From: Altererythrobacter sp. XM-24bin4
GTDB taxonomy: Bacteria; Pseudomonadota; Alphaproteobacteria; Sphingomonadales; Sphingomonadaceae
Assembly (NCBI GenBank): GCA_003149575.1
Contig: QCWG01000001.1
Coordinates: forward strand, 525,183 to 589,182
DNA: 64,000 nucleotides
Direction of reading: 5' to 3'
In this document: positions 1 to 64,000 of the stretch, in pieces
How the letters are laid out: the number at the start of each line of letters is the position of its first letter
How positions within the stretch are numbered: the first letter of the stretch is position 1
Made by a program: the position numbers and the translations under genes
Notes under the pieces: model-generated
Database searches by the model: none
The model's input: the letters and a program-made list of their open reading frames with translations, nothing else
Told to the model about the DNA's origin: nothing

Positions 1-130
1 TACTTCCCGTCGCAAACAGGCGTTGCGTGGCGAAGTGTCGCTTTGCAGACACAGCGCCGGATGCGGCGCAAGACAAACAAGGGCTGATTGAGCGATGGCG
101 GGTACCAAGGCGGGTGAGTTGCAGGTGACA

Positions 131-1120
131 ATGCAAGCTGTCGGGTTCGATACGCCGGGCGGACCAGAGGTCTTGACGCCGCGTGAAATGCCTCTGCCTG
201 ACGTCAAGCCCACAGATGTGCTGATCCGCGTTGCCTATGCGGGGGTCAACCGGCCTGACTGCATACAACGCGCAGGCCACTATCCGGCACCTCCTGGCGC
301 GTCGCCGCTGCCGGGGCTGGAAGTGGCTGGCGAAGTAGTGGCAATCGGCAGTGAAGTTCCTCAGGGAATGCTTGGCCAAACAGTCGCCGCACTGACACCA
401 GGCGGCGGATATGCGGAATATTGTGCTGCGCCCTGGGGCCATTGTTTGCCGGTGCCGTACGGCATGCCACTTGTAGAGGCGGCCGTGCTGCCCGAAACTC
501 TCTTCACCGTTTGGCATAATGTGTTCGAGCGCGGGTTTCTGCGCGATGGCGAGACGCTGCTGGTGCACGGCGGTACGTCGGGCATTGGCACGATGGCAAT
601 CATGCTGGCCAAAGCGTTCGATGCCAAAGTTGTCGTGACTTGCGGCGATGAGGCCAAATGTCAGGCGGCGCGAGAAATTGGAGCCGATTTGGCGATTAAT
701 TACCGCGAAACCGATTTTGTCGACGCCGTGAAAGAGTTCACAGGCGGCAAAGGCGTAAATGTCGTGCTCGACATGGTGTCAGGTGACTATGTGCCGCGCA
801 ATCTCAAATGCCTGGCCGAAGACGGCCGCCATGTAACCATTGCGGTTCTCGGTGGGCCCAAGGCAGAGCTCAACATGGCGTATGTGATGATGCGGCGCTT
901 GACGCTGACGGGTTCGACATTGCGACCGCGCTCCGATGCATTCAAATCCGCGCTGTGTGACGAGATCGCGCAGACCGCGTGGCCGCTTTTCGCTTCGCGC
1001 GAGTTAAAGCCGGTGATGGATGAAGTTTTCCCGCTGTCTGACGCTGCTGCTGCGCATGCACGGATGGAAGCCGGCGAACACATCGGCAAGATCGTGCTAA
1101 AGGTAGCGCACGATCAATAA
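131..1120 (+). CDS. NAD(P)H-quinone oxidoreductase, PIG3/QOR type
   Basis: Cytosolic zinc-independent medium-chain dehydrogenase/reductase that probably reduces quinones with NADPH. The N-terminal GroES-like domain opens with GFDTPGGPEVL and contains PGLEVAGEV. The Rossmann glycine motif HGGTSGIGTMAI lies near residue 146, and the C-terminus ends with the usual GKIVLKV. An in-frame ATG at 95 would add 12 residues. The ATG at 131 is preferred because the family normally begins right before the GFD motif and GCAGGTGACA precedes it as a ribosome site. The 329-residue length is normal. The gene stands alone, and a 145-base gap separates it from the next gene. Family assignment is confident; the substrate is not known. 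Confidence 0.9.
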   Translation: MQAVGFDTPGGPEVLTPREMPLPDVKPTDVLIRVAYAGVNRPDCIQRAGHYPAPPGASPLPGLEVAGEVVAIGSEVPQGMLGQTVAALTPGGGYAEYCAAPWGHCLPVPYGMPLVEAAVLPETLFTVWHNVFERGFLRDGETLLVHGGTSGIGTMAIMLAKAFDAKVVVTCGDEAKCQAAREIGADLAINYRETDFVDAVKEFTGGKGVNVVLDMVSGDYVPRNLKCLAEDGRHVTIAVLGGPKAELNMAYVMMRRLTLTGSTLRPRSDAFKSALCDEIAQTAWPLFASRELKPVMDEVFPLSDAAAAHARMEAGEHIGKIVLKVAHDQ

Positions 1121-1265
1121 GCCGCCTTGAAATGGGTGAATATACCTGTCTTCCAGATGTCGCAGTTACCCCAAACAGTCATCAAAATGTGAATCGATTG
1201 TAACAATATACTGCCATAGCTCCTGAGCGAAAAGCCTTGTTTGGGCCAAGATCGAAGGAGTCCCC

Positions 1266-2192
1266 ATGAACGATCTCGCATCCTCAGCATTCCCCTTGCC
1301 TTCAGTTGACAGCGACTTGGGCTCCATTGCCAAACTTCCCACGCGCCGACTGCAAACGCCCGAGCCGGAAGGGATCAAGCGGCGCAAGTATCGGGCCATC
1401 TGGATCAGCGATGTGCATCTTGGCACCAAAGGCTGCAATGCAGAGCTGCTGATCGACTTCCTCGACCATACTGACAGCGAAACGATGTACCTGGTCGGAG
1501 ACATCATCGACGGCTGGCGATTGAAGAAAAAGTTCTATTGGCCAGCAGAACACAACGATATCTTCTGGCGCATCCTCAAGCGCGCGCGTCGCGGCACACG
1601 GATCGTCTATATTCCAGGCAATCATGACGAGATGTTCCGTCAGTTTACCGGACTGAACTTTGGTGGGGTCGAGATCCGCCGTGCGGCGTTCCACGATACT
1701 GCTGATGGCCGCCGCCTGATCGTGTTGCATGGTGACGAGTTCGATGCGGTAATGCTCGCACACCGTTGGCTCGCCTTTGTCGGGGACACGCTTTACCATG
1801 TGATGATGGGCCTGAACCATTGGGTCAACAAGGCGCGCCGCGCCTTGGGTTTGCCTTACTGGTCGCTCTCAAAAATGGCCAAGCACAAGGTCAAGAATGC
1901 GGTCGAGTTTATTGGCCGCTACGAAGAAGTGGTGGCCAAAGCTGCGGCTGAACGCGGCGTTGATGGCGTGATTTGCGGCCACATCCACACAGCCGAATTT
2001 CGTGAATTCACCCACAGTGGCAAGACTATCGAATACTGGAACGATGGCGACTGGGTCGAGGGCTGCAACGCCTTGGTCGAGCACTTCGACGGACGGATGG
2101 AGATTCTCAACTGGCCTCAAGAGATCGCGGCGCGCGACGGCCAGAGCGACCCCCGTGTTCACAGTGAGCAAACAGAGCTGGAGGCAGCATGA
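1266..2192 (+). CDS. LpxH-like UDP-2,3-diacylglucosamine diphosphatase family metallophosphoesterase
   Basis: Calcineurin-type metallophosphoesterase. The metal-binding motifs are in order: SDVHLG near residue 47, GDIID near 78, GNHDE near 117, and GHIHTAEF near 237. The family hydrolyses UDP-2,3-diacylglucosamine or related substrates at the inner membrane. Many Alphaproteobacteria use LpxI for that lipid A step, so the true substrate is uncertain. AAGGAG sits a few bases before the ATG and supports the start. The stop overlaps the start of the following glycosyltransferase by four bases, so the two are translationally coupled and probably act on the same envelope lipid pathway. Confidence 0.85.
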   Translation: MNDLASSAFPLPSVDSDLGSIAKLPTRRLQTPEPEGIKRRKYRAIWISDVHLGTKGCNAELLIDFLDHTDSETMYLVGDIIDGWRLKKKFYWPAEHNDIFWRILKRARRGTRIVYIPGNHDEMFRQFTGLNFGGVEIRRAAFHDTADGRRLIVLHGDEFDAVMLAHRWLAFVGDTLYHVMMGLNHWVNKARRALGLPYWSLSKMAKHKVKNAVEFIGRYEEVVAKAAAERGVDGVICGHIHTAEFREFTHSGKTIEYWNDGDWVEGCNALVEHFDGRMEILNWPQEIAARDGQSDPRVHSEQTELEAA

Positions 2193-3286
2193 ACGCATTT
2201 GGTGCCTTAACCGGAGACAGCTTTGTCGCCGCCTCCCACTCACCGCACACGATCACGATTGTCACTGACGCATGGCATCCGCAGACGAACGGTGTTGTTC
2301 GTACGCTTTCGACCACTTGTGACATCCTGCGCGGCTGGGGACATGATGTTACGGTAATCTCGCCTGACAATTATACTTCAGTACCATGCCCGACTTACCC
2401 TGAAATCCGCTTGGCAATCACCTTGCCGGGCGCAGTCGGACGCCGGTTGGCGTGGCTCAACCCCGACGCAGTGCACATTGCAACCGAAGGTCCACTTGGC
2501 CTTGCTGCGCGCAATTATTGTGTCAGGCGCGGTATTCCCTTCACCACCGCGTATCACACGCAGTTCCCCGAATATGTCGCTCGGCGCACGGGCATGGATC
2601 CTGATCGAATCTGGCCGTTCATCCGCTGGTTTCACAAGCCGGCGCAACGTGTGATGGTGGCGACCCGCAGTATACGCGCCCAGTTGCGAGAACGCGGGCT
2701 ACACCAGCTGCATCACTGGAGCCGCGGCGTTGACCTGGAGTGTTTTACACCCGATGCGCCGCCACCGCCCGAGTTTCGCGATCTCGAGGGGCCGATCCTG
2801 CTCTACGTCGGGCGGGTAGCCGTAGAAAAGAATATAGAGGCATTCTTGTCTTGCGACTATCCGGGAAGCAAAGTTGTGGTCGGAGACGGCCCCGCGCGGG
2901 CTGAATTGGAAGCGAAGTTTCCGAAAGCGACATTCCTGGGAAAACGAACGGGGCGCGAATTGGCTGGATGCTATGCCGGTGCTGATGTGTTTGTCTTTCC
3001 CAGCAAGACAGACACATTTGGCCTGGTCATGATCGAAGCGCTGGCTTGCGGTACGCCGGTGGCAGCATTCCCCGTTGCCGGACCGGTTGACATTTTGACC
3101 GAAGAAGTTGGCGCGATGTGCAATGAACTCGCGCGAGCTATTGATGTTGCCCGATATTCTGACCGCGATGCCTGTGCGCGTCTTGGCGCCAGCTACAGCT
3201 GGGAAACCGCCGCGCACCAGTTCGTATCTGGCCTCGTGCCGTTGGAAGAGGAGGGATCGGCTAGCGCCGAAGTTCTGCTTGCCTGA
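2189..3286 (+). CDS. Glycosyltransferase family 4 (GT-B fold), MgtA-like
   Basis: Retaining GT-B glycosyltransferase of 365 residues. The N-terminal acceptor domain contains HPQTNGVVRTL, typical of mannosyl/glucosyl-transferases acting on glycolipids. The C-terminal nucleotide-sugar domain contains YVGRVAVEKNIE, VVGDGPAR and DTFGLVMIEALACGTPV, with the conserved E-x7-E pair. It overlaps the phosphoesterase by four bases (ATGA), which places both in one operon. A GAAA-loop terminator follows about 60 bases after the stop. The donor and acceptor cannot be read from the sequence; a membrane glycolipid acceptor is an inference from context. Confidence 0.85.
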   Translation: MNAFGALTGDSFVAASHSPHTITIVTDAWHPQTNGVVRTLSTTCDILRGWGHDVTVISPDNYTSVPCPTYPEIRLAITLPGAVGRRLAWLNPDAVHIATEGPLGLAARNYCVRRGIPFTTAYHTQFPEYVARRTGMDPDRIWPFIRWFHKPAQRVMVATRSIRAQLRERGLHQLHHWSRGVDLECFTPDAPPPPEFRDLEGPILLYVGRVAVEKNIEAFLSCDYPGSKVVVGDGPARAELEAKFPKATFLGKRTGRELAGCYAGADVFVFPSKTDTFGLVMIEALACGTPVAAFPVAGPVDILTEEVGAMCNELARAIDVARYSDRDACARLGASYSWETAAHQFVSGLVPLEEEGSASAEVLLA

Positions 3287-3345
3287 AGGGCCCGCCTAAT
3301 TGGCTTGCCGAATCCGCCGATTGCCCCTATCTACCCTCATGCAAC

Positions 3346-3379
3346 GGCCGCTCCGAAAGGGGCGGCCCTTCTATTTTTA
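3346..3379 (+). terminator. Rho-independent terminator after the glycosyltransferase
   Basis: A nine-base-pair stem, GGCCGCTCC against GGGGCGGCC with one G-T wobble, is closed by a GAAA tetraloop and followed by CTTCTATTTTTA. It lies between the glycosyltransferase and trcR and should end the phosphoesterase-glycosyltransferase transcript. Confidence 0.85.
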
Positions 3380-3422
3380 CGCCCGATTTGTTCGGTGCGG
3401 GAATTCTTGAGGAACATTTATC

Positions 3423-4136
3423 ATGGCCCAACCGAAACCGTTGATGCCGCATGCGACTGCCACTTGGCTGATTGACCACACCGGCCTGTCTTTTGAGCAA
3501 ATCTCAGAGTTTTGCGGCCTTCATATCCTCGAAGTTCAGGCGATGGCCGATGATCTTGCGGGCAGCAAATACACTGGTCGCGATCCGGTCCACTCCGGCG
3601 AGCTGACCCATGAGGAAATCGCACTCGGCGAGAAAGATCCGACATACGAATTGCAGATGCAGAAAGCACCGGTAGAAGTGACCCGCACCAAGGGCCCGCG
3701 CTACACTCCAGTGTCGAAGCGTCAGGACAAGCCGGACGGTATCGCATGGATCCTGCGCAGCCACCCGGAAATGTCCGATGCACAGATTTCAAGGCTGATC
3801 GGCACCACGCGTAACACGATCAATGCGATCCGTGACCGTACCCACTGGAACATCCAGAACATTCAGCCGAAAGATCCCGTGACGCTCGGCCTATGTTCGC
3901 AGCGCGAGCTCGACGCAGTGGTTGCCAAGGCCGCTAAGCGCGCTGGGATCGAGGCGCCCGAAATCACCGAGGGCGACAATCGCAGCGACAAGGAAAAGCT
4001 GATCGAGGAATTGCGTGCTGAACGTGTGGCGTCTGAAAAAGCCGCCAACGAAGCTGCGCAGGAAGCCGAAGCTGAAGCATGGCTTGAAGCCAAACGCGCC
4101 GCTGAAGAAGGCGAAAACGCGGATGGCGCTGAATAA
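3423..4136 (+). CDS. trcR: Cell cycle transcriptional regulator TrcR (DUF1013)
   Basis: DUF1013-family protein found almost only in Alphaproteobacteria, where TrcR is a transcription factor linked to the CtrA cell-cycle network. The 237-residue protein has the conserved N-terminal region with ATWLIDHTGLSFEQI. A second helical, probably DNA-binding segment contains DGIAWILRSHP and IGTTRNTINAIRDRTHW near residues 100-145. The C-terminal 60 residues are highly charged and Glu/Ala rich, likely a coiled coil. GAGGAAC precedes the ATG. It is a single-gene unit, bounded by a strong terminator upstream and a weak hairpin downstream. Family assignment is confident; the targets are unknown here. Confidence 0.9.
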   Translation: MAQPKPLMPHATATWLIDHTGLSFEQISEFCGLHILEVQAMADDLAGSKYTGRDPVHSGELTHEEIALGEKDPTYELQMQKAPVEVTRTKGPRYTPVSKRQDKPDGIAWILRSHPEMSDAQISRLIGTTRNTINAIRDRTHWNIQNIQPKDPVTLGLCSQRELDAVVAKAAKRAGIEAPEITEGDNRSDKEKLIEELRAERVASEKAANEAAQEAEAEAWLEAKRAAEEGENADGAE

Positions 4137-4150
4137 GGGCAATCCTGCCT

Positions 4151-4171
4151 GAAATCGGGGGCGATTTTCCT
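4151..4171 (+). terminator. Weak hairpin after trcR
   Basis: AAATCG and CGATTT form a six-base-pair stem around a GGGG loop, followed by only a short T run. It is placed correctly to end the trcR transcript but is weaker than the other terminators in the window. Confidence 0.45.
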
Positions 4172-4205
4172 TGTGCCTTAGGGTGGCTTACATCATTCTA
4201 TTGAC

Positions 4206-5021
4206 ATGAGTGTTAGTAACCCCGCGGCCTATAATCACCCTACGCCGTGGGACACTGTTTTTGAACCGGTAACTCTGCCGGCCATGTTTGTGCGCACGGC
4301 AAGGCAGCGCGGGGATGCGCCGTTTCTGCATTTCCTTGGCCGTACCTATTCCTACAAATCTGTTCTCGCCGAAGCGGATGTGTTCGCTTGCCGCCTGCGC
4401 GCGCTTGGGATCAAGAAGGGTGACCGTGTAGGGCTGTTTCTCCCCAATGTGCCGATCTATGCGAGCGCCTATTACGGAGCGATGATGGCCGGTACTGAGT
4501 TGATGTTCCTCGACAAAGAAGATTACACCAAGCTTGCCCCCGAGGGCGAACCAGGCGAGCTTGCAGTGCATGGGCCGCAAATCATGCGCGGTTACTGGAA
4601 TCGCGAAGAAGCCTCGGCCGAAGTGTTGATTGAGCGCGAAGGCAAAGTCTGGTTGCGAACCGGCGATGTTGCGGTGATCGACCAGGATGGGTTCCTGCAA
4701 ATCGTTGACCGCATCAAAGACATGATCGCAGTGGGCGGGTTCAAAGTGTTCCCGAGCCAGGTCGAACATGTAATCGTTCAAAACGAAGCGATCAAAGAAG
4801 CGCTCGTGATCGGTGTGCCGAATGATTACCTGGGCGAAATGCCGCGCGCGTTTGTGACGCTGAACAAGGGTGCGATGGCGACGGCAGAGGAGCTCGCCAG
4901 CTGGGTCAACGATCGCGTAGGCAAGCATGAGCGGGTCGATCTCGTGGTGATCCGGGACGAACTGCCCAAGACTCTGATCGGTAAGCTGGATCGCAAGGCC
5001 CTGCGCGCCGAAGTCCTCTGA
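4206..5021 (+). pseudogene. Acyl-CoA synthetase (AMP-binding) lacking its central domain
   Basis: Only the two ends of a long-chain fatty acid CoA ligase are present, joined in frame. Residues 1-98 match the family N-terminus (SYKSVLAEAD, KGDRVGLFLPN, YYGAMMAG). From about residue 100 the protein is already in the C-terminal part: GELAVHGPQIMRGYWN, WLRTGDVAVIDQDGF, VGGFKVFPSQVE, and PKTLIGKLDRKALR with the catalytic lysine. The middle, with the ATP-binding Ser/Thr/Gly-rich P-loop and the acyl pocket, is missing. That makes 271 residues where about 520-560 are expected. The join lies near base 4495-4505 (MMAGTELMFLDKED). There is no frameshift, so it may still be translated, but it should be unable to adenylate a substrate. 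An assembly deletion is possible. Confidence 0.75.
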
Positions 5022-5083
5022 GGCCGCCCACCCCCAACACACGCCGAAGTCCTTCAGGACTGCTTGAAATCAAGAATCAAATG

Positions 5084-5110
5084 AAAAGGGCGCCCGAAAT
5101 GGACGCCCTC
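5084..5110 (-). terminator. Rho-independent terminator after the bactofilin gene
   Basis: Read on the minus strand, AGGGCG and CGCCCT form a stem around an 11-base loop and are followed by TTTT. It lies 25 bases past the bactofilin stop. Confidence 0.65.
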
Positions 5111-5134
5111 AATCTTTCCCAAACTTGGATGGCC

Positions 5135-5566
5135 TTAGTTGACCAGGCCGAGCTTTGGTTCGCCATCCTCAGCCTTGGGTTGGTCACCCGTAGGTTGGTG
5201 CGCCGGCTTTTGCGAAGCGGCAACCGCATCGTTCGCCTTTGTGCCATGTGCGAAACGGCCATCGACTTGCGCGCCCTGTTCAATGGTCAAGGCCTCATAC
5301 TGCACATCACCGTGAATCTGCGCGCTACGGAGCACGACCAATTCGCGGGCGCGGATCGAGCCATTGACCTTGCCAGCCAGGCGCGCGGTTTCGGCCACGA
5401 CTCCGCCGGTGATCTGGCTCGTTTCGCCCTGAACCAGCGAAGAGCATTTGATGTCGCCTTCGATCGAACCATCGACATGCAGGTCTGCCGATGCTTCGAC
5501 ATCACCTTTGATTCTGACGTCTGATCCGATCACGGAAAAGGTCGAACTGGAGCTGCTGCCGGCCAT
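5135..5566 (-). CDS. Bactofilin (DUF583)
   Basis: Bactofilins are small cytoskeletal proteins that polymerise into filaments on the inner face of the membrane and place cell-wall enzymes. The 143-residue protein has a short Ser-rich N-terminus, then a right-handed beta-helix of repeating units (residues about 15-110), with motifs such as VIGSDVRIKGDVEAS, HVDGSIEGDI and RSAQIHGDV. A hydrophilic Lys/Pro/Glu tail ends the protein. The ATG at 5566 is four bases after the stop of the upstream M23 peptidase. A longer open frame reaching 5761 lies inside that gene and is not the true start. Pairing with an M23 peptidase is the usual arrangement for this family. Confidence 0.9.
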   Translation of the reverse strand: MAGSSSSSTFSVIGSDVRIKGDVEASADLHVDGSIEGDIKCSSLVQGETSQITGGVVAETARLAGKVNGSIRARELVVLRSAQIHGDVQYEALTIEQGAQVDGRFAHGTKANDAVAASQKPAHQPTGDQPKAEDGEPKLGLVN

Positions 5567-5570
5567 CGAA

Positions 5571-6734
5571 CTACTCGTTGCTGCCGGCCGCGTCGGGTTC
5601 GCGGGCTTCTTTGAGAACATCTTGCGCGGTCTCCAGGAAGGGGCGCGGATTGACCGCGCGATCATTGATGCGCACCTCGAAATGCAAGTGCGGGCCGGTG
5701 GAACGGCCAGTTTTGCCGAGCTTGGCGATCGGATCGCCAGCCTTGACTTCATCGCCAACACGCGAAGTGAAAGCGGAAAGGTGGGCGTAGCGTGTCATAA
5801 CGCCGTTACCGTGGCTGACTTCCACAACATTGCCATATCCCGACTTGCGACCGACGAAACTAACCCGTCCATCGGCTGCGGCATAGATTGGTGAGCCCCG
5901 CGGACCCTTGAAGTCCAGGCCGCGATGCATCGCGCCGCGACGAGTGAAGGGATCGCGGCGATAGCCAAAGCCAGACGACATACGGGTCTGGCTCATATTG
6001 GTTGGGCTGACTTGGGGGATAGCGTCCAAACTGGCCTCGAGCGCAGCCATCCGCGCAAGGCTCAGGCCCAAGCGTTCAAAACGCGGGTCAACTTCACCGC
6101 TGGCCGAAGTCGCGAGAATTTCAAGCGGACCACCCAATGCCTCGCGTTCCGCGCGGCGCAACGTTGCCTGTGGATCTAGGCCGAGCTTCTGCATTGCATT
6201 TGCGGTGCGTTCTGCACGGCGGTCAGCAAATCGGGTCAAGCGTTCAACAAAAGCGAGCTGGCGCGCTTCGATCTCTGCAAGGCCGCGCGCTTCCGGGATC
6301 AGGGCGCCAACTTTCTCGATAGTTTCAGCCGCCTCGCTTGAGGAATCGGATACGGTTTCGCCTTCGCGAATGTCTTCTGGCAGCATCGGCTCAATGGCTT
6401 CAAGGAACTCCTGCCGGGCCTTCAGATCTTCAACCACGCCTTCCAGATCACCGCCGTAGGCGGCCATTCGCTCTTCCTGTGTGGCGACATGCGCTTCGCG
6501 TGCGAGGAGCGATGCCCGATCCGCAGAGGCGCGATATTGTGTCCACGCCATGCTTGCCATCGAGATACCCCATCCGACCAGCAAGGCGAGCGCGACTGAT
6601 GCTGCGGCCATCTGCACGCGCGATGATATCTTGATAAAGCGGACTTGACCCTCTGACCGCATGAAGAATTCACGGTCCGGAAACCATCGACGCAAGCGGT
6701 TGCCCCACCCGCTAGCGGATTGTTCGTGTTGCAA
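5571..6734 (-). CDS. M23 family metallopeptidase, bactofilin-associated
   Basis: Membrane-anchored peptidoglycan endopeptidase of 387 residues. A transmembrane helix lies near residues 40-65 (VALALLVGWGISMASMAW). A periplasmic coiled-coil stretch follows to about residue 250. The C-terminal LytM/M23 domain carries zinc-ligand motifs: H-R-G-L-D-F-K (near 272), GYGNVVEVSHGNGVMTRYAHL, and GPHLHFEVR (near 348). It is the first gene of a two-gene operon with bactofilin, which probably positions it. Its start faces proA across 247 bases, so the gap holds divergent promoters. The family is confident; the exact cleavage bond is unknown. Confidence 0.92.
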   Translation of the reverse strand: MQHEQSASGWGNRLRRWFPDREFFMRSEGQVRFIKISSRVQMAAASVALALLVGWGISMASMAWTQYRASADRASLLAREAHVATQEERMAAYGGDLEGVVEDLKARQEFLEAIEPMLPEDIREGETVSDSSSEAAETIEKVGALIPEARGLAEIEARQLAFVERLTRFADRRAERTANAMQKLGLDPQATLRRAEREALGGPLEILATSASGEVDPRFERLGLSLARMAALEASLDAIPQVSPTNMSQTRMSSGFGYRRDPFTRRGAMHRGLDFKGPRGSPIYAAADGRVSFVGRKSGYGNVVEVSHGNGVMTRYAHLSAFTSRVGDEVKAGDPIAKLGKTGRSTGPHLHFEVRINDRAVNPRPFLETAQDVLKEAREPDAAGSNE

Positions 6735-6981
6735 TGCGACCCCTCTTCGTGGTGCTGCTTTAATTACCCTGTGCGATGCCTAAGGTCGCTAGACACAAAG
6801 GTCGAATCATTTCTTTACGTGCGGGTCGAGTCGAAATGAAGCTGCGATGAATCGACCCCATAAGGGGATTCCTTAAAATCCCTGCGTCGCAAGTTTACCA
6901 AAAAGCCGCAGAATTCTGTCTTTATAGCCCCCTAGGATTCGCTGACTGACAGCGTGGTGTCACGCTGCTATTGCAAGCAGG

Positions 6982-8259
6982 ATGGCTACTAAGATTGACC
7001 CTGGAACGGCGGATTTTGCCAGCCTTGTCGAAGGCCTCGCGCTCAAAGGGCGCGCGGCCCAGCGCAAACTTGCGGCGCTTTCGAGTGCGGCAAAGGCTGA
7101 CGCGCTGATGCAATCAGCCGCCGCCATTCGAGAAGACTCTGCTGCGATCCTCTCCGCCAATGCTCAGGACGTGGCTGATGGCGAGGCGCGAGGACTAACT
7201 GGTGCCATGCTGGACCGCCTCACCCTTGATCCAAATCGGTCAGAATCGATGGCCTCCGCCCTCGAGGCCGTGGCCAGCTTACCCGATCCGGTGGGCGATA
7301 TTATCGACAGTTCAACTCGGCCGAATGGTCTCGAGATCAGCCGGGTTCGTGTTCCGATCGGGCTGATTGGCATCATTTATGAAAGCCGCCCGAATGTGAC
7401 CGCTGACGCGGCTGCACTCTGCCTGCGATCCGGCAACGCAGCGTTGCTACGCGGAGGCAGCGAAGCGGCGCATTCGAACAGAGCCATTCACGCCGCCTTC
7501 GTCCGCGGGCTGACCGCATCGGGTCTGGCTCCGGAAATCGTGCAGCTGATGCCAACCCAGGATCGCGAAGCTGTTGGCGCGATGCTCAGGGCGGCTGGCC
7601 TGATTGACATGATTGTGCCCCGCGGGGGCAAAAGCCTTGTCGAGCGGGTACAGAACGATGCGCGGGTACCAGTGCTGGCGCATCTGGACGGCATTTGTCA
7701 CACTTACGTTCACTCGGCAGCTGATCCGGCGATGGCGCGCGAGATCGTAGTCAATGCCAAGATGCGCCGAACGGGCATTTGCGGGGCGATGGAGACATTG
7801 TTGATTGATGTCAGATTCACAGCAGCGGCCGACCTCGTGCGGGCCTTGCTTGATGCGGGCTGCGAAGTCCGGGGTGACTTGCGTGCTCAGTCGCTGAATA
7901 CTCAAGTTGTCTCGGCGAACGACAGTGACTGGGGCACGGAATATCTTGGCGCGGTTGTCTCGGTCGCAATTGTTGACGGGCTTGACGCTGCAATGGCGCA
8001 TATCGCGCGTCACTCTTCCAACCACACCGAAGCGATCATCACAGATGACCCGGACGCGGCCGAACGCTTCCTCGCCGAAGTCGACAGTGCGATCGTAATG
8101 CACAATGCATCGACCCAATTCGCTGATGGCGGCGAATTCGGACTTGGCGCGGAGATCGGCATTGCCACCGGGCGTCTTCATGCGCGCGGTCCGGTCGCGC
8201 TAGAGGGCCTCACCACCTACAAATGGCAAGTCCGTGGTAGCGGACAGGCAAGGCCATAA
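6982..8259 (+). CDS. proA: Glutamate-5-semialdehyde dehydrogenase
   Basis: Cytosolic enzyme of proline synthesis that reduces gamma-glutamyl phosphate to glutamate-5-semialdehyde with NADPH. The 425-residue protein carries the ALDH-fold motifs of ProA: IGIIYESRPNVTADAAALC, LRSGNAALLRGG, and VPRGGKSLVERVQ. The catalytic cysteine lies in KMRRTGICGAMETLL near residue 269. The C-terminal HNASTQFADGGEFGLGAEIG is also present. It is followed by nadD after 12 bases, the usual alphaproteobacterial order proA-nadD-rsfS-rlmH. No glutamate 5-kinase gene is nearby. Confidence 0.96.
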   Translation: MATKIDPGTADFASLVEGLALKGRAAQRKLAALSSAAKADALMQSAAAIREDSAAILSANAQDVADGEARGLTGAMLDRLTLDPNRSESMASALEAVASLPDPVGDIIDSSTRPNGLEISRVRVPIGLIGIIYESRPNVTADAAALCLRSGNAALLRGGSEAAHSNRAIHAAFVRGLTASGLAPEIVQLMPTQDREAVGAMLRAAGLIDMIVPRGGKSLVERVQNDARVPVLAHLDGICHTYVHSAADPAMAREIVVNAKMRRTGICGAMETLLIDVRFTAAADLVRALLDAGCEVRGDLRAQSLNTQVVSANDSDWGTEYLGAVVSVAIVDGLDAAMAHIARHSSNHTEAIITDDPDAAERFLAEVDSAIVMHNASTQFADGGEFGLGAEIGIATGRLHARGPVALEGLTTYKWQVRGSGQARP

Positions 8260-8271
8260 GTCCTGCGCAGC

Positions 8272-8940
8272 ATGACCCCCATCCGAACAGGCTTGCTGGG
8301 CGGCAGTTTCAATCCCGCACATGGCGGGCATCGCCGGATCACGCGCTATGCGATGGATGCGCTGGGGCTGGATGAAGTTTGGTGGCTGGTCTCGCCTGGC
8401 AATCCGCTCAAGCCGAAGAAAGGCATGGCGCCGCTTCCGGCACGGCTCAAATCGGCGGCGGATCAGGCGCGAGGCGTCCCTATTGTACCGACAGCGATCG
8501 AGCGGGATCTTGGAACACGATATACCGTCGATACACTCAGGGCGCTGACCCTGCGCTACCCCAAGCGGCAGTTCGTGTGGTTGATGGGATCAGACAATCT
8601 TGCGCAGTTTCACCTGTGGCGCAAATGGCGCACCATTGCCCGAACAATGCCGATTGCGGTCATCGCAAGGCCTGGCTATAACGGTGCTGCTTTGGCGAGC
8701 CCCGCCATGGCCTGGCTCAGGCGCTATCAGGTTCCGAACGCCAGCTTCTTCAACGGGGGCAATGGGAGCGCACCGGCACTGGTGTTATTGCGTTTTGATC
8801 CCGATCCACGTTCAGCCACGGCGATCCGCCGCGCTGATCCGGACTGGGCTTTGCGCTATGCCGGAGCTCCTCCTCGCGATCCACTGACTCATCGCCTGGT
8901 GCACGCCGGGCCAGAGGCTTGGGAAGAGGGGGGCTCATGA
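8272..8940 (+). CDS. nadD: Nicotinate-nucleotide adenylyltransferase
   Basis: NAD biosynthesis enzyme that transfers AMP from ATP to nicotinate mononucleotide. The 222-residue protein begins with the nucleotidyltransferase signature GLLGGSFNPAHGGHRRI, where the usual HxGH is met as HGGH near residues 17-20. It then has WWLVSPGNPLK and TRYTVDTLRAL, and WLMGSDNLAQFHLWRKW near residues 105-120. It lies 12 bases after proA in the same operon. Confidence 0.95.
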   Translation: MTPIRTGLLGGSFNPAHGGHRRITRYAMDALGLDEVWWLVSPGNPLKPKKGMAPLPARLKSAADQARGVPIVPTAIERDLGTRYTVDTLRALTLRYPKRQFVWLMGSDNLAQFHLWRKWRTIARTMPIAVIARPGYNGAALASPAMAWLRRYQVPNASFFNGGNGSAPALVLLRFDPDPRSATAIRRADPDWALRYAGAPPRDPLTHRLVHAGPEAWEEGGS

Positions 8941-9030
8941 TAGAGCGCATCAGCGTTCCATCTGATCCAGTGCGCATCTTCGCACCTGTTTCCATCAACC
9001 AATTGACATTGGGGAGTATCGCAAACGCCT

Positions 9031-9456
9031 ATGAATCAGGCGCAAATATCCACGGCTTCTGCCGAAACCGCCAGCCAGGGATTGCAATCCATGGCTAAGT
9101 CCGATCTGTCTTCTGACGCACTGCACAAACTCGTGCTTGGCCAGCTTGATGATGACCAGGCACAGGAATTGGTCTCGATCCCGCTTGAGGGGAAGAGCTC
9201 GATAGCTGACCATATGGTGATCGCGTCGGGTCGCTCGACCCGTCAGGTCGCCGCGATGGCGCAAAAACTGGCAGAGAAAATCAAGCAGCAGGGCTTTGGC
9301 TCCGCGCGCGTTGAAGGGCTCCCGGCGGCTGACTGGGTGCTGATCGATGCGGGTGATGTGGTCGTGCATCTGTTCCGTCCGGAGGTCCGCAGCTTCTACA
9401 ATCTGGAGCGCATGTGGGGCTTTGACGAAGCAAAACCGGCCGCAGGCAACGCCTAA
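9031..9456 (+). CDS. rsfS: Ribosomal silencing factor RsfS
   Basis: Small protein that binds ribosomal protein uL14 (L14) on the large subunit and blocks subunit joining under poor nutrition. The core contains KSSIADHMVIASGRSTRQVAA, LPAADWVLIDAGDVVVHLF, and ends with the FRPEVRSFYNLERMWG signature. Total length is 141 residues. The first 20 or so residues are not conserved, and an in-frame ATG at 9091 is a possible later start. GGGGAG about 13 bases before 9031 gives some support for the longer form. It sits between nadD and rlmH as in most Alphaproteobacteria. Confidence 0.93.
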   Translation: MNQAQISTASAETASQGLQSMAKSDLSSDALHKLVLGQLDDDQAQELVSIPLEGKSSIADHMVIASGRSTRQVAAMAQKLAEKIKQQGFGSARVEGLPAADWVLIDAGDVVVHLFRPEVRSFYNLERMWGFDEAKPAAGNA

Positions 9457-9517
9457 CGTTTGAACTGCGTGGGCGTGGGAAGTCATCCCGGCGCAGCGCA
9501 TTCGCGAATTTCTGATC

Positions 9518-9940
9518 ATGCTTCTTCACGTCATTGCACGCGGCAAAATTGCTCGGTCCCCGGAGGCAGAACTTGTGGCCCGATACGAGAAGCGATTGCA
9601 ATGGCCGGTCAAGCTGACCGAACTGCCCGAAACTGGCGGGCGAATTCCTGAACCTCAAACACCCTGCAAAACCGTGCTGTTGGATGAGCGCGGCAAGAAT
9701 CTGACGTCAGAAGAATTGGCGTCGATCATGGGTGGCTGGCGCGATGACGGCATGCGCGAAGCGCGCTTTGTCCTGGGCGCTGCCGATGGCCACAACAAGC
9801 AGGAGCGCACCGAGGCCGATCTGCTTCTCGCCTTTGGCAAGGCCACATGGCCGCACCTGATGGCGCGGGCAATGCTGATGGAGCAACTCTATCGCGCTAC
9901 GACAATTCTTGCAGGGCACCCCTATCATCGGGCAGGGTGA
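9518..9940 (+). CDS. rlmH: 23S rRNA (pseudouridine1915-N3)-methyltransferase
   Basis: SPOUT-class methyltransferase acting on helix 69 of 23S rRNA with S-adenosylmethionine. The 140-residue protein shows the conserved start LLHVIARGKIARSPEAELV, the SAM-knot segment FVLGAADGH near residues 84-93, and the closing MLMEQLYRATTILAGHPYHRA. It is the fourth gene of the proA-nadD-rsfS-rlmH cluster. The following envC-like gene starts four bases after its stop. Confidence 0.96.
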   Translation: MLLHVIARGKIARSPEAELVARYEKRLQWPVKLTELPETGGRIPEPQTPCKTVLLDERGKNLTSEELASIMGGWRDDGMREARFVLGAADGHNKQERTEADLLLAFGKATWPHLMARAMLMEQLYRATTILAGHPYHRAG

Positions 9941-9944
9941 GGGC

Positions 9945-11204
9945 ATGCCTGCTGATAGCCCCAACCTTACGAAGCTGCTGCTCGTTGGAGCAGGCGCAAT
10001 CACCATCGGCTGGGGCGCATTGGCGGCACAAGAATCGCTGAATATCAGCTCGGCCACGGCATCGGTCGCGGGATTCGGCAGTACAGAGGATGCGCGACAG
10101 GCACTTGAACGCGCTCAAGCCACCGCAGAGTTCGCTCAGCAACGGGCCGTGAAATTCAGTCAGGAAGCAAGCCTTGCGACCGCAGAAATTGACCGGCTGG
10201 CGAAGGAAAGCGCGGCGCTGGCTGCGCAGATACAGCAAAGTGAAGCGGATATTCTCGCAGCGTCTGCGCAACTTGCGATTCTCGCGGATCAGCGCGCTGT
10301 GCTCGATGCGCGGTTGGCCAAGCGGCAACAGCCGCTGGTTAGATTGACCGCAGCGATCCAGAACATGGCACGCAGGCCCATTGTGTTGTCGGCGCTGCAA
10401 CCAGGGTCACTGCGCGACACAGTCTACGTACGCGCTGTTCTCGAGACAACCTTGCCACAGATCCGCGAGCAAACCGCCAGCCTACACAGTGAAGTGGAAC
10501 AAGGCCGCGCTCTCGAGAGTGAAGCTGCTCGCTCGCTCGCCGAGCTTCAGGCAAGCGAGACCGATCTGCAGAACCGCCGCAACGAGCTCGCGGCACTAAT
10601 GCGGCAACAGCAAGAGGCTTCGCGCAGCAACAGCGCGCTGGCGCGCCGAGAAGCGCAACGCGCCTTGGCTTTGGCAGAGCAAGCGCGAGACCTGGGTCAA
10701 CTGGTCGGCGAGCTCGATCGCGCTGGATTGGTCAGAGAAGAACTCGCAACGCTTGCCGGGCCGATCATGCGGCCCGCACGTCCCGGGGCCTCTCGTGTGA
10801 TGCCCACCACTAACGCGACGCCGCGCGCGCAGGAAACGTCACCACCTGCTCAATTCCAGCTTCCGGTTCACGGACGGACGATCACAGGCTTCGGTGAAGA
10901 AGGTGACGCGGGAATACGAAGCAATGGCATTACCATTGCGCCCGCAAGCGGCGCACAAATAGTTGCGCCGGCATTAGGGCGGGTGTCCTTTGCCGGCGTA
11001 TATCGTGGATTCGGGCGAATCGTGATTATCGAGCACGAAAATGGCTGGACCAGCCTGATAACCGGACTGGCACAAACCAGTGTAAACACCGGTGTGCAGG
11101 TGATTGGCGGCGCGCCAATCGGCACTGCGGCACTTAGGCAGCCAGAGATTTCTTTTGAACTGCGCGAGCGCGGAGAGCCGATTAACCCTCTGAGTTTGCT
11201 ATAA
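9945..11204 (+). CDS. Murein hydrolase activator EnvC-like protein (M23 domain)
   Basis: Periplasmic coiled-coil protein with a C-terminal LytM/M23 domain, 419 residues from the ATG at 9945. A membrane or signal segment near residues 8-25 (LLLVGAGAITIGWGALAA) is followed by a long coiled coil (residues about 45-270), then an M23 domain (residues about 300-419). The M23 domain has degraded zinc ligands. For example, the first ligand region reads GDAGIRSNGITI rather than the H-x-G-x-D type, and the H-x-H motif is replaced by EISFELRE. Loss of the ligands is typical of EnvC activators, which switch on amidases rather than cut. An in-frame ATG at 9909 lies inside rlmH and is less likely. Confidence 0.85.
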   Translation: MPADSPNLTKLLLVGAGAITIGWGALAAQESLNISSATASVAGFGSTEDARQALERAQATAEFAQQRAVKFSQEASLATAEIDRLAKESAALAAQIQQSEADILAASAQLAILADQRAVLDARLAKRQQPLVRLTAAIQNMARRPIVLSALQPGSLRDTVYVRAVLETTLPQIREQTASLHSEVEQGRALESEAARSLAELQASETDLQNRRNELAALMRQQQEASRSNSALARREAQRALALAEQARDLGQLVGELDRAGLVREELATLAGPIMRPARPGASRVMPTTNATPRAQETSPPAQFQLPVHGRTITGFGEEGDAGIRSNGITIAPASGAQIVAPALGRVSFAGVYRGFGRIVIIEHENGWTSLITGLAQTSVNTGVQVIGGAPIGTAALRQPEISFELRERGEPINPLSLL

Positions 11205-11352
11205 GAAATTCCTGGAGGACCGGCGTTGTACGCCCGCTTTCAGAATAGTTTTGGCCATTGGAACGAACCATTGCGGGACGGATCGATATCATCATCTGGC
11301 GTTCAGCTGCGCTGCGCGATAGAACAGAGCGATAATATTGGAGTCAATACCG

Positions 11353-12747
11353 ATGAGAATTGCTGATCTGCTGCGCAGCGCCGCTCTGGTTACAGCTGTG
11401 GCATTGATCCCGGCTACCACTGCCGGAATGGCGCAGATTGACGGGCGTGCAGGCCCGCAGTTTGCCAAGCTTTTTGCAGCATATCAGCAGGTCAAAGCCA
11501 ACTATGTCGAAGAAGTTGAGGATGACCAGCTTATCCGCGGCGCAATCAACGGCATGCTCGGTTCGCTTGATCCGCATTCGGCCTATGTCGATGGCAGCGC
11601 GCTGCAACGCCTGACAACCATGATCGACGGAAACTATTCGGGGCTTGGCCTTTCGGTCGTACTTGATGAAGGCGCGGTCAAAGTCGTTTCGCCGTTCAAG
11701 GGCAGCCCGGCTGACAAGGCGGGCATCAAGGCAGGTGACTTCATCACCCATCTCGATGGCGAGCTGATCTACGGCAATGATCTTGATACATCGGTTGCGC
11801 GGATGCGCGGCGCAGAGGGCACGTCGATTGAACTCACTATCTTCCGCCCAGGACGCGACGAGCCGATCGAGGTTTCCGTGACGCGCGGCGTTATCGAGTT
11901 GGAGCCTGTGACCTACGAGCTCCAGAGCGGCAATATCGGCGTGATATCTGTCAATGAATTCAGCACAAATGTGGGCCGTGATGTCTATGCCGCATGGGAA
12001 GCTTTGCAAAGCGAGGCCACGGGCAAGATGTCAGGTCTGATCCTTGACTTGCGCTCCAACCCCGGGGGGTCGCTTGATGAAGCCGTGGGATTGTCAGACC
12101 TGTTCCTGTCCGAAGGCCGGATCGTGTCCCAACGTGGTCGCGCTCGCGGTGAGAGCGTCCATTACGATGCGGACGAGCTGATCAACTATCGCCACCTGCC
12201 GCGCCGCGAAGCGCAGAAGTATATGGGCGAGATCGCTTCCGACATGCCCTTGATCGTACTGATCGATGCAGGTTCTGCATCAGCTTCAGAGATTGTAGCG
12301 GGCGCGCTGCAGGATCATCGCCGCGCTTTGGTGATGGGTGAGCGCAGTTTCGGCAAAGGCAGCGTGCAATCGCTTTTGCCGCTGGGTCGTGATTCCGCCA
12401 TCAAGCTGACAACGGCGCGCTATTACACGCCGGCCGGAAAGTCGGTTCAGGAAGGCGGCATCACGCCTGACATCAAGGTTCCGCAACTGTCCGATCCGGA
12501 TCTGGAAAAACGCAATAAATATCTCTTGCGCGAGAGCGATTTGCGCGGGCACCTCGTCAATGATCTGGGCGTTGAAGATGCCAAGGTTGAAGTCGATACA
12601 ATCGATGATCCGCGTTTCCAGCTGACCGCAGCAGAGCTTGAAGAGCAAGGCGTGGAAGACTTCCAGCTGCATTATGCGCTGGAAACCTTGCGTCGCACGA
12701 CGCGCGCGACGGTGGCTTTGCGCAACACTGTGGCGTTGCGCAATTAA
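11353..12747 (+). CDS. ctpA: S41 family C-terminal processing peptidase
   Basis: Periplasmic serine peptidase of the CtpA/Prc family, 464 residues. The signal peptide spans roughly residues 1-28 (VALIPATTAGMAQ). It then has an N-terminal helical segment with DPHSAYVDG, a PDZ domain (residues about 85-165, GLGLSVVLDEG, SPADKAGIKAGD) and the S41 catalytic core. The core serine is in DAGSASASEIVAGALQDH near residue 313 and the lysine in GERSFGKGSVQ near 338. The start is taken as ATG 11353 because GGAG lies nine bases before it; a TTG at 11338 would add five residues. It follows the envC-like gene after about 150 bases, the usual pairing. Confidence 0.94.
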   Translation: MRIADLLRSAALVTAVALIPATTAGMAQIDGRAGPQFAKLFAAYQQVKANYVEEVEDDQLIRGAINGMLGSLDPHSAYVDGSALQRLTTMIDGNYSGLGLSVVLDEGAVKVVSPFKGSPADKAGIKAGDFITHLDGELIYGNDLDTSVARMRGAEGTSIELTIFRPGRDEPIEVSVTRGVIELEPVTYELQSGNIGVISVNEFSTNVGRDVYAAWEALQSEATGKMSGLILDLRSNPGGSLDEAVGLSDLFLSEGRIVSQRGRARGESVHYDADELINYRHLPRREAQKYMGEIASDMPLIVLIDAGSASASEIVAGALQDHRRALVMGERSFGKGSVQSLLPLGRDSAIKLTTARYYTPAGKSVQEGGITPDIKVPQLSDPDLEKRNKYLLRESDLRGHLVNDLGVEDAKVEVDTIDDPRFQLTAAELEEQGVEDFQLHYALETLRRTTRATVALRNTVALRN

Positions 12748-12766
12748 TTGAGCTAGCGCGCTCTTC

Positions 12767-13255
12767 ATGAACCATCTGGAAGCGGAAAAGCCGGGCGAGA
12801 TTTTTGCGCAGCACTTGGCGTTAAGTGTGCCTGCGCTTCTTTTGGGCGGTGCGTATCTGTCGCAATATGGATTCGGGCTTTATCCGTGCGAAATGTGCTG
12901 GTGGCAGCGCTATCCGCATTTTGTAGCACTGGGCCTTGCGTTTTTTTCATTCCTTGCGCCGCCGCGTCGGCTGTGGATCGCATTGGCGGGACTTGCGATT
13001 TTCGGTTCTGGCGCGATCGGGGGTTTCCATGCCGGAGTCGAGTATGGCTGGTGGGAAGGGTTGAGTGCTTGCTCGAGCGCAGTCCCGACCGATGTTGATC
13101 CGATGGAAGCGATCATGAATGCGCCCATCATCCGGTGTGATGCGGCGCCATGGGATCTGTTCGGCATCTCGCTTGCTGGCTGGAATTTTATCGTGTCGTG
13201 CGGAACCGCAGTGCTGATCTGGTCGCTTATGGCAAAGAGCAACAAGAAGGCCTAA
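12767..13255 (+). CDS. DsbB-like disulfide bond formation protein
   Basis: Inner-membrane protein that reoxidises a periplasmic thiol oxidase by passing electrons to quinone. The 162-residue protein has four predicted membrane helices. The first periplasmic loop holds the redox pair CEMC (LYPCEMCWWQRYPH near residues 44-57). The second loop has Cys105 (SACSSAV) and Cys124 (IIRCDAAPWDLFGISLAGWN). These match the DsbB four-cysteine pattern. It lies 19 bases after ctpA and nine bases before coq7, so the three are probably co-transcribed. Confidence 0.88.
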   Translation: MNHLEAEKPGEIFAQHLALSVPALLLGGAYLSQYGFGLYPCEMCWWQRYPHFVALGLAFFSFLAPPRRLWIALAGLAIFGSGAIGGFHAGVEYGWWEGLSACSSAVPTDVDPMEAIMNAPIIRCDAAPWDLFGISLAGWNFIVSCGTAVLIWSLMAKSNKKA

Positions 13256-13264
13256 ATAGAGCGT

Positions 13265-13786
13265 ATGACCAAGGATGAACTCAATCGCATGATCCGCGTT
13301 GACCAGGCCGGCGAGTTCGGCGCGACGCGGATCTATGAAGGGCAGCTGGCGGTAATGGGCGAGCGTGGGCCGCATGCTCAGGAAATCGTCCATATGGCCG
13401 AGCAGGAAAAAGTTCATCGCGAGAAGTTTGACGCGCTGATGGCAGAGCGAGGTGTCCGCCCGACTGCCTTGCAGCCGTTTTGGTCGGTGGCGGGCTATGC
13501 ATTGGGCGCGGGCACGGCACTGCTCGGTCCCGAAGCGGCCATGGCCTGTACAGCTGCGGTCGAAGAAGAGATCGACAAGCATTATTCGGAACAGCTCGAT
13601 CGGCTGGTGGAAAGCGGCAAAGATCCCGAGCTTGCGGAAATGATCCATCAGTTCCGCGAAGAAGAGCGCGAGCATCGCGACACCGCACTGAAATATGGCG
13701 CGGAGAAAGCACCGGCCTATCCATTGCTTTCCGGCGCAATAAGGCTGGGCTGCCGGGCTGCGATAAAGTTGGCTGAGCGTATTTGA
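13265..13786 (+). CDS. coq7: Demethoxyubiquinone hydroxylase Coq7
   Basis: Di-iron monooxygenase that hydroxylates the ubiquinone ring in the late ubiquinone pathway at the membrane face. The 173-residue protein has the paired iron-binding helices: MIRVDQAGEFGATRIYEGQ with the first glutamate, HMAEQEKVHREKFDALM with E-x-x-H, AAVEEEIDKHYSEQL, and REEEREHRDTAL. It starts nine bases after the dsbB-like gene. Members of this family are common in Sphingomonadales. Confidence 0.95.
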   Translation: MTKDELNRMIRVDQAGEFGATRIYEGQLAVMGERGPHAQEIVHMAEQEKVHREKFDALMAERGVRPTALQPFWSVAGYALGAGTALLGPEAAMACTAAVEEEIDKHYSEQLDRLVESGKDPELAEMIHQFREEEREHRDTALKYGAEKAPAYPLLSGAIRLGCRAAIKLAERI

Positions 13787-13877
13787 TCGTGATCAAGGCG
13801 CGCGCACGCGCTTCATATGCTATTCAACTGAACCGAGCTGTAACTCTCGGTACGAATACGATGAAGGACTGAGCGAT

Positions 13878-14486
13878 ATGAAACGTCTGGCTACTCTATG
13901 TAAAATCGGCTTTGCGGGCATGGCTTTCGCCACCAGCCCAGCTGCCGCGCAGGATGAAGCGGGCGACCGGGTTAATATGGTCATCGCTTATGACGAGAAT
14001 GAATGCCCCGAGCCATCCAATGATGAAGAGATAGTCGTCTGCCAGATTTTGGTTGAGGCCGAGCGCTATCGTATCCCCTCCAATCTGCGCACCAGCTCCA
14101 GTCCCGAAAATACACCTTGGGCTGAACGTGTCGAACGGTTCAAGATGATCGGCGCCTTTGGCGCCATGTCTTGCAGCCCCGCCGGCGCGGGAGGGTTCAC
14201 CGGGTGCACGCAGCAAATGATCGATGCAGCCTACGCCGATAAAGAGGCGAGCACGCGGGTGCGATTCAGCCAGCTGATTGAACAGGCGCGCCAGGACCGG
14301 CTCTCGAACATCGATGTTGACGCCGCCGCCGAGCAGGATCGCGTCGAGCAAATCGAGCGCGAATATCTTGAGCGGCTTGAGCATGAAAGGCAGCAGGCCC
14401 TACCAGGCGAAGAAAACGAGGCGCCTTTGCCAGGGTTAGTTCCTGAGAATTTAGAGGGCGCGCCTGAGGAGCCAAATAACGGCTGA
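13878..14486 (+). CDS. Secreted hypothetical protein, sphingomonad type
   Basis: Exported protein of 202 residues with a clear signal peptide (FAGMAFATSPAAAQ, cleavage near residue 25). The mature part contains NDEEIVVCQILVEAERYRIPSNLR, a pattern seen in short conserved secreted proteins of Sphingomonadales. It has three Cys after the signal (in NECPEP, VVCQI and MSCSPAG...GCTQ). It ends in a Glu-rich coiled coil and a Pro-rich tail. No known domain or catalytic motif is visible. It stands alone after coq7 with its own 90-base upstream gap. Confidence 0.75.
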   Translation: MKRLATLCKIGFAGMAFATSPAAAQDEAGDRVNMVIAYDENECPEPSNDEEIVVCQILVEAERYRIPSNLRTSSSPENTPWAERVERFKMIGAFGAMSCSPAGAGGFTGCTQQMIDAAYADKEASTRVRFSQLIEQARQDRLSNIDVDAAAEQDRVEQIEREYLERLEHERQQALPGEENEAPLPGLVPENLEGAPEEPNNG

Positions 14487-14757
14487 TCTCCTCTAAACAA
14501 AGCAAGGTTTCGCTGCCGCATAAAATTCTGGCCGTGCTTCAGCACGAAAAATTATAGCCCGGCCGATAGGGTGAATGGCCTAGGCGGCGGCTGATTATAC
14601 ACGCCATGTTTTTCTGCGAGATGGACAAGGGGGGCTCGGGAACCATCCGACGATCTTGTCATTTTGGATATAGACTTTTCTTTGACGGCCTTGGTAACCT
14701 TGAATTCTACCGCCAAGACGGCCGAGCCCAAAAGAAATTAAAAGGATGGAGGTAAGG

Positions 14758-15393
14758 GTGACAAAGGGTAACAAGGGACGCCTTTTCATTAGTTTAATCG
14801 GTCTTGGCGGTCTTGCTGCCTGCTCTGGCGGAGAGCCTGCCATCGACGGTCGATACGAGAATCGCGACGATTTGCCTTCAGTTTTGGTTCGCGACCTGGA
14901 TGTCTACAAACTGGTTGGGGGTGAAGAATATGTTCGCGTCCCCGTGGCAGACTCCTCAAGCTGGGGCGAGACAGAAAAGATTTATCAAGGCTCGACTGAT
15001 AAAATCGCATTCGACATTATCATCTACTACCGGGGTAATAATCTTTTTTATAAGGCTCTGGGCGCTCTGGCCCGCGATGAGGAAGGCAAATTGAAGCCCG
15101 CAGATTTCGACGTTCTAAAATCCGCGGTAGACAAGACTTCCAGCATCTTCTTTGAGTTTGGTTACTCTGGCGAGCTGGGTGGCGCAGAGCAATTCCTGCC
15201 GCTGCGCAATGTTTATGTAGAGCCCTCATCTTACTCTCGAATTCTGCGGGGTAAGGATAACCTAGGCAAGGATTTGGTCATATTCGAATATACTGGTGTC
15301 GTCGGCGAGGTCGTTCCAAGCGTCTTTGAGAAAATAGATACCGTCGACGTTAAGTGGAATGACGCAGATCCAGAGTATGGCTACAATTATTGA
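14758..15393 (+). CDS. Predicted lipoprotein of unknown function
   Basis: Unrecognised exported protein of 211 residues. The N-terminus is a lipoprotein signal (LFISLIGLGGLAACSGG), with the lipidated cysteine near residue 22. The mature part is mixed alpha/beta with no recognised domain. GGAGG lies five bases before the GTG at 14758, which decides the start. An ATG at 14746 overlaps that ribosome site and is unlikely. The 271-base gap before it shows no clear gene. It is followed after 12 bases by another lipoprotein, and the two likely form an operon. Base composition is slightly AT-richer than the core genes to the left. Confidence 0.65.
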   Translation: MTKGNKGRLFISLIGLGGLAACSGGEPAIDGRYENRDDLPSVLVRDLDVYKLVGGEEYVRVPVADSSSWGETEKIYQGSTDKIAFDIIIYYRGNNLFYKALGALARDEEGKLKPADFDVLKSAVDKTSSIFFEFGYSGELGGAEQFLPLRNVYVEPSSYSRILRGKDNLGKDLVIFEYTGVVGEVVPSVFEKIDTVDVKWNDADPEYGYNY

Positions 15394-15405
15394 GGCGGAA
15401 CGCTG

Positions 15406-16404
15406 ATGCCGCAATCCAACACCTGGGCGAGCCCGATCAAAAAGCTACTGTTCGCGTGGAGACCTTTAGGCGCTGGTATTCTTCTTGGCGCCTCAATTTT
15501 TCTCGCCTCGTGTACTGAACAATCGGCCCAGGAACCCGCCACGAAGACATGTGGCTCCGAAGCGGGCCGCGATGCTTTTCGCGGCTTTGTAACTCAAACT
15601 GCGCTTGCGCGGGATACCACCCCTGATGGCGTTGCGCGCCTGATCGATATTACCCGCTATGCCTCCTCGATTGCAGATGAAGACCTTAGACCTCAGTTTA
15701 GTGATGCGCTTTCCGCGCTCACGAACTTGTCAGGCCGTGCAAACTTCTCTGACAACAACGTAGAGATAATTATCAAAGAGGTCACGGAGCGGGGCGTATC
15801 GGAAAATGGTGAAATCTTATGCTGGGCCTCAATTGACGTGCGGCCCGCGGGGCCTGGAACGGAGGCCCTTGAAAGTTTAGCGGATGCTTTGTCGCTAGAA
15901 TATGATCTTTCACCTCCGGCTGTGTCCCAAATTACTTCACTGCCGGTTTTCTATACTATCTCTAACAGCGAACCAGTGCGGGTTATTGATGCCGATCTTT
16001 CTGCCCGGGATGCGGGGCGTATTGGGGGTTTGATTAGATTGGTTGAGGGTGCGCCAATTGTGCTCGCACCCGTTGAAGCTCAGAAGGCGCGGCGCGAGGC
16101 CTATGAGAAAGAGGTGCTCGACGCGCGCGGCGCTGTATTGAGTGCAACCTTGGCCGAGGAAAGGTATCGCTTGGCCGTTTCCAAGAATGCCTTGAACGAC
16201 CTTTGGGCGGAATTGGATGAGGCTGCTCGCGATAAGTTATCGGCCCAACAAACCTTGTGGGTTAGGCAGCGCGATGCCCGGTGTGACTTGAGCTCGAAGG
16301 AGGCCGAGACCGATCCAAATCAGAGGGAGATGATCAAGGTGCGTTGCTTGGCTAATGAGAATGAGAGGCGGATTGGCGTCTTGCAGCGATATTCCAATTG
16401 GTGA
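15406..16404 (+). CDS. Predicted lipoprotein with C-terminal LprI-like region
   Basis: Exported 332-residue protein with a lipobox (IFLASCTEQ, Cys near residue 36). Residues about 45-225 are not recognised. The last 80 residues look like an LprI/DUF1311 helical hairpin: LNDLWAELDEAARDKL, then QTLWVRQRDARCDL and VRCLANENERRIGVLQ. This has the conserved W, R-D-x-x-C and C-x-x-x-x-x-x-R pattern of lysozyme-inhibitor LprI-type domains. It starts 12 bases after the previous lipoprotein gene. The domain call is from pattern only; a role in protecting the wall from lysozyme is an inference. Confidence 0.6.
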   Translation: MPQSNTWASPIKKLLFAWRPLGAGILLGASIFLASCTEQSAQEPATKTCGSEAGRDAFRGFVTQTALARDTTPDGVARLIDITRYASSIADEDLRPQFSDALSALTNLSGRANFSDNNVEIIIKEVTERGVSENGEILCWASIDVRPAGPGTEALESLADALSLEYDLSPPAVSQITSLPVFYTISNSEPVRVIDADLSARDAGRIGGLIRLVEGAPIVLAPVEAQKARREAYEKEVLDARGAVLSATLAEERYRLAVSKNALNDLWAELDEAARDKLSAQQTLWVRQRDARCDLSSKEAETDPNQREMIKVRCLANENERRIGVLQRYSNW

Positions 16405-16585
16405 TCTATAAATCTGCTCGCTGTTAGGCTCTTTTGCCTCTGAGCTCTATTGCGGCCATATCCGTGCACTCCAAATAATATTTTCGTCCTATGCGCTTAT
16501 CCTACGATCGCCCAAATAGTGTGCCGCGTGATACTGGCTGGCAGTGGTCTTTACCGGGTGACTACCTAGTCGTACCGACCCGAGC

Positions 16586-17596
16586 CTAGACTGAATAATA
16601 CTCGCGATACCAATCGACAAACTTCTGTACGCCTTCTCGCACATCGGTTTGAGGGGCATAGCCGGTTAAGGTGCGAAGAAGCGAATTATCCGCCCAGGTC
16701 GCTGGTACGTCACCCTTTTGCATGGGCATGAAATTCTTGATGGCCGTGCGCCCACAAGCCGTCTCGATCGCTTCAATGAAATCGACCAGCCTGACTTTGT
16801 TGCCATTGCCGATATTTACCACACGGTGGGGCGCATTAGGGGATAGGCTGTCGCCTTCAATTGCTCGGCTGCGTGCGTCAGGGGCCTCGGGCGGCTGATC
16901 GATCAGCAATTCTATGCCGCGAACCAGATCGGTTACGTAAGTGAAGTCACGATACATATCGCCTTTGTTGTAGACTTCTATAGGTGCGCCCTCGAGAACC
17001 CCTTTGGTGAATTTGAATAAAGCCATATCTGGCCTGCCCCACGGCCCGTAGACTGTAAAGAAGCGAAACATTGTGGTCGGGATGCCATGCAAATGCGCGT
17101 AGCTATGTGCCATCGCTTCGTTTGCTTTCTTGGTCGCCGCATAAAGCGTCATCGGGGCATCTGCTTTGTCGGTTTCCGCGAAAGGGATTTTCTCGTTGGC
17201 GCCGTAGACCGAGCTGGTTGAGGCCATGAGCAGGTGTTTAACTTCCAGCTCTCGCGCCACCTCCATCACGTTGAATGCGCCGAGCAAATTAGCGTCCACA
17301 TAGGCTCGCGGGTTCTCTAGACTATATCTGACCCCAGCTTGAGCAGCGAGGTGTACGATGACATCTGGCTTTTCCTCAAGCGCGATGGCACGTAAACGGT
17401 CATAGTCTTCGAGCATATTCTCTTCACGGCGAAAATGCTCGTGCTGCGATAGCAATTGGTGGCGGCGCTTTTTGAGCGCCACGTCGTAATACGACGTCAT
17501 GCCGTCATATCCAACGACACGGTGGCCCGCCTGCAGCAGGGCCTCGCTCAGATGGAAGCCGATGAACCCAGCGGAGCCGGTGACTAAGATCCTCAT
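16586..17596 (-). CDS. UDP-glucuronate 4-epimerase
   Basis: Extended short-chain dehydrogenase/reductase of 336 residues that interconverts UDP-glucuronate and UDP-galacturonate, supplying an acidic sugar for the EPS. The NAD motif [10 protein letters not shown] is at residues 7-16. The substrate region contains [17 protein letters not shown], typical of glucuronate epimerases. The catalytic S-S-V-Y-G and Y-A-A-T-K-K lie near residues 128-157, then [16 protein letters not shown]. It is the left-most gene of the EPS locus and faces the lipoprotein genes tail to tail across 181 bases without a recognised gene. Confidence 0.92.
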
Positions 17597-17689
17597 AACC
17601 GTATCGTATAGGTAATCTGAGCGGGATGAAAGGCCGGCTAATTTCGTGTCACGGCTTGAAGTTGAGCCCGCCCAAAGGGCTTCAGTTTC

Positions 17690-17896
17690 TTAGCTAGGAG
17701 CTTGGTCCCACTTGCCTGTTCGCGCTGATTTAACGAGCTTGGCACCGCAGTCCTTGCACGGAGCAACCCAGGACAAACCATCATGCTTGGCCCTATTTCT
17801 ATCCGGCCTGTGCCTCCCAGCCGGGCAATACAAAAGCTTTCTAAGCAGCATCCCCGCAACGTAAAAAAACCTTTTCAAATATGCAATGAAAATCAT
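17690..17896 (-). CDS. Small C-H...CxxCG protein (zinc-finger-like), copy 1
   Basis: Small basic protein of 68 residues, or 53 if the internal ATG at 17851 is used. A hydrophobic N-terminus is followed by YCPAGRHRPD, then KHDGLSW, then CKDCGAKLVKS and a tryptophan near the end. Counting from the Cys of CP, the pattern is C-x4-H-x17-C-x2-C-G, which could bind one metal ion. The same spacing occurs in the 59-residue product at 25742-25921, so two members of one small family lie in this EPS locus. No ribosome site stands out for either start. The function is unknown. Confidence 0.55.
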   Translation of the reverse strand: MIFIAYLKRFFYVAGMLLRKLLYCPAGRHRPDRNRAKHDGLSWVAPCKDCGAKLVKSARTGKWDQAPS

Positions 17897-17942
17897 TCTA
17901 CATTAAAAAAGATGAGGCCTGCATTCTTACAATTTGAGTGCG

Positions 17943-18530
17943 TTACCTTTGGCGCTTGTATGAGGCCCAGGTAAGCCCAATCTTAATGATATAAATCACA
18001 ACCCAAGCCCCTAAAGTGTCGCCAACAATGGTGGCAAATAGGCTGGGAGCAAGATCTTGATTGGCGCCAGAGATTAAAAGCGCACTTCTTATGGCAAGCG
18101 CGTTAAAGAAGGCGGCGGCTAGAGAAAGCATCAAAAGGCGCGATCCGTTCAAATTTGCTAAATCACCGCTTAGCGAAACCGCGCGAGCCATAATAGAGAC
18201 CCCCACCGGCGCGGCAATAGCTGTGAATGAAGCGAGCAGAAAGTGATCGATCCAGCCTAAATCGAATGGATTAATCACTATTTGCGCTAAAAAAATGAAG
18301 GGCACAGACCAAAAGCCCAATACCAAGAAGGCAGCCAGTCTTACGAACGCAGGAGGGTAAAAGAACCAGGTATTCCCACTAATCGCGAACTCGTAACTAT
18401 CGATCGTCTTTAGCGAAACGACCATGGCTAGGTGCATCAGAAAAAACGCGAAACCGAATGAGACTATTTGCTTGTAGCTCAGGGGGTGATGGTCATTGGG
18501 AACCCAAAAAAAGCGCTTAACAAAATGCAA
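17943..18530 (-). CDS. Predicted integral membrane protein, MASE1-like
   Basis: Unrecognised 195-residue membrane protein with about five predicted helices and a basic C-terminus (ASYKRQR). The segment WFFYPPAFVRLAAFLVLGFW resembles the entry helix of MASE1-type sensory membrane domains, where PPAG-R-L-A is usual. No kinase, cyclase or other output domain is attached. It lies downstream of a MarR-like regulator on the same strand at the left end of the EPS locus. A sensing role is a guess. Composition is AT-richer than the core genes. Confidence 0.6.
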   Translation of the reverse strand: MHFVKRFFWVPNDHHPLSYKQIVSFGFAFFLMHLAMVVSLKTIDSYEFAISGNTWFFYPPAFVRLAAFLVLGFWSVPFIFLAQIVINPFDLGWIDHFLLASFTAIAAPVGVSIMARAVSLSGDLANLNGSRLLMLSLAAAFFNALAIRSALLISGANQDLAPSLFATIVGDTLGAWVVIYIIKIGLTWASYKRQR

Positions 18531-18600
18531 ATTAGATCCTCTTCAATCACTAATGATCTGAGTAATCTACTTTGCCTATAGAGCCAAGTTCAATGAACGG

Positions 18601-18903
18601 TCATGGACTACCCAAGGCCCTGAAGACAGATTCTGCACTCGGAGTAAAGGAAAAGAATCGCTTGCGACCGTCGTTTGGATCACTCGAAATGGAGACTAGC
18701 CCTTTTTCCTTAAGGCTCGCTAGGATGCGATACGAAGTGGACCCAGACTTGTCTTCGAGCAAGTCGTAAACATGCGAGACAGTCAAAGTCTCTTCGCTAT
18801 CCTCCAGCGCTTTTAGTTCAAAAAGCAGACGCTCCTCATCTCCGGTCAAAGTTCCTAAAGGCGGCAGGCGGCGTAACGCCACAAGTAAATTAACCAAATT
18901 CAT
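18601..18903 (-). CDS. Winged-helix MarR-like transcriptional regulator
   Basis: Single-domain DNA-binding protein of 100 residues. The helix-turn-helix is around residues 40-68 (VSHVYDLLEDKSGSTSYRILASLKEKG, described in parts), followed by the wing (SSDPNDGRKRFFSFT) typical of MarR-type folds. It lacks the long flanking dimer helices of full MarR proteins. It lies within the left arm of the EPS locus, downstream of the TPR-like EPS gene, and is distinct from the EPS-associated MarR regulator at 28.5 kb. Its targets are unknown. Confidence 0.7.
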   Translation of the reverse strand: MNLVNLLVALRRLPPLGTLTGDEERLLFELKALEDSEETLTVSHVYDLLEDKSGSTSYRILASLKEKGLVSISSDPNDGRKRFFSFTPSAESVFRALGSP

Positions 18904-18936
18904 AAAAACGCTCGCGGGACAAATCTTTGTGGAAGG

Positions 18937-20136
18937 CTAGCTTGCGAAGCTGATCTCGTCAAATTTGGCGTAAACATTCTGCTGCCCATCTGCGCCATTT
19001 CCCTCCAGGCTTATAGCTAGAATGCTACAATCTTCCGGTATGTTTAAGGATGACCGGTAAGTCGTCATCCGCGCAGCGGACGGCAGTGTTTGCTCCCACA
19101 CCCTGCTTGATGCGGTGGTGGTTACACAATCCCCGCGCCAAGCAAGGCGTGCGCCGCTTGCGCCATCAAAATTCACCCGCTGCGTCAATGTATAGGTTTG
19201 ACCGCCCTTCACTGGAATGTGCCGCCGTACGACTGTCCCGCGCGCCAGTGGACGAATTGTGACCTGTACGCCGCCGTTCATGTCGAGTGAGGCTTGTATG
19301 CCATTATCCTCAAACAACTCCCAGGCAAGAAGACCAAGCCGCTTGTCTAAGGTGGTCTTATTCGGCGCGCTTTCAGAAAAGGCGCCTGCGTCAAAGTCAG
19401 CCCACACTGCCTCGGCATAATCCATAGCCCCCTCCCAGTCTCCATCCTGAGCAGCACGGTATATGATGCGGGCAATGCTTTTTTCATATTCTTCGCCAGA
19501 CAGCGCAACTGCGATTGGAGCCGTGAGGTCAATGACATCCTCCAGGGCCGCTTCGCGCGAGGCTAGATTGAGAAAGCCTGGCATCCAGCGCGCCTGGCGA
19601 TTGACGTAACCCACCATGGCGTCTCGGACATCTTGATATTGTAAAGCATCAACCATTACCGGCTGTAGTACGGGGCCAAGCTCAGGCGTGACCGACATGG
19701 CTGCATCATAGTGACGAAGAATGGCTTCGAAATCATTGTCAGCCGCCGCGCGCTCTAGCAGCCAAACTTGAGCCGTTGTGTCGCGCCGCGACACCTTGCT
19801 AGCGAGCGACATCGCTGCAAATGCCTTCTGCGCATCACCCGCCGAACTCTCATTCATGCCGATGATCCTCAAGGAGGAGCGGCTTAAAGGGTTGCCGATC
19901 AGGCTTTGTATTGCGCGGCTCGTATCCGCTGCGTCAGAGACATACTCTTCAGCTTCCCGACTTTTATTTTTTACAACTTTTGCAAGAGCGATGGCGTCAT
20001 CTGGATCGCGCTGAAGAGCTAACTCTGGATCAGACACCCTCAGGTTGGCTGAGAGTGCAAACTGGTAGGATTGCCACGCAGCAAAAAGCGAAATCAGCCC
20101 AAGTAGCTGAATTTTTGCTAGGCGAGACAGCCCCAT
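18937..20136 (-). CDS. EPS-locus protein with TPR-like helices and C-terminal beta domain
   Basis: Unrecognised 399-residue envelope protein. One membrane helix near residues 5-28 anchors it (IQLLGLISLFAAWQSYQFAL). The periplasmic part has repeating helices of tetratricopeptide character to about residue 265 (ALQRDPDDAIALAKVV, AQVWLLERAAADNDF). A C-terminal beta-rich region follows (VQVTIRPLARGTVVRRHI, SILAISLEGNG), similar in layout to a carbohydrate-binding module. Proteins of this build are common beside wzc in sphingomonad EPS loci. A GTG at 20142 overlaps the wzc stop by one base; the ATG at 20136 is preferred. It may help polymer export or chain-length control (inference). Confidence 0.65.
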   Translation of the reverse strand: MGLSRLAKIQLLGLISLFAAWQSYQFALSANLRVSDPELALQRDPDDAIALAKVVKNKSREAEEYVSDAADTSRAIQSLIGNPLSRSSLRIIGMNESSAGDAQKAFAAMSLASKVSRRDTTAQVWLLERAAADNDFEAILRHYDAAMSVTPELGPVLQPVMVDALQYQDVRDAMVGYVNRQARWMPGFLNLASREAALEDVIDLTAPIAVALSGEEYEKSIARIIYRAAQDGDWEGAMDYAEAVWADFDAGAFSESAPNKTTLDKRLGLLAWELFEDNGIQASLDMNGGVQVTIRPLARGTVVRRHIPVKGGQTYTLTQRVNFDGASGARLAWRGDCVTTTASSRVWEQTLPSAARMTTYRSSLNIPEDCSILAISLEGNGADGQQNVYAKFDEISFAS

Positions 20137-20141
20137 CAGCA

Positions 20142-22376
20142 CTATCCGCGCGCCTCTGCGTGCTCTTCACCGTAGCGCTTGCCATAGCCATAGCCATAGC
20201 CGTAGCCGTAGCCGTAGCCGTAGCCACTCGATCCACTGCCTACCTTGCTGAGGACAACGCCAAAGATATGTGCGTTGACCATTTTAATCCGCTTGACCGA
20301 AGCCCTGATGCCACGGACAGCAGCGCCCGCAGACTGGACGACATATACAACGCCCTCTACCGCGCTTGCGATGAGGGGAGCATCCGTCATGCCAAGAACG
20401 GGCGGACTATCGATTACGATATGATCAAACTGCGCGAGGCCTTCTGTAACAAATTGCGCTAGCCTGTCGCCGCTTAGTAATTCAGCTGCGCTTGGCGGCA
20501 CGGGTCCCGCTGCGATGATAGATAGGTTAGGGCTGCTAGTTTCCTGCACCAGCGTCGACCAGTCCCCATCTCCTGCCAGATAATTGCTGAAGCCCTTCTC
20601 ATTTGTCTTCTCAAAAAAGGCGTGAATGGACGGGGACCTCAAATCTGCATCTACCAGCAAAACCCGCTTGCCGGTGCGCCCCAGGACAGTCGCCAGGGCC
20701 ATCGCGCTTGATGACTTGCCCTCACCCGGCCTCGTACTTGTCACCGCCAGCGATTTGGGGAAGCCGTGATTGGTTGAGAAAGCTAGGCTCGACCTAATTG
20801 AGAAATAGGCATCGTAGTAATTGGACTTGATGTCCTGCAGCTCCTCAAAGACGTCATCTTGTTCCACCTGGGGCGTGATACCAAGTAGCGGCAATTTAAG
20901 CAGGGCCTCAACTTGCCCCGGCTCTCGCACGCCTTCGTCAATCTGCTCCAGCGCGAAGGCTGTCGCGCCTGCAAGGCCAAAGCCAAGCAGTAAAGATATG
21001 GCGAGATTGATAATGAGGACAGGCGACGATGGCTTGTCAGGTGCAATTGCGGGCTCGACGACCGCGATATTATTAATACCAACCGTCCCCGCAACACCGA
21101 TTTCCTTATAGCGCTGCAGCAGCGCGTCATAGAGCTCGCGGTTCGTATCCGCCTCACGCTGGAAGTTGGCGTACTGAATATTCGCTCTGTTTTGCGTATC
21201 TAGCTCTTGTTTTAGACCCGCGACTTCAGCCTTGAGTTTTTGCTCGCGCTCCAAGGCCTCTCGATACTGCTGCGTACGCGTTGAAGAAATGCGCGCCGTC
21301 TCTTCGGCAATCGCGCTATCGATTGCATCGACTTGCTCTTTGAGTTCGATGACTGCCGGAAATTCAGGTGCGAACTGGACGGAGAGACGCGCATATTCTG
21401 CCGCAGCCTGCGTGCGCTGCTGCTTGAGATTGGAGAGCGTCTGGCTGCCCACCGCCTCCGCAGTATTTTCGCCTGTAGAGTTAAGGCGAGACTGCGCCGC
21501 AATTCTTGCCGTTGTCGCCTCGTTAAGCTCGCGAGCCAACTGCTCAAGGCTCGCGCCTGTCAAAGTGCGATTGGCTATTGCTCTGCCATTAGGGTCGCGG
21601 ATTTGGTCAAGCGTGACAATGCCTGTCTGAGACCCGTAGACAACCACTTGCTTCTCTGAATCTTCCAGGCGCTCCTTAAGCGTTGCTAGCCGTTCTTCAA
21701 GAAAATCGCGCGCGTCAGCTGTTGAGGCAAACTCTCTTTCCATGCTGAGATCAACAAAGGCCGAGGCCCATTTATTGGCTATCCGCGAGGATAGCTCAGG
21801 ATCGCGGCTTGTGTAATTGATATCAACGAGCTTCGACATTCTAATGGGCGCGATCTCGATATTGTCGCGCAGGACTTCGACGACTAAGCGCCGGCGCTCC
21901 TCGTCCATTTGCGCTGCGCTTTTGCCTTCGTCTTCCTCTTCGAGAATGTCGGGATTAATGCCGTGCGCCTCAAGAAAGGCTGCATTGTCATATAAATTTA
22001 GCTCTGATGCGACGCGCTCGGCGAGCGGCCTTGCTTCTAGGAGCTCATATTGCGTCGCATAAAACTCCATGTCCTGGCCCGGCAATTCTGCCTCGAGCCC
22101 ATCGACATTGGTGATCTGTTTTTGCTGCCTGTCTATCTGAAGCTGCGTTGAAGCAGTATAAAGTGGGGCCATCAGCAAGGTGACAGTCACGCCGAGAATG
22201 ACGCAAGCCGCAACGATACCAGCCATCAGCCAGCGCCACCGCACAACCGTGTGCCAATACTGTATTAGTATCGGCGGAAGCTGGAAGCCCTCGTCTTCGT
22301 CATGCCCCTGCAAATCACTCCCGCGCGGGTCGCGGTAGCCGTCGCTTTCAAATTCATTCATTACCTGAGAAGCCAT
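20142..22376 (-). CDS. wzc: Polysaccharide co-polymerase/BY-kinase (Wzc type)
   Basis: Inner-membrane chain-length regulator fused to a tyrosine autokinase, 744 residues. The Wzz domain is bounded by membrane helices near residues 48-75 (WRWLMAGIVAACVILGV) and 445-470 (INLAISLLLGFGLAGA), with a long periplasmic coiled coil between. The cytoplasmic kinase has Walker A in STRPGEGKSSSA (about 547), Walker A-prime in VLLVDADLRSP and Walker B in HIVIDSPPVLG (about 652). The autophosphorylated tyrosine tail is seven Gly-Tyr pairs followed by GKRYG. It works with the Wza-type protein encoded next to it, in a run of minus-strand EPS genes. Confidence 0.95.
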   Translation of the reverse strand: MASQVMNEFESDGYRDPRGSDLQGHDEDEGFQLPPILIQYWHTVVRWRWLMAGIVAACVILGVTVTLLMAPLYTASTQLQIDRQQKQITNVDGLEAELPGQDMEFYATQYELLEARPLAERVASELNLYDNAAFLEAHGINPDILEEEDEGKSAAQMDEERRRLVVEVLRDNIEIAPIRMSKLVDINYTSRDPELSSRIANKWASAFVDLSMEREFASTADARDFLEERLATLKERLEDSEKQVVVYGSQTGIVTLDQIRDPNGRAIANRTLTGASLEQLARELNEATTARIAAQSRLNSTGENTAEAVGSQTLSNLKQQRTQAAAEYARLSVQFAPEFPAVIELKEQVDAIDSAIAEETARISSTRTQQYREALEREQKLKAEVAGLKQELDTQNRANIQYANFQREADTNRELYDALLQRYKEIGVAGTVGINNIAVVEPAIAPDKPSSPVLIINLAISLLLGFGLAGATAFALEQIDEGVREPGQVEALLKLPLLGITPQVEQDDVFEELQDIKSNYYDAYFSIRSSLAFSTNHGFPKSLAVTSTRPGEGKSSSAMALATVLGRTGKRVLLVDADLRSPSIHAFFEKTNEKGFSNYLAGDGDWSTLVQETSSPNLSIIAAGPVPPSAAELLSGDRLAQFVTEGLAQFDHIVIDSPPVLGMTDAPLIASAVEGVVYVVQSAGAAVRGIRASVKRIKMVNAHIFGVVLSKVGSGSSGYGYGYGYGYGYGYGKRYGEEHAEARG
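20181..20225. repeat. Seven and a half 6-bp units coding the Gly-Tyr tail of Wzc
   Basis: Read on the plus strand, three GCCATA units are followed by four GCCGTA units and a final GCC. On the coding strand this gives alternating Gly and Tyr codons. Because the unit is six bases, slippage would change the number of tyrosines without a frameshift. Confidence 0.9.
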
Positions 22377-22388
22377 GTCTTTTGCCGC

Positions 22389-23120
22389 CTAACGGTTGCT
22401 GTCGAGGAGCAGAACGGCCGGCGCCAGGAGCGGCGTCGCTGCCAGGAAGTCACGGAAAATCCGCCTGCTGTTTGAATCGCCTACAATAACGATGTCACTC
22501 GCGAAAATTTCCGGGTCGCCATACTGGCCCTTCTCAATCGCGCGCACGTCGTAAAGTGCGGCATAGTCCTGGTCGCCCACTGTGCGTAAGACCACGACCT
22601 CACCCTTCTTGGAAAATTCTGTCCAGCCTTCCGCGGACGCAATCGCTGTCATAAGCGTCATCCGGCCAACGATTGGATAGACGCCCGCCTTCTTAACTTC
22701 CCCGCTGATGGTGACGGTCTGACTGAAAATCTCTTTCAGATTGACGGTTATTTGCGGGTCTTTGATGAACCGTCCGCGGAAGCGGTCAGCCATCATCTCG
22801 CCCACTTCGCCTGGCGTTTTGCCTGCCACCTCGAGTGTGCCAATAAGGGGGAAGGTAAGCCGCCCGCTTGCGTCAACCTGTATTTCCTTTTTGGAAAGTT
22901 CCTCGCTGCCAAAGACGTCGATATTAAGAATGTCAAAGGGTCCCACTCTATAGGCCCTCTCATTGGCAGAAAGATCCGCCACTGTGGGCTCAGGCAAGGC
23001 ATTGCCTTCAACCACTTCCAGTCCCGGCGCGCCACCAATATCCGTAGACGTCGACGCGCAGCCGCTAAGGGCAATAGCAAGCGGCGCCAGCGCAAATTTG
23101 AGGAAAATAGTCAGCTTCAT
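22389..23120 (-). CDS. Polysaccharide export outer-membrane lipoprotein (Wza type)
   Basis: Outer-membrane export channel component of 243 residues. It has a lipoprotein signal (LAPLAIALSGCAS, lipidated Cys21). A PES/SLBB region follows (YRVGPFDILNIDVFG, VDASGRLTFPLIG, ADRFRGRFIKDPQITVNL), then a second SLBB-type segment (VTISGEVKKAGVYPIVG). The ATG at 23120 overlaps the stop of the upstream O-antigen-ligase-like gene by four bases (ATGA). A longer open frame to 23273 lies inside that gene and is not used. It ends 12 bases before wzc, and the two should form one trans-envelope export machine. Confidence 0.92.
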   Translation of the reverse strand: MKLTIFLKFALAPLAIALSGCASTSTDIGGAPGLEVVEGNALPEPTVADLSANERAYRVGPFDILNIDVFGSEELSKKEIQVDASGRLTFPLIGTLEVAGKTPGEVGEMMADRFRGRFIKDPQITVNLKEIFSQTVTISGEVKKAGVYPIVGRMTLMTAIASAEGWTEFSKKGEVVVLRTVGDQDYAALYDVRAIEKGQYGDPEIFASDIVIVGDSNSRRIFRDFLAATPLLAPAVLLLDSNR

Positions 23121-24511
23121 GAAGCTTCTGGCTTTCTTTTGTGAGTGTTGTCCGTTTCCGAGCTCCAAGCCCATACCGCAGCAATGGCGAATAGGGCTGA
23201 AAGGATTGGGGTGCGCAAGGGATAGTCGCTGAGACTGGCAAAGGCCAGCACAAGAATGACGATGATGCCGCACTTGCGCAAATGGCCTGCGACGCCGCGT
23301 GCCGCAAGGGCAGACTTGGCGCCAAGCGCGAACATAATGAGCGCAGCCAACGCCAGCACAGCGCCCGGTATGCCTGACGTCAGCGCAATATCTATCCAGT
23401 CATTATGCGCCTGATTGAAATAGCCTGGGATAAGAAGTGTGGGCGGCTCGTGTATTTGATAGATTGGCACAAAAGAGCCTATCCCCGAACCCCAGGGCAT
23501 ATATTGAGGGATAAATTCAAGCATACTCTCCCACACCGGCATGCGCAGCTCATTTTCGGTGCCCGCAGCCATCCTGTCTAAAGCCTTGTCGCGTGCCAAA
23601 AAGACCGATCCTGCCGCCATGCCAGCTGCAATAAGCGCGCCTGCGCCCGCCTGCATTGCGCCGCTAAGCGCAAAACCCTTGCCGCCTGCATCCCTCGAGA
23701 AACGCATAAAGATAAGGCAAGAGAACCCTATAAGGCCAACGACAAGGCCCATCCTTGAGCCTGTCACCATAATGAGCGGAACGAGCGCTATCATTCCTGT
23801 GGCCGCGACTAGGCGGACAGGCCTTGTATGCTTGGTATAAGCGCTGGCGCACAGCGCGAGAGCTGCGATCATAGGGAACATTGCCCCTAGCATCGCTGCC
23901 TGATGATTGCGATTGGCAAATAGCCCCGCCGAGACTGATGACACTCTATAAAAGCGCACATCTGTGCCTGCCGCCTGCAATACCCCAACCATACCGCTGA
24001 CAAGGCAAAGCAAAATAACGAGCGCGAGAAGTCGCACCCGATCCTTCTCATTAAGCTGCGCGGCAAGAAGCAGTGCAGCTAATGGGACGCTCATCGCGTA
24101 AAGCGCATTCCATGTCCCCTCAGGAAACATGCTTAAGGGACGCCACTGGCCTTCAAGCCCCGCAACCTGATCTATCTCGGCGATAATCTCGCGGCCAGGA
24201 AGCGACTGCCAAACCCCAGGAGGCAGGGGCATAAGGTGAAGCGCTGTAAGTGCCAGCGAGGCGAGCGCTAAAAGCAGAAGGGGGCGATAGGCGCGCCAAT
24301 GCTCTGAGGTAAAGTTTATTAGCGCAAAGCCCGCCGCCAGAATTGCGGCGGGGCGCAAAAGCATAATGTGCGGCGTGTCATAGCGAGACGTTCCGCCCGT
24401 AGCGAAAATGAGCACTAAGAGTACCGTGAGCACGCCAAGGGGGATGCTCCAATCTCTCAGATTGAGAAGCGAATAGGTGCGCCTGACACTACGAGATCCT
24501 GAGTTCGACAC
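23117..24511 (-). CDS. O-antigen ligase/polymerase family membrane protein
   Basis: Integral membrane protein of 464 residues with about ten helices and the large periplasmic loop of the Wzy/WaaL (O-antigen ligase) superfamily. The loop carries PVWESMLEFIPQYMPWGSGIGSF and the conserved H in YFNQAHNDWIDIAL near residue 370. It is coupled to the Wza-type gene by a four-base overlap. In sphingomonad EPS loci this family often serves as polymerase or ligase for the exported repeat units. A second candidate polymerase of a different family lies at 37765-38922, so which one polymerises is open. Confidence 0.85.
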   Translation of the reverse strand: MSNSGSRSVRRTYSLLNLRDWSIPLGVLTVLLVLIFATGGTSRYDTPHIMLLRPAAILAAGFALINFTSEHWRAYRPLLLLALASLALTALHLMPLPPGVWQSLPGREIIAEIDQVAGLEGQWRPLSMFPEGTWNALYAMSVPLAALLLAAQLNEKDRVRLLALVILLCLVSGMVGVLQAAGTDVRFYRVSSVSAGLFANRNHQAAMLGAMFPMIAALALCASAYTKHTRPVRLVAATGMIALVPLIMVTGSRMGLVVGLIGFSCLIFMRFSRDAGGKGFALSGAMQAGAGALIAAGMAAGSVFLARDKALDRMAAGTENELRMPVWESMLEFIPQYMPWGSGIGSFVPIYQIHEPPTLLIPGYFNQAHNDWIDIALTSGIPGAVLALAALIMFALGAKSALAARGVAGHLRKCGIIVILVLAFASLSDYPLRTPILSALFAIAAVWAWSSETDNTHKRKPEAS

Positions 24512-24707
24512 TTAAAATTTAGTCGCCCAATATATCAGCCCATAAATCATCTGAAAAACGCATTTCTAAGGGCATGTATCCCCTCTGCATGCTCGAGATT
24601 TTTTGGCAGCCGCGCCGGCGAAGGTCAACCTGCTCTGACGCGAATTTCTATCAGAGCTCCTCACCTTTAAGGCGTCGGTTCGAAGACTGGCTTCGAGGCG
24701 CGGGTTC
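24512..24707. promoter_or_regulatory. Upstream region of the O-antigen-ligase-type gene
   Basis: No gene is visible here. Read on the minus strand, a TATATT box lies about 20 bases before the ligase start, with a T-rich stretch (TTTTTC) about 17 bases further upstream. This is a possible promoter for the ligase-wza-wzc transcript. A six-base inverted repeat (TCGAAG and CTTCGA around ACTGG) lies at 24680-24696. Confidence 0.35.
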
Positions 24708-24748
24708 AAAGAAAAGGGGCGACGCCTCGCAAGGCCCGCCCCTCTTTC
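24708..24748 (-). terminator. Rho-independent terminator after the 69-residue secreted protein
   Basis: On the minus strand, AGGGGCG pairs with CGCCCCT and an inner stem GCCT-TGCG-AGGC closes the loop. TTTTCTTT follows. It lies just beyond the stop of the small protein gene at 24766. Confidence 0.75.
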
Positions 24749-24765
24749 TGCAAAGTCTGTAAGGC

Positions 24766-24975
24766 TTACGGACTTACTGGCTCATCATCATCTGTTACGG
24801 CAATGATGATGCCTGCAACAGCGGCTGCTCCCACGAGAATAAGGACCGTGGAGATGCCAGCCAGTTCGTTTTCATCTTCTGCAGGTGCTATCGTCCGAGC
24901 AGTAGAGATTTCTGCCATCGCTGGCGTAATAGCGAGCGAAAGAACCGCCGCTGCTGCAAAAAATTTCTTTACCAT
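24766..24975 (-). CDS. Small secreted protein with membrane segment and DDDEPVSP tail
   Basis: Exported 69-residue protein. A signal peptide (FFAAAAVLSLAITPAMA) is followed by a short acidic stretch (APAEDENELAG), one membrane helix (VLILVGAAAVAGIIIAV), and the tail TDDDEPVSP. The ATG at 24975 is preceded by GAGGG at good distance; an upstream in-frame ATG at 24990 overlaps that site. It resembles the neighbouring 83-residue protein in layout and in the final PVS, so the two are probably paralogues. Such short D-tailed proteins are familiar next to EPS genes in Sphingomonadales, but no function is known. Each gene has its own terminator. Confidence 0.75.
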   Translation of the reverse strand: MVKKFFAAAAVLSLAITPAMAEISTARTIAPAEDENELAGISTVLILVGAAAVAGIIIAVTDDDEPVSP

Positions 24976-25152
24976 TTTCAAATCCCTCAAAAAGCGACTC
25001 GTTTCACAAATGAAACAGTACAGCCCTTTTGCTGCAATGCAAGCACATTCGGGGGCGGCACCCCCGTTAATGGCTTGCTGGCCGCAAAAAGTTTTACATC
25101 GTCAGTTGTCATAGACTTAGGTTATGACGATTTAATTAATAAACCGCTCAAT

Positions 25153-25186
25153 CAGGCTAAAAAGGGGGCAGGCTAAAAAAGGGGGG
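25153..25186. repeat. Tandem direct repeat beside a terminator
   Basis: CAGGCTAAAAAGGGGG (25153-25168) is followed directly by a near copy with one extra A and one extra G (25169-25186). The second copy is the T-run side of the terminator read on the minus strand, so the terminator 3-prime arm has been duplicated. Confidence 0.7.
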
Positions 25187-25210
25187 CAGCCTTTAAGCCG
25201 GCCAGCCCCC
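25175..25210 (-). terminator. Rho-independent terminator after the 83-residue secreted protein
   Basis: On the minus strand, GGGGGC pairs with GCCCCC, and an inner GCC-GGC continues the stem past a small bulge. TTTTTT follows. It starts about 27 bases past the stop of the small protein gene at 25237. Confidence 0.75.
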
Positions 25211-25236
25211 TTGTTTTGCGATCAAGACCAAGAGCC

Positions 25237-25488
25237 TTAAGAGCTTACGGGGTCGTCATCGTCATCATAATCGTCGTCATCATCGTCATCGTCGCCATCA
25301 AGGGCGATAAAGATGGTGGCTGCTAGACCCACAGCGCCTGCAATGGGAAGCAGCAGGTCACGAAATCCGCTTTCGCCCTCCTCTTGCACAGCTGCCTCGG
25401 GTGCAGCTGGCTCATTAGCCACCTGCGCTAGAACCGGGCCCACCGCTAAAGAGAGGACTGCCGCTGTCGCAAAAAGGCGTGATATCAT
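25237..25488 (-). CDS. Small secreted protein with poly-Asp tail ending PVSS
   Basis: Exported 83-residue protein. It has a signal peptide (FATAAVLSLAVGPVLAQ), a Pro/Glu-rich linker (PAAPEAAVQEEGES) and one membrane helix (LLPIAGAVGLAATIFIAL). The tail has 14 aspartates interrupted by one tyrosine and ends in DPVSS. The poly-Asp part is coded by a run of GAC/GAT triplets that could change length by slippage. GGAG lies about ten bases before the ATG. It is a paralogue of the 69-residue protein 260 bases away. The acidic tail might bind cations or the polymer; this is a guess. Confidence 0.75.
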   Translation of the reverse strand: MISRLFATAAVLSLAVGPVLAQVANEPAAPEAAVQEEGESGFRDLLLPIAGAVGLAATIFIALDGDDDDDDDDYDDDDDPVSS

Positions 25489-25741
25489 TAGGTAAACTCC
25501 AAAAATCTCGAAAAAAGAATGCGCTAGCTAAGTGCGTAAGCGCAATCAGTCAAGGACCACCCAAGCTCCCCCTCATATTAGCTGCGGCTTGAGGGCGAGG
25601 TTGTTTTTGCGCGAGCCGCTAGCAGGCACTCGTGCAAAAAATGTGCGCATGGGGTCTGGACCTGTGCCTCTTCCACTTCTAACTGCAGCCAAGCAAAAAT
25701 GATCACCAACGCCCTATTTGAAGACATAGCTAACTGACGCG

Positions 25742-25921
25742 ATGATAAACTTTCTTGTCAAAATTTGGGGCCTGATAGCGCTCTGCCCGAGGGGTATACA
25801 CAAGCGCAGCGGCTCAAAAATTAGGAAGCATAAAGACACCTACACGTCTGCTTGCCGCTCCTGCGGCAGGCCCATGATCCGTGTCGCTAAACGCCGCTGG
25901 AAACTGATCGACGAGGCCTAA
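25742..25921 (+). CDS. Small C-H...CxxCG protein (zinc-finger-like), copy 2
   Basis: Translation from the ATG at 25742 gives a 59-residue basic protein. It has a hydrophobic start (FLVKIWGLIALCP), then CPRGIHKRSG, IRKHKDTYTS, CRSCGRPMIRV and RRWKLIDEA. The C-x4-H-x17-C-x2-C-G spacing is identical to the product at 17690-17896, and the flanking K-H and the W near the end also match. It lies on the plus strand in a 536-base gap between minus-strand EPS genes. No strong ribosome site is visible. The shared pattern is the reason to call it real; the function is unknown. Confidence 0.5.
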   Translation: MINFLVKIWGLIALCPRGIHKRSGSKIRKHKDTYTSACRSCGRPMIRVAKRRWKLIDEA

Positions 25922-26024
25922 GTCGCGAGCGCCTTGAGAGCCAGGCGATTGCAGTGACTGCGCCTTGGCAAAAATTTGGCTTTCGTAAAATTAAAGGCTG
26001 CGCAGGGCCAGATTTAATGGCGCC

Positions 26025-27329
26025 TCACTTCGCCCCGATCCCGCCTAAAACCACTCTGATTGTCTTAAGCGCGATGAGCAGGTCCAGCCAAAGGGACAGG
26101 TTTTTGATATAATAGAAGTCAAACCGGAGCTTGGCGCGCACTTCATCGACATCAGCTACATGCCCCTGATTGACCTGTGCCCAGCCCGTAATTCCTGGGC
26201 GCACGATATGCCGATAGGCATAAAAGGGTATTTGATCTTCGTACCAATTCGCAAGCTCAGAGGCCTCAGGGCGCGGGCCAATCCAGCTCATCTCGCCCTT
26301 GAGGATATTCCACGCCTGCGGCAATTCATCGAGGCGGGTCTTTCTTAAAAAACGCCCCACGCGCGTGATCCTGTCATCACCATCGCGCGTCACTGCATCT
26401 AATCGGCGAGCGTCATCACTGTCTTCTACAGACCTCTCGTGCATGGTTCTGAACTTAACCATCTTAAAATATTCGCCGCGATGACCAAGCCGCTTCTGAT
26501 AAAATAAAATTGGCCCCCGCCCGTCCAATTTAACCAGCAAGGCGATCAGGCTAAGGGCTGGCAATAAGAATGGCGCGAGCGCAATCACAGACGCGACATC
26601 GATGACCCTCTTTGCCATCCGGTAGGGTATGTTGGGTATGAGCGAGCCTAATTCATTTTCACGCAAATGACTGATCCGCACCTCTCCTGTAATTGCCTCT
26701 TCAATCAGGCGGTAGTGGTAGACGGGGACGCCTCTAAGGGCTGCCTTGGCGAGGAGGCGCGCCCACTCATCGCCTTGCTCGTGGTGCAGGTCTGCGACGA
26801 TGGACCCGCTGATGAGTTTGCGCTCGATCAGATCGTCGAGTTCCCTGGGCGACCCCAAACTCAAAAAGCCGGCTTGCTTTAGGAGGCGGCCAACATTGCC
26901 TCCTGGCACGACAAAGTGCCTCATTTTTGGATTGGCGTGGCGTATTCTTGCTGTCACGAGATAGCTGATGGCCAGTGAGCTTGCCGCGCAAATAAGGAGC
27001 AGGCTCCAAGGAATACTTGTCCTCAAGAAGGCATTCGCGCTTATCACTGCGCCAAAGGCGATTGAGTTGACGGGCAAGACATAGGATAGAACTCGTGCGC
27101 GAGAATAGCTGCGCAATTTTGCGATCACGAACCAGGCCGCCAGATTGGCAAGTAGGATCTGGGAAAGCCACAGCAGGTTTGCCGAAGTATCAAGTGGTAT
27201 GCCGCGAGTAGCAGACCACGACACTGCAGGTATCGCAACTCCTGCAGAGACGTAAAATGCCACCTGTTCTATATTGGATAAGGCAGGCCCAGTTTGGGCT
27301 GTTGCTAAATTGAGCGGGGTTCTCCTCAT
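26025..27329 (-). CDS. Exopolysaccharide polyprenyl glycosylphosphotransferase (initiating sugar transferase)
   Basis: Membrane enzyme of 434 residues that transfers a sugar-1-phosphate to undecaprenyl phosphate to begin the EPS repeat unit. The N-terminal half has four predicted helices and a small Rossmann-like region (residues about 20-225). The C-terminal bacterial sugar transferase domain shows KRVIDVASV, GPILFYQKRLGHRG, MVKFRTMH, FLRKTRLDELPQAWNIL and GEMSWIGPRPE. This is the PglC/WbaP-type catalytic core, ending with GITGWAQVNQGH. It overlaps the VanZ gene by four bases, and is the third gene of the antiterminator-VanZ-transferase operon. Confidence 0.93.
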   Translation of the reverse strand: MRRTPLNLATAQTGPALSNIEQVAFYVSAGVAIPAVSWSATRGIPLDTSANLLWLSQILLANLAAWFVIAKLRSYSRARVLSYVLPVNSIAFGAVISANAFLRTSIPWSLLLICAASSLAISYLVTARIRHANPKMRHFVVPGGNVGRLLKQAGFLSLGSPRELDDLIERKLISGSIVADLHHEQGDEWARLLAKAALRGVPVYHYRLIEEAITGEVRISHLRENELGSLIPNIPYRMAKRVIDVASVIALAPFLLPALSLIALLVKLDGRGPILFYQKRLGHRGEYFKMVKFRTMHERSVEDSDDARRLDAVTRDGDDRITRVGRFLRKTRLDELPQAWNILKGEMSWIGPRPEASELANWYEDQIPFYAYRHIVRPGITGWAQVNQGHVADVDEVRAKLRFDFYYIKNLSLWLDLLIALKTIRVVLGGIGAK

Positions 27330-27709
27330 GAGCCCTTGGCCCTTCCAGACTTGAGCGACAATATCGCGTCAATTAAAATGACGCCTATCGTGGCCGCAAT
27401 AACATCGACAGCCAAGTCCTGTAGGCTCGCATCGCGCCCAAGCAAGGGCCAGGCCTGCGCGCACTCGATGCCTGCGCCAAGTGCTACGAGGGCGAGGATA
27501 ATTGTTGCGGCGCGCGCGTAGGGAAATGCCAGGCGCGAGGCTAAGGCAAGACTAATAAACGCCGCAGCATGGAGTAAGACGTCACTTGGATTTCCCGGCA
27601 GGAGAGGGGGCTTGGGCATAAGCGCCAGCGTCACGCAGACGCTTACCGCGCCAACAAGGGCAAGGCGCCACAGCAATGCCCCTGGGCGCAGTGGAGCAAG
27701 TCTGCTCAT
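27326..27709 (-). CDS. VanZ family membrane protein
   Basis: Small integral membrane protein of 127 residues with four predicted helices. The VanZ-family motifs are KPPLLPGNPSDVLLHAAAFISLA near residues 33-55 and the acidic GIECAQAWPLLGRDASLQDLAVDVIAA region (given in part). It overlaps both neighbours by four bases, so it is translationally coupled between the NusG-like factor and the sugar transferase. VanZ proteins occur in many EPS loci of Sphingomonadales; their biochemical role is not established. Confidence 0.82.
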   Translation of the reverse strand: MSRLAPLRPGALLWRLALVGAVSVCVTLALMPKPPLLPGNPSDVLLHAAAFISLALASRLAFPYARAATIILALVALGAGIECAQAWPLLGRDASLQDLAVDVIAATIGVILIDAILSLKSGRAKGS

Positions 27710-28224
27710 AGGCTGCTCGCCCGCCTCACGCCATCAAGCGGCATTTTGACGCGCGTTGCTTGCCCCATGATGTCAAGCAGAAGCCATGCCCTTTCATTGG
27801 GGGCCAGTCCCTCAAATCTTCCGATAAAGCCCGCAAAGGCGCCTTGTGCTACTCTTACAGCCTCGCCTACCTTATATGAGACGCTCGGCGATGTGACGAC
27901 GCCCTCCACACAACTTGACTGTATCTCTTGAATTAAACGCGCATCGACCTGCTGAGGCGTACCCCCAAAGCTCACCAACTGCGCCACGCCATGCGTCGAC
28001 CTAATCGCGCGCCAAGGGCTTGAGGATGCATCTGCGCCAACAAAGAAGTATCCCGCAAAATAGGGTCTGAGTGCCTCGACGAAGCGCCCGCCTCTTCTCT
28101 GCGTATATCGCTCCATCGGCATGAAGATATGAAAGCCCTGCGCCTGAAGATTGCGCGCCGCAATGCGCGCCGCATTGGGCTTTGCCTTTGCAGCAAACCA
28201 ATTTGGGTGCCTTGGGCCTTCCAT
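27706..28224 (-). CDS. NusG-like specialised transcription antiterminator (RfaH/UpxY type)
   Basis: Paralogue of NusG with 172 residues. The N-terminal NGN domain covers residues 5-100 (NWFAAKAKPNAARIAARNL, RPYFAGYFFVGADA). The C-terminal KOW domain lies at about 118-170 (VGEAVRVAQGAFAGFIGRFEGL). Specialised NusG factors travel with RNA polymerase and let it read through long polysaccharide operons. Its place as first gene of the minus-strand transcript, divergent from the MarR regulator, fits that role. The 259-base divergent region contains the palindrome described separately. No ops or JUMPstart element was recognised by eye. Confidence 0.88.
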   Translation of the reverse strand: MEGPRHPNWFAAKAKPNAARIAARNLQAQGFHIFMPMERYTQRRGGRFVEALRPYFAGYFFVGADASSSPWRAIRSTHGVAQLVSFGGTPQQVDARLIQEIQSSCVEGVVTSPSVSYKVGEAVRVAQGAFAGFIGRFEGLAPNERAWLLLDIMGQATRVKMPLDGVRRASSL

Positions 28225-28328
28225 TGCCTAACCGTGTCCTTTAATTTCTCGCCATTAAGAGCCGGCCTAAACCTCAAAGAACTCTCGCCTGCAAGCACTA
28301 TCATTTCATTTTTGAAAAAATTGTTGCA

Positions 28329-28366
28329 ATTGCTCAGGCCGAGCTTATTGCTCAAAATTGAGCAAT
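28329..28366. promoter_or_regulatory. Palindromic operator candidate between the NusG-like and MarR genes
   Basis: At 28347-28366, ATTGCTCAA and TTGAGCAAT form perfect nine-base arms around a two-base centre (AA). A further half-site, ATTGCTCA, lies at 28329-28336, partly inside GCAATTGC. The whole cluster lies between the divergent starts at 28224 and 28484. Size and symmetry are typical of MarR-family operators. Confidence 0.65.
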
Positions 28367-28483
28367 GCAAATGCGATTGCAAAAGTCCTACCAAAACCTG
28401 CGTCAGGGGCAATGCGCTTCTTATGCCGTGCGGCAGCCTGCCTTAATTGCGCGCCAAACCGATAAATTGAAGGGTATGATGCC

Positions 28484-28858
28484 GTGACAAACTCGCGGCA
28501 ACTGATGCACGAGGACGCCAAAACGCGTGTCCTGCGCTTGCTTGCAGAAAATCCTGAGGTCACGCAGCGCGAGCTGTCGCAAGCTGTGGGGATTAGTACA
28601 GGCAGTGTGCACTACCTCCTTAATGCCCTATTGGAGATGGGTCTCATAAAATTCGGTAATTTTAGCGCCAGCAAAGACAAGCGGCGCTACGCCTATATTT
28701 TAACGCCTCAAGGCATGGCTCAAAAGGCCGAGCTTACGCGCCGCTTCTTAGCGCGCAAACTTGAAGAATACGAAGTCTTGTCCCAAGAAATAGCAGCCCT
28801 CGAAGACGAGCTCGCGGATAGCAGTGCAGGGCGCAAGGCTAAGGGCCTATCCAAGTGA
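28484..28858 (+). CDS. MarR family EPS-associated transcriptional regulator
   Basis: DNA-binding protein of 124 residues of the EPS-associated MarR group, found beside EPS loci in several proteobacteria. The winged helix covers residues 14-75: RVLRLLAENPEVTQRELSQ, GISTGSVHYLLNALLEMGLI, then the wing KDKRRYAYILTPQG. A C-terminal helix (LTRRFLARKLEEYEVLSQEI) should dimerise. The GTG at 28484 has AAGGG about ten bases before it; ATG 28505 would lose seven residues. The stop overlaps the next gene by four bases. It probably binds the palindrome in the divergent region and controls both arms of the locus. Confidence 0.88.
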   Translation: MTNSRQLMHEDAKTRVLRLLAENPEVTQRELSQAVGISTGSVHYLLNALLEMGLIKFGNFSASKDKRRYAYILTPQGMAQKAELTRRFLARKLEEYEVLSQEIAALEDELADSSAGRKAKGLSK

Positions 28859-29895
28859 CTGAACTTATAACGCCTCTCATACTCTCTGGCGGTTCGGGCA
28901 CGCGCCTGTGGCCCCTCTCAACGCCAGAGCGACCCAAGCAATTCCTCAATCTTTACGGCGAAGGCACAATGATCGCTCAGACGATCCAGCGCGTTAACGA
29001 TGAGAACATGTTCACTTCGCCGATTGTGCTTGGCTCTGCCTCGCACGAGGGCCACTTGAGGACAGCCTTCTCTAAGGCTGGCGAAAAAACTGCCTCGATT
29101 ATTTTAGAGCCCTGCGCGCGCAATACCGCGCCTGCCATTGCCTTAGGCGCTTTTTATGCAGGAGAAGATGCGCTTCTTCTCGTAATGCCAAGCGACCATG
29201 TCATCCGAGACAATGACGCCTTTCTTGCAGCCTTAAAGCGCGCGCTGCCAGCGGCGATGAGCGGGCACTTGGTCACCTTCGGCATTGAGCCAACAGGCCC
29301 TGACACAGGCTTTGGCTACATTCGCGCAGGCGAAGCATTAGGCAGCGCACCTGGCGCATTTGATGTAGAGGCCTTTATTGAAAAGCCCGACGAGGCGCGC
29401 GCCCGCGCTATGCTTAACGAGGGCGGGCATTGCTGGAATGCCGGCATCTTCCTTTTTAAGTCTGGCGTCTTTTTGGAGGAGCTTGAGCGGCATCAGCCGC
29501 AAGTTTTTGCCGCCGCAAAGGCCGCCATTGAGCGCGCCTCGTCTTGGCGCAACATTACCTCGCCTCAGGCTGAAAAATTCGAAACCTCACCCTCCATCTC
29601 CGTCGACTACGCCGTCATGGAATTATCAGAACAGGTTGCTGTCGTGCCGATGTCTTGCGGTTGGTCTGATCTTGGCAGCTGGGATGCCTTGGCTGAGATT
29701 GGCGAGAAGGACGAGGCCGGCAATGTTATTATTGGCGAAGTGCGCGTGAAGGATGGCTTTGGCAATCTCATTAAGACAACCGGTCCGCGCGTGAGCACCA
29801 TTGGCATGCGCGATACGATTGTAGTTGTATCAGATGCGGAAGTTTTGATTATGCCTCGCGGCTCCTCGCAGCGCGTGAAGGATTTTGCCTCGTGA
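28855..29895 (+). CDS. manC: Mannose-1-phosphate guanylyltransferase
   Basis: Cytosolic enzyme making GDP-mannose from GTP and mannose-1-phosphate, 346 residues. It has the nucleotidyltransferase start LILSGGSGTRLWPLSTPERPK and then EPCARNTAPAIALGA, VMPSDHVI, GFGYIRAG and FIEKPDE. CGWSDLGSWDAL lies near residue 265. The family signature is complete, but the C-terminal isomerase domain of the bifunctional AlgA/ManC type is absent; the isomerase is encoded separately just downstream. The GTG start overlaps the MarR stop (GTGA). Confidence 0.93.
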   Translation: MTELITPLILSGGSGTRLWPLSTPERPKQFLNLYGEGTMIAQTIQRVNDENMFTSPIVLGSASHEGHLRTAFSKAGEKTASIILEPCARNTAPAIALGAFYAGEDALLLVMPSDHVIRDNDAFLAALKRALPAAMSGHLVTFGIEPTGPDTGFGYIRAGEALGSAPGAFDVEAFIEKPDEARARAMLNEGGHCWNAGIFLFKSGVFLEELERHQPQVFAAAKAAIERASSWRNITSPQAEKFETSPSISVDYAVMELSEQVAVVPMSCGWSDLGSWDALAEIGEKDEAGNVIIGEVRVKDGFGNLIKTTGPRVSTIGMRDTIVVVSDAEVLIMPRGSSQRVKDFAS

Positions 29896-29989
29896 TGCGC
29901 GCCTTCATCCCGGCTCAGATAACTGAGAGCAGTTGGCATTTGGTCATGATCAGTCTCGTGTTTCTGGCGCTATTGGCGAGGGCGCTTTG

Positions 29990-30796
29990 GTGAGACAATC
30001 CGCGCAGCTTTTAAGCGCCAAGCAGGTTATTAAGCCGTGGGGGCGCCGCGACCTGCCTGCGCCTTTTGAATTGAGCGGCGGGTCAAGCATTGGCGAGATT
30101 TGGTTTGAGCACGAGCGCGCGCCATTGGACTTGCTCGTCAAATATCTTTTTACTAGCGAAAAGCTCTCGATCCAGGTGCACCCCAGCGATGAGCTCGGCG
30201 CAGAAAAGGGGCTGCCTTCGGGCAAGGAGGAGTGCTGGCTGGTGCTCCATGCAGAGCCCGGCGCCGCCCTTGGGATTGGCACACGCGAGCCATTAACCTC
30301 TGACCAATTGCGCGCCGCCGCCCTCGATGGCTCGCTTGAGCAGCTGATGGACTGGAAGCCCGTATCTCGCGGCGATTTCTATTACATTCCGGCCGGCACG
30401 GTGCACGCGATCGGCGCAGGCGTGACACTGGTGGAGATCCAGCAGAACGCTGATATTACCTACCGCCTGTTTGATTATGGCCGTCCTCGCGAACTGCACC
30501 TTGACGAAGGGCTTGAGGCGGCGGCGGCCGGGCCATATCCAGATGATCTTGGAGGCAAGGTAAATTTCGCAGTCGACCAGCAGCTTGTGGCGGGGCCAAA
30601 GTTTGACCTGTGGCTGGGCTCCTCTTGGCCTGCTGAGGGTCTATCAAGCGAGCTTGCACATATTATTCCTCTGGTGGGCAGCGTTAGTGCCGAGGGCGTG
30701 AGCGCTAAGGCTGGCGAATGCCTGGTCTGTGCGCCGCGCGTACCTTTGGAAGTTGCGCCCGGCGCTCGTTTGCTTTTTGCGCAGGCGCGCAAATGA
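29990..30796 (+). CDS. manA: Class I mannose-6-phosphate isomerase
   Basis: Cupin-fold zinc enzyme that converts fructose-6-phosphate to mannose-6-phosphate for the GDP-mannose pathway. The core has KPWGRRDLPAPF, GEIWFE, the metal-binding LSIQVHPSDELGAEKG and KEECWLVLHAEPGA, and AGTVHAIGAGVTLVEIQQN near residue 140. The GTG at 29990 is chosen because GAGGG lies seven bases upstream; a longer open frame from 29933 has no such support. The length of 268 residues is short for the family but complete. It is the last GC-rich gene before the AT-richer cassette. No phosphomannomutase gene is in the window. Confidence 0.9.
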   Translation: MRQSAQLLSAKQVIKPWGRRDLPAPFELSGGSSIGEIWFEHERAPLDLLVKYLFTSEKLSIQVHPSDELGAEKGLPSGKEECWLVLHAEPGAALGIGTREPLTSDQLRAAALDGSLEQLMDWKPVSRGDFYYIPAGTVHAIGAGVTLVEIQQNADITYRLFDYGRPRELHLDEGLEAAAAGPYPDDLGGKVNFAVDQQLVAGPKFDLWLGSSWPAEGLSSELAHIIPLVGSVSAEGVSAKAGECLVCAPRVPLEVAPGARLLFAQARK

Positions 30797-30981
30797 TGGC
30801 GCGCGTCAAAGTCCCCAGAGTTTAAGTTATCGGGGTTTTGGTATCTAAAAGAGGGGTGCCGCTGAGTTCTTGTGTTAAAGGCAGTTTGAGCAGGCGCGTG
30901 CAATCAGAGGTTTTTCAGAAAGCTTTATTTTAGGCATTTTCATTAGAGATAAGAACATTAACATAATTGAGTCCAATCCAT

Positions 30982-32499
30982 ATGTGTGGAATATTTGTCA
31001 GTAACGATCCATTTTTGCCGAAAAACGCTAAGTCCATCCTTGAGAATCGGCTTAGGTTTCGCGGGCCCGACGGCACCAGCGGTCTTGTCGTAAGAAGTGA
31101 ATGGTCAACCTACCATTCTCGGTTAGCCATCATTGAATTACACTCAGGCGCAAATCAGCCCTTCGTAAATGACGATGGAAGCCAACTTATTTATAATGGA
31201 GAAATAGTAAATTTTGAGCATTTAGGATTTCGTTATTTTGGAAAAAAATACACAAGTGACGTTGCGCTCCTTAATGACTTAATCGTCGGAGATAAGCTAA
31301 AAATATCTGAACTTGATGGCTTCTTCGCTTTTATATTTATAGATGGAAATGGAATTTTACGCCATGCGTGCCGGGACAGGTTCGGAGTAAAGCCTTTATT
31401 TTACTATGAAACACCGAGAGGACACTATTCTTTCAGCTCAGAGCCTAGCGCTCTTATTGAATTGTACGATCTCAGCGTCAACCAAGATGCGATTTCAGAG
31501 TATCGCGCCTTTCGATATCCTTTGTTCTCTAAATCATTCTACAGTGGTATATTAGAGGTAAAGCCAGGTACTTGCCTGGTGGCTGGCCGCTATTTCGATT
31601 TAGAAACCTCCCTAGCTAATTCATCACAGTCTGTCGACCAATCGGAATTAGCCCTTGCCTTACAGAGGGGAGTGGCAAGCCGTTGTGTGTCAGATGCTCC
31701 TGTTGGCCTTCTTCTGAGTAAAGGAATCGATAGCAACCTAATCAAACATCAACATAAGTTTGATCGATTCTATACCGTTGGGTTCCCGGGAGACGAGGAC
31801 CTACAGTTCCTCCAAGGGTGCGGCATTAAGAACCTTACGACTAAGATCACATGTCCGGACGAATTTAGAGAGGCATTCTATCATTTGCTCAAACTGAAGA
31901 ATGAGCCGATGTCAGTTCCAAACGAGGTGCTTCTCTACCTCGTTGGAAGGGAGGCCGCTGCAGATGGTGTTAAAGTGCTGCTTTCGGGCGAGGGGGCCGA
32001 CGAATTTTTCGCAGGGTATGATAGAATTTTCAGCTGGGCAGCACAGGCTTCGAAATTCGATATTGACACATTCACGTCACTCTATTGTTATTCTGCGGTC
32101 GATCGCACCTCGGCCCTTTACTCCCGCCTCGAAAATGCATTTAATGAATTTGAAAGCGACAATGTTTTCCAGAAAGTCCGATGGTTCTTTATAAAATACC
32201 ACCTGCCTGTTCTTTTTCGCAGGCTCGACTTCTCACTCATGGCCGCTGGAATTGAGGGGCGTGAACCTATCGCAAACAGCCATCTGTTCGACGTAGCGAT
32301 AAAGCTTACTGCAGCCGATCTGATGAGGGATTCGCTAGGTAAATTGCCGCTTCGCCTTTTGGCTGAACAGGCAATGGGTAAAGAGTTCGCTTTCGCCAAG
32401 AAGGTTGGTTTTCCTGTTGACCTGACACAGATATTCCGAAACCCTAAGAACCTAAGTAGTTACGATTTGTGGTTCGAAAAAAACCTAGAGATATTATGA
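30982..32499 (+). CDS. Asparagine synthase-like glutamine amidotransferase
   Basis: Two-domain protein of 505 residues. It starts MCGIF, so Cys2 should become the N-terminal nucleophile of the glutaminase domain after Met removal. Residues to about 190 show RFRGPDG, HSRLAI, LIYNGEI and RDRFGVKPLFYY. The synthetase domain has GEGADEFFAGYDR near residue 335, as in asparagine synthases. The PP-loop reads LLLSKGIDSNL where SGGxDS is usual, so one glycine is a lysine. An ATG at 30967 adds five residues before the Cys and is not the start. It overlaps the TagD-like gene by four bases. It may amidate a sugar carboxyl in the EPS rather than make asparagine (inference). Confidence 0.82.
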   Translation: MCGIFVSNDPFLPKNAKSILENRLRFRGPDGTSGLVVRSEWSTYHSRLAIIELHSGANQPFVNDDGSQLIYNGEIVNFEHLGFRYFGKKYTSDVALLNDLIVGDKLKISELDGFFAFIFIDGNGILRHACRDRFGVKPLFYYETPRGHYSFSSEPSALIELYDLSVNQDAISEYRAFRYPLFSKSFYSGILEVKPGTCLVAGRYFDLETSLANSSQSVDQSELALALQRGVASRCVSDAPVGLLLSKGIDSNLIKHQHKFDRFYTVGFPGDEDLQFLQGCGIKNLTTKITCPDEFREAFYHLLKLKNEPMSVPNEVLLYLVGREAAADGVKVLLSGEGADEFFAGYDRIFSWAAQASKFDIDTFTSLYCYSAVDRTSALYSRLENAFNEFESDNVFQKVRWFFIKYHLPVLFRRLDFSLMAAGIEGREPIANSHLFDVAIKLTAADLMRDSLGKLPLRLLAEQAMGKEFAFAKKVGFPVDLTQIFRNPKNLSSYDLWFEKNLEIL

Positions 32500-32909
32500 T
32501 GATTGGTTACACTACTGGCGTTTTCGACCTATTTCATATCGGCCATGTAAACATGATCCGCAATGCGAAGGGCATGTGCGACAGGCTCATTGTGGGCGTT
32601 ACGGTTGATGAGCTAGTCTCCTATAAGAATAAAAAAGCTGTCATCCCCTTCGAGGAACGCATTGAGATCGTCCGGGCCTGCAGATATGTAGATCTAGCTG
32701 TGCCACAGGAATCGATGGACAAGCTGGACGCGCTTAGGCGTTACAAGTTCGACATCATGTTCGTCGGAGATGACTGGTACAAGAGCGACCGGTGGGAAGA
32801 TCTCGACCGCGATTTCTCCGCTCGAGGTGTCAAAATTCAGTATTTTCCCTATACGGTAACAACCTCATCAAGTTTAATAAATCAGACTTTGGAACAACTT
32901 CGTAAGTGA
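32496..32909 (+). CDS. TagD-like cytidylyltransferase (glycerol-3-phosphate type)
   Basis: Single-domain nucleotidyltransferase of 137 residues. It has GYTTGVFDLFHIGHVNMIRNA with the HxGH signature near residue 16, VGVTVDELVSYK, FVGDDWYKSDRW and the closing PYTVTTSSSLI. These fit the TagD/GCT family, which makes CDP-glycerol from CTP and glycerol-3-phosphate. The ATG at 32496 overlaps the previous stop (ATGA). The TagB/F-like gene at 36.6 kb would use CDP-glycerol as donor, so the pair supports glycerol-phosphate decoration of the polymer. Other cytidylyltransferase substrates cannot be ruled out. Confidence 0.85.
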   Translation: MMIGYTTGVFDLFHIGHVNMIRNAKGMCDRLIVGVTVDELVSYKNKKAVIPFEERIEIVRACRYVDLAVPQESMDKLDALRRYKFDIMFVGDDWYKSDRWEDLDRDFSARGVKIQYFPYTVTTSSSLINQTLEQLRK

Positions 32910-32946
32910 TTCCTTTGAAAACATCCTGCTTGATAGATAGAGCGGG

Positions 32947-32974
32947 TCCGACCTCCTTATTGGTCGGGATTTTT
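32947..32974 (+). terminator. Rho-independent terminator after the TagD-like gene
   Basis: CCGACC and GGTCGG form a six-base stem around an eight-base loop, with a T-G pair below it, and are followed by a run of five T. It ends immediately before the flippase start, so the flippase probably has its own promoter or depends on antitermination. Confidence 0.75.
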
Positions 32975-32984
32975 GCGTCCTACA

Positions 32985-34271
32985 GTGAATAAACCAAAAC
33001 TAGAACAGCGCGCATTCACACGACTATTCGCGGGCGTTTCTGCTCTCTATTTTGTCGGAATTCCGTTGACCATTATGGTCTCGATTGTTCTAGCCCGCAC
33101 ATTGAGTGTGGAAGAATTCGGTATGTTTGGCTTCATCATTTCGCTTGCCACAGTTTTAGCCATCCCAGTTACTGCAGGACTTCCAACTTTGTTGACACGC
33201 GAGGTTGCGGGCTACTCTTTGCGTAAAAATTGGGGATCATATCGCGGGTTATTTGTGTGGGCCCACGTTTGGGTTGTGACATTTTCAGCCGTTGTTGCTT
33301 TGGGAATTTTGGTATGGCTTCTGCTGGCGCGCGAGCCCAACAAGCTCGCGCTCATGGCGTGTGCTGCTATCATGCCATTTCTTGGTTTCACCGCGGTTCG
33401 GACAGGGATCCTCAAAGGCTTACAGCGCCCCATTCTCGCTGAGGCACCTTCTCAAATCATCCAGCCAGTTTTGCTCATAGCTGGTTACCTAGCGCTGGCA
33501 TATTTCGGCCTGTCCTCAGTTGAGAGTGTGCTTGTTTGGTATGTTTCAACAGCCGTCATCGTCTTTTTGATTGCATTAACGCTGCTGCTGCGCGCTCGGC
33601 CCGCTGCCGTGGCGACAGCATCTGTATCGTACACAGAAATGCCACGATGGTTCCGGTCGCTACCGGCCTTTGCCATGATCGGTGCTGTTGTTGCTCTTAA
33701 TGCGCAGATCGCCATATTATTGCTGGGTTCCGCCGGCTTGAACGAACAGGTTGCCTTCATGAGGGTTGCAGAAAGGGGCGCCCATCTTGTAGTATTTCCG
33801 CTCTATTTCGCTGGTGCTGTACTTGCCCCCTATTTGGTTGCAGCAATAAAAGCGGAAGACCGTGCAGAACTACAGAGAATCAACCGGTTTTCATCAAGAC
33901 TCGCGTTCTCCCTTTCGCTCTCTATCACTGTATTGCTTGCCGGGTTTGGCACTGAGATCATTGCCTTAACTTTTGGTGCCACCTATTCCGACGCCGCTCT
34001 GGCACCCATGTTGATCCTTGTTGCTGCTCAGACAGTGGCAGCTGCGTTGGGTGCATCCAATCTTCTCCTCACCATGAGTGAAAACGAGAATTTGGCGCTT
34101 CTCAGCCAAGCGGCCGGCTTGCTCATAATCTTCATTGTGACGCTCATGCTAATCAGTCGTTTTGGAGCAGTTGGTGCCGCAACGGGTGCTGCATCTGGGA
34201 TCATCGTAAATCGAGGAGTTGATTTCATAGCCGTGAGAGTAAGGCTTGGCTTTTGGCCTGGAATATTTTGA
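32985..34271 (+). CDS. wzx: Oligosaccharide flippase, Wzx type
   Basis: Integral membrane protein of 428 residues with about 12-14 predicted helices. It belongs to the polysaccharide transporter branch of the MOP superfamily that flips lipid-linked repeat units to the periplasmic face. The N-terminus ALYFVGIPLTIMVSIVLAR and the TLSVEEFGMFGFIISLATV segment are typical. GTG at 32985 is taken as start; a TTG at 32973 inside the terminator T-run is less likely. It follows directly behind a terminator. Confidence 0.88.
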   Translation: MNKPKLEQRAFTRLFAGVSALYFVGIPLTIMVSIVLARTLSVEEFGMFGFIISLATVLAIPVTAGLPTLLTREVAGYSLRKNWGSYRGLFVWAHVWVVTFSAVVALGILVWLLLAREPNKLALMACAAIMPFLGFTAVRTGILKGLQRPILAEAPSQIIQPVLLIAGYLALAYFGLSSVESVLVWYVSTAVIVFLIALTLLLRARPAAVATASVSYTEMPRWFRSLPAFAMIGAVVALNAQIAILLLGSAGLNEQVAFMRVAERGAHLVVFPLYFAGAVLAPYLVAAIKAEDRAELQRINRFSSRLAFSLSLSITVLLAGFGTEIIALTFGATYSDAALAPMLILVAAQTVAAALGASNLLLTMSENENLALLSQAAGLLIIFIVTLMLISRFGAVGAATGAASGIIVNRGVDFIAVRVRLGFWPGIF

Positions 34272-34579
34272 TGCAGTGTAGCCCAATAACGTTTGTTCAA
34301 CATCCGGCACTGACTGATCTAGCGCTGCGCCTCCCACGTAGGCGCTGGATCGTATTTGTCTTTTGGTAAACCCAAACTACCTGAAGAGTCTGATTTGTGA
34401 AGGAGAAGAGGTTCTCTTCGCTGGAGATCGACAATACACCTACATAGAACTTGGGCTTCGGATTGGCGCACTAACCCTTCTTGTAAATTATTGAACGAAA
34501 AATGCACCCAGCGCTGTGCTGCAAAGTGGTGCGCAAATTTTTGAAACTCCAAATGTCGTGCTGATTGACTACTTAGGGG
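34272..34579. other. Intergenic region, no gene recognised
   Basis: This 308-base gap lies between the flippase and the oxygenase genes. It has stop codons in all plus frames and no motif, strong hairpin or insertion end that could be seen. A 77-codon open frame on the minus strand (34319-34552) has no features of a real protein. Confidence 0.5.
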
Positions 34580-35407
34580 ATGGAGATGACAATGACCGAT
34601 GATTACCAGGCTTCGAGAGCGGTTTCGAAATTACTACAAGTAGGAGCGCAAAGTCTTTGGGCGAATGCGGAGCCATATCCATTCATAATTGTGGATGATT
34701 GGTTGGACTCAAATTGGGCGGATGAGGTCCATAATGAGATTCTTCAGGCCCCGACCAACCTTCAATCTAACGATTTTGTTTTCGCTAAGGCAAAGTTTGA
34801 GAATCCCGATTTTGCTCTTTTTGGGCCGGGTTGCTCAGCTTTACACTCTCTCTTAATAGGAACTGCATTTTCCGATGCGCTGTCAAAAATTACTGGACAG
34901 GATCTTATTATCGACCCTACCTTTTTAGGGGGCGGTGTTCATAGGGGCGGGCGGGGCTCCTATCTCGATATGCACACAGACTTCTTGGAGCACCCAAATA
35001 AGCCTAATCTCCATAGAAGGCTCAATATTTTGCTTTACCTGAATAAGAACTGGGAAAAGGGATGGGGTGGCGACCTCCGCTTACGCCACATTGAGGAAGG
35101 GGAAACTTTTTCTATTCCACCGATATTTAATCGCTTGGTCATCATGGAATCATCTGAGGTAACACTGCATGGATACACTAAAATAAACATCCCTGAGGGG
35201 CGATTCCGGACATCTGTGGCTGCTTATGCGTATTCATCCGAGCTTTCGTCCGGAGGAAGGTCGTTTACGACCTGGTACCCCGAAAAATCTTCCATAAGAA
35301 GATTGATAGCGCAATTTTTACCAATGGCCATTAGCCTAAAGCGCAGGTTCTTCGGTAGTAGGACCGCTTCTAGATCGGCAGAAGAAAAACAAAAGATCGA
35401 TGAGTGA
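34580..35407 (+). CDS. 2OG-Fe(II) oxygenase (prolyl 4-hydroxylase-like)
   Basis: Non-haem iron dioxygenase of about 275 residues. The double-stranded beta-helix core is visible: LDMHTDF with H-x-D near residue 133, NILLYLNKNWEKGWGGDLRL, VTLHGYTKI with the distal His near 195, and an Arg (RFRTSVAAYAYSSE) for 2-oxoglutarate. The family hydroxylates proteins or small molecules. Its location between flippase and glycosyltransferases suggests a sugar or acyl substrate, which is inference. In-frame ATGs occur at 34580, 34586 and 34592; GGAG lies six bases before 34592. It overlaps the next gene by eight bases. Confidence 0.82.
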   Translation: MEMTMTDDYQASRAVSKLLQVGAQSLWANAEPYPFIIVDDWLDSNWADEVHNEILQAPTNLQSNDFVFAKAKFENPDFALFGPGCSALHSLLIGTAFSDALSKITGQDLIIDPTFLGGGVHRGGRGSYLDMHTDFLEHPNKPNLHRRLNILLYLNKNWEKGWGGDLRLRHIEEGETFSIPPIFNRLVIMESSEVTLHGYTKINIPEGRFRTSVAAYAYSSELSSGGRSFTTWYPEKSSIRRLIAQFLPMAISLKRRFFGSRTASRSAEEKQKIDE

Positions 35408-36518
35408 TAATACGGTACACATTTTTGTCGAAGGGCACGCCTTAGATGGGAGCAGTCAAGGCGTCACCACATATATTGCTAATCTGTACAAGAATTTTGA
35501 GGCACGGCAATTTAATATCTTCGTAGGATTGGAACCGGGAAGTGATTTATCCGAGTATGAATTGAACGGCGATAACATTCATCCAATTTACTACTCTACC
35601 CAAAATAAATTTTGGCGCTACACCTATGAGATACCCTTACTGATCAAACGGCACAGTATTTCCGTTGCTCATTTCCAATACATTACCCCTTTATGGAAGA
35701 ATTGCAGTTGGATTACTACGATTCATGATATTCTTCCATTAGATTTTAGGAATCAATTTCCGTTATCCTTTCAAGTCACGCGCACTTTTTTCTACTGGGT
35801 GGCAGCGAAACGGTCAGATATTTGTTTGACAGTTTCCAACTATACAGCTGAAAGAATTCGGGCCCGTTTCGGAGCGGTGAAACATCTGGAGATCATAGAA
35901 AATGGCATTGATCAAAACGCGCTTGGATCTGACAGATTAGGTAGGCTATCCGGCGGGTCTAAAAAGCCCTATATATTATGCGTAAGCCGTTTCGAGAATA
36001 GAAAGCGACAACATTTACTGTTAGAGCTAATAGCACAGGGCATTATCGATACTTCTAAATTTGACATGATCTTTGTCGGCGCCGCCACACACGAGCGCAC
36101 AGAGTTTGATACTCGACTGCCTGCTATGCCTTCTAGGGATAGGAAAGCTATTTTTCGGTTTGAGCACGTGTCTACTGCTGAATTAACCAGCCTATACGAA
36201 GACGCAGTTTTGACAATTTACCCCAGTTTAGCCGAGGGGTTTGGCCTGCCCGTCATTGAGTCGTTTGCAAATGGAACACCCTGTTTCTTTGCAAATAATA
36301 CTGCCATGACTGATTTTCGTGATATCGCCCCCGAATTTGCTTTTGACAACCCGGATGATTTGAACCGAAAAATTGAACAATTTTTGCGCGAACCTAAATA
36401 TTTTAGTCGCAGTTTAGAAAATGCCAAACAAAAACTTCTCGAGCGTTATGATTGGAGTAGGAGTGCAGTAAGGCTACAAAAACTTATCTTTGAACTCGAT
36501 GGCGGACTGAATAAGTGA
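35400..36518 (+). CDS. Glycosyltransferase family 4
   Basis: GT-B retaining glycosyltransferase of 372 residues for EPS repeat-unit assembly. The N-terminal domain has GHALDGSSQGVTTYIANLY and the central TIHDILPLDF. The C-terminal donor domain has YILCVSRFENRKRQHLL, YEDAVLTIYPSLAEGFGLP, and VIESFANGTP with the E-x7-E motif near residue 280. Composition is AT-rich like its neighbours. It starts eight bases before the oxygenase stop. Donor sugar unknown. Confidence 0.88.
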   Translation: MSDNTVHIFVEGHALDGSSQGVTTYIANLYKNFEARQFNIFVGLEPGSDLSEYELNGDNIHPIYYSTQNKFWRYTYEIPLLIKRHSISVAHFQYITPLWKNCSWITTIHDILPLDFRNQFPLSFQVTRTFFYWVAAKRSDICLTVSNYTAERIRARFGAVKHLEIIENGIDQNALGSDRLGRLSGGSKKPYILCVSRFENRKRQHLLLELIAQGIIDTSKFDMIFVGAATHERTEFDTRLPAMPSRDRKAIFRFEHVSTAELTSLYEDAVLTIYPSLAEGFGLPVIESFANGTPCFFANNTAMTDFRDIAPEFAFDNPDDLNRKIEQFLREPKYFSRSLENAKQKLLERYDWSRSAVRLQKLIFELDGGLNK

Positions 36519-36591
36519 TGCGCGACACATTGATGAAAATCTAGCTTATACCGCAGGATATAGAGCACTCTAAGGCTTGCGTGAAAACAAA

Positions 36592-37716
36592 ATGATTCAA
36601 AATTCCCGTCTCTTTGCTCCCATTTTGGAATATGGGTTTCGCCTAGCCTACACCACACTGCACTTAATCTTATCTATTCTCCTCAAAAATGTATCCAGAA
36701 AAAAACCATGGGTTATATTTGGATCAGAATTCGGAGAAGAAAGTAGCCACATTAAAGGCGTGCTTCCCAAATTTATTGAGAGCTGTGATGCCGATGTCTT
36801 TTTTTACGACAAGAAGCTGAGGAGGCTCCGGCGCTTAGGAGCTCAAGAGCAGATTTACGGGCGTTTTGCTTCGTTGAGAATGCGTTTAGAAGCATCAGTT
36901 TATGTGGTTACGCACAATATTCGCGATATTTTCGTTATGAAGCCCCCGCACACTACTTTGATAAACCTTTGGCATGGCATCCCCATTAAACCGATAGGTT
37001 TCGACTCCCAAATCGAGAGGGCTATGCTTGCCAGGGTTAAGCGTAGGACTGGTTATTATCCTTATGAACAATGGGATCATTTGATCTGTTATTCTGAGCA
37101 CCACAAAGCTTTGATGGTGTCGGCCACGAGGGGCATGTGTAAAAATTACTCTATTCTAGGTAATCCTATGGTCGCTGCGCCGCGGGTAAAAGCCAACAAA
37201 AAAAAGTATGTCGTATACTTGCCGACGTTTCGGAATAAACCCGTCAACGATTTTCTTCTTCTAAAAAATTATGCCGAACTATCACTCGAAATCACATCGG
37301 GGAAGGCGGCGGATTGTACTCAAATTCTTAAGAAACACCCCTCGAGCCCTTCAGAAGGCCTGCCAAGCGGCTTATCAAAAATAATTTCAAACGAAACAGT
37401 TAGTAGCCTCCTGAATAAGGCAAGTATTTTAGTAACTGATTATTCGAGCGTAATCTTCGAAGCGATAGCGCTTAAAATTCCCGTGATATTGTATCGGCCC
37501 GATGCCCGAGAGTACCTTGAAACCTACGGTGAACTTTATGATTTGCCATATAATCCAAACGTAAAAGAGACCACCGCTTGCAGAGAGGCTGCAGGCTTAA
37601 TAAACCAACTTCTTATGAAAGATCAGGCTTTTGAAATAAGCGAGCTGACAACTGTAGAAACTTTTAGAGCCGATAAGTTCGTGGATTTGGTTAAAGATTG
37701 TTTATTGCAGCGTTGA
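36592..37716 (+). CDS. CDP-glycerol glycerophosphotransferase family protein (TagB/TagF-like)
   Basis: Membrane-associated glycerophosphotransferase of 374 residues. Motifs in order are WVIFGSEFGEESSHIKGV, INLWHGIPIKPIGFDS (the H-G-x-P-x-K family signature near residue 130), YEQWDHLICYSEHHK, VVYLPTFRN, and ILVTDYSSVIFEAIAL near residue 282. In Gram-positive bacteria this family adds glycerol phosphate from CDP-glycerol during teichoic acid synthesis. Here it should decorate or link EPS units. ATG 36592 is preferred to TTG 36577. The TagD-like gene in the same locus could supply the donor. Confidence 0.87.
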   Translation: MIQNSRLFAPILEYGFRLAYTTLHLILSILLKNVSRKKPWVIFGSEFGEESSHIKGVLPKFIESCDADVFFYDKKLRRLRRLGAQEQIYGRFASLRMRLEASVYVVTHNIRDIFVMKPPHTTLINLWHGIPIKPIGFDSQIERAMLARVKRRTGYYPYEQWDHLICYSEHHKALMVSATRGMCKNYSILGNPMVAAPRVKANKKKYVVYLPTFRNKPVNDFLLLKNYAELSLEITSGKAADCTQILKKHPSSPSEGLPSGLSKIISNETVSSLLNKASILVTDYSSVIFEAIALKIPVILYRPDAREYLETYGELYDLPYNPNVKETTACREAAGLINQLLMKDQAFEISELTTVETFRADKFVDLVKDCLLQR

Positions 37717-37764
37717 TATTCGAGTTCATGTTTAATCATACTGTACAGGTTATATATTAAGTCG

Positions 37765-38922
37765 ATGCTCACCAGAGACCATTTTCATCAATGCCTTAAG
37801 TATTTGGCTTTGTTCGTGTCTGCGTTCGCAGTCGTATTTATTTTTTTACCCGCTACTTTTGATTTACATGGCATAAATTATCGTTTCGATTTTACGACTA
37901 TTTTAGTGGGAAACTCGGTGCTGTTGGCAGTTCTCTGGTCTGCTTACGTGCTTTCTGCGTTAAACAAAAGCCAGCAGCGCGTAAGGGCTACGGTCATCCA
38001 AACAAATTCCACAATCAATGCTTACGAAATAAATGCAAAATTCGCTATATCTGCATTTTTGTCTTTAACTTCACTGTTCTTGTTTTATGCTATTTCTGGC
38101 GTTGCGATGCTTAATGCGGGGGCCGAGTTTGAAAGGGTGGCGCTAAAGGCAGGTAATGGTGAATATCTTATATTGGGCACAGCGTTTGCATATGTCACCA
38201 TTGGGTACGTTGAAGAAAGCTATACTATCATTAAAAAGGCGGTTTCCCTCACCCTTTTAACCTTGTTGGCCTTCTCTGGTTTCAAGACACCCTTTCTTAT
38301 TGGATTAATCATTTTGTTTGCCCCTCGCGAAATGCGCAATATTTTTGCTTGGCGATACTTATTTCTGACATCCGGGATATTCGTTTTAGTGGCGTTTTAC
38401 GATTCTTGGCGGCTGGATTCTACTACTCTCAATTTAATCGATACTTGGATGTGGAAGCTCGCGATACCGCTATATAATTCGTCTTATGTTTTGGAATTTG
38501 TCGCAGCATATCAAAGCGGCATAGGCAGCTTAATTGCTCGCGATGTATCAGCCTTCGTTGGCGACGGCCCTTTTTCCGGGGCTTGGATCCACAGTCAAAT
38601 GCCTGGCTTGGGGGCTGTAGAGAGCATTAGCGTCCCGATTGCAGCAGAAGGATTTGCTAACTTTCGTGCGCCGGGCTTCATCATCTATCCTATTTGTCTC
38701 ATTATTGTTGCGGCGGCTCTCTCTTACCTTCCAGAGATCACGAAAGTAGACGGTCGGGCATGGGCTTTTCTAGTGAGCTTCATTTTGGCAAAATGTACTA
38801 TTTCTGGGTTTTTCTTATCGATGATCTTCACCCTTGGCCCTGTTGTCTTGGCGTTATTAATAGTTAACGCAACTTGGACCCTCTTCAGCAGGTCTAAGTT
38901 CTTACACCGCGGTCATAGATAG
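37765..38922 (+). CDS. Oligosaccharide repeat-unit polymerase, Wzy-like
   Basis: Integral membrane protein of 385 residues with about ten predicted helices (LFVSAFAVVFIFLPATF, LISLISLFLFYAISG-type segments) and a periplasmic loop around residues 255-305. It is too divergent for a motif-based call, as Wzy proteins usually are. Size, topology and position between the glycosyltransferases, flippase and rhamnose genes make Wzy the best candidate. It is strongly AT-rich. The O-antigen-ligase-type protein at 23.1 kb is the competing polymerase candidate. Confidence 0.7.
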   Translation: MLTRDHFHQCLKYLALFVSAFAVVFIFLPATFDLHGINYRFDFTTILVGNSVLLAVLWSAYVLSALNKSQQRVRATVIQTNSTINAYEINAKFAISAFLSLTSLFLFYAISGVAMLNAGAEFERVALKAGNGEYLILGTAFAYVTIGYVEESYTIIKKAVSLTLLTLLAFSGFKTPFLIGLIILFAPREMRNIFAWRYLFLTSGIFVLVAFYDSWRLDSTTLNLIDTWMWKLAIPLYNSSYVLEFVAAYQSGIGSLIARDVSAFVGDGPFSGAWIHSQMPGLGAVESISVPIAAEGFANFRAPGFIIYPICLIIVAAALSYLPEITKVDGRAWAFLVSFILAKCTISGFFLSMIFTLGPVVLALLIVNATWTLFSRSKFLHRGHR

Positions 38923-38929
38923 GCGAATT

Positions 38930-40003
38930 ATGTCAAAAATTGCAATAATTGGCTCTGTTGGAATCCCAGCGAGATACGGTGGATTTGAAACTCTTGTAGA
39001 AAATTTGGTCCAATCAAAAACTGCCGAGGGTTTGCCAATAACTGTCTATTGCTCCTCCAAAGCTTATCACGTTAAGCGTAAGTGTTACAAAGGAGTAAGG
39101 TTAAAATACATCAATTTTCATGCTAACGGTCTAGCATCTATTATTTACGACACCTTGAGCATTGTCGATGCCATTATGTGCCAGCATAGACGATTGCTAA
39201 TTCTGGGGGTTTCCGGAGCTCCGGTCCTTCCGCTCGTTAGATTATTTTGCAAGACTCAAATTATCGTTAACTTAGATGGCGTAGAGTGGAAAAGACAGAA
39301 ATGGTCTTTCCTAGCCAAACTTTATCTCCGCATTGCCGAATGGTTCGCAGTAAAGTTCTCACACGTGGTAATCGCTGACAATCGAGCCATCGCCGATTAC
39401 CTCAGCGAAAGTTTCGGCTGTGACGCCAAGGTCATCCCATACGGAGGTGATCATGCAATCGAGGCGGTGCCGGATCCCGAAGCAGCGGCACATCTGCCAG
39501 AGGGCTATGCACTTGGGTTATGTCGCATTGAGCCGGAGAACAATATAGGTATGATCCTAGAAGCCTTTGATAGAATTAGTATGCCGCTTGTCTTCATTGG
39601 CAATTGGGACAAGAGCGCATATGGCCAGTCTCTTAAGGCGAAATATGCCAACCACCCGACCATTACCATCCACGGCCCGATTTATGATCCGCGGGGTCTG
39701 CGCGCCGTTCGCGACAGAGCTCAGCTTTACCTCCATGGTCATTCAGCGGGGGGGACCAACCCGGCGCTGGTCGAGATGATGCATTTTGGAATCCCGATTG
39801 CCGCTTACGACTGTAGCTTCAACCGTCATACGACTGAAAATAAGGCGCTATATTTTAAAACCGCGGACGAACTGCGCACTTTAGTCAGCTTGCTTGCACT
39901 CGAGAGCTCTGCAAGCGGTGCTCGTGAGATGGTTGAGATCGCGCAGCGTCGCTACACTTGGGACGTTATTGGCAAAGCCTATTTCGCGTTGCTGGAGGGC
40001 TGA
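38930..40003 (+). CDS. DUF1972 glycosyltransferase, rhamnosyltransferase-like
   Basis: GT4-type enzyme of 357 residues with the DUF1972 N-terminal domain (IAIIGSVGIPARYGGFETLVE at the very start, given in part). Related streptococcal enzymes transfer L-rhamnose, which fits the dTDP-rhamnose genes that follow five bases later. The C-terminal domain has CRIEPENNIGMILEAF and GHSAGGTNPALVEMMHFG. Base composition changes inside the gene: the first half is AT-rich like the cassette, and the last third is GC-rich like the rfb genes. This suggests an old recombination point within it. Confidence 0.87.
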   Translation: MSKIAIIGSVGIPARYGGFETLVENLVQSKTAEGLPITVYCSSKAYHVKRKCYKGVRLKYINFHANGLASIIYDTLSIVDAIMCQHRRLLILGVSGAPVLPLVRLFCKTQIIVNLDGVEWKRQKWSFLAKLYLRIAEWFAVKFSHVVIADNRAIADYLSESFGCDAKVIPYGGDHAIEAVPDPEAAAHLPEGYALGLCRIEPENNIGMILEAFDRISMPLVFIGNWDKSAYGQSLKAKYANHPTITIHGPIYDPRGLRAVRDRAQLYLHGHSAGGTNPALVEMMHFGIPIAAYDCSFNRHTTENKALYFKTADELRTLVSLLALESSASGAREMVEIAQRRYTWDVIGKAYFALLEG

Positions 40004-40007
40004 CTGC

Positions 40008-40568
40008 ATGGACATTGCTCCCACGGCCATTCCCGATGTTCTGGTCATCACACCGCAACGTTTTGGAGACCCACGTGGTTGGTTCTCTGAAACCTGGAAT
40101 GCCGCGCTCTTTCAGGCTGCTGGGATTGACCTCGAATTCGTACAAGACAACCACTCAGCCTCAGTCTACGCCGGCACGGTGCGCGGGATGCACTATCAGG
40201 CGCCGCCGCGAGCTCAGGATAAGCTGATTCGCTGCACTAAAGGCGCGATCCTTGATGTCGTGTTCGACGCGCGCAAAGGCTCGCCAACTTATGGTGAATG
40301 GCTTGCGGAGGAGCTAACGGCACAGAATGGCAGGCAATTGTTGGTGCCTAAGGGGTTCCTTCACGGATTCTTGACGTTGGCGCCTGAAAGCGAGGTCCAA
40401 TACAAGGTTACCAATTTCTACGATGCTGAATGCGATGGCTCGGTCCGCTGGGACAGTCTTGGTGTTGACTGGGGCCTCAGCGGTTCACCGATCCTGTCCG
40501 ACAAGGATATGAGCGCTCCGCTTTTCGCTGACTGGGTCTCACCTTTTACCTACGAGAGACCTTCATGA
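40008..40568 (+). CDS. rfbC: dTDP-4-dehydrorhamnose 3,5-epimerase
   Basis: Cupin-fold epimerase of 186 residues, third step of dTDP-L-rhamnose synthesis. It shows the family sequence [34 protein letters not shown] with the catalytic His near residue 62, [18 protein letters not shown] and [14 protein letters not shown]. The Tyr base lies in [10 protein letters not shown]. The ATG at 40008 is five bases after the glycosyltransferase stop. A longer open frame from 39894 lies inside that gene. It overlaps rfbB by four bases. Confidence 0.95.
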
Positions 40569-41617
40569 AAATTCTCGTGACCGGCGGCGCCGGCTTTATC
40601 GGTTCTGCGGTAATCCGCCTCGCGATTTCGCGTGGCCATAGCGTGATCAACCTCGATGCGCTGACCTATGCCGCCTGCCTTGAAAACCTCGCCGCGGTTG
40701 CGGATAATCCGACTTATGCATTTGAACACGCTGATATTCGCAACCGTCCCGAGATCGACCGCATATTTGGCAAGCACCAACCGGATATGGTGATGCACCT
40801 TGCCGCGGAAAGCCATGTTGACCGTTCGATCGACGGCCCGGGCACCTTTATGGAAACCAATATTCTGGGCACGTTCAACATGCTGGAGGCCGCGCGTAAA
40901 TATTGGGCTGAGGGCGGAAAGCCTGACGGCTTCCGTTTTCACCATATCAGCACAGACGAAGTCTACGGATCGCTGCCGCCTGATCCGGAGGTGCAATTCA
41001 CTGAAGACACACCTTATGATCCGCGCAGCCCCTATTCTGCATCAAAGGCCAGTTCTGACCATCTCGTTCGGGCCTGGGCCGAAACCTACGGTCTACCAGT
41101 GCTGGTCACCAATTGCTCGAACAACTACGGCCCCTACCACTTCCCGGAAAAGCTTATCCCTGTGGTCACGCTCAACGCGCTGCACGGAAAGCCGCTGCCG
41201 ATCTATGGAGATGGCTCAAATGTGCGCGATTGGCTCTATGTCGAGGATCATGCCGAAGCGTTGCTGCTGGTGATCGAGCGCGGCGAGGTTGGGCGCACTT
41301 ACAATATCGGCGGCGAAAACGAGCGCAGTAACCTGCAGTTGGTGGAGACGATCTGCGGCATCCTTGATCGGCTGCGGCCGCGCGGTGACGGATCATCCTA
41401 TAGCGAGCTCATCACCTTCGTCGCCGATCGGCCCGGCCATGATGCGCGCTATGCTATCGATCCCAGCCGGATCCGCGAGGAGCTCGGATGGCGCCCCTCT
41501 GTTACGGTCGAAGAGGGGCTGGAGCGGACAGTGCGATGGTATCTCGACAATGAGGATTGGTGGCGTCCACTGTTGAGCCGACAGGGCGTCGGCCAGCGGC
41601 TCGGTACAGGACGGTAA
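40565..41617 (+). CDS. rfbB: dTDP-glucose 4,6-dehydratase
   Basis: NAD-dependent extended SDR of 350 residues, second step of dTDP-L-rhamnose synthesis. NAD motif [10 protein letters not shown] at residues 7-16, [15 protein letters not shown] near 79-93, [20 protein letters not shown] near 121-140 with the Thr-Asp-Glu active triad, and [15 protein letters not shown] near 155 with Y-x3-K. It follows rfbC with a four-base overlap and precedes rfbD by seven bases. Confidence 0.96.
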
Positions 41618-41624
41618 GCAACGC

Positions 41625-42497
41625 GTGACAATTCTGGTCTTCGGGAAAACGGGGCAGGTGGCGCAGGAATTGCAGGTGCTTGCGCCGGCAATGGCGCCCT
41701 TGATCGCATTGGGCCGCGATGAGGCCGATCTTGCTGTGCCAGGAGCTTGCACCGCAGCAATCGAGGATTATGCGCCCACAGCCGTTATCAATGCCGCCGC
41801 TTACACGGCGGTTGATCGCGCCGAAGAGGAAGAAGAACTGGCGGCGCGCGTCAATGGCGCGGCGCCTGCTGAAATGGCGAGAGCCTGCGCTGCGCGCGAT
41901 ATTCCCTTCGTCCATCTCTCGACCGACTACGTCTTGGACGGCAGCGGGGACGCGCCATGGCGCCCTGACAGTCCAGTTGCGCCTATCTCTTCTTATGGCC
42001 GCAGCAAGCTAGTGGGCGAGCGGGGTGTGGTAGAGGCAGGCGGGTGCTATGCCATCCTGCGCACGTCATGGGTGTTCTCGGCCCATGGACAGAATTTCGT
42101 GAAGACTATGCTGCGCCTTGGGCCAGAGCGCGATCAGTTGCGCGTTGTGGCAGACCAGATCGGCGGCCCAACCCCGGCTGCAGCGATCACGCGGGCCTGT
42201 CTGTCAATCGCGGAGCAACTCGCCGATGATCCAGCCAAGCGCGGAACTTATCATTTCGCCGGAGCACCCGATACATCGTGGGCCGATTTCGCGCGCGCGA
42301 TCTTTGTGCAGGCGGGGCTGGCATGCGAAGTGCAAGACATCGGCACATCGGATTATCCAACGCCAGCACGGCGTCCGGCTAATTCGCGGCTCGATTGCAG
42401 CGCAACCGAGGCCGTGTTTGGGATTAAAAGGCCAAATTGGCAGGATGGGCTGGCCGCGGTCCTGCAAGACCTAAAGCAGAAGGATACAGTGCAATAA
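41625..42497 (+). CDS. rfbD: dTDP-4-dehydrorhamnose reductase
   Basis: Last step of dTDP-L-rhamnose synthesis, NADPH dependent, 290 residues. It begins [15 protein letters not shown] (Gly-rich motif GKTGQ), then [42 protein letters not shown], and the Y-x3-K motif in [11 protein letters not shown] near residue 130, with [18 protein letters not shown]. The start is a GTG. The rfbA ATG overlaps the stop by one base (TAATG). Confidence 0.95.
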
Positions 42498-43372
42498 TGC
42501 AGCGCAAGGGCATCATCTTGGCCGGCGGTTCTGGCACGCGTCTCTACCCAGTGACGATCGGGCTCTCCAAGCAACTCCTGCCGATCTATGATAAACCGAT
42601 GATTTATTATCCCCTCAGCGTGTTGATGTTGGCGGGAATTCGCGAGATCGCAGTGATCACCACACCAGAGGATCAGGCGCAGTTTATCCGTACGTTGGGT
42701 GATGGCAGCCAGTGGGGCATCAGCCTTACCTACATCGAGCAGCCCAGTCCGGATGGGCTGGCGCAAGCATACCTGTTGGCGGAGGAGTTCCTGGCTGGCG
42801 CCCCTTCAGCGATGGTGCTGGGCGACAATCTGTTTTTCGGCCACGGCCTACCCGACCTTCTGGTCGAAGCGGCGGCGCAAAACGATGGTGGTACCGTTTT
42901 CGGCTATCGCGTGGCCGATCCGGAACGCTACGGTGTCGTCGATTTTGCCGAAGACGGTTCGGTGCGTTCGATCGTCGAAAAGCCCGAAAAGCCAGCATCG
43001 AATTTTGCTGTGACTGGGCTCTATTTCCTTGACGGTTCGGCTCCGCAGCGCGCGGCGCAGGTCAAGCCATCGCCGCGCGGCGAATTGGAGATCACCACGC
43101 TGCTCGAAAGCTATCTGACGGATGGAACCCTGCAGGTCAGCCTGATGGGGCGCGGTTTTGCCTGGCTTGACACCGGCACGCATGCAAGCCTGCTCGACGC
43201 CGGCAATTTCGTCCGTACGCTTGAAGAGCGTCAAGGCTTGCAGACCGGCAGCCCCGATGAGATCGCCTATGCGCAGGGCTGGATTTCCAGCGAGCAATTG
43301 GCCGAGCGCGCGCGGGTGTTCGGCAAGAACGCCTACGGGCGTTATCTGGAGCAATTGCTTGAGCAGCGTTAA
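42497..43372 (+). CDS. rfbA: Glucose-1-phosphate thymidylyltransferase
   Basis: First step of dTDP-L-rhamnose synthesis, 291 residues. It has [35 protein letters not shown], and [20 protein letters not shown]. It also has [12 protein letters not shown] near residue 110, [20 protein letters not shown] and [19 protein letters not shown]. The ATG at 42497 fits the family start; an in-frame ATG at 42437 lies inside rfbD. It is the last gene of the rhamnose operon. The mobile module begins ten bases after its stop on the other strand. Confidence 0.96.
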
Positions 43373-43381
43373 GCGGCACCA

Positions 43382-44290
43382 TCACGCCCAAACGTTCTGC
43401 TCTGCCTTTTCGAGATAGCGCGCAAGCACATTCACAGACTTCCAGCCGCCAGCGCGCATAATCGCCGCTGTATCAAACCCCCGCTTCAACAAATCCTGTG
43501 CAGCGCCGACGCGCATTGAGTGCCCGCTGAAGGACGCAACTTGGTCTGCGCGTAGACCACAGCGTTGCGCTGCCTCCTTAATAACCCGCTTCACAGTGGT
43601 CGTCTCGAGGCAGCGGTCGATGACCTTGCCCTGATAGATTGGGCAGAACAGCCACTCGATGTCCTGCCCGCGGTAGTCAAGCCACTGCCGGACAAGCTCA
43701 GCCGTCCGCACTGACGTGAACGCGACCCGGCCGACACCAAAGGGGTCAGCCTTGCCCCTGCGGATAAGCACGCGCAATGTGCCATCATCGCGCAGAGTGA
43801 TATCTGAGTTGCGCAGCGCGATGAGTTCCGAGCGCCGCGTCAGTAATTCGTAGCCAAGCGATAGCATGGCGCGATTGCGCAGGCCCCAAGGGCTGTTGGG
43901 CTCACTCTCCAAAAATCGGTCAAGATATGGACGCGTGAGGCCCTTGGCCTGGCGCGGCCTCACTGCGTTTGCGCGCCGTACGCGGCGGAAGGTCAGATTG
44001 ATCTCTTCGTCATAAGTCGGGTCTGGCAGGCGCAACAGCCTGTGCACCTTGCGAATGGCGTAAAGGCGACGCTGGACAGTTGAGGGGGCCTTGCATGCGC
44101 CCTCATTTTCGAGAAACTGGCATACGGTTTCAACGCTGGCGGGGAAGGGCCGATCGATCCCTCGCGCAACACACCAATTCTCAAAAGCCTCGACATCTGC
44201 ACGGTAACTGAGCATTGTTGCAGGAGCATAGGCGCCCTCAAGGCGCTTGAATTCGGAGCGCCAATCTATTTCGCGGTCTGCGAGTTGCAT
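43382..44290 (-). CDS. Tyrosine recombinase/site-specific integrase
   Basis: DNA recombinase of 302 residues. A SAM-like N-terminal domain (YRADVEAFENWCVARGI) is followed by the catalytic domain: Arg152 in TRRSEL, Lys near 180 in IRRGKADP, HSMR (His257, Arg260), Trp283 in GGWKS at the usual His/Trp place, and the nucleophile Tyr292 in ARYLE. All catalytic residues are present, so it may be active. It is convergent with rfbA and divergent from the XRE gene. No target tRNA or att repeat was recognised near it. Confidence 0.9.
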   Translation of the reverse strand: MQLADREIDWRSEFKRLEGAYAPATMLSYRADVEAFENWCVARGIDRPFPASVETVCQFLENEGACKAPSTVQRRLYAIRKVHRLLRLPDPTYDEEINLTFRRVRRANAVRPRQAKGLTRPYLDRFLESEPNSPWGLRNRAMLSLGYELLTRRSELIALRNSDITLRDDGTLRVLIRRGKADPFGVGRVAFTSVRTAELVRQWLDYRGQDIEWLFCPIYQGKVIDRCLETTTVKRVIKEAAQRCGLRADQVASFSGHSMRVGAAQDLLKRGFDTAAIMRAGGWKSVNVLARYLEKAEQNVWA

Positions 44291-44298
44291 ATGGATAA

Positions 44299-44319
44299 TA
44301 TGATACCAAAAGGATCATA
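44299..44319. promoter_or_regulatory. Operator-like inverted repeat between integrase and XRE gene
   Basis: TATGATACC and GGATCATA face each other across AAAA. The arms match except for one extra base in the left arm. The site lies eight bases upstream of the integrase start and seven before the XRE GTG, so a bound repressor would cover both starts. Confidence 0.5.
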
Positions 44320-44325
44320 AATCAA

Positions 44326-44592
44326 GTGTCGGATATCACTTCTGAGCAAATTAAGGCAGCGCGTGCCGCACTTGGTTGGACACTCATTGAGATTGCCGCG
44401 GCAACGGGAATTGGATCCGCTACCCTTAAGCGTTACGAGGCGACTTCAGGCGTACCTAAATCGCGCAAGGGCCATCTGGTAAGATTGCGTACGCACTTTG
44501 AATTGGCGGGCATCGAGTTTATCGGCACGCCAGACGACGCGCCAGGCATCCGCATCCATCAGCCCGCGCCAGAACGGGCGCGAGATCGCTGA
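44326..44592 (+). CDS. Small XRE-family helix-turn-helix regulator
   Basis: Cro/CI-like DNA-binding protein of 88 residues. The helix-turn-helix lies at residues 6-55: EQIKAARAALGWTLIEIAAATG, then IGSATLKRYEATSGVP (both in parts). A short C-terminal extension (FELAGIEFIGTPDDAPGIRI) follows, a common tail in small phage-type regulators. The start is a GTG. It is divergent from the tyrosine recombinase with an inverted repeat between them, so it probably controls the recombinase and itself. Confidence 0.8.
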   Translation: MSDITSEQIKAARAALGWTLIEIAAATGIGSATLKRYEATSGVPKSRKGHLVRLRTHFELAGIEFIGTPDDAPGIRIHQPAPERARDR

Positions 44593-44768
44593 CGCAGCCT
44601 GCGTATCGCGTTGTCGCGCTCGGCCCTGAACCTGGCCGCGTAGTATGACAGCTTTTGGGCTTCCTGAAGGGGCGACATGCCAAGAGTATTTGACGCGCGG
44701 GCGCTAAACTCAGTGAGGCATACCCTTGCCGTAACCTTGCCGTACCCTCCCCGTAACCTCCCCGTCCT
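44559..44768 (-). pseudogene. Possible gene remnant or 39-residue protein
   Basis: A minus-strand frame is open from 44768 to a TGA at 44559. From an ATG at 44678 it reads MSPLQEAQKLSYYAARFRAE, followed by RDNAIRRLRQRS, an amphipathic basic helix with GC-rich third positions. No ribosome site is visible, and the upstream codons pass through the 11-base tandem repeats. It overlaps the XRE tail. It may be the end of a lost mobile-element gene. Confidence 0.25.
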
Positions 44769-44924
44769 TCAAATGCTCGATAACGTGCATGATCGACCTT
44801 GGAATTCTAGCCGAGGCAATCCTTTCACATATGAAAATTTTTAGCTGGTAATTCTCGGCAGCTTGCAGATGACAGACACTATAATGCCAAAAATTGGCTC
44901 AATGAGATCCTCTAAATCAGCCGT
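44593..44924. other. Region with tandem repeats and a possible gene remnant
   Basis: Between the XRE gene and the next lipoprotein gene. It contains the 11-base repeats at 44724-44767 and most of the minus-strand open frame at 44559-44768. The right part, 44770-44924, is AT-rich and has no recognised feature. Confidence 0.5.
44724..44767. repeat. Four tandem 11-bp repeats
   Basis: CCTTGCCGTAA, CCTTGCCGTAC, CCTCCCCGTAA and CCTCCCCGTCC follow one another without a gap. The consensus is CCTYSCCGTAM. One helical turn per unit puts all copies on the same DNA face, as in iterons or clustered binding sites. Confidence 0.7.
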
Positions 44925-45461
44925 TCAACGATTTGCGGGATAGCGCCCTGCCGGAGGAAGTTCATCGCCTTGCGCCCCAGACATAGAGGACTGCGGGCTT
45001 GGCGCTTCGTTTGCAACCGCCGCATTCTGGATCCGCCTAAAAGCAAATTCATACATTTGCCTGTCATTGACGATCAGTTCGGCTGTTGAAGAGCCAAAAG
45101 CACCTCTGCGAATAACCTGAACAATTTTAATCCCTAGCTCGCTACCATCTCTTCTGGGCACCACTAAAGCATAAAATTTTAGGTCTTTATCGGTGGTCGA
45201 TCCTTTGTCACCGCTGGATCCTCGCCTACCACTAATTTGCCCTGTTGCTCTGTCAATTACGTCAAGTTTATAGCCCGCGTCTCTGAAGACAGAAACCGCT
45301 TGCTCGAATGTGGTTTCAATGGGCAGATCGTAAAACTGGCGCTGATAGTTGTTATCGAGACTGAATATTGAGCGGTCTGGCTGAAGGGCTGATCCGCTCG
45401 CGCAGGCAGCAAGTGTAAGGGATAAACAGGCACCCAGCAGTAAGTTTTTGCACTTGCTCAT
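44925..45461 (-). CDS. Predicted lipoprotein of unknown function
   Basis: Exported 178-residue protein with a lipoprotein signal (LLLGACLSLTLAACASG, lipidated Cys near residue 20). The mature region begins with a linker and then an alpha/beta fold (FYDLPIETTFEQAVSVFRDAGY, IDRATGQISGRRG, FYALVVPRRDGSELGIKIVQV). The Pro/Ser-rich tail looks disordered. No family is recognised with confidence; the fold pattern is reminiscent of NlpC/BamC-type small envelope lipoproteins. The gene is single and lies just right of the mobile module. Confidence 0.65.
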   Translation of the reverse strand: MSKCKNLLLGACLSLTLAACASGSALQPDRSIFSLDNNYQRQFYDLPIETTFEQAVSVFRDAGYKLDVIDRATGQISGRRGSSGDKGSTTDKDLKFYALVVPRRDGSELGIKIVQVIRRGAFGSSTAELIVNDRQMYEFAFRRIQNAAVANEAPSPQSSMSGAQGDELPPAGRYPANR

Positions 45462-45552
45462 GGTCAGGAATCCTACAGTATCTTTCTACAGTCTGAGATT
45501 GGAGCACTCAATACATCAGGCCCAACATTCCACTGCTCAGCTAGAGAAAAAT

Positions 45553-46377
45553 CTAGTCTAACGCAATATCAGGCGCATCTTCCTGCTTCATGCCGACGAC
45601 ATGGTAGCCGGCATCGACATGATGCGTCTCGCCGGTCACACCGGAGGACAGGTTAGACAGGAAGTAAAGCCCTGCGCCGCCCACATCATCGATCGTGACA
45701 TTCCGCCGGAGCGGTGAATTAAGTTCGTTCCATTTGAGTATATAGCGGAAATCACCGATCCCGCTCGCGGCCAGAGTCTTGATCGGCCCCGCGCTGATCG
45801 CATTTACGCGAATGTTTCTGGGGCCAAGATCATTGGCAAGATATTTGACGCTTGTTTCAAGCGCCGCTTTGGCGACGCCCATCACATTGTAATGCGGCAT
45901 GACCTTTTCGGCCCCGTAATAAGTCAGCGTTACAATCGATCCGCCTCCATTGCCCTCTTCATCGACCGGCGGCATCATTTCGGATGCACGCTGGGCAACT
46001 GCAACCAGCGAATAGGCCGAGATATTCATGGTCAAAAGGAAGTTGTCGAGCGAAGTGTCGAGATATTTCCCGCGCAGCTCGTTCTTGTCGGAATATCCGA
46101 TGGCATGAACGACAAAGTCGATCGTATCCCAGCGGCTTTTCAGCGTATCAAACGCCGCATCCAGCGCCGCCATATCGGACACATCGCAATCGATCAGAAA
46201 ATCGCTGCCAAGCTCATCAGCCAGTGGCGCCACGCGCTTCTTCAGCGCGTCGCCTTGGTAGGAGAACGCCAGTTCCGCGCCATGTTCGTGCAGCTTCTTG
46301 GCGATGCCCCATGCAAGCGATTTATTGTTCGCAAGCCCCATGATGAGACCGCGTTTACCCTGCATCAATCCGTCCAT
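45553..46377 (-). CDS. fabI: Enoyl-[acyl-carrier-protein] reductase (NADH), FabI
   Basis: Last reductive step of each fatty-acid elongation cycle, cytosolic SDR of 274 residues. The dinucleotide region is GLANNKSLAWGIAKKL. The catalytic FabI motif Y-x6-M/V-x3-K appears in YYGAEKVMPHYNVMGVAK near residue 150-167, preceded by NISAYSLVAVAQRASEMM. The segment RNIRVNAISAGPIKTLAASGI follows. It lies next to the yihY pseudogene. This class is normally the target of triclosan-type inhibitors; nothing unusual is seen in the active site. Confidence 0.95.
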   Translation of the reverse strand: MDGLMQGKRGLIMGLANNKSLAWGIAKKLHEHGAELAFSYQGDALKKRVAPLADELGSDFLIDCDVSDMAALDAAFDTLKSRWDTIDFVVHAIGYSDKNELRGKYLDTSLDNFLLTMNISAYSLVAVAQRASEMMPPVDEEGNGGGSIVTLTYYGAEKVMPHYNVMGVAKAALETSVKYLANDLGPRNIRVNAISAGPIKTLAASGIGDFRYILKWNELNSPLRRNVTIDDVGGAGLYFLSNLSSGVTGETHHVDAGYHVVGMKQEDAPDIALD

Positions 46378-46392
46378 GATTGGTCCCTTCTG

Positions 46393-47011
46393 TCAGTCTT
46401 CCTGCGCTTCGTCTGCCGCCTCTTCCTCTTCGGGCGTCGCGACAAGCGCAGCATTGAACTCTGCGCCGATAACCATTCCCAGCCCGATGAGCCAGAAAAA
46501 GAACAAGGCAATCATAATCCCGGCAAGACTGCCATAAGTCAGGTTATAAGTGAAAACGCTGCTCAGGACGTGCAGCAAACCTCTCGTTATAATTAGCCAT
46601 CACCCCGTAACAAAGGCAACGTTCGGCCATTTGGGATAGCGGCGGCTGCGATGGACCATCGGTATAAGAGTTTAGAACAGCAGATAGAGCGAACCGAACA
46701 GGCCTAGCGTGTTGACCGTGCGTGACAGACGCAATTCGGCCATTGATCAGGCCAGTTCGGGAAAGCGAACTTCAATGATGTGCTCTGCTGTACCGATGTC
46801 CACTTGCGCAAACAACGATAGGACCAGCAACACGACCGCACCAAGCGTAAATCCGGCAGAGATCAGGCGGTATTTCCAGAAGGTGCGCGTAGCTTGTGTC
46901 CCAGCCGCTCCATCACTGGTCCTCTCAGGGTCTGTGCTTCGCGTCGTCGGGTCTCCGGCGAAACGAGTGGATTTCGCGCTCTTTGGGATCGGGTAGATGA
47001 CCCAGGCTCAC
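46393..47011 (-). pseudogene. Decayed YihY/virulence factor BrkB family gene
   Basis: Fragments of one YihY/BrkB protein lie in order on the minus strand but in different frames. From a GTG at 47011: SLGHLPDPKEREIHSF (N-terminus), then GTQATRTFWKYRLISAGF and VVLLVLSLFAQVDIG (central membrane part), then LSRTVNTLGLFGSLYLLF ended by a stop, then RRYPKWPNVAFVTG ended by another stop. It closes with FTYNLTYGSLAGIMIALFFF and GLGMVIGAEFNAAL. The family is normally about 300 residues; much of the N-terminal third is gone, and at least two stops and frame changes are present. The terminal 61-codon frame alone should not be read as a gene. Confidence 0.8.
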
Positions 47012-47014
47012 CTG

Positions 47015-47971
47015 TTAAAGACCTAGTTTGGTGCGTGGATTGCTATCGTCTTTCCAGCCTTCGAGCCGCTTGGAAAGTTCGTCTGCATCGTCTGGCATTT
47101 GAATCTCCAGTGTGACCAGCTGATCTCCGCGCCCGCCGCTCTTGGTTGACCAGCCCTTGCCTTTCAGGCGCATTACCGTGCCGCCATTGGTGCGCGGTTT
47201 GATCGTCAGCATCACAGGGCCGTCTGCCGTAGGGCATTTGATCTTTGCGCCGTTCAGCGCCTCATCAAGCGTGATCGGTAAATCCATCCGGATGTGGTCG
47301 CCATCGCGGTGATAGAATGGATGCGAGCCGATTTCGACAATAACCAGCCCGTCTCCATTGCCGCCCGGACCGGGCTTGCCTTTGCCTTTCAGGCGCATCT
47401 GCGTGCCATCATCGACACCCGCTGGCAATTTCACACTAATTGTCTTGCCGTCTGCCAGAGTGATCCGTTGATCTTCAAGCGACGCGGCGCTGACGAACGG
47501 CACAGTCAGGCGATAATGCGCGTCCGGGCCCTTTTGCGGAGGCGGTCGCTGCTGGCTGCCGAATCCGCCGCCCAGTCCCGAACTGCGGCGCTGGCCCCCA
47601 CCACCGAACAGTCCGTCAAACAGATCGCTCAGATCCACTCCTTCGGTGCCGAACCCTTCGAAATCCTTAGGCCGGAAGCCCTGTGCGCCACCGCCACCGC
47701 CACCGGGCCGTCCGCCGAATCCGCCTGCAAAAGGGTTTGTGGGATTGCCTTCTGCATCGATCTCACCGCGATCGAACCGCGCCCGCTTTTCCTTGTCGGA
47801 CAACAGATCGTAAGCCTTTGTAACGTCCGAGAAGCGCTCGGATGCATCGGGCTTGCCCTTGTTGCGATCAGGGTGCAGTTCCTTGGCGAGCTTGCGGTAC
47901 GCGCTCTTGATATCTGCTTCAGAGGCAGAGCGCGCCACGCCGAGGGTGGAGTAAGGATCAGACATAGCCAT
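47015..47971 (-). CDS. DnaJ-class co-chaperone (CbpA-like, no zinc fingers)
   Basis: Hsp40 protein of 318 residues. The J domain covers residues 5-70 (DPYSTLGVARSASEADIKSAY, with HPD in AKELHPDRNKG). A Gly/Phe-rich linker follows (NPFAGGFGGRPGGGGGG and on). Two C-terminal beta domains bind substrate (YRLTVPFVSAASLEDQRI, DLPITLDEALNGAKIKCP, MRLKGKGWSTKSGGRGD). There is no CxxCxGxG repeat, so it is a type II/III DnaJ. It stimulates DnaK ATP hydrolysis in the cytosol. ATG 47965 is an alternative start. The yihY remnant begins four bases after its stop. Confidence 0.93.
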   Translation of the reverse strand: MAMSDPYSTLGVARSASEADIKSAYRKLAKELHPDRNKGKPDASERFSDVTKAYDLLSDKEKRARFDRGEIDAEGNPTNPFAGGFGGRPGGGGGGAQGFRPKDFEGFGTEGVDLSDLFDGLFGGGGQRRSSGLGGGFGSQQRPPPQKGPDAHYRLTVPFVSAASLEDQRITLADGKTISVKLPAGVDDGTQMRLKGKGKPGPGGNGDGLVIVEIGSHPFYHRDGDHIRMDLPITLDEALNGAKIKCPTADGPVMLTIKPRTNGGTVMRLKGKGWSTKSGGRGDQLVTLEIQMPDDADELSKRLEGWKDDSNPRTKLGL

Positions 47972-48173
47972 GGCGTGTTAGCTAGGTGCAACAGTGCTTG
48001 CGTGCAAGCGCGAAGCTTTCCTACCCAATCGCAATTTCCCAAACGGGCCAGGCCATGACTTCCGACAATCCATTGCGCGCCTTTCTTGATATGATGCGAT
48101 CTCAAGGGGTGAACAGCCCGATTTTTCGGCTATAGGACTGCGTTCCAAGTGTTCCATGCTGTAGGAAATCATC

Positions 48174-48809
48174 GTGCCACAACCGACTGAAGAACAAATA
48201 GCGCGGCTTGCCTTGAGCGAGATCGCTGACAAGGATCCGATGGGTCTGTTCCAGGCCTGGTTCGAGGACGCGAAGGGGTCGGAACCTAACGATCCCAATG
48301 CGATGGCGCTGGCTACCGCCACGCCTGACGGTGCGCCTTCGGTGCGTATGGTGCTGTTGAAAGGACATGGCCCGGATGGTTTTACCTTCTACACTAATGC
48401 ACACAGCCGCAAGGGCGGCGAAATCCGCTCCAACATGCAGGCCTCCCTGCTGTTTCACTGGAAAAGCCTGCGTCGCCAAATTCGCATCGAAGGCCCGTTG
48501 ACCGAGGTCTCGCCCGAAATGGCGGACGCCTATTTCCACTCGCGCCCTTTCGTGAGCCAGGTTGGCTCTGCCGCCAGTGATCAATCGCGTCCGCTTGAAA
48601 GCCGAGCCACATATATCCGCCGGATCGAACAGCTCGAAGAGGCATGCAAGGAGGCCGACGAAGTTCCGCGCCCACCGCATTGGACCGGCTTTACGCTCGC
48701 GCCGCAGCGGATCGAATTCTGGCGCGATCGGGCGAATCGCTTGCATGATCGCCGCCAATTTGACCGTACAGTCGATGGCGGCTGGACCAACACGTTGCTG
48801 TATCCATGA
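48174..48809 (+). CDS. pdxH: Pyridoxamine 5'-phosphate oxidase
   Basis: FMN enzyme that makes pyridoxal 5'-phosphate, cytosolic, 211 residues. It shows DPMGLFQAWFEDA, MALATATPDGAPSVRMVLLKG, FTFYTNAHSRKGGEI, LRRQIRIEGPLTEVSP, YFHSRPFVSQVG, and the C-terminal signature EFWRDRANRLHDRRQFDR. The start is a GTG; no better ATG is in frame nearby. The stop overlaps the following CDF transporter start by four bases (ATGA). Confidence 0.95.
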   Translation: MPQPTEEQIARLALSEIADKDPMGLFQAWFEDAKGSEPNDPNAMALATATPDGAPSVRMVLLKGHGPDGFTFYTNAHSRKGGEIRSNMQASLLFHWKSLRRQIRIEGPLTEVSPEMADAYFHSRPFVSQVGSAASDQSRPLESRATYIRRIEQLEEACKEADEVPRPPHWTGFTLAPQRIEFWRDRANRLHDRRQFDRTVDGGWTNTLLYP

Positions 48810-49720
48810 GCCGTTCCTCGCTGACCCGCAGTGCGGCTTTCGCTTCGATCGGGACAGCTCTGTTTCTGGTCGGGTTGAAGCTTTGGGCGGCATGGAAAAC
48901 CGATTCCACGGCAATGCTGGGCAGCCTCGCTGATACGGCGCTGGATCTTATTGCCAGCATTGCGACGCTTGTCGGTGTGTGGATTGCTTCCCAGCCCGCT
49001 GACCGGAACCACCGTTTTGGGCATGGCAAGGCAGAGGCGCTGGCTGCTGTCTTCCAAGTGATGCTGATCACTCTGTCTGCTGGCGGGATCGCCTTGCGTG
49101 CGATCACACGCTTGATCGAGGGCGGAGAGACCGCTGCGGCGGAGGAAGGGATTGCGGTATCTGTTATCGCAATCCTTGCGACCTTTGCCCTGCTGGCTTG
49201 GCAGCGGCATGTAATCCGCAAGACAGAATCGATCGCGATCCGGACTGACCATCTGCATTATCAGAGTGATCTGTTCCTCAACATGGCGGTTATCGTGGCG
49301 CTGGTGCTTGACCAATACCTCGGCCTAAGTCTGGCGGATCCGTTATTCGGGCTGGCTATAGCTGCATGGCTTGCTTGGGGGGCTTTTCGCGCAGGTGGCG
49401 AAGCAATTGACCATTTGATGGACCATGAATGGCCTGAAGAACGGCGCGACGAGTTTCTCGCGGTGCTTGCGCGGCATCCTGACATCCGCGGCGTGCATGA
49501 CTTGCGCACGCGGACCAGCGGCGCAGATGACTTTGTCCAGTTTCACATGGCCGTGGATCCGCATCTCTCGATCGTTGAAGTGCATGACATGATGGATGAG
49601 GTCGAAGCGCGGATCGAAAAGGAATTTCCCGGTGTTGAAGTGTTGATTCACCCCGATCCGAACGGGCTGGTCAACGAACAGGGGCCCGCCGCAGAAGAGC
49701 TATTGCCCGAACGCAACTGA
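48806..49720 (+). CDS. Cation diffusion facilitator transporter (FieF-like)
   Basis: Inner-membrane divalent metal/proton antiporter of 304 residues, typical of the ZntB-independent FieF branch. Six predicted helices occupy residues 10-205. Metal-binding acidic residues occur in MLGSLADTALDLIASIATL (D-x-x-x-D) and RTDHLHYQSDLFLNMAVIVAL (H/D-x-x-x-D). The His-rich loop RNHRFGHGKAEALAA lies between helices 2 and 3. The cytoplasmic C-terminal domain has RTSGADDFVQFHMAVDPHL. It likely exports Zn or Fe. It follows pdxH with a four-base overlap and is followed three bases later by phzF. Confidence 0.92.
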   Translation: MSRSSLTRSAAFASIGTALFLVGLKLWAAWKTDSTAMLGSLADTALDLIASIATLVGVWIASQPADRNHRFGHGKAEALAAVFQVMLITLSAGGIALRAITRLIEGGETAAAEEGIAVSVIAILATFALLAWQRHVIRKTESIAIRTDHLHYQSDLFLNMAVIVALVLDQYLGLSLADPLFGLAIAAWLAWGAFRAGGEAIDHLMDHEWPEERRDEFLAVLARHPDIRGVHDLRTRTSGADDFVQFHMAVDPHLSIVEVHDMMDEVEARIEKEFPGVEVLIHPDPNGLVNEQGPAAEELLPERN

Positions 49721-49722
49721 CC

Positions 49723-50511
49723 ATGCACCAAACGATTGTTTTCATCGATGCCTTCGCAGGCGAGGATGCGCGCGGAAATCTCGCCGCTGTCATAGAGCTG
49801 GACAGTTATCCCGACGACGCGGTGTTACAGGCCCAGGCGACTGAGATCGGCGCCCCTGCAACCGTATTTCTGCGCCCGCGGGATTCGCAAGACGCATTTG
49901 ATGTGCGCTGGTTCAGTCCGGAACAGGAGATCGTTCTGTGCGGCCATGGTGCATTGGCCGCAGGGCATGCGGCGCTTTCGCAAACGCAGACCCACAGCGT
50001 GAACCTGCATACGGCAACCGGCAAAGTGCTGGGCATTACGAGCAATGGGCCTGACGCGTCTTATGAGCTGTCATTGCCTGCTCTGCCGACAATGCCGCAC
50101 GAATGGCACCAACTGGTTGCGGCGTTGGGGGCAGAGCCGCGCGAGCTGCGCTGGAATCCCGCTGGCTATGCATTGGCGATTTACGACCGGCCTGAACAGG
50201 TTGCGGGGTTGAAGCCGGGCATGAGCGGCCTGGAAACACGCGGCAAAGTGCAGATTACGGCCAGCGCCGCGGGATCTCTTCCGGGCAGGAAATCCGACAT
50301 TACCAGTCGCGTTTTTTCAAATGCCGGGCGCGAGGACGCGGCAACCGGGTCTGCCCATGCGGTGTTGACCCCATATTGGACTGAAAGATTTGGCAAGTCG
50401 CAACTGCATGCCTTTCAGGCGAGCGCGCGTGGCGGTGTGTTTGTTTGCCGGATGGATGCCGACCATGTGGTGCTGAGCGGCCGATGTATAGAGGTGCCTG
50501 ACGCTATCTGA
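49723..50511 (+). CDS. PhzF family isomerase-like protein
   Basis: Diaminopimelate-epimerase-fold protein of 262 residues. The family sequence begins IVFIDAFAGEDARGNLAAVI and continues ATEIGAPATVFL, VRWFSPEQEIVLCGHGALAAGH (the conserved Cys-Gly-His-Gly), and SRVFSNAGREDAATGSAHAV near residue 200. The catalytic glutamate position of PhzF carries the conserved E in FSPEQEI. Its substrate is not predictable, and no phenazine genes are present. It is probably co-transcribed with pdxH and the transporter, and it overlaps the tail of the convergent serine hydrolase by eight bases. Confidence 0.88.
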   Translation: MHQTIVFIDAFAGEDARGNLAAVIELDSYPDDAVLQAQATEIGAPATVFLRPRDSQDAFDVRWFSPEQEIVLCGHGALAAGHAALSQTQTHSVNLHTATGKVLGITSNGPDASYELSLPALPTMPHEWHQLVAALGAEPRELRWNPAGYALAIYDRPEQVAGLKPGMSGLETRGKVQITASAAGSLPGRKSDITSRVFSNAGREDAATGSAHAVLTPYWTERFGKSQLHAFQASARGGVFVCRMDADHVVLSGRCIEVPDAI

Positions 50512-51640
50512 CGGGGTAGAGCTTCATCACGTCAGCCACTTCCTGCAGCATGGCGATGCGTTCTTCGCGATTGGAGTGGCCCAATCTCACGACTGTCAGG
50601 TGCTGCTCGGGTGAGACAATCACATATTGGCCCATGTGGCCAATCAGTGAGAACATGGAGTGCGGAGCACGATCTGGGAATAGCGGGTGCTCCGCCTCCG
50701 GATCATCGAGAGGATGATTGAGCCAGGTCTGAAAGCCATAATGCGGGCTGCGCGGGCTTGATGTGATCATGGCATGCACCCAGCGGCTTGGGACCAATTG
50801 CTCTCCGCCGGGTGACGAGCCCTTGCGCCGCAGGAATTCGCCCAGCTTCGCCCAATCACGCGCATTGCCATGGATCAGCGATCCACCAATCAATGTGCCT
50901 GAGGCGTCAAATTCCGGCACCATGCTATCCATGCCCAGCGGGCCAAACAGCCGGGCTTCCAGGAAATCCGCAACAGCCTGCCGCCGCGCATCGGGATGCT
51001 CACTGGTCGTAAGTGCACGGGCAGCAATATCGGCCAGGATGACGCTGGTGTTGGACGAATATTCAAACTTTGCTCCGGGCTCTTCTTCAAGCGGTTGCTC
51101 CTTGGCCCAACGCGCCATGTCGTCCCGGCCATCCAGAAACAACATGCGCACCTCGCTCGACTGGTACGGGGGATCGCCCGCCTCGGTGTGGCGCAAGCCG
51201 CTGCGCATTTGCAGCAGCTGACGCAATGTGATCTCTCCGCGCGGATCGCCGGGTCGCTGCCACATCGCCACCCGCGCGCTTTCATCCAAGCTCAGACGGC
51301 CGTCTGCCACCAGCATGCCGATCATGATTGCAGAGACAGTCTTGGCCATCGACCAGCTGATCATGCGGGTGTCTGGGCCGTACCCCTCACCATATCGCTC
51401 AGCCGCGATCTCACCGTTTTGCATGACAATAAGAGCGCGGGTTTCGCCAAGCCCATCTCGAGAGAACAGATCGTCGACTTCGCGCGCAAGCTCTTGAGTG
51501 GGCGCGCCAGCGTTTTGCGTAACCGCTGCAAGCGCGGCTTCGTCGAGCGGGGCGGGTTTTTGTGGCACATCCGCGCACGAAGTGAGGGCTGGCAGCAAAG
51601 CGAGAGTGGCGATAGGGAGAAGCGACCGCTTGATATTCAT
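50504..51640 (-). CDS. Serine hydrolase, beta-lactamase class C family, lipoprotein
   Basis: Penicillin-binding-protein-like hydrolase of 378 residues. An N-terminal lipoprotein signal (LALLPALTSCADV) anchors it in the envelope. The active site has S-x-x-K in ISWSMAKTVSAIMIG near residue 95, the Y-x-N counterpart in KFEYSSNTS near residue 190, and the third motif HMG in LIGHMGQYVIV near residue 340. The start ATG 51640 precedes the signal directly; an in-frame start at 51658 would add six residues. Substrate may be a peptide, ester or beta-lactam; this cannot be decided. It starts 34 bases from the divergent small membrane protein gene. Confidence 0.85.
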   Translation of the reverse strand: MNIKRSLLPIATLALLPALTSCADVPQKPAPLDEAALAAVTQNAGAPTQELAREVDDLFSRDGLGETRALIVMQNGEIAAERYGEGYGPDTRMISWSMAKTVSAIMIGMLVADGRLSLDESARVAMWQRPGDPRGEITLRQLLQMRSGLRHTEAGDPPYQSSEVRMLFLDGRDDMARWAKEQPLEEEPGAKFEYSSNTSVILADIAARALTTSEHPDARRQAVADFLEARLFGPLGMDSMVPEFDASGTLIGGSLIHGNARDWAKLGEFLRRKGSSPGGEQLVPSRWVHAMITSSPRSPHYGFQTWLNHPLDDPEAEHPLFPDRAPHSMFSLIGHMGQYVIVSPEQHLTVVRLGHSNREERIAMLQEVADVMKLYPVR

Positions 51641-51674
51641 CGCGCCTAATTCGCGCACCGCAATAGGATTGGCA

Positions 51675-52025
51675 ATGGCAAAATCTTCCGCACGAACTGC
51701 CTCACGATCATCTGGCCGTGGTTGGATCGTATTGCTTCTGCTTGCGGCGGTATTAGCAGCCGCCGGATGGTATTTCCGCGAACCAGCGCAGGGTTATGCG
51801 CAAACAGCGACCGCCTATTCCGCGCGTGTGGCATGCTCGTGCAGATTTGTGGCCGGGCGCGATCTGGAAGATTGCGAGAAAGACAAGCTGGCCGGTATGG
51901 AGCTTGTTACGCTGACCGAAGATGTCGCTGCGCAATCGGTTACCGCGCGTTTCCCGCTGATTTCCCATGACACAGCCTCGTTCCGCGAAGGATATGGCTG
52001 TGTGCTGGAGAAATGGGAGAGCTAA
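51675..52025 (+). CDS. Small Cys-containing membrane protein of unknown function
   Basis: 116-residue protein with one N-terminal membrane helix (WIVLLLLAAVLAAAGWYF) and a periplasmic part. The periplasmic part holds four Cys in two places (ACSCRF..., LEDCEKDK) and one near the end (GYGCVLEKWES). Cys spacing suggests disulfides. The ATG at 51675 is used; a longer open frame starting at 51498 overlaps the divergent hydrolase and is unlikely. The unnamed family occurs next to similar serine hydrolases. The function is unknown. Confidence 0.65.
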   Translation: MAKSSARTASRSSGRGWIVLLLLAAVLAAAGWYFREPAQGYAQTATAYSARVACSCRFVAGRDLEDCEKDKLAGMELVTLTEDVAAQSVTARFPLISHDTASFREGYGCVLEKWES

Positions 52026-52031
52026 GCGCGC

Positions 52032-53186
52032 CTACGCCGCGCTAGTTGTGCTTTCGATCCAGCCGCCGCCGACCACGCGCTCTCCGGCGTAGATCACCGC
52101 AGCTTGACCAGGCGCAACACCAAATTCGGGATTGGCAAAGCGGATCGTCGTGGTGGCGCCGTCTCCCAGTGGCCCGTCCAGAGTAATCGGCACAGGTTTG
52201 GCCAGACTGCGCACTTTAGCCGTCAGCGGCGCATCTGGCAGCGGCCCGATGCGATTTGTCTCGATCACTGTCGCCGAAGATACCGCCAGCATGATCTTAG
52301 GGCCGACTTTGACGGCACGATTGGCCGCATCAAGCCCTACCACATAAAGCGGTTCGGGCTGTCCGCCAATGTCCAGACCGCGGCGCTGGCCAACTGTGTA
52401 ATGAACAATGCCCTTGTGTTCGCCCAGCGTCTCGCCGGTTTGCGCGTGGACGATCGGACCGGAAGCGCCGCCCTCTGGCCGCATCTTCTTCACGATCTTG
52501 GCATAGTCACCGTCCGGCACAAAACAGATGTCCTGGCTGTCTGGCTTGTTGGCATTGCGCAGCCCAGCCTGTTCAGCCAGTTCGCGGACCTGCGATTTAG
52601 GCAAGCCGCCCAATGGGAAGCGCAGATAGTCGAGCTGGTCTTCGGTCGTTGCGAACAAGAAGTATGACTGATCGCGCGCCGGATCGAGTGCGCGATGCAA
52701 TTCCGGCCCTGCTGCACCGATATGTCGCCGCACGTAGTGGCCGGTGGCGAGGCAATCGGCCCCCAGCTCACGTGCCATCTTGAAAAGATCGGTGAACTTG
52801 GGCCCCATATTACAGCGTATGCACGGCACAGGGGTGCGCCCGGCAAGATATTCATCGGCAAACTGTTCGACCACGTCTTCGCGAAATGCGCTTTCGTGAT
52901 CGAATACATAATGCGCAATGCCCAGACGATCAGCGACATTGCGCGCGTCGGAAATGTCATCGCCAGCACAGCAAGCGCCCTTGCGCCCGGTTGCCGCGCC
53001 ATAATCATACAACTGCAATGTGATGCCGATGACTTCTGCACCGCTCGCAGCGCCAAGCGCGGCCACAACAGACGAATCAACACCGCCCGACATAGCAACA
53101 ACTATGCGGCTTTCGCTCGCCGGTTTTGGCAAGTCGAACAAAGCTTCGGGCGTCAACCCTGCTGAAAGATCCATAGTGATGGTCAT
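52032..53186 (-). CDS. mnmA: tRNA-specific 2-thiouridylase MnmA
   Basis: Makes 2-thiouridine at wobble position 34 of Glu, Gln and Lys tRNAs in the cytosol. The 384-residue protein has the PP-loop motif [15 protein letters not shown] near residues 30-45. The catalytic cysteines lie in [13 protein letters not shown] (about residue 125) and [17 protein letters not shown] (about residue 220). It also shows ATGHYVRR and KDQ-type motifs and the C-terminal barrel ([28 protein letters not shown]). Single gene. It ends six bases from the convergent membrane protein stop. Confidence 0.96.
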
Positions 53187-53328
53187 GATTGGCAGCGCCC
53201 CTACACGTGTTGGTGGCTCAATTCCAGTGATCTGACATTACACTGCCGGGCGCGGCCTAATCCTAAACACAGGGTAAACCGCGGCTTTACCTAATCTTGA
53301 GAAGCTTGGGTTTAAAGCGCTGATCATG

Positions 53329-53640
53329 ATGTTCGATTCTCGAATCACACCCATTGCCACCAAAGGCGCATCGCAGAGCACAGCCCTGCGCGCATTCGGC
53401 TGGCACGAGCTGACTGCTCGGATCAATGCCGCGCGTGATCTGCGCCATGAACTGTCTGGCGAAGCAACCTTGATGACTTCCAGCTTTGCAGATGCCGCCG
53501 CCGGCTATTTTGCTTTCGGCAAGCAAGGCAAACGGGACGTTAGCGCTAATGCTTTAGAGGCGGGAAAAGCTTGTCATGGCAAAGACATCGTTGACGGTTG
53601 TGATGCGAGAACAAGCGAAGCAAGAGAGATAAATGATTGA
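53329..53640 (+). CDS. Small conserved hypothetical protein upstream of SciP
   Basis: 103-residue protein, charged and without signal or membrane segment. The most recognisable stretch is RAFGWHELTARINAARDLRH, followed by SSFADAAAGYFAFGKQGKRDVS. It looks conserved in the order, but no domain is known to me. The start may be at 53326 or 53329. The stop overlaps the SciP start by eight bases, so the two are probably translated together. A link to cell-cycle regulation would be inference from position only. Confidence 0.6.
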   Translation: MFDSRITPIATKGASQSTALRAFGWHELTARINAARDLRHELSGEATLMTSSFADAAAGYFAFGKQGKRDVSANALEAGKACHGKDIVDGCDARTSEAREIND

Positions 53641-53932
53641 GAACCAAGACATTCGCCCGGTTCAGGTGATTGGCCCCCTCGGGGAGCCGCTGACCACAGA
53701 TGATCTGCCGTCGCCAGAGACCAAGCGATGGGTCGCTCGCCGCAAGGCGGAAGTGGTCGCGGCCGTCAACGGTGGCCTTCTGACAATCGATGAAGTTCTT
53801 GATCGCTATGATCTGACGCTGGAAGAGTTTGCTTCATGGCAACGTGCCGTAGACCGCTCTGGCATGCAGGGCCTCCGGGTGACTCGTGTCCAGCACTACC
53901 GCGCTCTGTACGAGCGTCAGCTCAAATACTGA
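53633..53932 (+). CDS. sciP: SciP-like CtrA inhibitor (DUF1153)
   Basis: Small helix-turn-helix protein of 99 residues. In Caulobacter, SciP binds CtrA-regulated promoters and blocks CtrA activation in swarmer cells. The DUF1153 signature is clear: VIGPLGEPLTTDDLPSP, TKRWVARRKAEVVAAVNGGL, TIDEVLDRYDLTLEEFASW, and LRVTRVQHYRALYERQ. It is found almost only in Alphaproteobacteria. A second CtrA-network protein, TrcR, lies at the other end of the window. Overlaps the preceding small gene by eight bases. Confidence 0.9.
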   Translation: MIENQDIRPVQVIGPLGEPLTTDDLPSPETKRWVARRKAEVVAAVNGGLLTIDEVLDRYDLTLEEFASWQRAVDRSGMQGLRVTRVQHYRALYERQLKY

Positions 53933-54343
53933 CCACGCAAATCACTGGAAATACGCACACGGCCTAAACAGCCTTCTCGCGCTGTTTGTGATTCTGTCGC
54001 TGATCAGCGAACCCACATAGCTCGCCTTGCTTGGACGAGCCTCTCCGGTCCATTGCTCGACATCTCCGAGAGCGTGCTGGAATTCTCGATTACTGGCCTT
54101 GTTGCGGCCCTGGCAGGCGCCGTCGTGCCAATGGGCATCATCAACCTGATTCAGTGTGCACGCTTGCGCTAAGCCGCATTCTAGCACTAAATTGTTGATT
54201 TTGATGAACGTGGCCGTTCAATTAGCCTAGCATTTTTCGTGTGCGCGGGAACGAATCTAGAAGCCCCTCGTCGTAACACTATGTCGCTTGTCGAGGGGCA
54301 CATTGCGACACAGGATAGACACGTTTATTGGAAATTGCGCAGG
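53933..54343. other. Intergenic region left of the RND operon
   Basis: No gene is confidently seen. A plus-strand frame ending at 54172 contains a membrane-like stretch (LEFSITGLVAALAGAVVPMG) but has no good start codon or ribosome site. An inverted repeat GCCCCTCG (54263-54270) and CGAGGGGC (54292-54299) spans a 21-base loop. The operator and start of the efflux operon follow. Confidence 0.45.
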
Positions 54344-54365
54344 GTGAGTTATACGTATAACACAC
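54344..54365. promoter_or_regulatory. 22-bp palindrome upstream of the RND efflux operon
   Basis: A perfect 14-base palindrome, GTTATAC-GTATAAC, extends outward by GTG and CAC with a single mismatched A/A pair in between. It ends 19 bases before the adaptor ATG and covers the likely -10 region (a TTGGAA box lies at 54328-54333). Size and symmetry fit a TetR-family operator. No regulator gene lies nearby. Confidence 0.65.
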
Positions 54366-54384
54366 TTTGCGCAAGGGAAGTGCC

Positions 54385-55575
54385 ATGAATTATGAATCCA
54401 ATTTCAAGTCTGAGACGATCGATTCTATCCAGTCAGACTATGATCTCTCTGGTCAAACCGAGCATCCCTCGCGTTTGAAGTGGATCATTGCGGCTACCGT
54501 ATTGATCGTTGCGCTCTTGGCCGCGCTGTATGTTTTCCTGACAAGCGGAGATGCGGCTCGCGAAGGGGCGGGCGATGACAGATCGCAGGCCCCTAGTGTG
54601 ACTGTAATCGCGCCGGGCCGCACAGAAATGACCGGCTCGCTTGTGGCAACGGGAACTCTGGCTGCACGCCGGGAAATGCCGGTTGGTGTGGTTGGCGAAG
54701 GCGGTCGCGTTGTCTCAGTTCCTGTCGAACAGGGCCAGTGGGTGAAGGCCGGTCAGGTGCTTGCTTCGATTGACCGTTCGGTTCAGTCTCAACAAGCGCG
54801 CAGCGCGGAGGCGCAAATCGAAGTTGCCACAGCTGATGCCGATCTGGCGCAGGCAAATCTCGATCGTTCGCTACAACTGGTCGAGCGCGGGTTTGTTTCG
54901 AAAGCTCAGGTAGACCAGCTGACCGCGACACGTGATGCAGCGCGGGCCCGCGTTGCGGTGACGCGCGCGCAGTACAATGAATTGCTTGCCCGAAATGCGC
55001 GGCTGAACATCATTGCGCCAGCCGCGGGCCTCTTGCTTGAGCGTAATGTCGAGCCTGGCCAGACTGTTAGTGCCGGTTCGGGCACACTGTTCCGTATCGC
55101 CAAGGGCGGCGAGCTGGAACTCAATGCCCAGGTTGGCGACAGCGAACTTGTGCGTCTCTCGGTTGGGCGCCCGGCTAAGGTTCAGCCCGTCGGTTCGGAC
55201 GATGTATTCGAGGGCCAGATCTGGCAGATTGAGCCATTCATCGATGAGCGCACGCGTCAGGGGACCGTTCGTATCGCGCTGCCCTATTCGCCAGAATTAC
55301 GTCCGGGTGGTTTCGCGACAGCTGAAATCAGCAGCGGTGTCGTAAATGCGCCGATGCTGCCGGAATCCGCAATACTCTCCGATCAGGAAGGCAGCTTTGT
55401 CTATATAGTGGACAAAGACAACAAGGCGCGTCGCCGCCGTGTCGAAACCGGTCTTGTAACAGACATTGGTATTGCGATAGCATCCGGGCTCGACGGCACC
55501 GAGCAGGTCGTTTTGCGGGCTGGCGGTTTCTTATCCGATGGTGAATCGGTCTCACCGCAATTGCAACAAAAATAA
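54385..55575 (+). CDS. RND efflux periplasmic adaptor (membrane fusion protein)
   Basis: Adaptor of 396 residues that links the inner-membrane RND pump to an outer-membrane channel. One membrane helix near residue 31-52 (WIIAATVLIVALLAALYVF). The lipoyl/barrel-sandwich domain is at about 85-120 (VEQGQWVKAGQVLASIDRS) with its partner half near 205-230 (IIAPAAGLLLERNVEPGQTV). A coiled-coil hairpin lies between, followed by the beta-barrel and membrane-proximal domains. ATG 54385 has GGGAAG before it; an ATG at 54367 is less likely. The pump gene starts 15 bases after its stop. Confidence 0.93.
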   Translation: MNYESNFKSETIDSIQSDYDLSGQTEHPSRLKWIIAATVLIVALLAALYVFLTSGDAAREGAGDDRSQAPSVTVIAPGRTEMTGSLVATGTLAARREMPVGVVGEGGRVVSVPVEQGQWVKAGQVLASIDRSVQSQQARSAEAQIEVATADADLAQANLDRSLQLVERGFVSKAQVDQLTATRDAARARVAVTRAQYNELLARNARLNIIAPAAGLLLERNVEPGQTVSAGSGTLFRIAKGGELELNAQVGDSELVRLSVGRPAKVQPVGSDDVFEGQIWQIEPFIDERTRQGTVRIALPYSPELRPGGFATAEISSGVVNAPMLPESAILSDQEGSFVYIVDKDNKARRRRVETGLVTDIGIAIASGLDGTEQVVLRAGGFLSDGESVSPQLQQK

Positions 55576-55590
55576 AGCGAAAGGCTCCTC

Positions 55591-58500
55591 GTGAATTTTC
55601 GCAACATCTCAGCATGGTCAATCCGTAACCCGACCATTCCTCTCGTCCTGTTTGCATCATTGCTACTGGCAGGAATGCTTAGCTTCTACCGCCTGGATAT
55701 TGTGAACAATCCTGACGTCGAATTTCCCGGCGTCCGTGTAAACATCTCGCAGCCTGGTGCTGCGCCCACCGAAATTGAAAACCAGATTACCCAGCAGGTC
55801 GAATCAGCAGTTCGTTCGCTCAACGGCGTCCGCAATATCAGTTCGACCGCCAGCGAAGGAAACTCGAGCACATTTGTCGAGTTCGAAATCGGCGTAGACC
55901 CAAATGTCGCTGTGGCGGATGTGAAGAACGCGCTCGACACAATACGCGGCAGTTTGCCAGACGGCATTCTTGAACCGCGCGTCAGCCGTGTTGATATCGC
56001 TGGCGGCTTCTTGGGCATTTTTGCCGTTGAAGCCAATGACATGACGATCGAGCAGCTAAGCTGGTTTATCGATGATACTGTCGCCAAGCGTTTGCTCGCC
56101 ATACCGGGCATGGCAGAGGTGGGCCGGTTTGGCGGCGTGAACCGCGAAATTGAAGTCACGCTCGACCTCCAAAAGATGCAATCCCTGGGCGTCACCGCAA
56201 GCCAGATCAACCAGGTACTTCGCGTTGACAATATCGACGCAGCGGGCGGCATGGCAGAGGTTGGCGGAACGCGGCAATCGGTTCGCGTCTTAGGCAATGA
56301 CGCAACCGCATTCGAACTTTCGCAACGCCAGATCCGCCTAACAAGCGGTGTCACAGTCAAGCTATCTGAGGTAGCGCGTGTGCGCGACGGCTTCTCCGAG
56401 CGCACTTCGATCAGCAAGGTACGCGGTAAGGAAGTGGTGAATTTTTTCATGTCCCGCGCAAAGGGTGCTTCAGACGTCACCGTTTTCGATCAGGCCAAAG
56501 TTGTGATCGAGGAGGTTCAGGCCGAAAATCCGAATGTGAAGTTCATTCCGCTTTTCAACACGGTCAAATACACTGAAAGCCAATACGAGAGCTCGATTGC
56601 AGCGATGGTCGAAGGCGCGATCCTGGCCGTAATCGTAGTGTTCTTCTTCCTGCGCGATTGGCGCGCGACGATGATTTCCGCGGTTGCTATCCCGCTTTCG
56701 GCCATCCCGACATTCTGGTTCATGGATTTGATTGGGTTCAACCTCAATTTCCTCTCGCTGTTGGCGCTCGGCCTGGTCGCCGGCGTGCTGGTTGATGATG
56801 CGATTGTGGAGATTGAGAATATCGTGCGGCATATGCGGATGGGCAAGTCTGCTTATCAGGCTTCGATTGATGCGGCGGATGAAATCGGGCTGCCGGTTGT
56901 GGCCACCAGTTTCTGTATCGTGGCGGTGTTCCTGCCGGTTGGCCTTATGCCGGGCGTGACCGGACAGTTCTTCAAAAACTTCGGCCTGACGGTTGTGATC
57001 GCGGTGCTGATGAGCCTGGCCGTTGCGCGTATGATCACGCCGATGCTGGCGGCCTATTTCCTGGAGGCAAAGGGCCATGCCGCGCATGGTGAAGGCAAGT
57101 GGATGGACCGCTATATGCAGGTCCTGCGCTGGTCGCTGAACCGTGGTACGATGCATGCGCGGCGTGAGGGATTGCCAGGACCAAAGCGTCGTTGGCTCTA
57201 TGTAATCGCGTTTCTTTTGCTGATTCCAGTTCTCTTGGTGACGTCGGGCATAGCGGTCTTTGCCTCGTTTGGTGCGATGGATGGTTTGCAAGTCGCCTCG
57301 ACAATTGCCGGTGGACTTACCGGAGGCGAACATTCATTTTTCTACGGCTGGATCCAGCGACCAATTCTCATCCTACAACTTGCTATCGCGACCGCCGTTG
57401 GCTTCGTTGCGTTGCTCCTTATATTTGGTTTGCTTGGTGTTGCGACGCGCCTGTTCGGAACTCGCTTAGCTAAGACATGGCAATATCTTTACGCCCGCTT
57501 CTTCGATCACCGCGTCTGGATGTTGGGCCTCGGCTACTTCTCTTTCTTGCTTACCGTTTTGCTGTTTGGGCAGACACCTTTCCAACTTGAACCGGAAATT
57601 GATGACGAGAATGCGCAGATCGAAATCGAAATGGTGCCAGGCACCACTCTAGAGACCACCGAGCAAGTAGCCGAGCAAGTTGCTGATCTGCTTTACGAAC
57701 AACAGGAAGTGCTTCGCGCTTTGGAGCGTGTGCAACAAGGCCAGGCGACGATCTACATCACTTTGAAGGATGACCGTGAGCGCAGTTCGATCGAGTTTGA
57801 GCGCGAAATGTCACCTATTTTAGCGCGCATTCCCGATGCGCGCGTTCGCTTCCAGAACCAGAATGGCCCCGGCCGCGGCAACGACAGCGGCCGTGCCTTG
57901 ACCATCATGCTGGCCGGTTCGGATCCGGTCTTGCTGAACGAAACAGCTGCACGCTTGGTCGAGGAGATGAAGGGCCTTGACGAGATTGTTGCACCCCGGA
58001 TCAGCGCGGATATTCCGCGCCCTGAAATAATCATTCGGCCACGAACCGAATTGCTATCCGAGCTCGGCATTTCGACAGTTGCGTTGAGCCAGACGATCCG
58101 GATCGCGACAATGGGAGAAATCGAGCAAAATTCTGCCAAATTTTCGCTATCTGATCGCCAGATTCCGATTCGCGTGCGTTTGCCCGAGGGGGACCGCCGT
58201 GACCTTACCACGCTGCAGAACATGCCAGTGCCCACCAATGCAGGTACGTCTGTACCGCTTGGGACAGTGGCCGACATCACTTTCGGCGCAGGACCAACCC
58301 GTATTCAACGTTACAACCAGAATCGCCGTGTTTTCGTTGGCGCCGATTTGGCGAGCGGCGTCCTCCGGGGCGATGCGATGCAACTGGTCAACGCGCTGCC
58401 AACATTGCAGGATTTGCCGCAAGGGGTGATCCGCGATGCTGTTGGCCAGGATGAGCTTCAAGCTGAGCTGCTCGAAAATTTCGCAGCTGCGCTTGTCGCA

Positions 58501-59067
58501 GGGATATTGCTGGTCTTCGGCGTCTTGGTGCTGCTTTATAAACGTTTGATGAGCCCGCTCGTCAACATGACCTCGCTGGCGCTGGCGCCGTTGGGCGGCA
58601 TCTTCCTGGTGTGGCTGGTGGGACAACCGCTCTCCATGCCGGTGTTGATCGGCACCTTGCTGTTGCTCGGCATCGTCTCGAAGAACTCGATCCTGCTGAT
58701 CGATTTCGCGATCGAAGAGATGGCGAATGGTACGCGTAAACTCGATGCAATCATGGAGGCTGGGCACAAGCGTGCGCAGCCGATTGTGATGACGACCGTC
58801 GCCATGACCGCTGGTATGGTGCCGACTGCCATCTCGCTTACAGGTGACGGCGCGTGGCGCGCACCGATGGGCACCGTGGTGATCGGCGGCCTGATCCTGT
58901 CGACGCTGCTGACCCTGCTGATTGTGCCTGCGGGTTTCAGTCTGGCGGATGGTTTGGAAAAACGGATCGGCCCGTGGATGCGCCAGCGGTTCCTGACCTA
59001 TCGTCCGGACGAGCATGGCGAGGGTACCGGCGGCGACGCTGTTCCAGGGGTGCAACCTGCAGAGTAA
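55591..59067 (+). CDS. RND efflux permease subunit with an extra membrane insertion
   Basis: Proton-driven inner-membrane pump of 1158 residues, longer than the usual 1020-1060. It has two repeats of a large periplasmic loop and six helices. The charged proton-relay residues are in LGLVAGVLVDDAIVEIENI near residue 398 (Asp-Asp). LGIVSKNSILLIDFAIEE lies near 1030. Between helix 6 and helix 7, residues about 515-630 contain an insert with two predicted helices (YVIAFLLLIPVLLVTSGIAV and LAIATAVGFVALLLIFGLL). The start is a GTG. Substrate unknown. No outer-membrane channel gene follows, so TolC-type partner is elsewhere. Confidence 0.93.
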   Translation: MNFRNISAWSIRNPTIPLVLFASLLLAGMLSFYRLDIVNNPDVEFPGVRVNISQPGAAPTEIENQITQQVESAVRSLNGVRNISSTASEGNSSTFVEFEIGVDPNVAVADVKNALDTIRGSLPDGILEPRVSRVDIAGGFLGIFAVEANDMTIEQLSWFIDDTVAKRLLAIPGMAEVGRFGGVNREIEVTLDLQKMQSLGVTASQINQVLRVDNIDAAGGMAEVGGTRQSVRVLGNDATAFELSQRQIRLTSGVTVKLSEVARVRDGFSERTSISKVRGKEVVNFFMSRAKGASDVTVFDQAKVVIEEVQAENPNVKFIPLFNTVKYTESQYESSIAAMVEGAILAVIVVFFFLRDWRATMISAVAIPLSAIPTFWFMDLIGFNLNFLSLLALGLVAGVLVDDAIVEIENIVRHMRMGKSAYQASIDAADEIGLPVVATSFCIVAVFLPVGLMPGVTGQFFKNFGLTVVIAVLMSLAVARMITPMLAAYFLEAKGHAAHGEGKWMDRYMQVLRWSLNRGTMHARREGLPGPKRRWLYVIAFLLLIPVLLVTSGIAVFASFGAMDGLQVASTIAGGLTGGEHSFFYGWIQRPILILQLAIATAVGFVALLLIFGLLGVATRLFGTRLAKTWQYLYARFFDHRVWMLGLGYFSFLLTVLLFGQTPFQLEPEIDDENAQIEIEMVPGTTLETTEQVAEQVADLLYEQQEVLRALERVQQGQATIYITLKDDRERSSIEFEREMSPILARIPDARVRFQNQNGPGRGNDSGRALTIMLAGSDPVLLNETAARLVEEMKGLDEIVAPRISADIPRPEIIIRPRTELLSELGISTVALSQTIRIATMGEIEQNSAKFSLSDRQIPIRVRLPEGDRRDLTTLQNMPVPTNAGTSVPLGTVADITFGAGPTRIQRYNQNRRVFVGADLASGVLRGDAMQLVNALPTLQDLPQGVIRDAVGQDELQAELLENFAAALVAGILLVFGVLVLLYKRLMSPLVNMTSLALAPLGGIFLVWLVGQPLSMPVLIGTLLLLGIVSKNSILLIDFAIEEMANGTRKLDAIMEAGHKRAQPIVMTTVAMTAGMVPTAISLTGDGAWRAPMGTVVIGGLILSTLLTLLIVPAGFSLADGLEKRIGPWMRQRFLTYRPDEHGEGTGGDAVPGVQPAE

Positions 59068-59097
59068 TTTGCGAATAGTTGTGCTAGGCGGCTGATC

Positions 59098-60393
59098 ATG
59101 GCGACCAGCGCTCTACCTCACGCATACAAGTTCGGCGGCGAACCGCTGACGGCGGATCGCGCACGGCGCATGCGCTGGACGGCCACAGGCCTGCTCGGCG
59201 TTATGGCGGTGCTGTTCTTCACCACGCATGGTCTGGTGGGCGATCACTGGGCCTGGGGCTATGTCAATGCCTTTGCGGAAGCGGCCATGGTCGGCGGACT
59301 GGCAGACTGGTTCGCGGTGACCGCACTGTTCCGCCATCCGCTGGGCATTTCTATTCCGCACACTGCGATTATTCCGGAAAACAAAGACCGGATCGCGGAC
59401 ACCATGGCACAATTCCTGCGCGAGAACTTCCTCACGCCCGCCGTTGTTGCGCGGCGCATGGCGGGCATGAATATGGCCAAGGCGGTTGGCGAATACCTCA
59501 CCAATCCCCCGTCAAGTCTTGAAGAGGGCGATGGCCCCTCACGACTGACGGGCGGCGTGTCTGAACTTCTCGCCGAAGTACTTGAATCGCTCGATCCGGA
59601 TCGCTTGGGCAATCAGGTTCGCGCGGGGCTTGGCAATCAATTTGCTAAGATCGATGTATCACCGCTCGTCGGGCGCATGCTCGAGGGTGCGATTGCCGAT
59701 GGGCGCCATATGCCGCTGATGGATGGTTTTATCCGCTGGGCAGGGCTGACGCTTGAAGACAATGAAGGCACGGTCCGTGATATCATCGAATCGCGCGCGA
59801 ATGCCGTGATGCGCTGGACTGGGCTGGATGAGCGGATTTCCATCTCTGTTCTCGATGGGCTTTACAAACTGCTGGCCGAAGTTCTGGTCGATCCCGAGCA
59901 TCCAATTCGCAGCAAGATTGAAGAGGGCTTGGAAAAACTCGCAAACGATCTTCAGCATGATCCCAAAACGCGCGAGCGGGTGGAATCGATGAAGCGTGAC
60001 CTGATCGAGAATCCCGCGCTGGCCGATTGGTGGATGGGTGTTTGGGAGCGTATCCGGCAATCGCTGATCCGCGGCGCGCGTGATCCAAAAAATGTTTTGG
60101 GCGAGGAGATGCGCAAGCTGCTCGGCGAGATGGGCAGCGCGATGCAGCAGGACCTTCGTTTGCAGCTTCAGATCAACAGGCTTGCGCGCCGTACAATGGT
60201 CGGCGTTGCTACCCGATATGGCGGGCAAATCGTGCAGCTGGTGTCAGAAACGGTCAAGCGTTGGGACGCTGTTACCATTACCGGCCGTATCGAAAGCGCG
60301 GTCGGTCGCGATCTGCAGTTCATCCGCATAAACGGCACGATCGTAGGTGGCCTCGTGGGGATGACGCTGCACTTTATTATTGGGTGGATGTGA
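59098..60393 (+). CDS. DUF445 membrane protein
   Basis: Conserved bacterial membrane protein of 431 residues with helices at the N-terminus (TATGLLGVMAVLFFTTHGLV, EAAMVGGLADWFAVTALFRHP) and at the very end (INGTIVGGLVGMTLHFIIGW). The segment between them is long, helical and soluble. The GLADWFAV...FRHPLG...IPHTAIIPENKD pattern is diagnostic of DUF445. Function is not established. It follows the RND pump by 30 bases and may be co-transcribed. Confidence 0.92.
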   Translation: MATSALPHAYKFGGEPLTADRARRMRWTATGLLGVMAVLFFTTHGLVGDHWAWGYVNAFAEAAMVGGLADWFAVTALFRHPLGISIPHTAIIPENKDRIADTMAQFLRENFLTPAVVARRMAGMNMAKAVGEYLTNPPSSLEEGDGPSRLTGGVSELLAEVLESLDPDRLGNQVRAGLGNQFAKIDVSPLVGRMLEGAIADGRHMPLMDGFIRWAGLTLEDNEGTVRDIIESRANAVMRWTGLDERISISVLDGLYKLLAEVLVDPEHPIRSKIEEGLEKLANDLQHDPKTRERVESMKRDLIENPALADWWMGVWERIRQSLIRGARDPKNVLGEEMRKLLGEMGSAMQQDLRLQLQINRLARRTMVGVATRYGGQIVQLVSETVKRWDAVTITGRIESAVGRDLQFIRINGTIVGGLVGMTLHFIIGWM

Positions 60394-60406
60394 GCGGAGC
60401 TGCGCT

Positions 60407-61291
60407 TTAGCTAACGCGATAGATGATATTGGTCTGATAGAAAGATCGCATCGGATTGCCTCCCTTGTCCAAAGCTGGTTCAAACTCGGCGCGTCGCATT
60501 TCTCTACAAGCAGGGGGGTCAAGCGATTCCGCGATAGTTGCCTTGTTCAAGATACAATCCGAGATGGAGCCGTCTTCTTCCACTGTCACCCGGAGACGGA
60601 TGATGCCGCCCTCACCGCGCCGTAGCGCTTGCGACGGGTAGGTTGCTTTAATGCGCCGCACAACGGCCTGCTCATTCGTCCATCTGGGCAATCGACTCAT
60701 GGTTTCATGCGCCGCACGGTCAAGACCCCAAGCTTCGACGAAATTGAGTGCACATTCGTTCATAACCGTGACTGCTTCACCGAGGTCGCCGGTATTGAAT
60801 ACGACATTTCGCTTGCCATAGCTCACCGAAATCGAGTCGATCTGATTGGCTGCTTCGACATCAAGTCGGGGCAAGGGTGCCTTGCGCCGTTCTTCTTCCG
60901 CGTCGCCTTCGGTTTCGGGCCTGACCCTAAAGTTCATGTTGGAAAAGATCAGAGATGCACCCACACCCTCAGTGTTCCCAAGCATCGGCATTTGATCAGT
61001 CATTGGTTCGAATCCACCAAACTGGATTTCTATGCGATCCGGCCGCCTGAATCGTTCGAATGCCGGTCCAATCGCCATGAATCCAAAGCTCGATTTTGGG
61101 CCACCCTGTTCAATGAAAAGCAGATGTCTGTCTTCACCTTCGCCAAATGCCCTTGCCAGGCGACACTTCTCTTCGCCGAAATCCACACTCCAATAGCTGC
61201 TTGGTTCAAGGATCACCGTGTCGTCATCAGCCGTCGCAGGCGCAGCGATGCCGATTGATCCTGCTACCAAGACAAGTCCCAAAGCGCGCAT
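60407..61291 (-). CDS. Secreted protein with TonB C-terminal domain
   Basis: Periplasmic protein of 294 residues with a signal peptide (LGLVLVAGSIGIAAPATADD). Residues 25-210 form an unnamed domain. The last 75 residues are a TonB C-terminal domain (ATYPSQALRRGEGGIIRLRVTVEEDG, given in part; CREMRRAEFEPALDKGG). Unlike classic TonB it has no N-terminal membrane anchor for ExbB/ExbD and no Pro-rich spacer. It therefore may act as a stand-alone periplasmic domain. Convergent with the DUF445 gene, 13 bases away. Confidence 0.8.
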   Translation of the reverse strand: MRALGLVLVAGSIGIAAPATADDDTVILEPSSYWSVDFGEEKCRLARAFGEGEDRHLLFIEQGGPKSSFGFMAIGPAFERFRRPDRIEIQFGGFEPMTDQMPMLGNTEGVGASLIFSNMNFRVRPETEGDAEEERRKAPLPRLDVEAANQIDSISVSYGKRNVVFNTGDLGEAVTVMNECALNFVEAWGLDRAAHETMSRLPRWTNEQAVVRRIKATYPSQALRRGEGGIIRLRVTVEEDGSISDCILNKATIAESLDPPACREMRRAEFEPALDKGGNPMRSFYQTNIIYRVS

Positions 61292-61360
61292 AAAACAAAA
61301 CCTCCGACGTGCTTCCTAGCCCGCCGAAGGTTCCATTCAACCCTAAGGTTTTCTGTAGTT

Positions 61361-62290
61361 CTAAAGTTTTTCAGTCAGTTCCGGCACAGCCATGAACAGG
61401 TCAGCGACAAGGCCGATGTCCGCCACCTGAAAGATCGGGGCGTCTTCATCCTTGTTGATGGCGATGATGGTCTTTGAATCCTTCATGCCAGCGAGGTGCT
61501 GAATCGCGCCGGAGATACCGATCGCGACGTAGACCTCCGGTGCCACGATCTTGCCGGTCTGGCCGACCTGGTAATCATTCGGGACATAACCTGCGTCCAC
61601 CGCAGCGCGCGACGCGCCGATGCCAGCGCCCAGCTTGTCAGCAAGCGGCGTGATCGTTGCTTCGAAGGTTTCCGAGTCCTTGAGTGCGCGGCCGCCCGAT
61701 ACGATCACCTTTGCGCTGGTCAGTTCAGGACGCTCGCTCTTGGCGATCTCGGAGCTGACGAAGCTGGATGTGCCTGCATCGCCTGTGCTTCCAACCGCTT
61801 CGACATTGGCTGAGCCGCCTTCAGGCGCGGCCTTGTCAAACGCTGTGCCGCGAACCGTGATGACGAGCTTTGGATCGCTCGATTCCACAGTGGCAATCGC
61901 ATTACCTGCGTAGATCGGACGGGTGAATGTCTTCTCGCCCTCGACCGACAGAATGTCCGAGATTTGCATCACGTCGAGCAATGCGGCGACCCGCGGCGCG
62001 ATGTTCTTACCCGTCGTAGTTGCGGGCGCGAGGAACGCGTCATGGCTATCCATCAGGCCAGCGACCAATGGCGCAACATTCTCTGCCAGCGCGTGCTCGT
62101 AAGCTGCGTCGTCTGCCAGATGCACCGTGCCAACGCCTGCGATCTTGGCGGCTTCGTCTGCCACGCTTGCGCAGCCTGAACCCGCGACCAGCAGATGCAC
62201 GTCGCCCAGCTTTGCCGCAGCGGTGACCACCGCCAGCGTTGCGTCCTTAACGCTTGAATTGTCGTGTTCGACCCAAACGAGAGTTTTCAT
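61361..62290 (-). CDS. etfA: Electron transfer flavoprotein alpha subunit
   Basis: FAD- and AMP-binding subunit of ETF, 309 residues. ETF carries electrons from acyl-CoA dehydrogenases to ETF-ubiquinone oxidoreductase. It starts [20 protein letters not shown]. The FAD domain contains [61 protein letters not shown] (described in parts), and [20 protein letters not shown] near the end. It lies 30 bases after etfB. Confidence 0.96.
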
Positions 62291-62320
62291 GGTTCTTTCT
62301 ACCTTTCCTGTCCGGGTTTC

Positions 62321-63073
62321 TTACGCGATGCCGAGCGCTTTGATTTTGGCGACCAGAGCATCAACATCTTCGACCTTTTCACCGGCCTGGCGAACCGGCG
62401 GCTCGGAGACATTGGTGGTGGTGAGGCGCGGGGTGATGTCCACGCCGTAGTCAGCCGGGCTCTTCGTATCGAGCGGCTTCTTCTTCGCCTTCATGATGTT
62501 CGGCAGCGAAGCATAGCGCGGCTCGTTGAGGCGCAAGTCAGTGGTAACAATCGCTGGCAGCGAGAGCTTTACGGTTTCCAGACCGCCGTCGATCTCGCGC
62601 TTCACAATCACGCTGTTGCCATCCACCTCAACGGTATTGGCGAAGGTGCCTTGCGGGCGGCCCATCAGGGCGGCGAGCATCTGACCGGTCTGGTTGCTGT
62701 CGTCAGAGATTGACTGCTTGCCGAGCATCACGATGCCTGGGCCTACTTCCTCAGCAATGGCTTTGAGGATTTTCGCAACCGCGAGCGGCTCTACATCAAC
62801 GCCGTCTTCCACCTCGACCAGAATCGCGCGGTCTGCACCCATGGCGAGCGCGGTACGCAGCGTTTCCTGCGCCTTGGCCGGGCCGACAGAGACTGCAATG
62901 ATCTCTTCTGCCTTGCCAGCTTCCTTGATACGAATCGCCTCTTCAACGGCGATTTCATCGAAGGGGTTCATGCTCATCTTGACGTTGGCCAGGTCTACGC
63001 CTGAACCATCCGCCTTGACGCGCGGCTTCACGTTGTAGTCGATCACCCGCTTGACGGGGACGAGGATTTTCAT
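62321..63073 (-). CDS. etfB: Electron transfer flavoprotein beta subunit
   Basis: AMP-binding subunit of ETF, 250 residues. It has the family start [57 protein letters not shown] and [19 protein letters not shown]. The ETF-beta signature lies in [28 protein letters not shown], described in parts near residue 190. It is the first gene of the etfBA operon. A palindrome overlapping a -35-like hexamer lies about 45 bases upstream. Confidence 0.96.
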
Positions 63074-63116
63074 GGGATTTCCTTCCTCTTGAATAGCGCG
63101 GTGCTCACCTAGCTTG

Positions 63117-63130
63117 CGTTTACGTAAACG
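63117..63130. promoter_or_regulatory. 14-bp palindrome CGTTTACGTAAACG upstream of etfB
   Basis: CGTTTAC and GTAAACG form a perfect palindrome 43 bases before the etfB start. On the minus strand it overlaps TTGACG, with TAGGTG 17 bases further, which together look like a promoter. The motif resembles operators I recall for MerR/TetR-type regulators of fatty-acid and branched-chain amino acid degradation (LiuR, PsrA). Confidence 0.55.
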
Positions 63131-63272
63131 TCAAGTCAGGCAAGGCCTCGAGAATCTCTAAAAATGCGCGACTGTCACTCGCCGTCTCAGCGCTTCAGGT
63201 CAAGGATTCGTTCCGCCGAGCTGGACTAGCCATTTGGTCAGGGATAGCCTGCGGAATGATCGGGAGAAGGCG

Positions 63273-64000
63273 ATGAAACTGAGCAAGCGTATGATGCTGG
63301 TTATGGCTGCGGCGCTTTCGGCCGCACCTGTAGCGAGCGAAGAACCGCAGATGGAAACGCGAATAGGCGAGAAGGATTTCGTTTCACCGCCTGCCACAAT
63401 CGGCCAGCTGGACTGGCTCGTGGGTCAATGGGCAGGCGAAGGCATTCAAGGCGCGCCCGCTATGGAAAGCTGGCTACCGCCGATTGGCGGCACGATGGTG
63501 GGCACCTTTGTGCAGGAGACAACCGAAGGCGCGATCATGTTCTCTGAGCACATGTACATTCTGCCTCAGGACGGCAGCCTTGCGCTCAAGCTAAAGCACT
63601 TCAATGCCGACTTGACGGGCTGGGAAGAGAAGGATGATATGCTCACCTTTCGCCTCGTCGCTATCGAGCCTTGTGCAGCCTATTTCAACGCGCTGACACT
63701 GCGCTGTGCCGATCCGGATAATCCGGGCGAAGGGCTGGTGGCTGCTGTACGGATGCAATCCGGTGGGGAGCTGAGTTTTCGGTTTGACCGAATGGCGGGG
63801 CCGGGTGCGTCGTCCATTGAGCGCTGTCTCGATGCTGTTTCCACCGTAGAAATAAACGAATGCCTTGCGGCGACTCTAACGCGTGCAGACGGCCATCTCG
63901 CTCGTTACCTCGCCGCGGCGATTGAGCGGGCAAAAGACGAATCGGTTCTCGTGGCTAAGATCAAGGCAAGCGACGACACCTTTGTCGCGTATCGTGAAAG
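63273..64000 (+). CDS. Secreted DUF6265-like protein with LprI-like tail (partial)
   Basis: The gene runs off the right end of the window; 242 codons are visible. A signal peptide (MLVMAAALSAAPVASE) precedes a beta-barrel-like region with LDWLVGQWAGEGIQG, IGGTMVGTFVQE, FSEHMYI and LKLKHFNADLTGWEEKD. The LxWLxGxW start is typical of DUF6265 proteins. From about residue 185 the sequence shows CLDAVSTVEINECLAATL followed by ADGHLARYLAAAIERAK, like an LprI/DUF1311 domain. GGGAGAAGG precedes the ATG. Function unknown. Confidence 0.65.
   Translation, partial: MKLSKRMMLVMAAALSAAPVASEEPQMETRIGEKDFVSPPATIGQLDWLVGQWAGEGIQGAPAMESWLPPIGGTMVGTFVQETTEGAIMFSEHMYILPQDGSLALKLKHFNADLTGWEEKDDMLTFRLVAIEPCAAYFNALTLRCADPDNPGEGLVAAVRMQSGGELSFRFDRMAGPGASSIERCLDAVSTVEINECLAATLTRADGHLARYLAAAIERAKDESVLVAKIKASDDTFVAYRE

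Follow-up and report, generated by a model that had tools for sequence, protein, structure and literature searches.

The S-layer protein glycan of Paenibacillus alvei carries GroA-2-phosphate on ManNAc, and the corresponding gene cluster holds tagD together with wsfA, which encodes a homologue of asparagine synthase, and the PF04464-type gene wsfC, whose glycerophosphotransferase domain was proposed by the authors to add this group (PMC2943079). For Providencia alcalifaciens O22, known here from its structure alone, D-glyceramide 2-phosphate (D-GroAN-2-P) was described on GalNAc (PMC6222762), and in some E. coli serogroups an alditol or glyceric acid is attached through a phosphodiester (PMC9912281). 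In Caulobacter, CpgD converts CTP and D-2-phosphoglycerate, its preferred substrate, to CDP-glycerate; this reaction is established, the enzyme has an IMPCT-like fold unrelated to TagD and serves a sphingolipid headgroup, and no AsnB is reported in the part of the source covered here (PMC12275187). CDP-activated glycerol is used in the teichoic-acid system of B. subtilis, with TagD and TagB/TagF, which leads to a polyglycerolphosphate chain, and TagF-like capsule polymerases of Gram-negative pathogens build the polymer backbone (PMC5974469; Cps3D, 8QOY).

We analysed a stretch of 64,000 nucleotides from Altererythrobacter sp. XM-24bin4 (contig QCWG01000001.1), called the window in the following. 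An earlier note had described a glycerol-phosphate module in an EPS locus of this window, namely a TagD-like cytidylyltransferase and a TagB/TagF-like transferase in the same cassette as a flippase and a polymerase. Immediately upstream of the cytidylyltransferase gene, beyond the part covered by that note, lies an AsnB-like gene. The features of the cassette are:

30982-32499, forward strand: AsnB-like glutamine amidotransferase (PF00733, E=1e-36, and PF13537; glutamine amidotransferase domain with Cys2 plus asparagine-synthase domain)
32496-32909, forward strand: TagD-fold cytidylyltransferase of an AsnB-linked clade (PF01467, fold model, tree and motifs)
32973-34271, forward strand: Wzx-type flippase (PF01943, E=2e-11; 11 hydrophobic segments)
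34580-35407, forward strand: 2OG-Fe(II) oxygenase-like protein (PF13640, E=3e-16)
35400-36518, forward strand: GT4 glycosyltransferase (PF00534, PF13439)
36592-37716, forward strand: TagF/TagB-like phosphotransferase (PF04464, fold model and catalytic residues)
37765-38922, forward strand: putative Wzy-type polymerase (position; 8 hydrophobic segments)
38930-40003, forward strand: rhamnosyltransferase-like glycosyltransferase (Cps2T/DUF1972), followed by dTDP-rhamnose genes up to 43372

Just past the rhamnose genes, a tyrosine recombinase is encoded on the reverse strand (43382-44290). At 28855-30796, a ManC-type guanylyltransferase is followed by a separate phosphomannose-isomerase-like ORF, which resembles a split of the usual two-domain enzyme.

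In our reading, the cassette probably serves to make and transfer a phospho-acid in amide form, for which D-glyceramide 2-phosphate is the most likely candidate, with CDP-glyceramide and not CDP-glycerol as the donor because of the linkage to AsnB, the separate clade of the cytidylyltransferase, and the structures known from P. alvei and Providencia O22. The likeness to P. alvei rests on gene types, three of which are common to both, whereas P. alvei uses an ABC-transporter pathway, decorates an S-layer protein glycan, and was reported to carry the free acid, not the amide. The reaction proposed for the cytidylyltransferase of the window is the same as that of CpgD. With the teichoic-acid system the window has in common the cytidylyltransferase fold and the PF04464 fold with its catalytic histidines, but its cytidylyltransferase belongs to a separate clade with Tyr in place of R113 and an AsnB partner in most relatives, and the polymer is a Wzx-exported repeat unit. 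As in the TagF-like capsule polymerases, a TagF-like domain serves a Gram-negative surface polymer, though here it forms a single-domain transferase accompanied by a separate flippase and a probable polymerase.

The cytidylyltransferase gene, from the ATG at 32496 to the stop at 32909, encodes 137 aa. Its product matched PF01467 (CTP_transf_like) with E=1e-21, and the HxGH motif is present as HIGH. Foldseek analysis of an AlphaFold2 model (pLDDT 91.3, 43-sequence alignment) revealed B. subtilis TagD as the best match (1COZ, TM 0.83/0.90), followed by S. aureus 2B7L and the Fom1 domain 5X3D, so that the TagD-like enzyme of the earlier note is confirmed as such. The top NCBIfam match was TIGR01518 (glycerol-3-phosphate cytidylyltransferase) with 90.9 bits, below the cut-off of 165.4; taken alone, this test is strict, since no genome in our sample of the window's class passed it either. 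The TagD signature RTxGISTT is absent as well, the sequence being PYTVTTSSS where TagD has PRTEGISTT. In a FastTree phylogeny with B. subtilis TagD as the root (the sequence used agrees with the 1COZ rows), the AsnB-linked cytidylyltransferases formed one clade, which also took in a few unlinked members. All 73 AsnB-linked sequences revealed Tyr in the column of TagD R113 and Cys in that of residue 28, while the R113 column of 31 unlinked sequences held Tyr (18), Arg (12), or His (1).

For the transferase, the best start is the ATG at 36592, giving a protein of 374 aa that ends at 37716 and matched PF04464 with 100.8 bits (gathering score 22.1, E=1e-28). The 2.53 Mb genome encodes no second PF04464 protein. 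Its model (pLDDT 78) was structurally closest to TagF (3L7I-M), then to Cps3D (8QOY) and TarL (8VA1), and the invariant residues of the family are kept in WHG (H128), H249, and TDYSS (D283, S285), which bears out the TagB/TagF-like assignment, including the catalytic histidines. Identity to the transferases of E. coli O82 and Providencia is just 25-27% (27% for O82). We propose this protein as the phosphoglyceramide transferase. LicD was considered as an alternative transferase in the window and rejected, as no LicD gene was found in the genome.

The end of the AsnB-like gene overlaps the start of the cytidylyltransferase gene by four bases (ATGA), an overlap also kept in a genome of the same order (G040), in E. 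coli O82, and in Providencia rustigianii. Over its full length, the window AsnB is 53% identical to the partner in P. rustigianii and 50% to that in E. coli O82. Its N-terminus, MCGIF, contains the Cys nucleophile, and its PP-loop reads SKGIDSN compared with SGGxDSS in the family. This rare loop is common to the window, E. coli O82, and Providencia, with SRGIDSN in Marinomonas; decay of the loop was rejected because E. coli O82 and Providencia have the same one. The gene is the sole AsnB homologue found in its genome, and the homologues of genus relatives are just about 30-34% identical to it and mostly longer. A housekeeping asparagine synthetase was also rejected, given this low identity, the module-type character of the gene, and the fusion of its partners to the cytidylyltransferase elsewhere. 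Since the AsnB family makes amides from carboxylates, glycerate, and not glycerol, would be the sensible substrate, and we propose the window AsnB as the amidating enzyme for CDP-glycerate or phosphoglycerate. Overall, AsnB partners fall into two types, one full-length with a glutaminase domain and the motif LSGEGADE, the other a synthetase-only form of about 350 aa with LSGGxDSA. The latter, lacking the glutaminase, makes up most partners in Firmicutes and Bacteroidota (L049 and many of L055-L134), so that their nitrogen may instead come from ammonia or a different amine.

A contig scan with five cytidylyltransferase queries yielded at least 577 stretches with relatives, the best 80 of which (56-73% identity to the window cytidylyltransferase) were examined by profile searches. 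In these 80 loci, an AsnB-like gene was adjacent, i.e., within 300 bases, in 59 cases, part of the same ORF in six, and elsewhere in the locus in five. Adjacent or fused genes thus account for 65 of the 80 (81%), a share that describes this neighbourhood of the family, since the loci were selected by likeness to the window. AsnB was absent from the flanking DNA examined in ten of the 80, some of them at contig ends; the closest relative among the matches listed, from Psychrobacter, belongs to these ten. The AsnB-linked loci among the best 80 come from Proteobacteria, Firmicutes, Bacteroidota, and archaea, and many of the 80 also contain a PF04464 or LicD gene. No glycerate kinase was recognised among the recurring neighbours, inspected by eye for the largest clusters. 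In the window, the AsnB-like gene adjoins a cytidylyltransferase of the PYT clade and a PF04464 gene lies in the locus; this complete trio was also identified in G040 and in Lactiplantibacillus plantarum.

Single ORFs of about 490-505 aa combining AsnB and cytidylyltransferase were detected in six loci (L117, L119, L124, L125, L128, and L059). The Psychrobacter fozii locus L055 harbors two cytidylyltransferases of the family (7914-8414 and 11871-12281), one beside PF04464 and one beside LicD, with no AsnB within 8 kb. A plasmid of Gemmobacter aquarius (L050, 8237-10300) carries an SDR-cytidylyltransferase-LicD set without AsnB, perhaps for another CDP-activated group.

As a control, we used 33 cytidylyltransferase-fold loci, comprising 29 of the 30 fetched by TIGR01518 in the sample of the window's class (the window's own being excluded) and four in relatives. 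This control is mixed and includes PRTxxISTT TagD-like genes beside PF04464 as well as more distant HldE-like proteins. None of the 33 had an AsnB gene in flanks of about 1.5 kb per side. The window's class contains PRTxxISTT TagD-like/PF04464 pairs with no AsnB neighbour in such flanks, and these look like true CDP-glycerol systems.

Such pairs bear on the reading closest to that of the earlier note, in which the cassette would make and use CDP-glycerol in the manner of teichoic-acid systems and the neighbouring AsnB would serve something else. Both the nearest solved structure and the top NCBIfam model are glycerol-3-phosphate cytidylyltransferases, and the transferase is TagF-like. However, the TIGR01518 score stays below the cut-off, the R113 column holds Tyr, the AsnB partnership and the fusions are specific to the window's clade, and genuine-looking TagD/PF04464 pairs of the class do without AsnB, so that we consider CDP-glycerol unlikely.

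On the level of gene order, the cluster of E. coli O82 (NCTC9082) follows the window with AsnB, cytidylyltransferase, wzx, PF04464, wzy, and glycosyltransferases. The window has two extra genes, for the 2OG oxygenase and the GT4 glycosyltransferase, and no counterpart of the former was found in the related loci scanned. The cytidylyltransferases of both clusters are 62% identical. The order AsnB-cytidylyltransferase-Wzx-transferase is also that of P. rustigianii. One difference is that the O82 cluster encodes an LPS O-antigen and the window an EPS. No open text on the structure of the O82 O-antigen was found in the open literature; we take it to contain glyceramide phosphate. In the O82-type cluster of E. 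coli HCP30S3_I2 (L136, 9547-11847), an IS1 splits the AsnB-like gene, which offers a natural test of its role.

The polymerase candidate is without a Pfam family match and sits at the position of wzy in E. coli O82; its hydrophobic segments are compatible with Wzy identity, but are not proof. Of the cassette partners named earlier, the flippase is well founded on PF01943, while the polymerase is a probable one.

In the pathway that we propose, the TagD-fold enzyme would convert CTP and D-2-phosphoglycerate to CDP-D-glycerate, and the AsnB-like enzyme would amidate the carboxylate at the expense of glutamine and ATP, yielding CDP-glyceramide; both steps could run in either order. Judging by its family fold and catalytic residues, the TagF-like enzyme would move phosphoglyceramide onto a hydroxyl group of the repeat unit on its lipid carrier, and the flippase and the polymerase would export and polymerise the decorated unit. 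CDP-glyceramide is proposed as the donor since the amide of O22, D-glyceramide 2-phosphate, fits the product of AsnB. A biochemical description of any enzyme of the AsnB-linked clade was not found in the literature.

The transferred group could also stay unamidated, so that a CDP-glycerate system would give an EPS with phosphoglycerate and AsnB would amidate a uronic acid or act in another step. Uronic acids are known substrates of amidating enzymes of the AsnB-like type, and P. alvei carries the acid in spite of its AsnB homologue, which is a point against the amidated product. On the other hand, the AsnB-cytidylyltransferase fusions and the translational overlap point to one pathway, and glyceramide phosphate does exist in Providencia O22; we therefore regard phosphoglycerate as rather improbable. 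A different acid or alcohol in phosphorylated or phosphonate form, e.g., a Fom1-like phosphonate, is highly improbable as the CDP-activated group: though the Fom1 cytidylyltransferase domain (5X3D, the third-ranked structural match), which acts on hydroxyethylphosphonate, has the same IPYT..SST motif, hydroxyethylphosphonate offers AsnB no carboxylate, no mutase was seen among the recurring neighbours inspected, and the phosphonate donor was rejected as the phosphoenolpyruvate mutase model gave no match in the genome.

Returning to glyceramide phosphate as the preferred product, the idea of a CDP-activated small molecule transferred as a phosphodiester to a Wzx-exported polysaccharide survives, based on the TagD and TagF homologues, whereas glycerol as this molecule probably does not, considering the AsnB-linked clade and the known structures with glyceric acid or glyceramide. 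In line with the earlier note, the substituent would add one negative charge per phosphodiester, and none extra from the acid if it is amidated.

With regard to distribution, the clade profile exceeded 150 bits in two genomes (the window's and G430) of a 385-genome sample of the window's class, and the module is rare in this class, with two clear cases in 385 genomes. Two further cases, G040 and Thalassorhabdomicrobium, were identified outside this sample, and 36 other genomes of the genus searched revealed weak matches to the cytidylyltransferase at most. The GC content is 42-50% at 31000-39500 of the window compared with 55-60% across most of the remaining window, a drop which, together with the tyrosine recombinase past the rhamnose genes, suggests that the cassette was probably acquired horizontally.

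Altogether, the module is real and is most likely to be re-read from glycerol phosphate to glyceramide (or glycerate) phosphate, as far as homology and gene context indicate. In a wider sense, to which we give about even chances, a widespread module of AsnB and a distinct TagD-fold enzyme would make CDP-glyceramide for the decoration of surface glycans by TagF-like or LicD proteins in bacteria and archaea, the window being a rare alphaproteobacterial case. While the chemistry is already known, our search of the open literature yielded neither a CDP-glyceramide enzyme nor the biosynthesis of such a surface group nor this gene assignment, which leads to a direct and testable prediction of a pathway with three enzymes that sets out from an intermediate of glycolysis. 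Genes of the TagD and TagF type are easily labelled as glycerol-phosphate or CDP-glycerol genes, and an AsnB partner would be a simple rule separating glycerol-phosphate loci from those for glyceramide or glycerate phosphate. If true, this rule would connect the known structures of P. alvei and Providencia O22 with genes.
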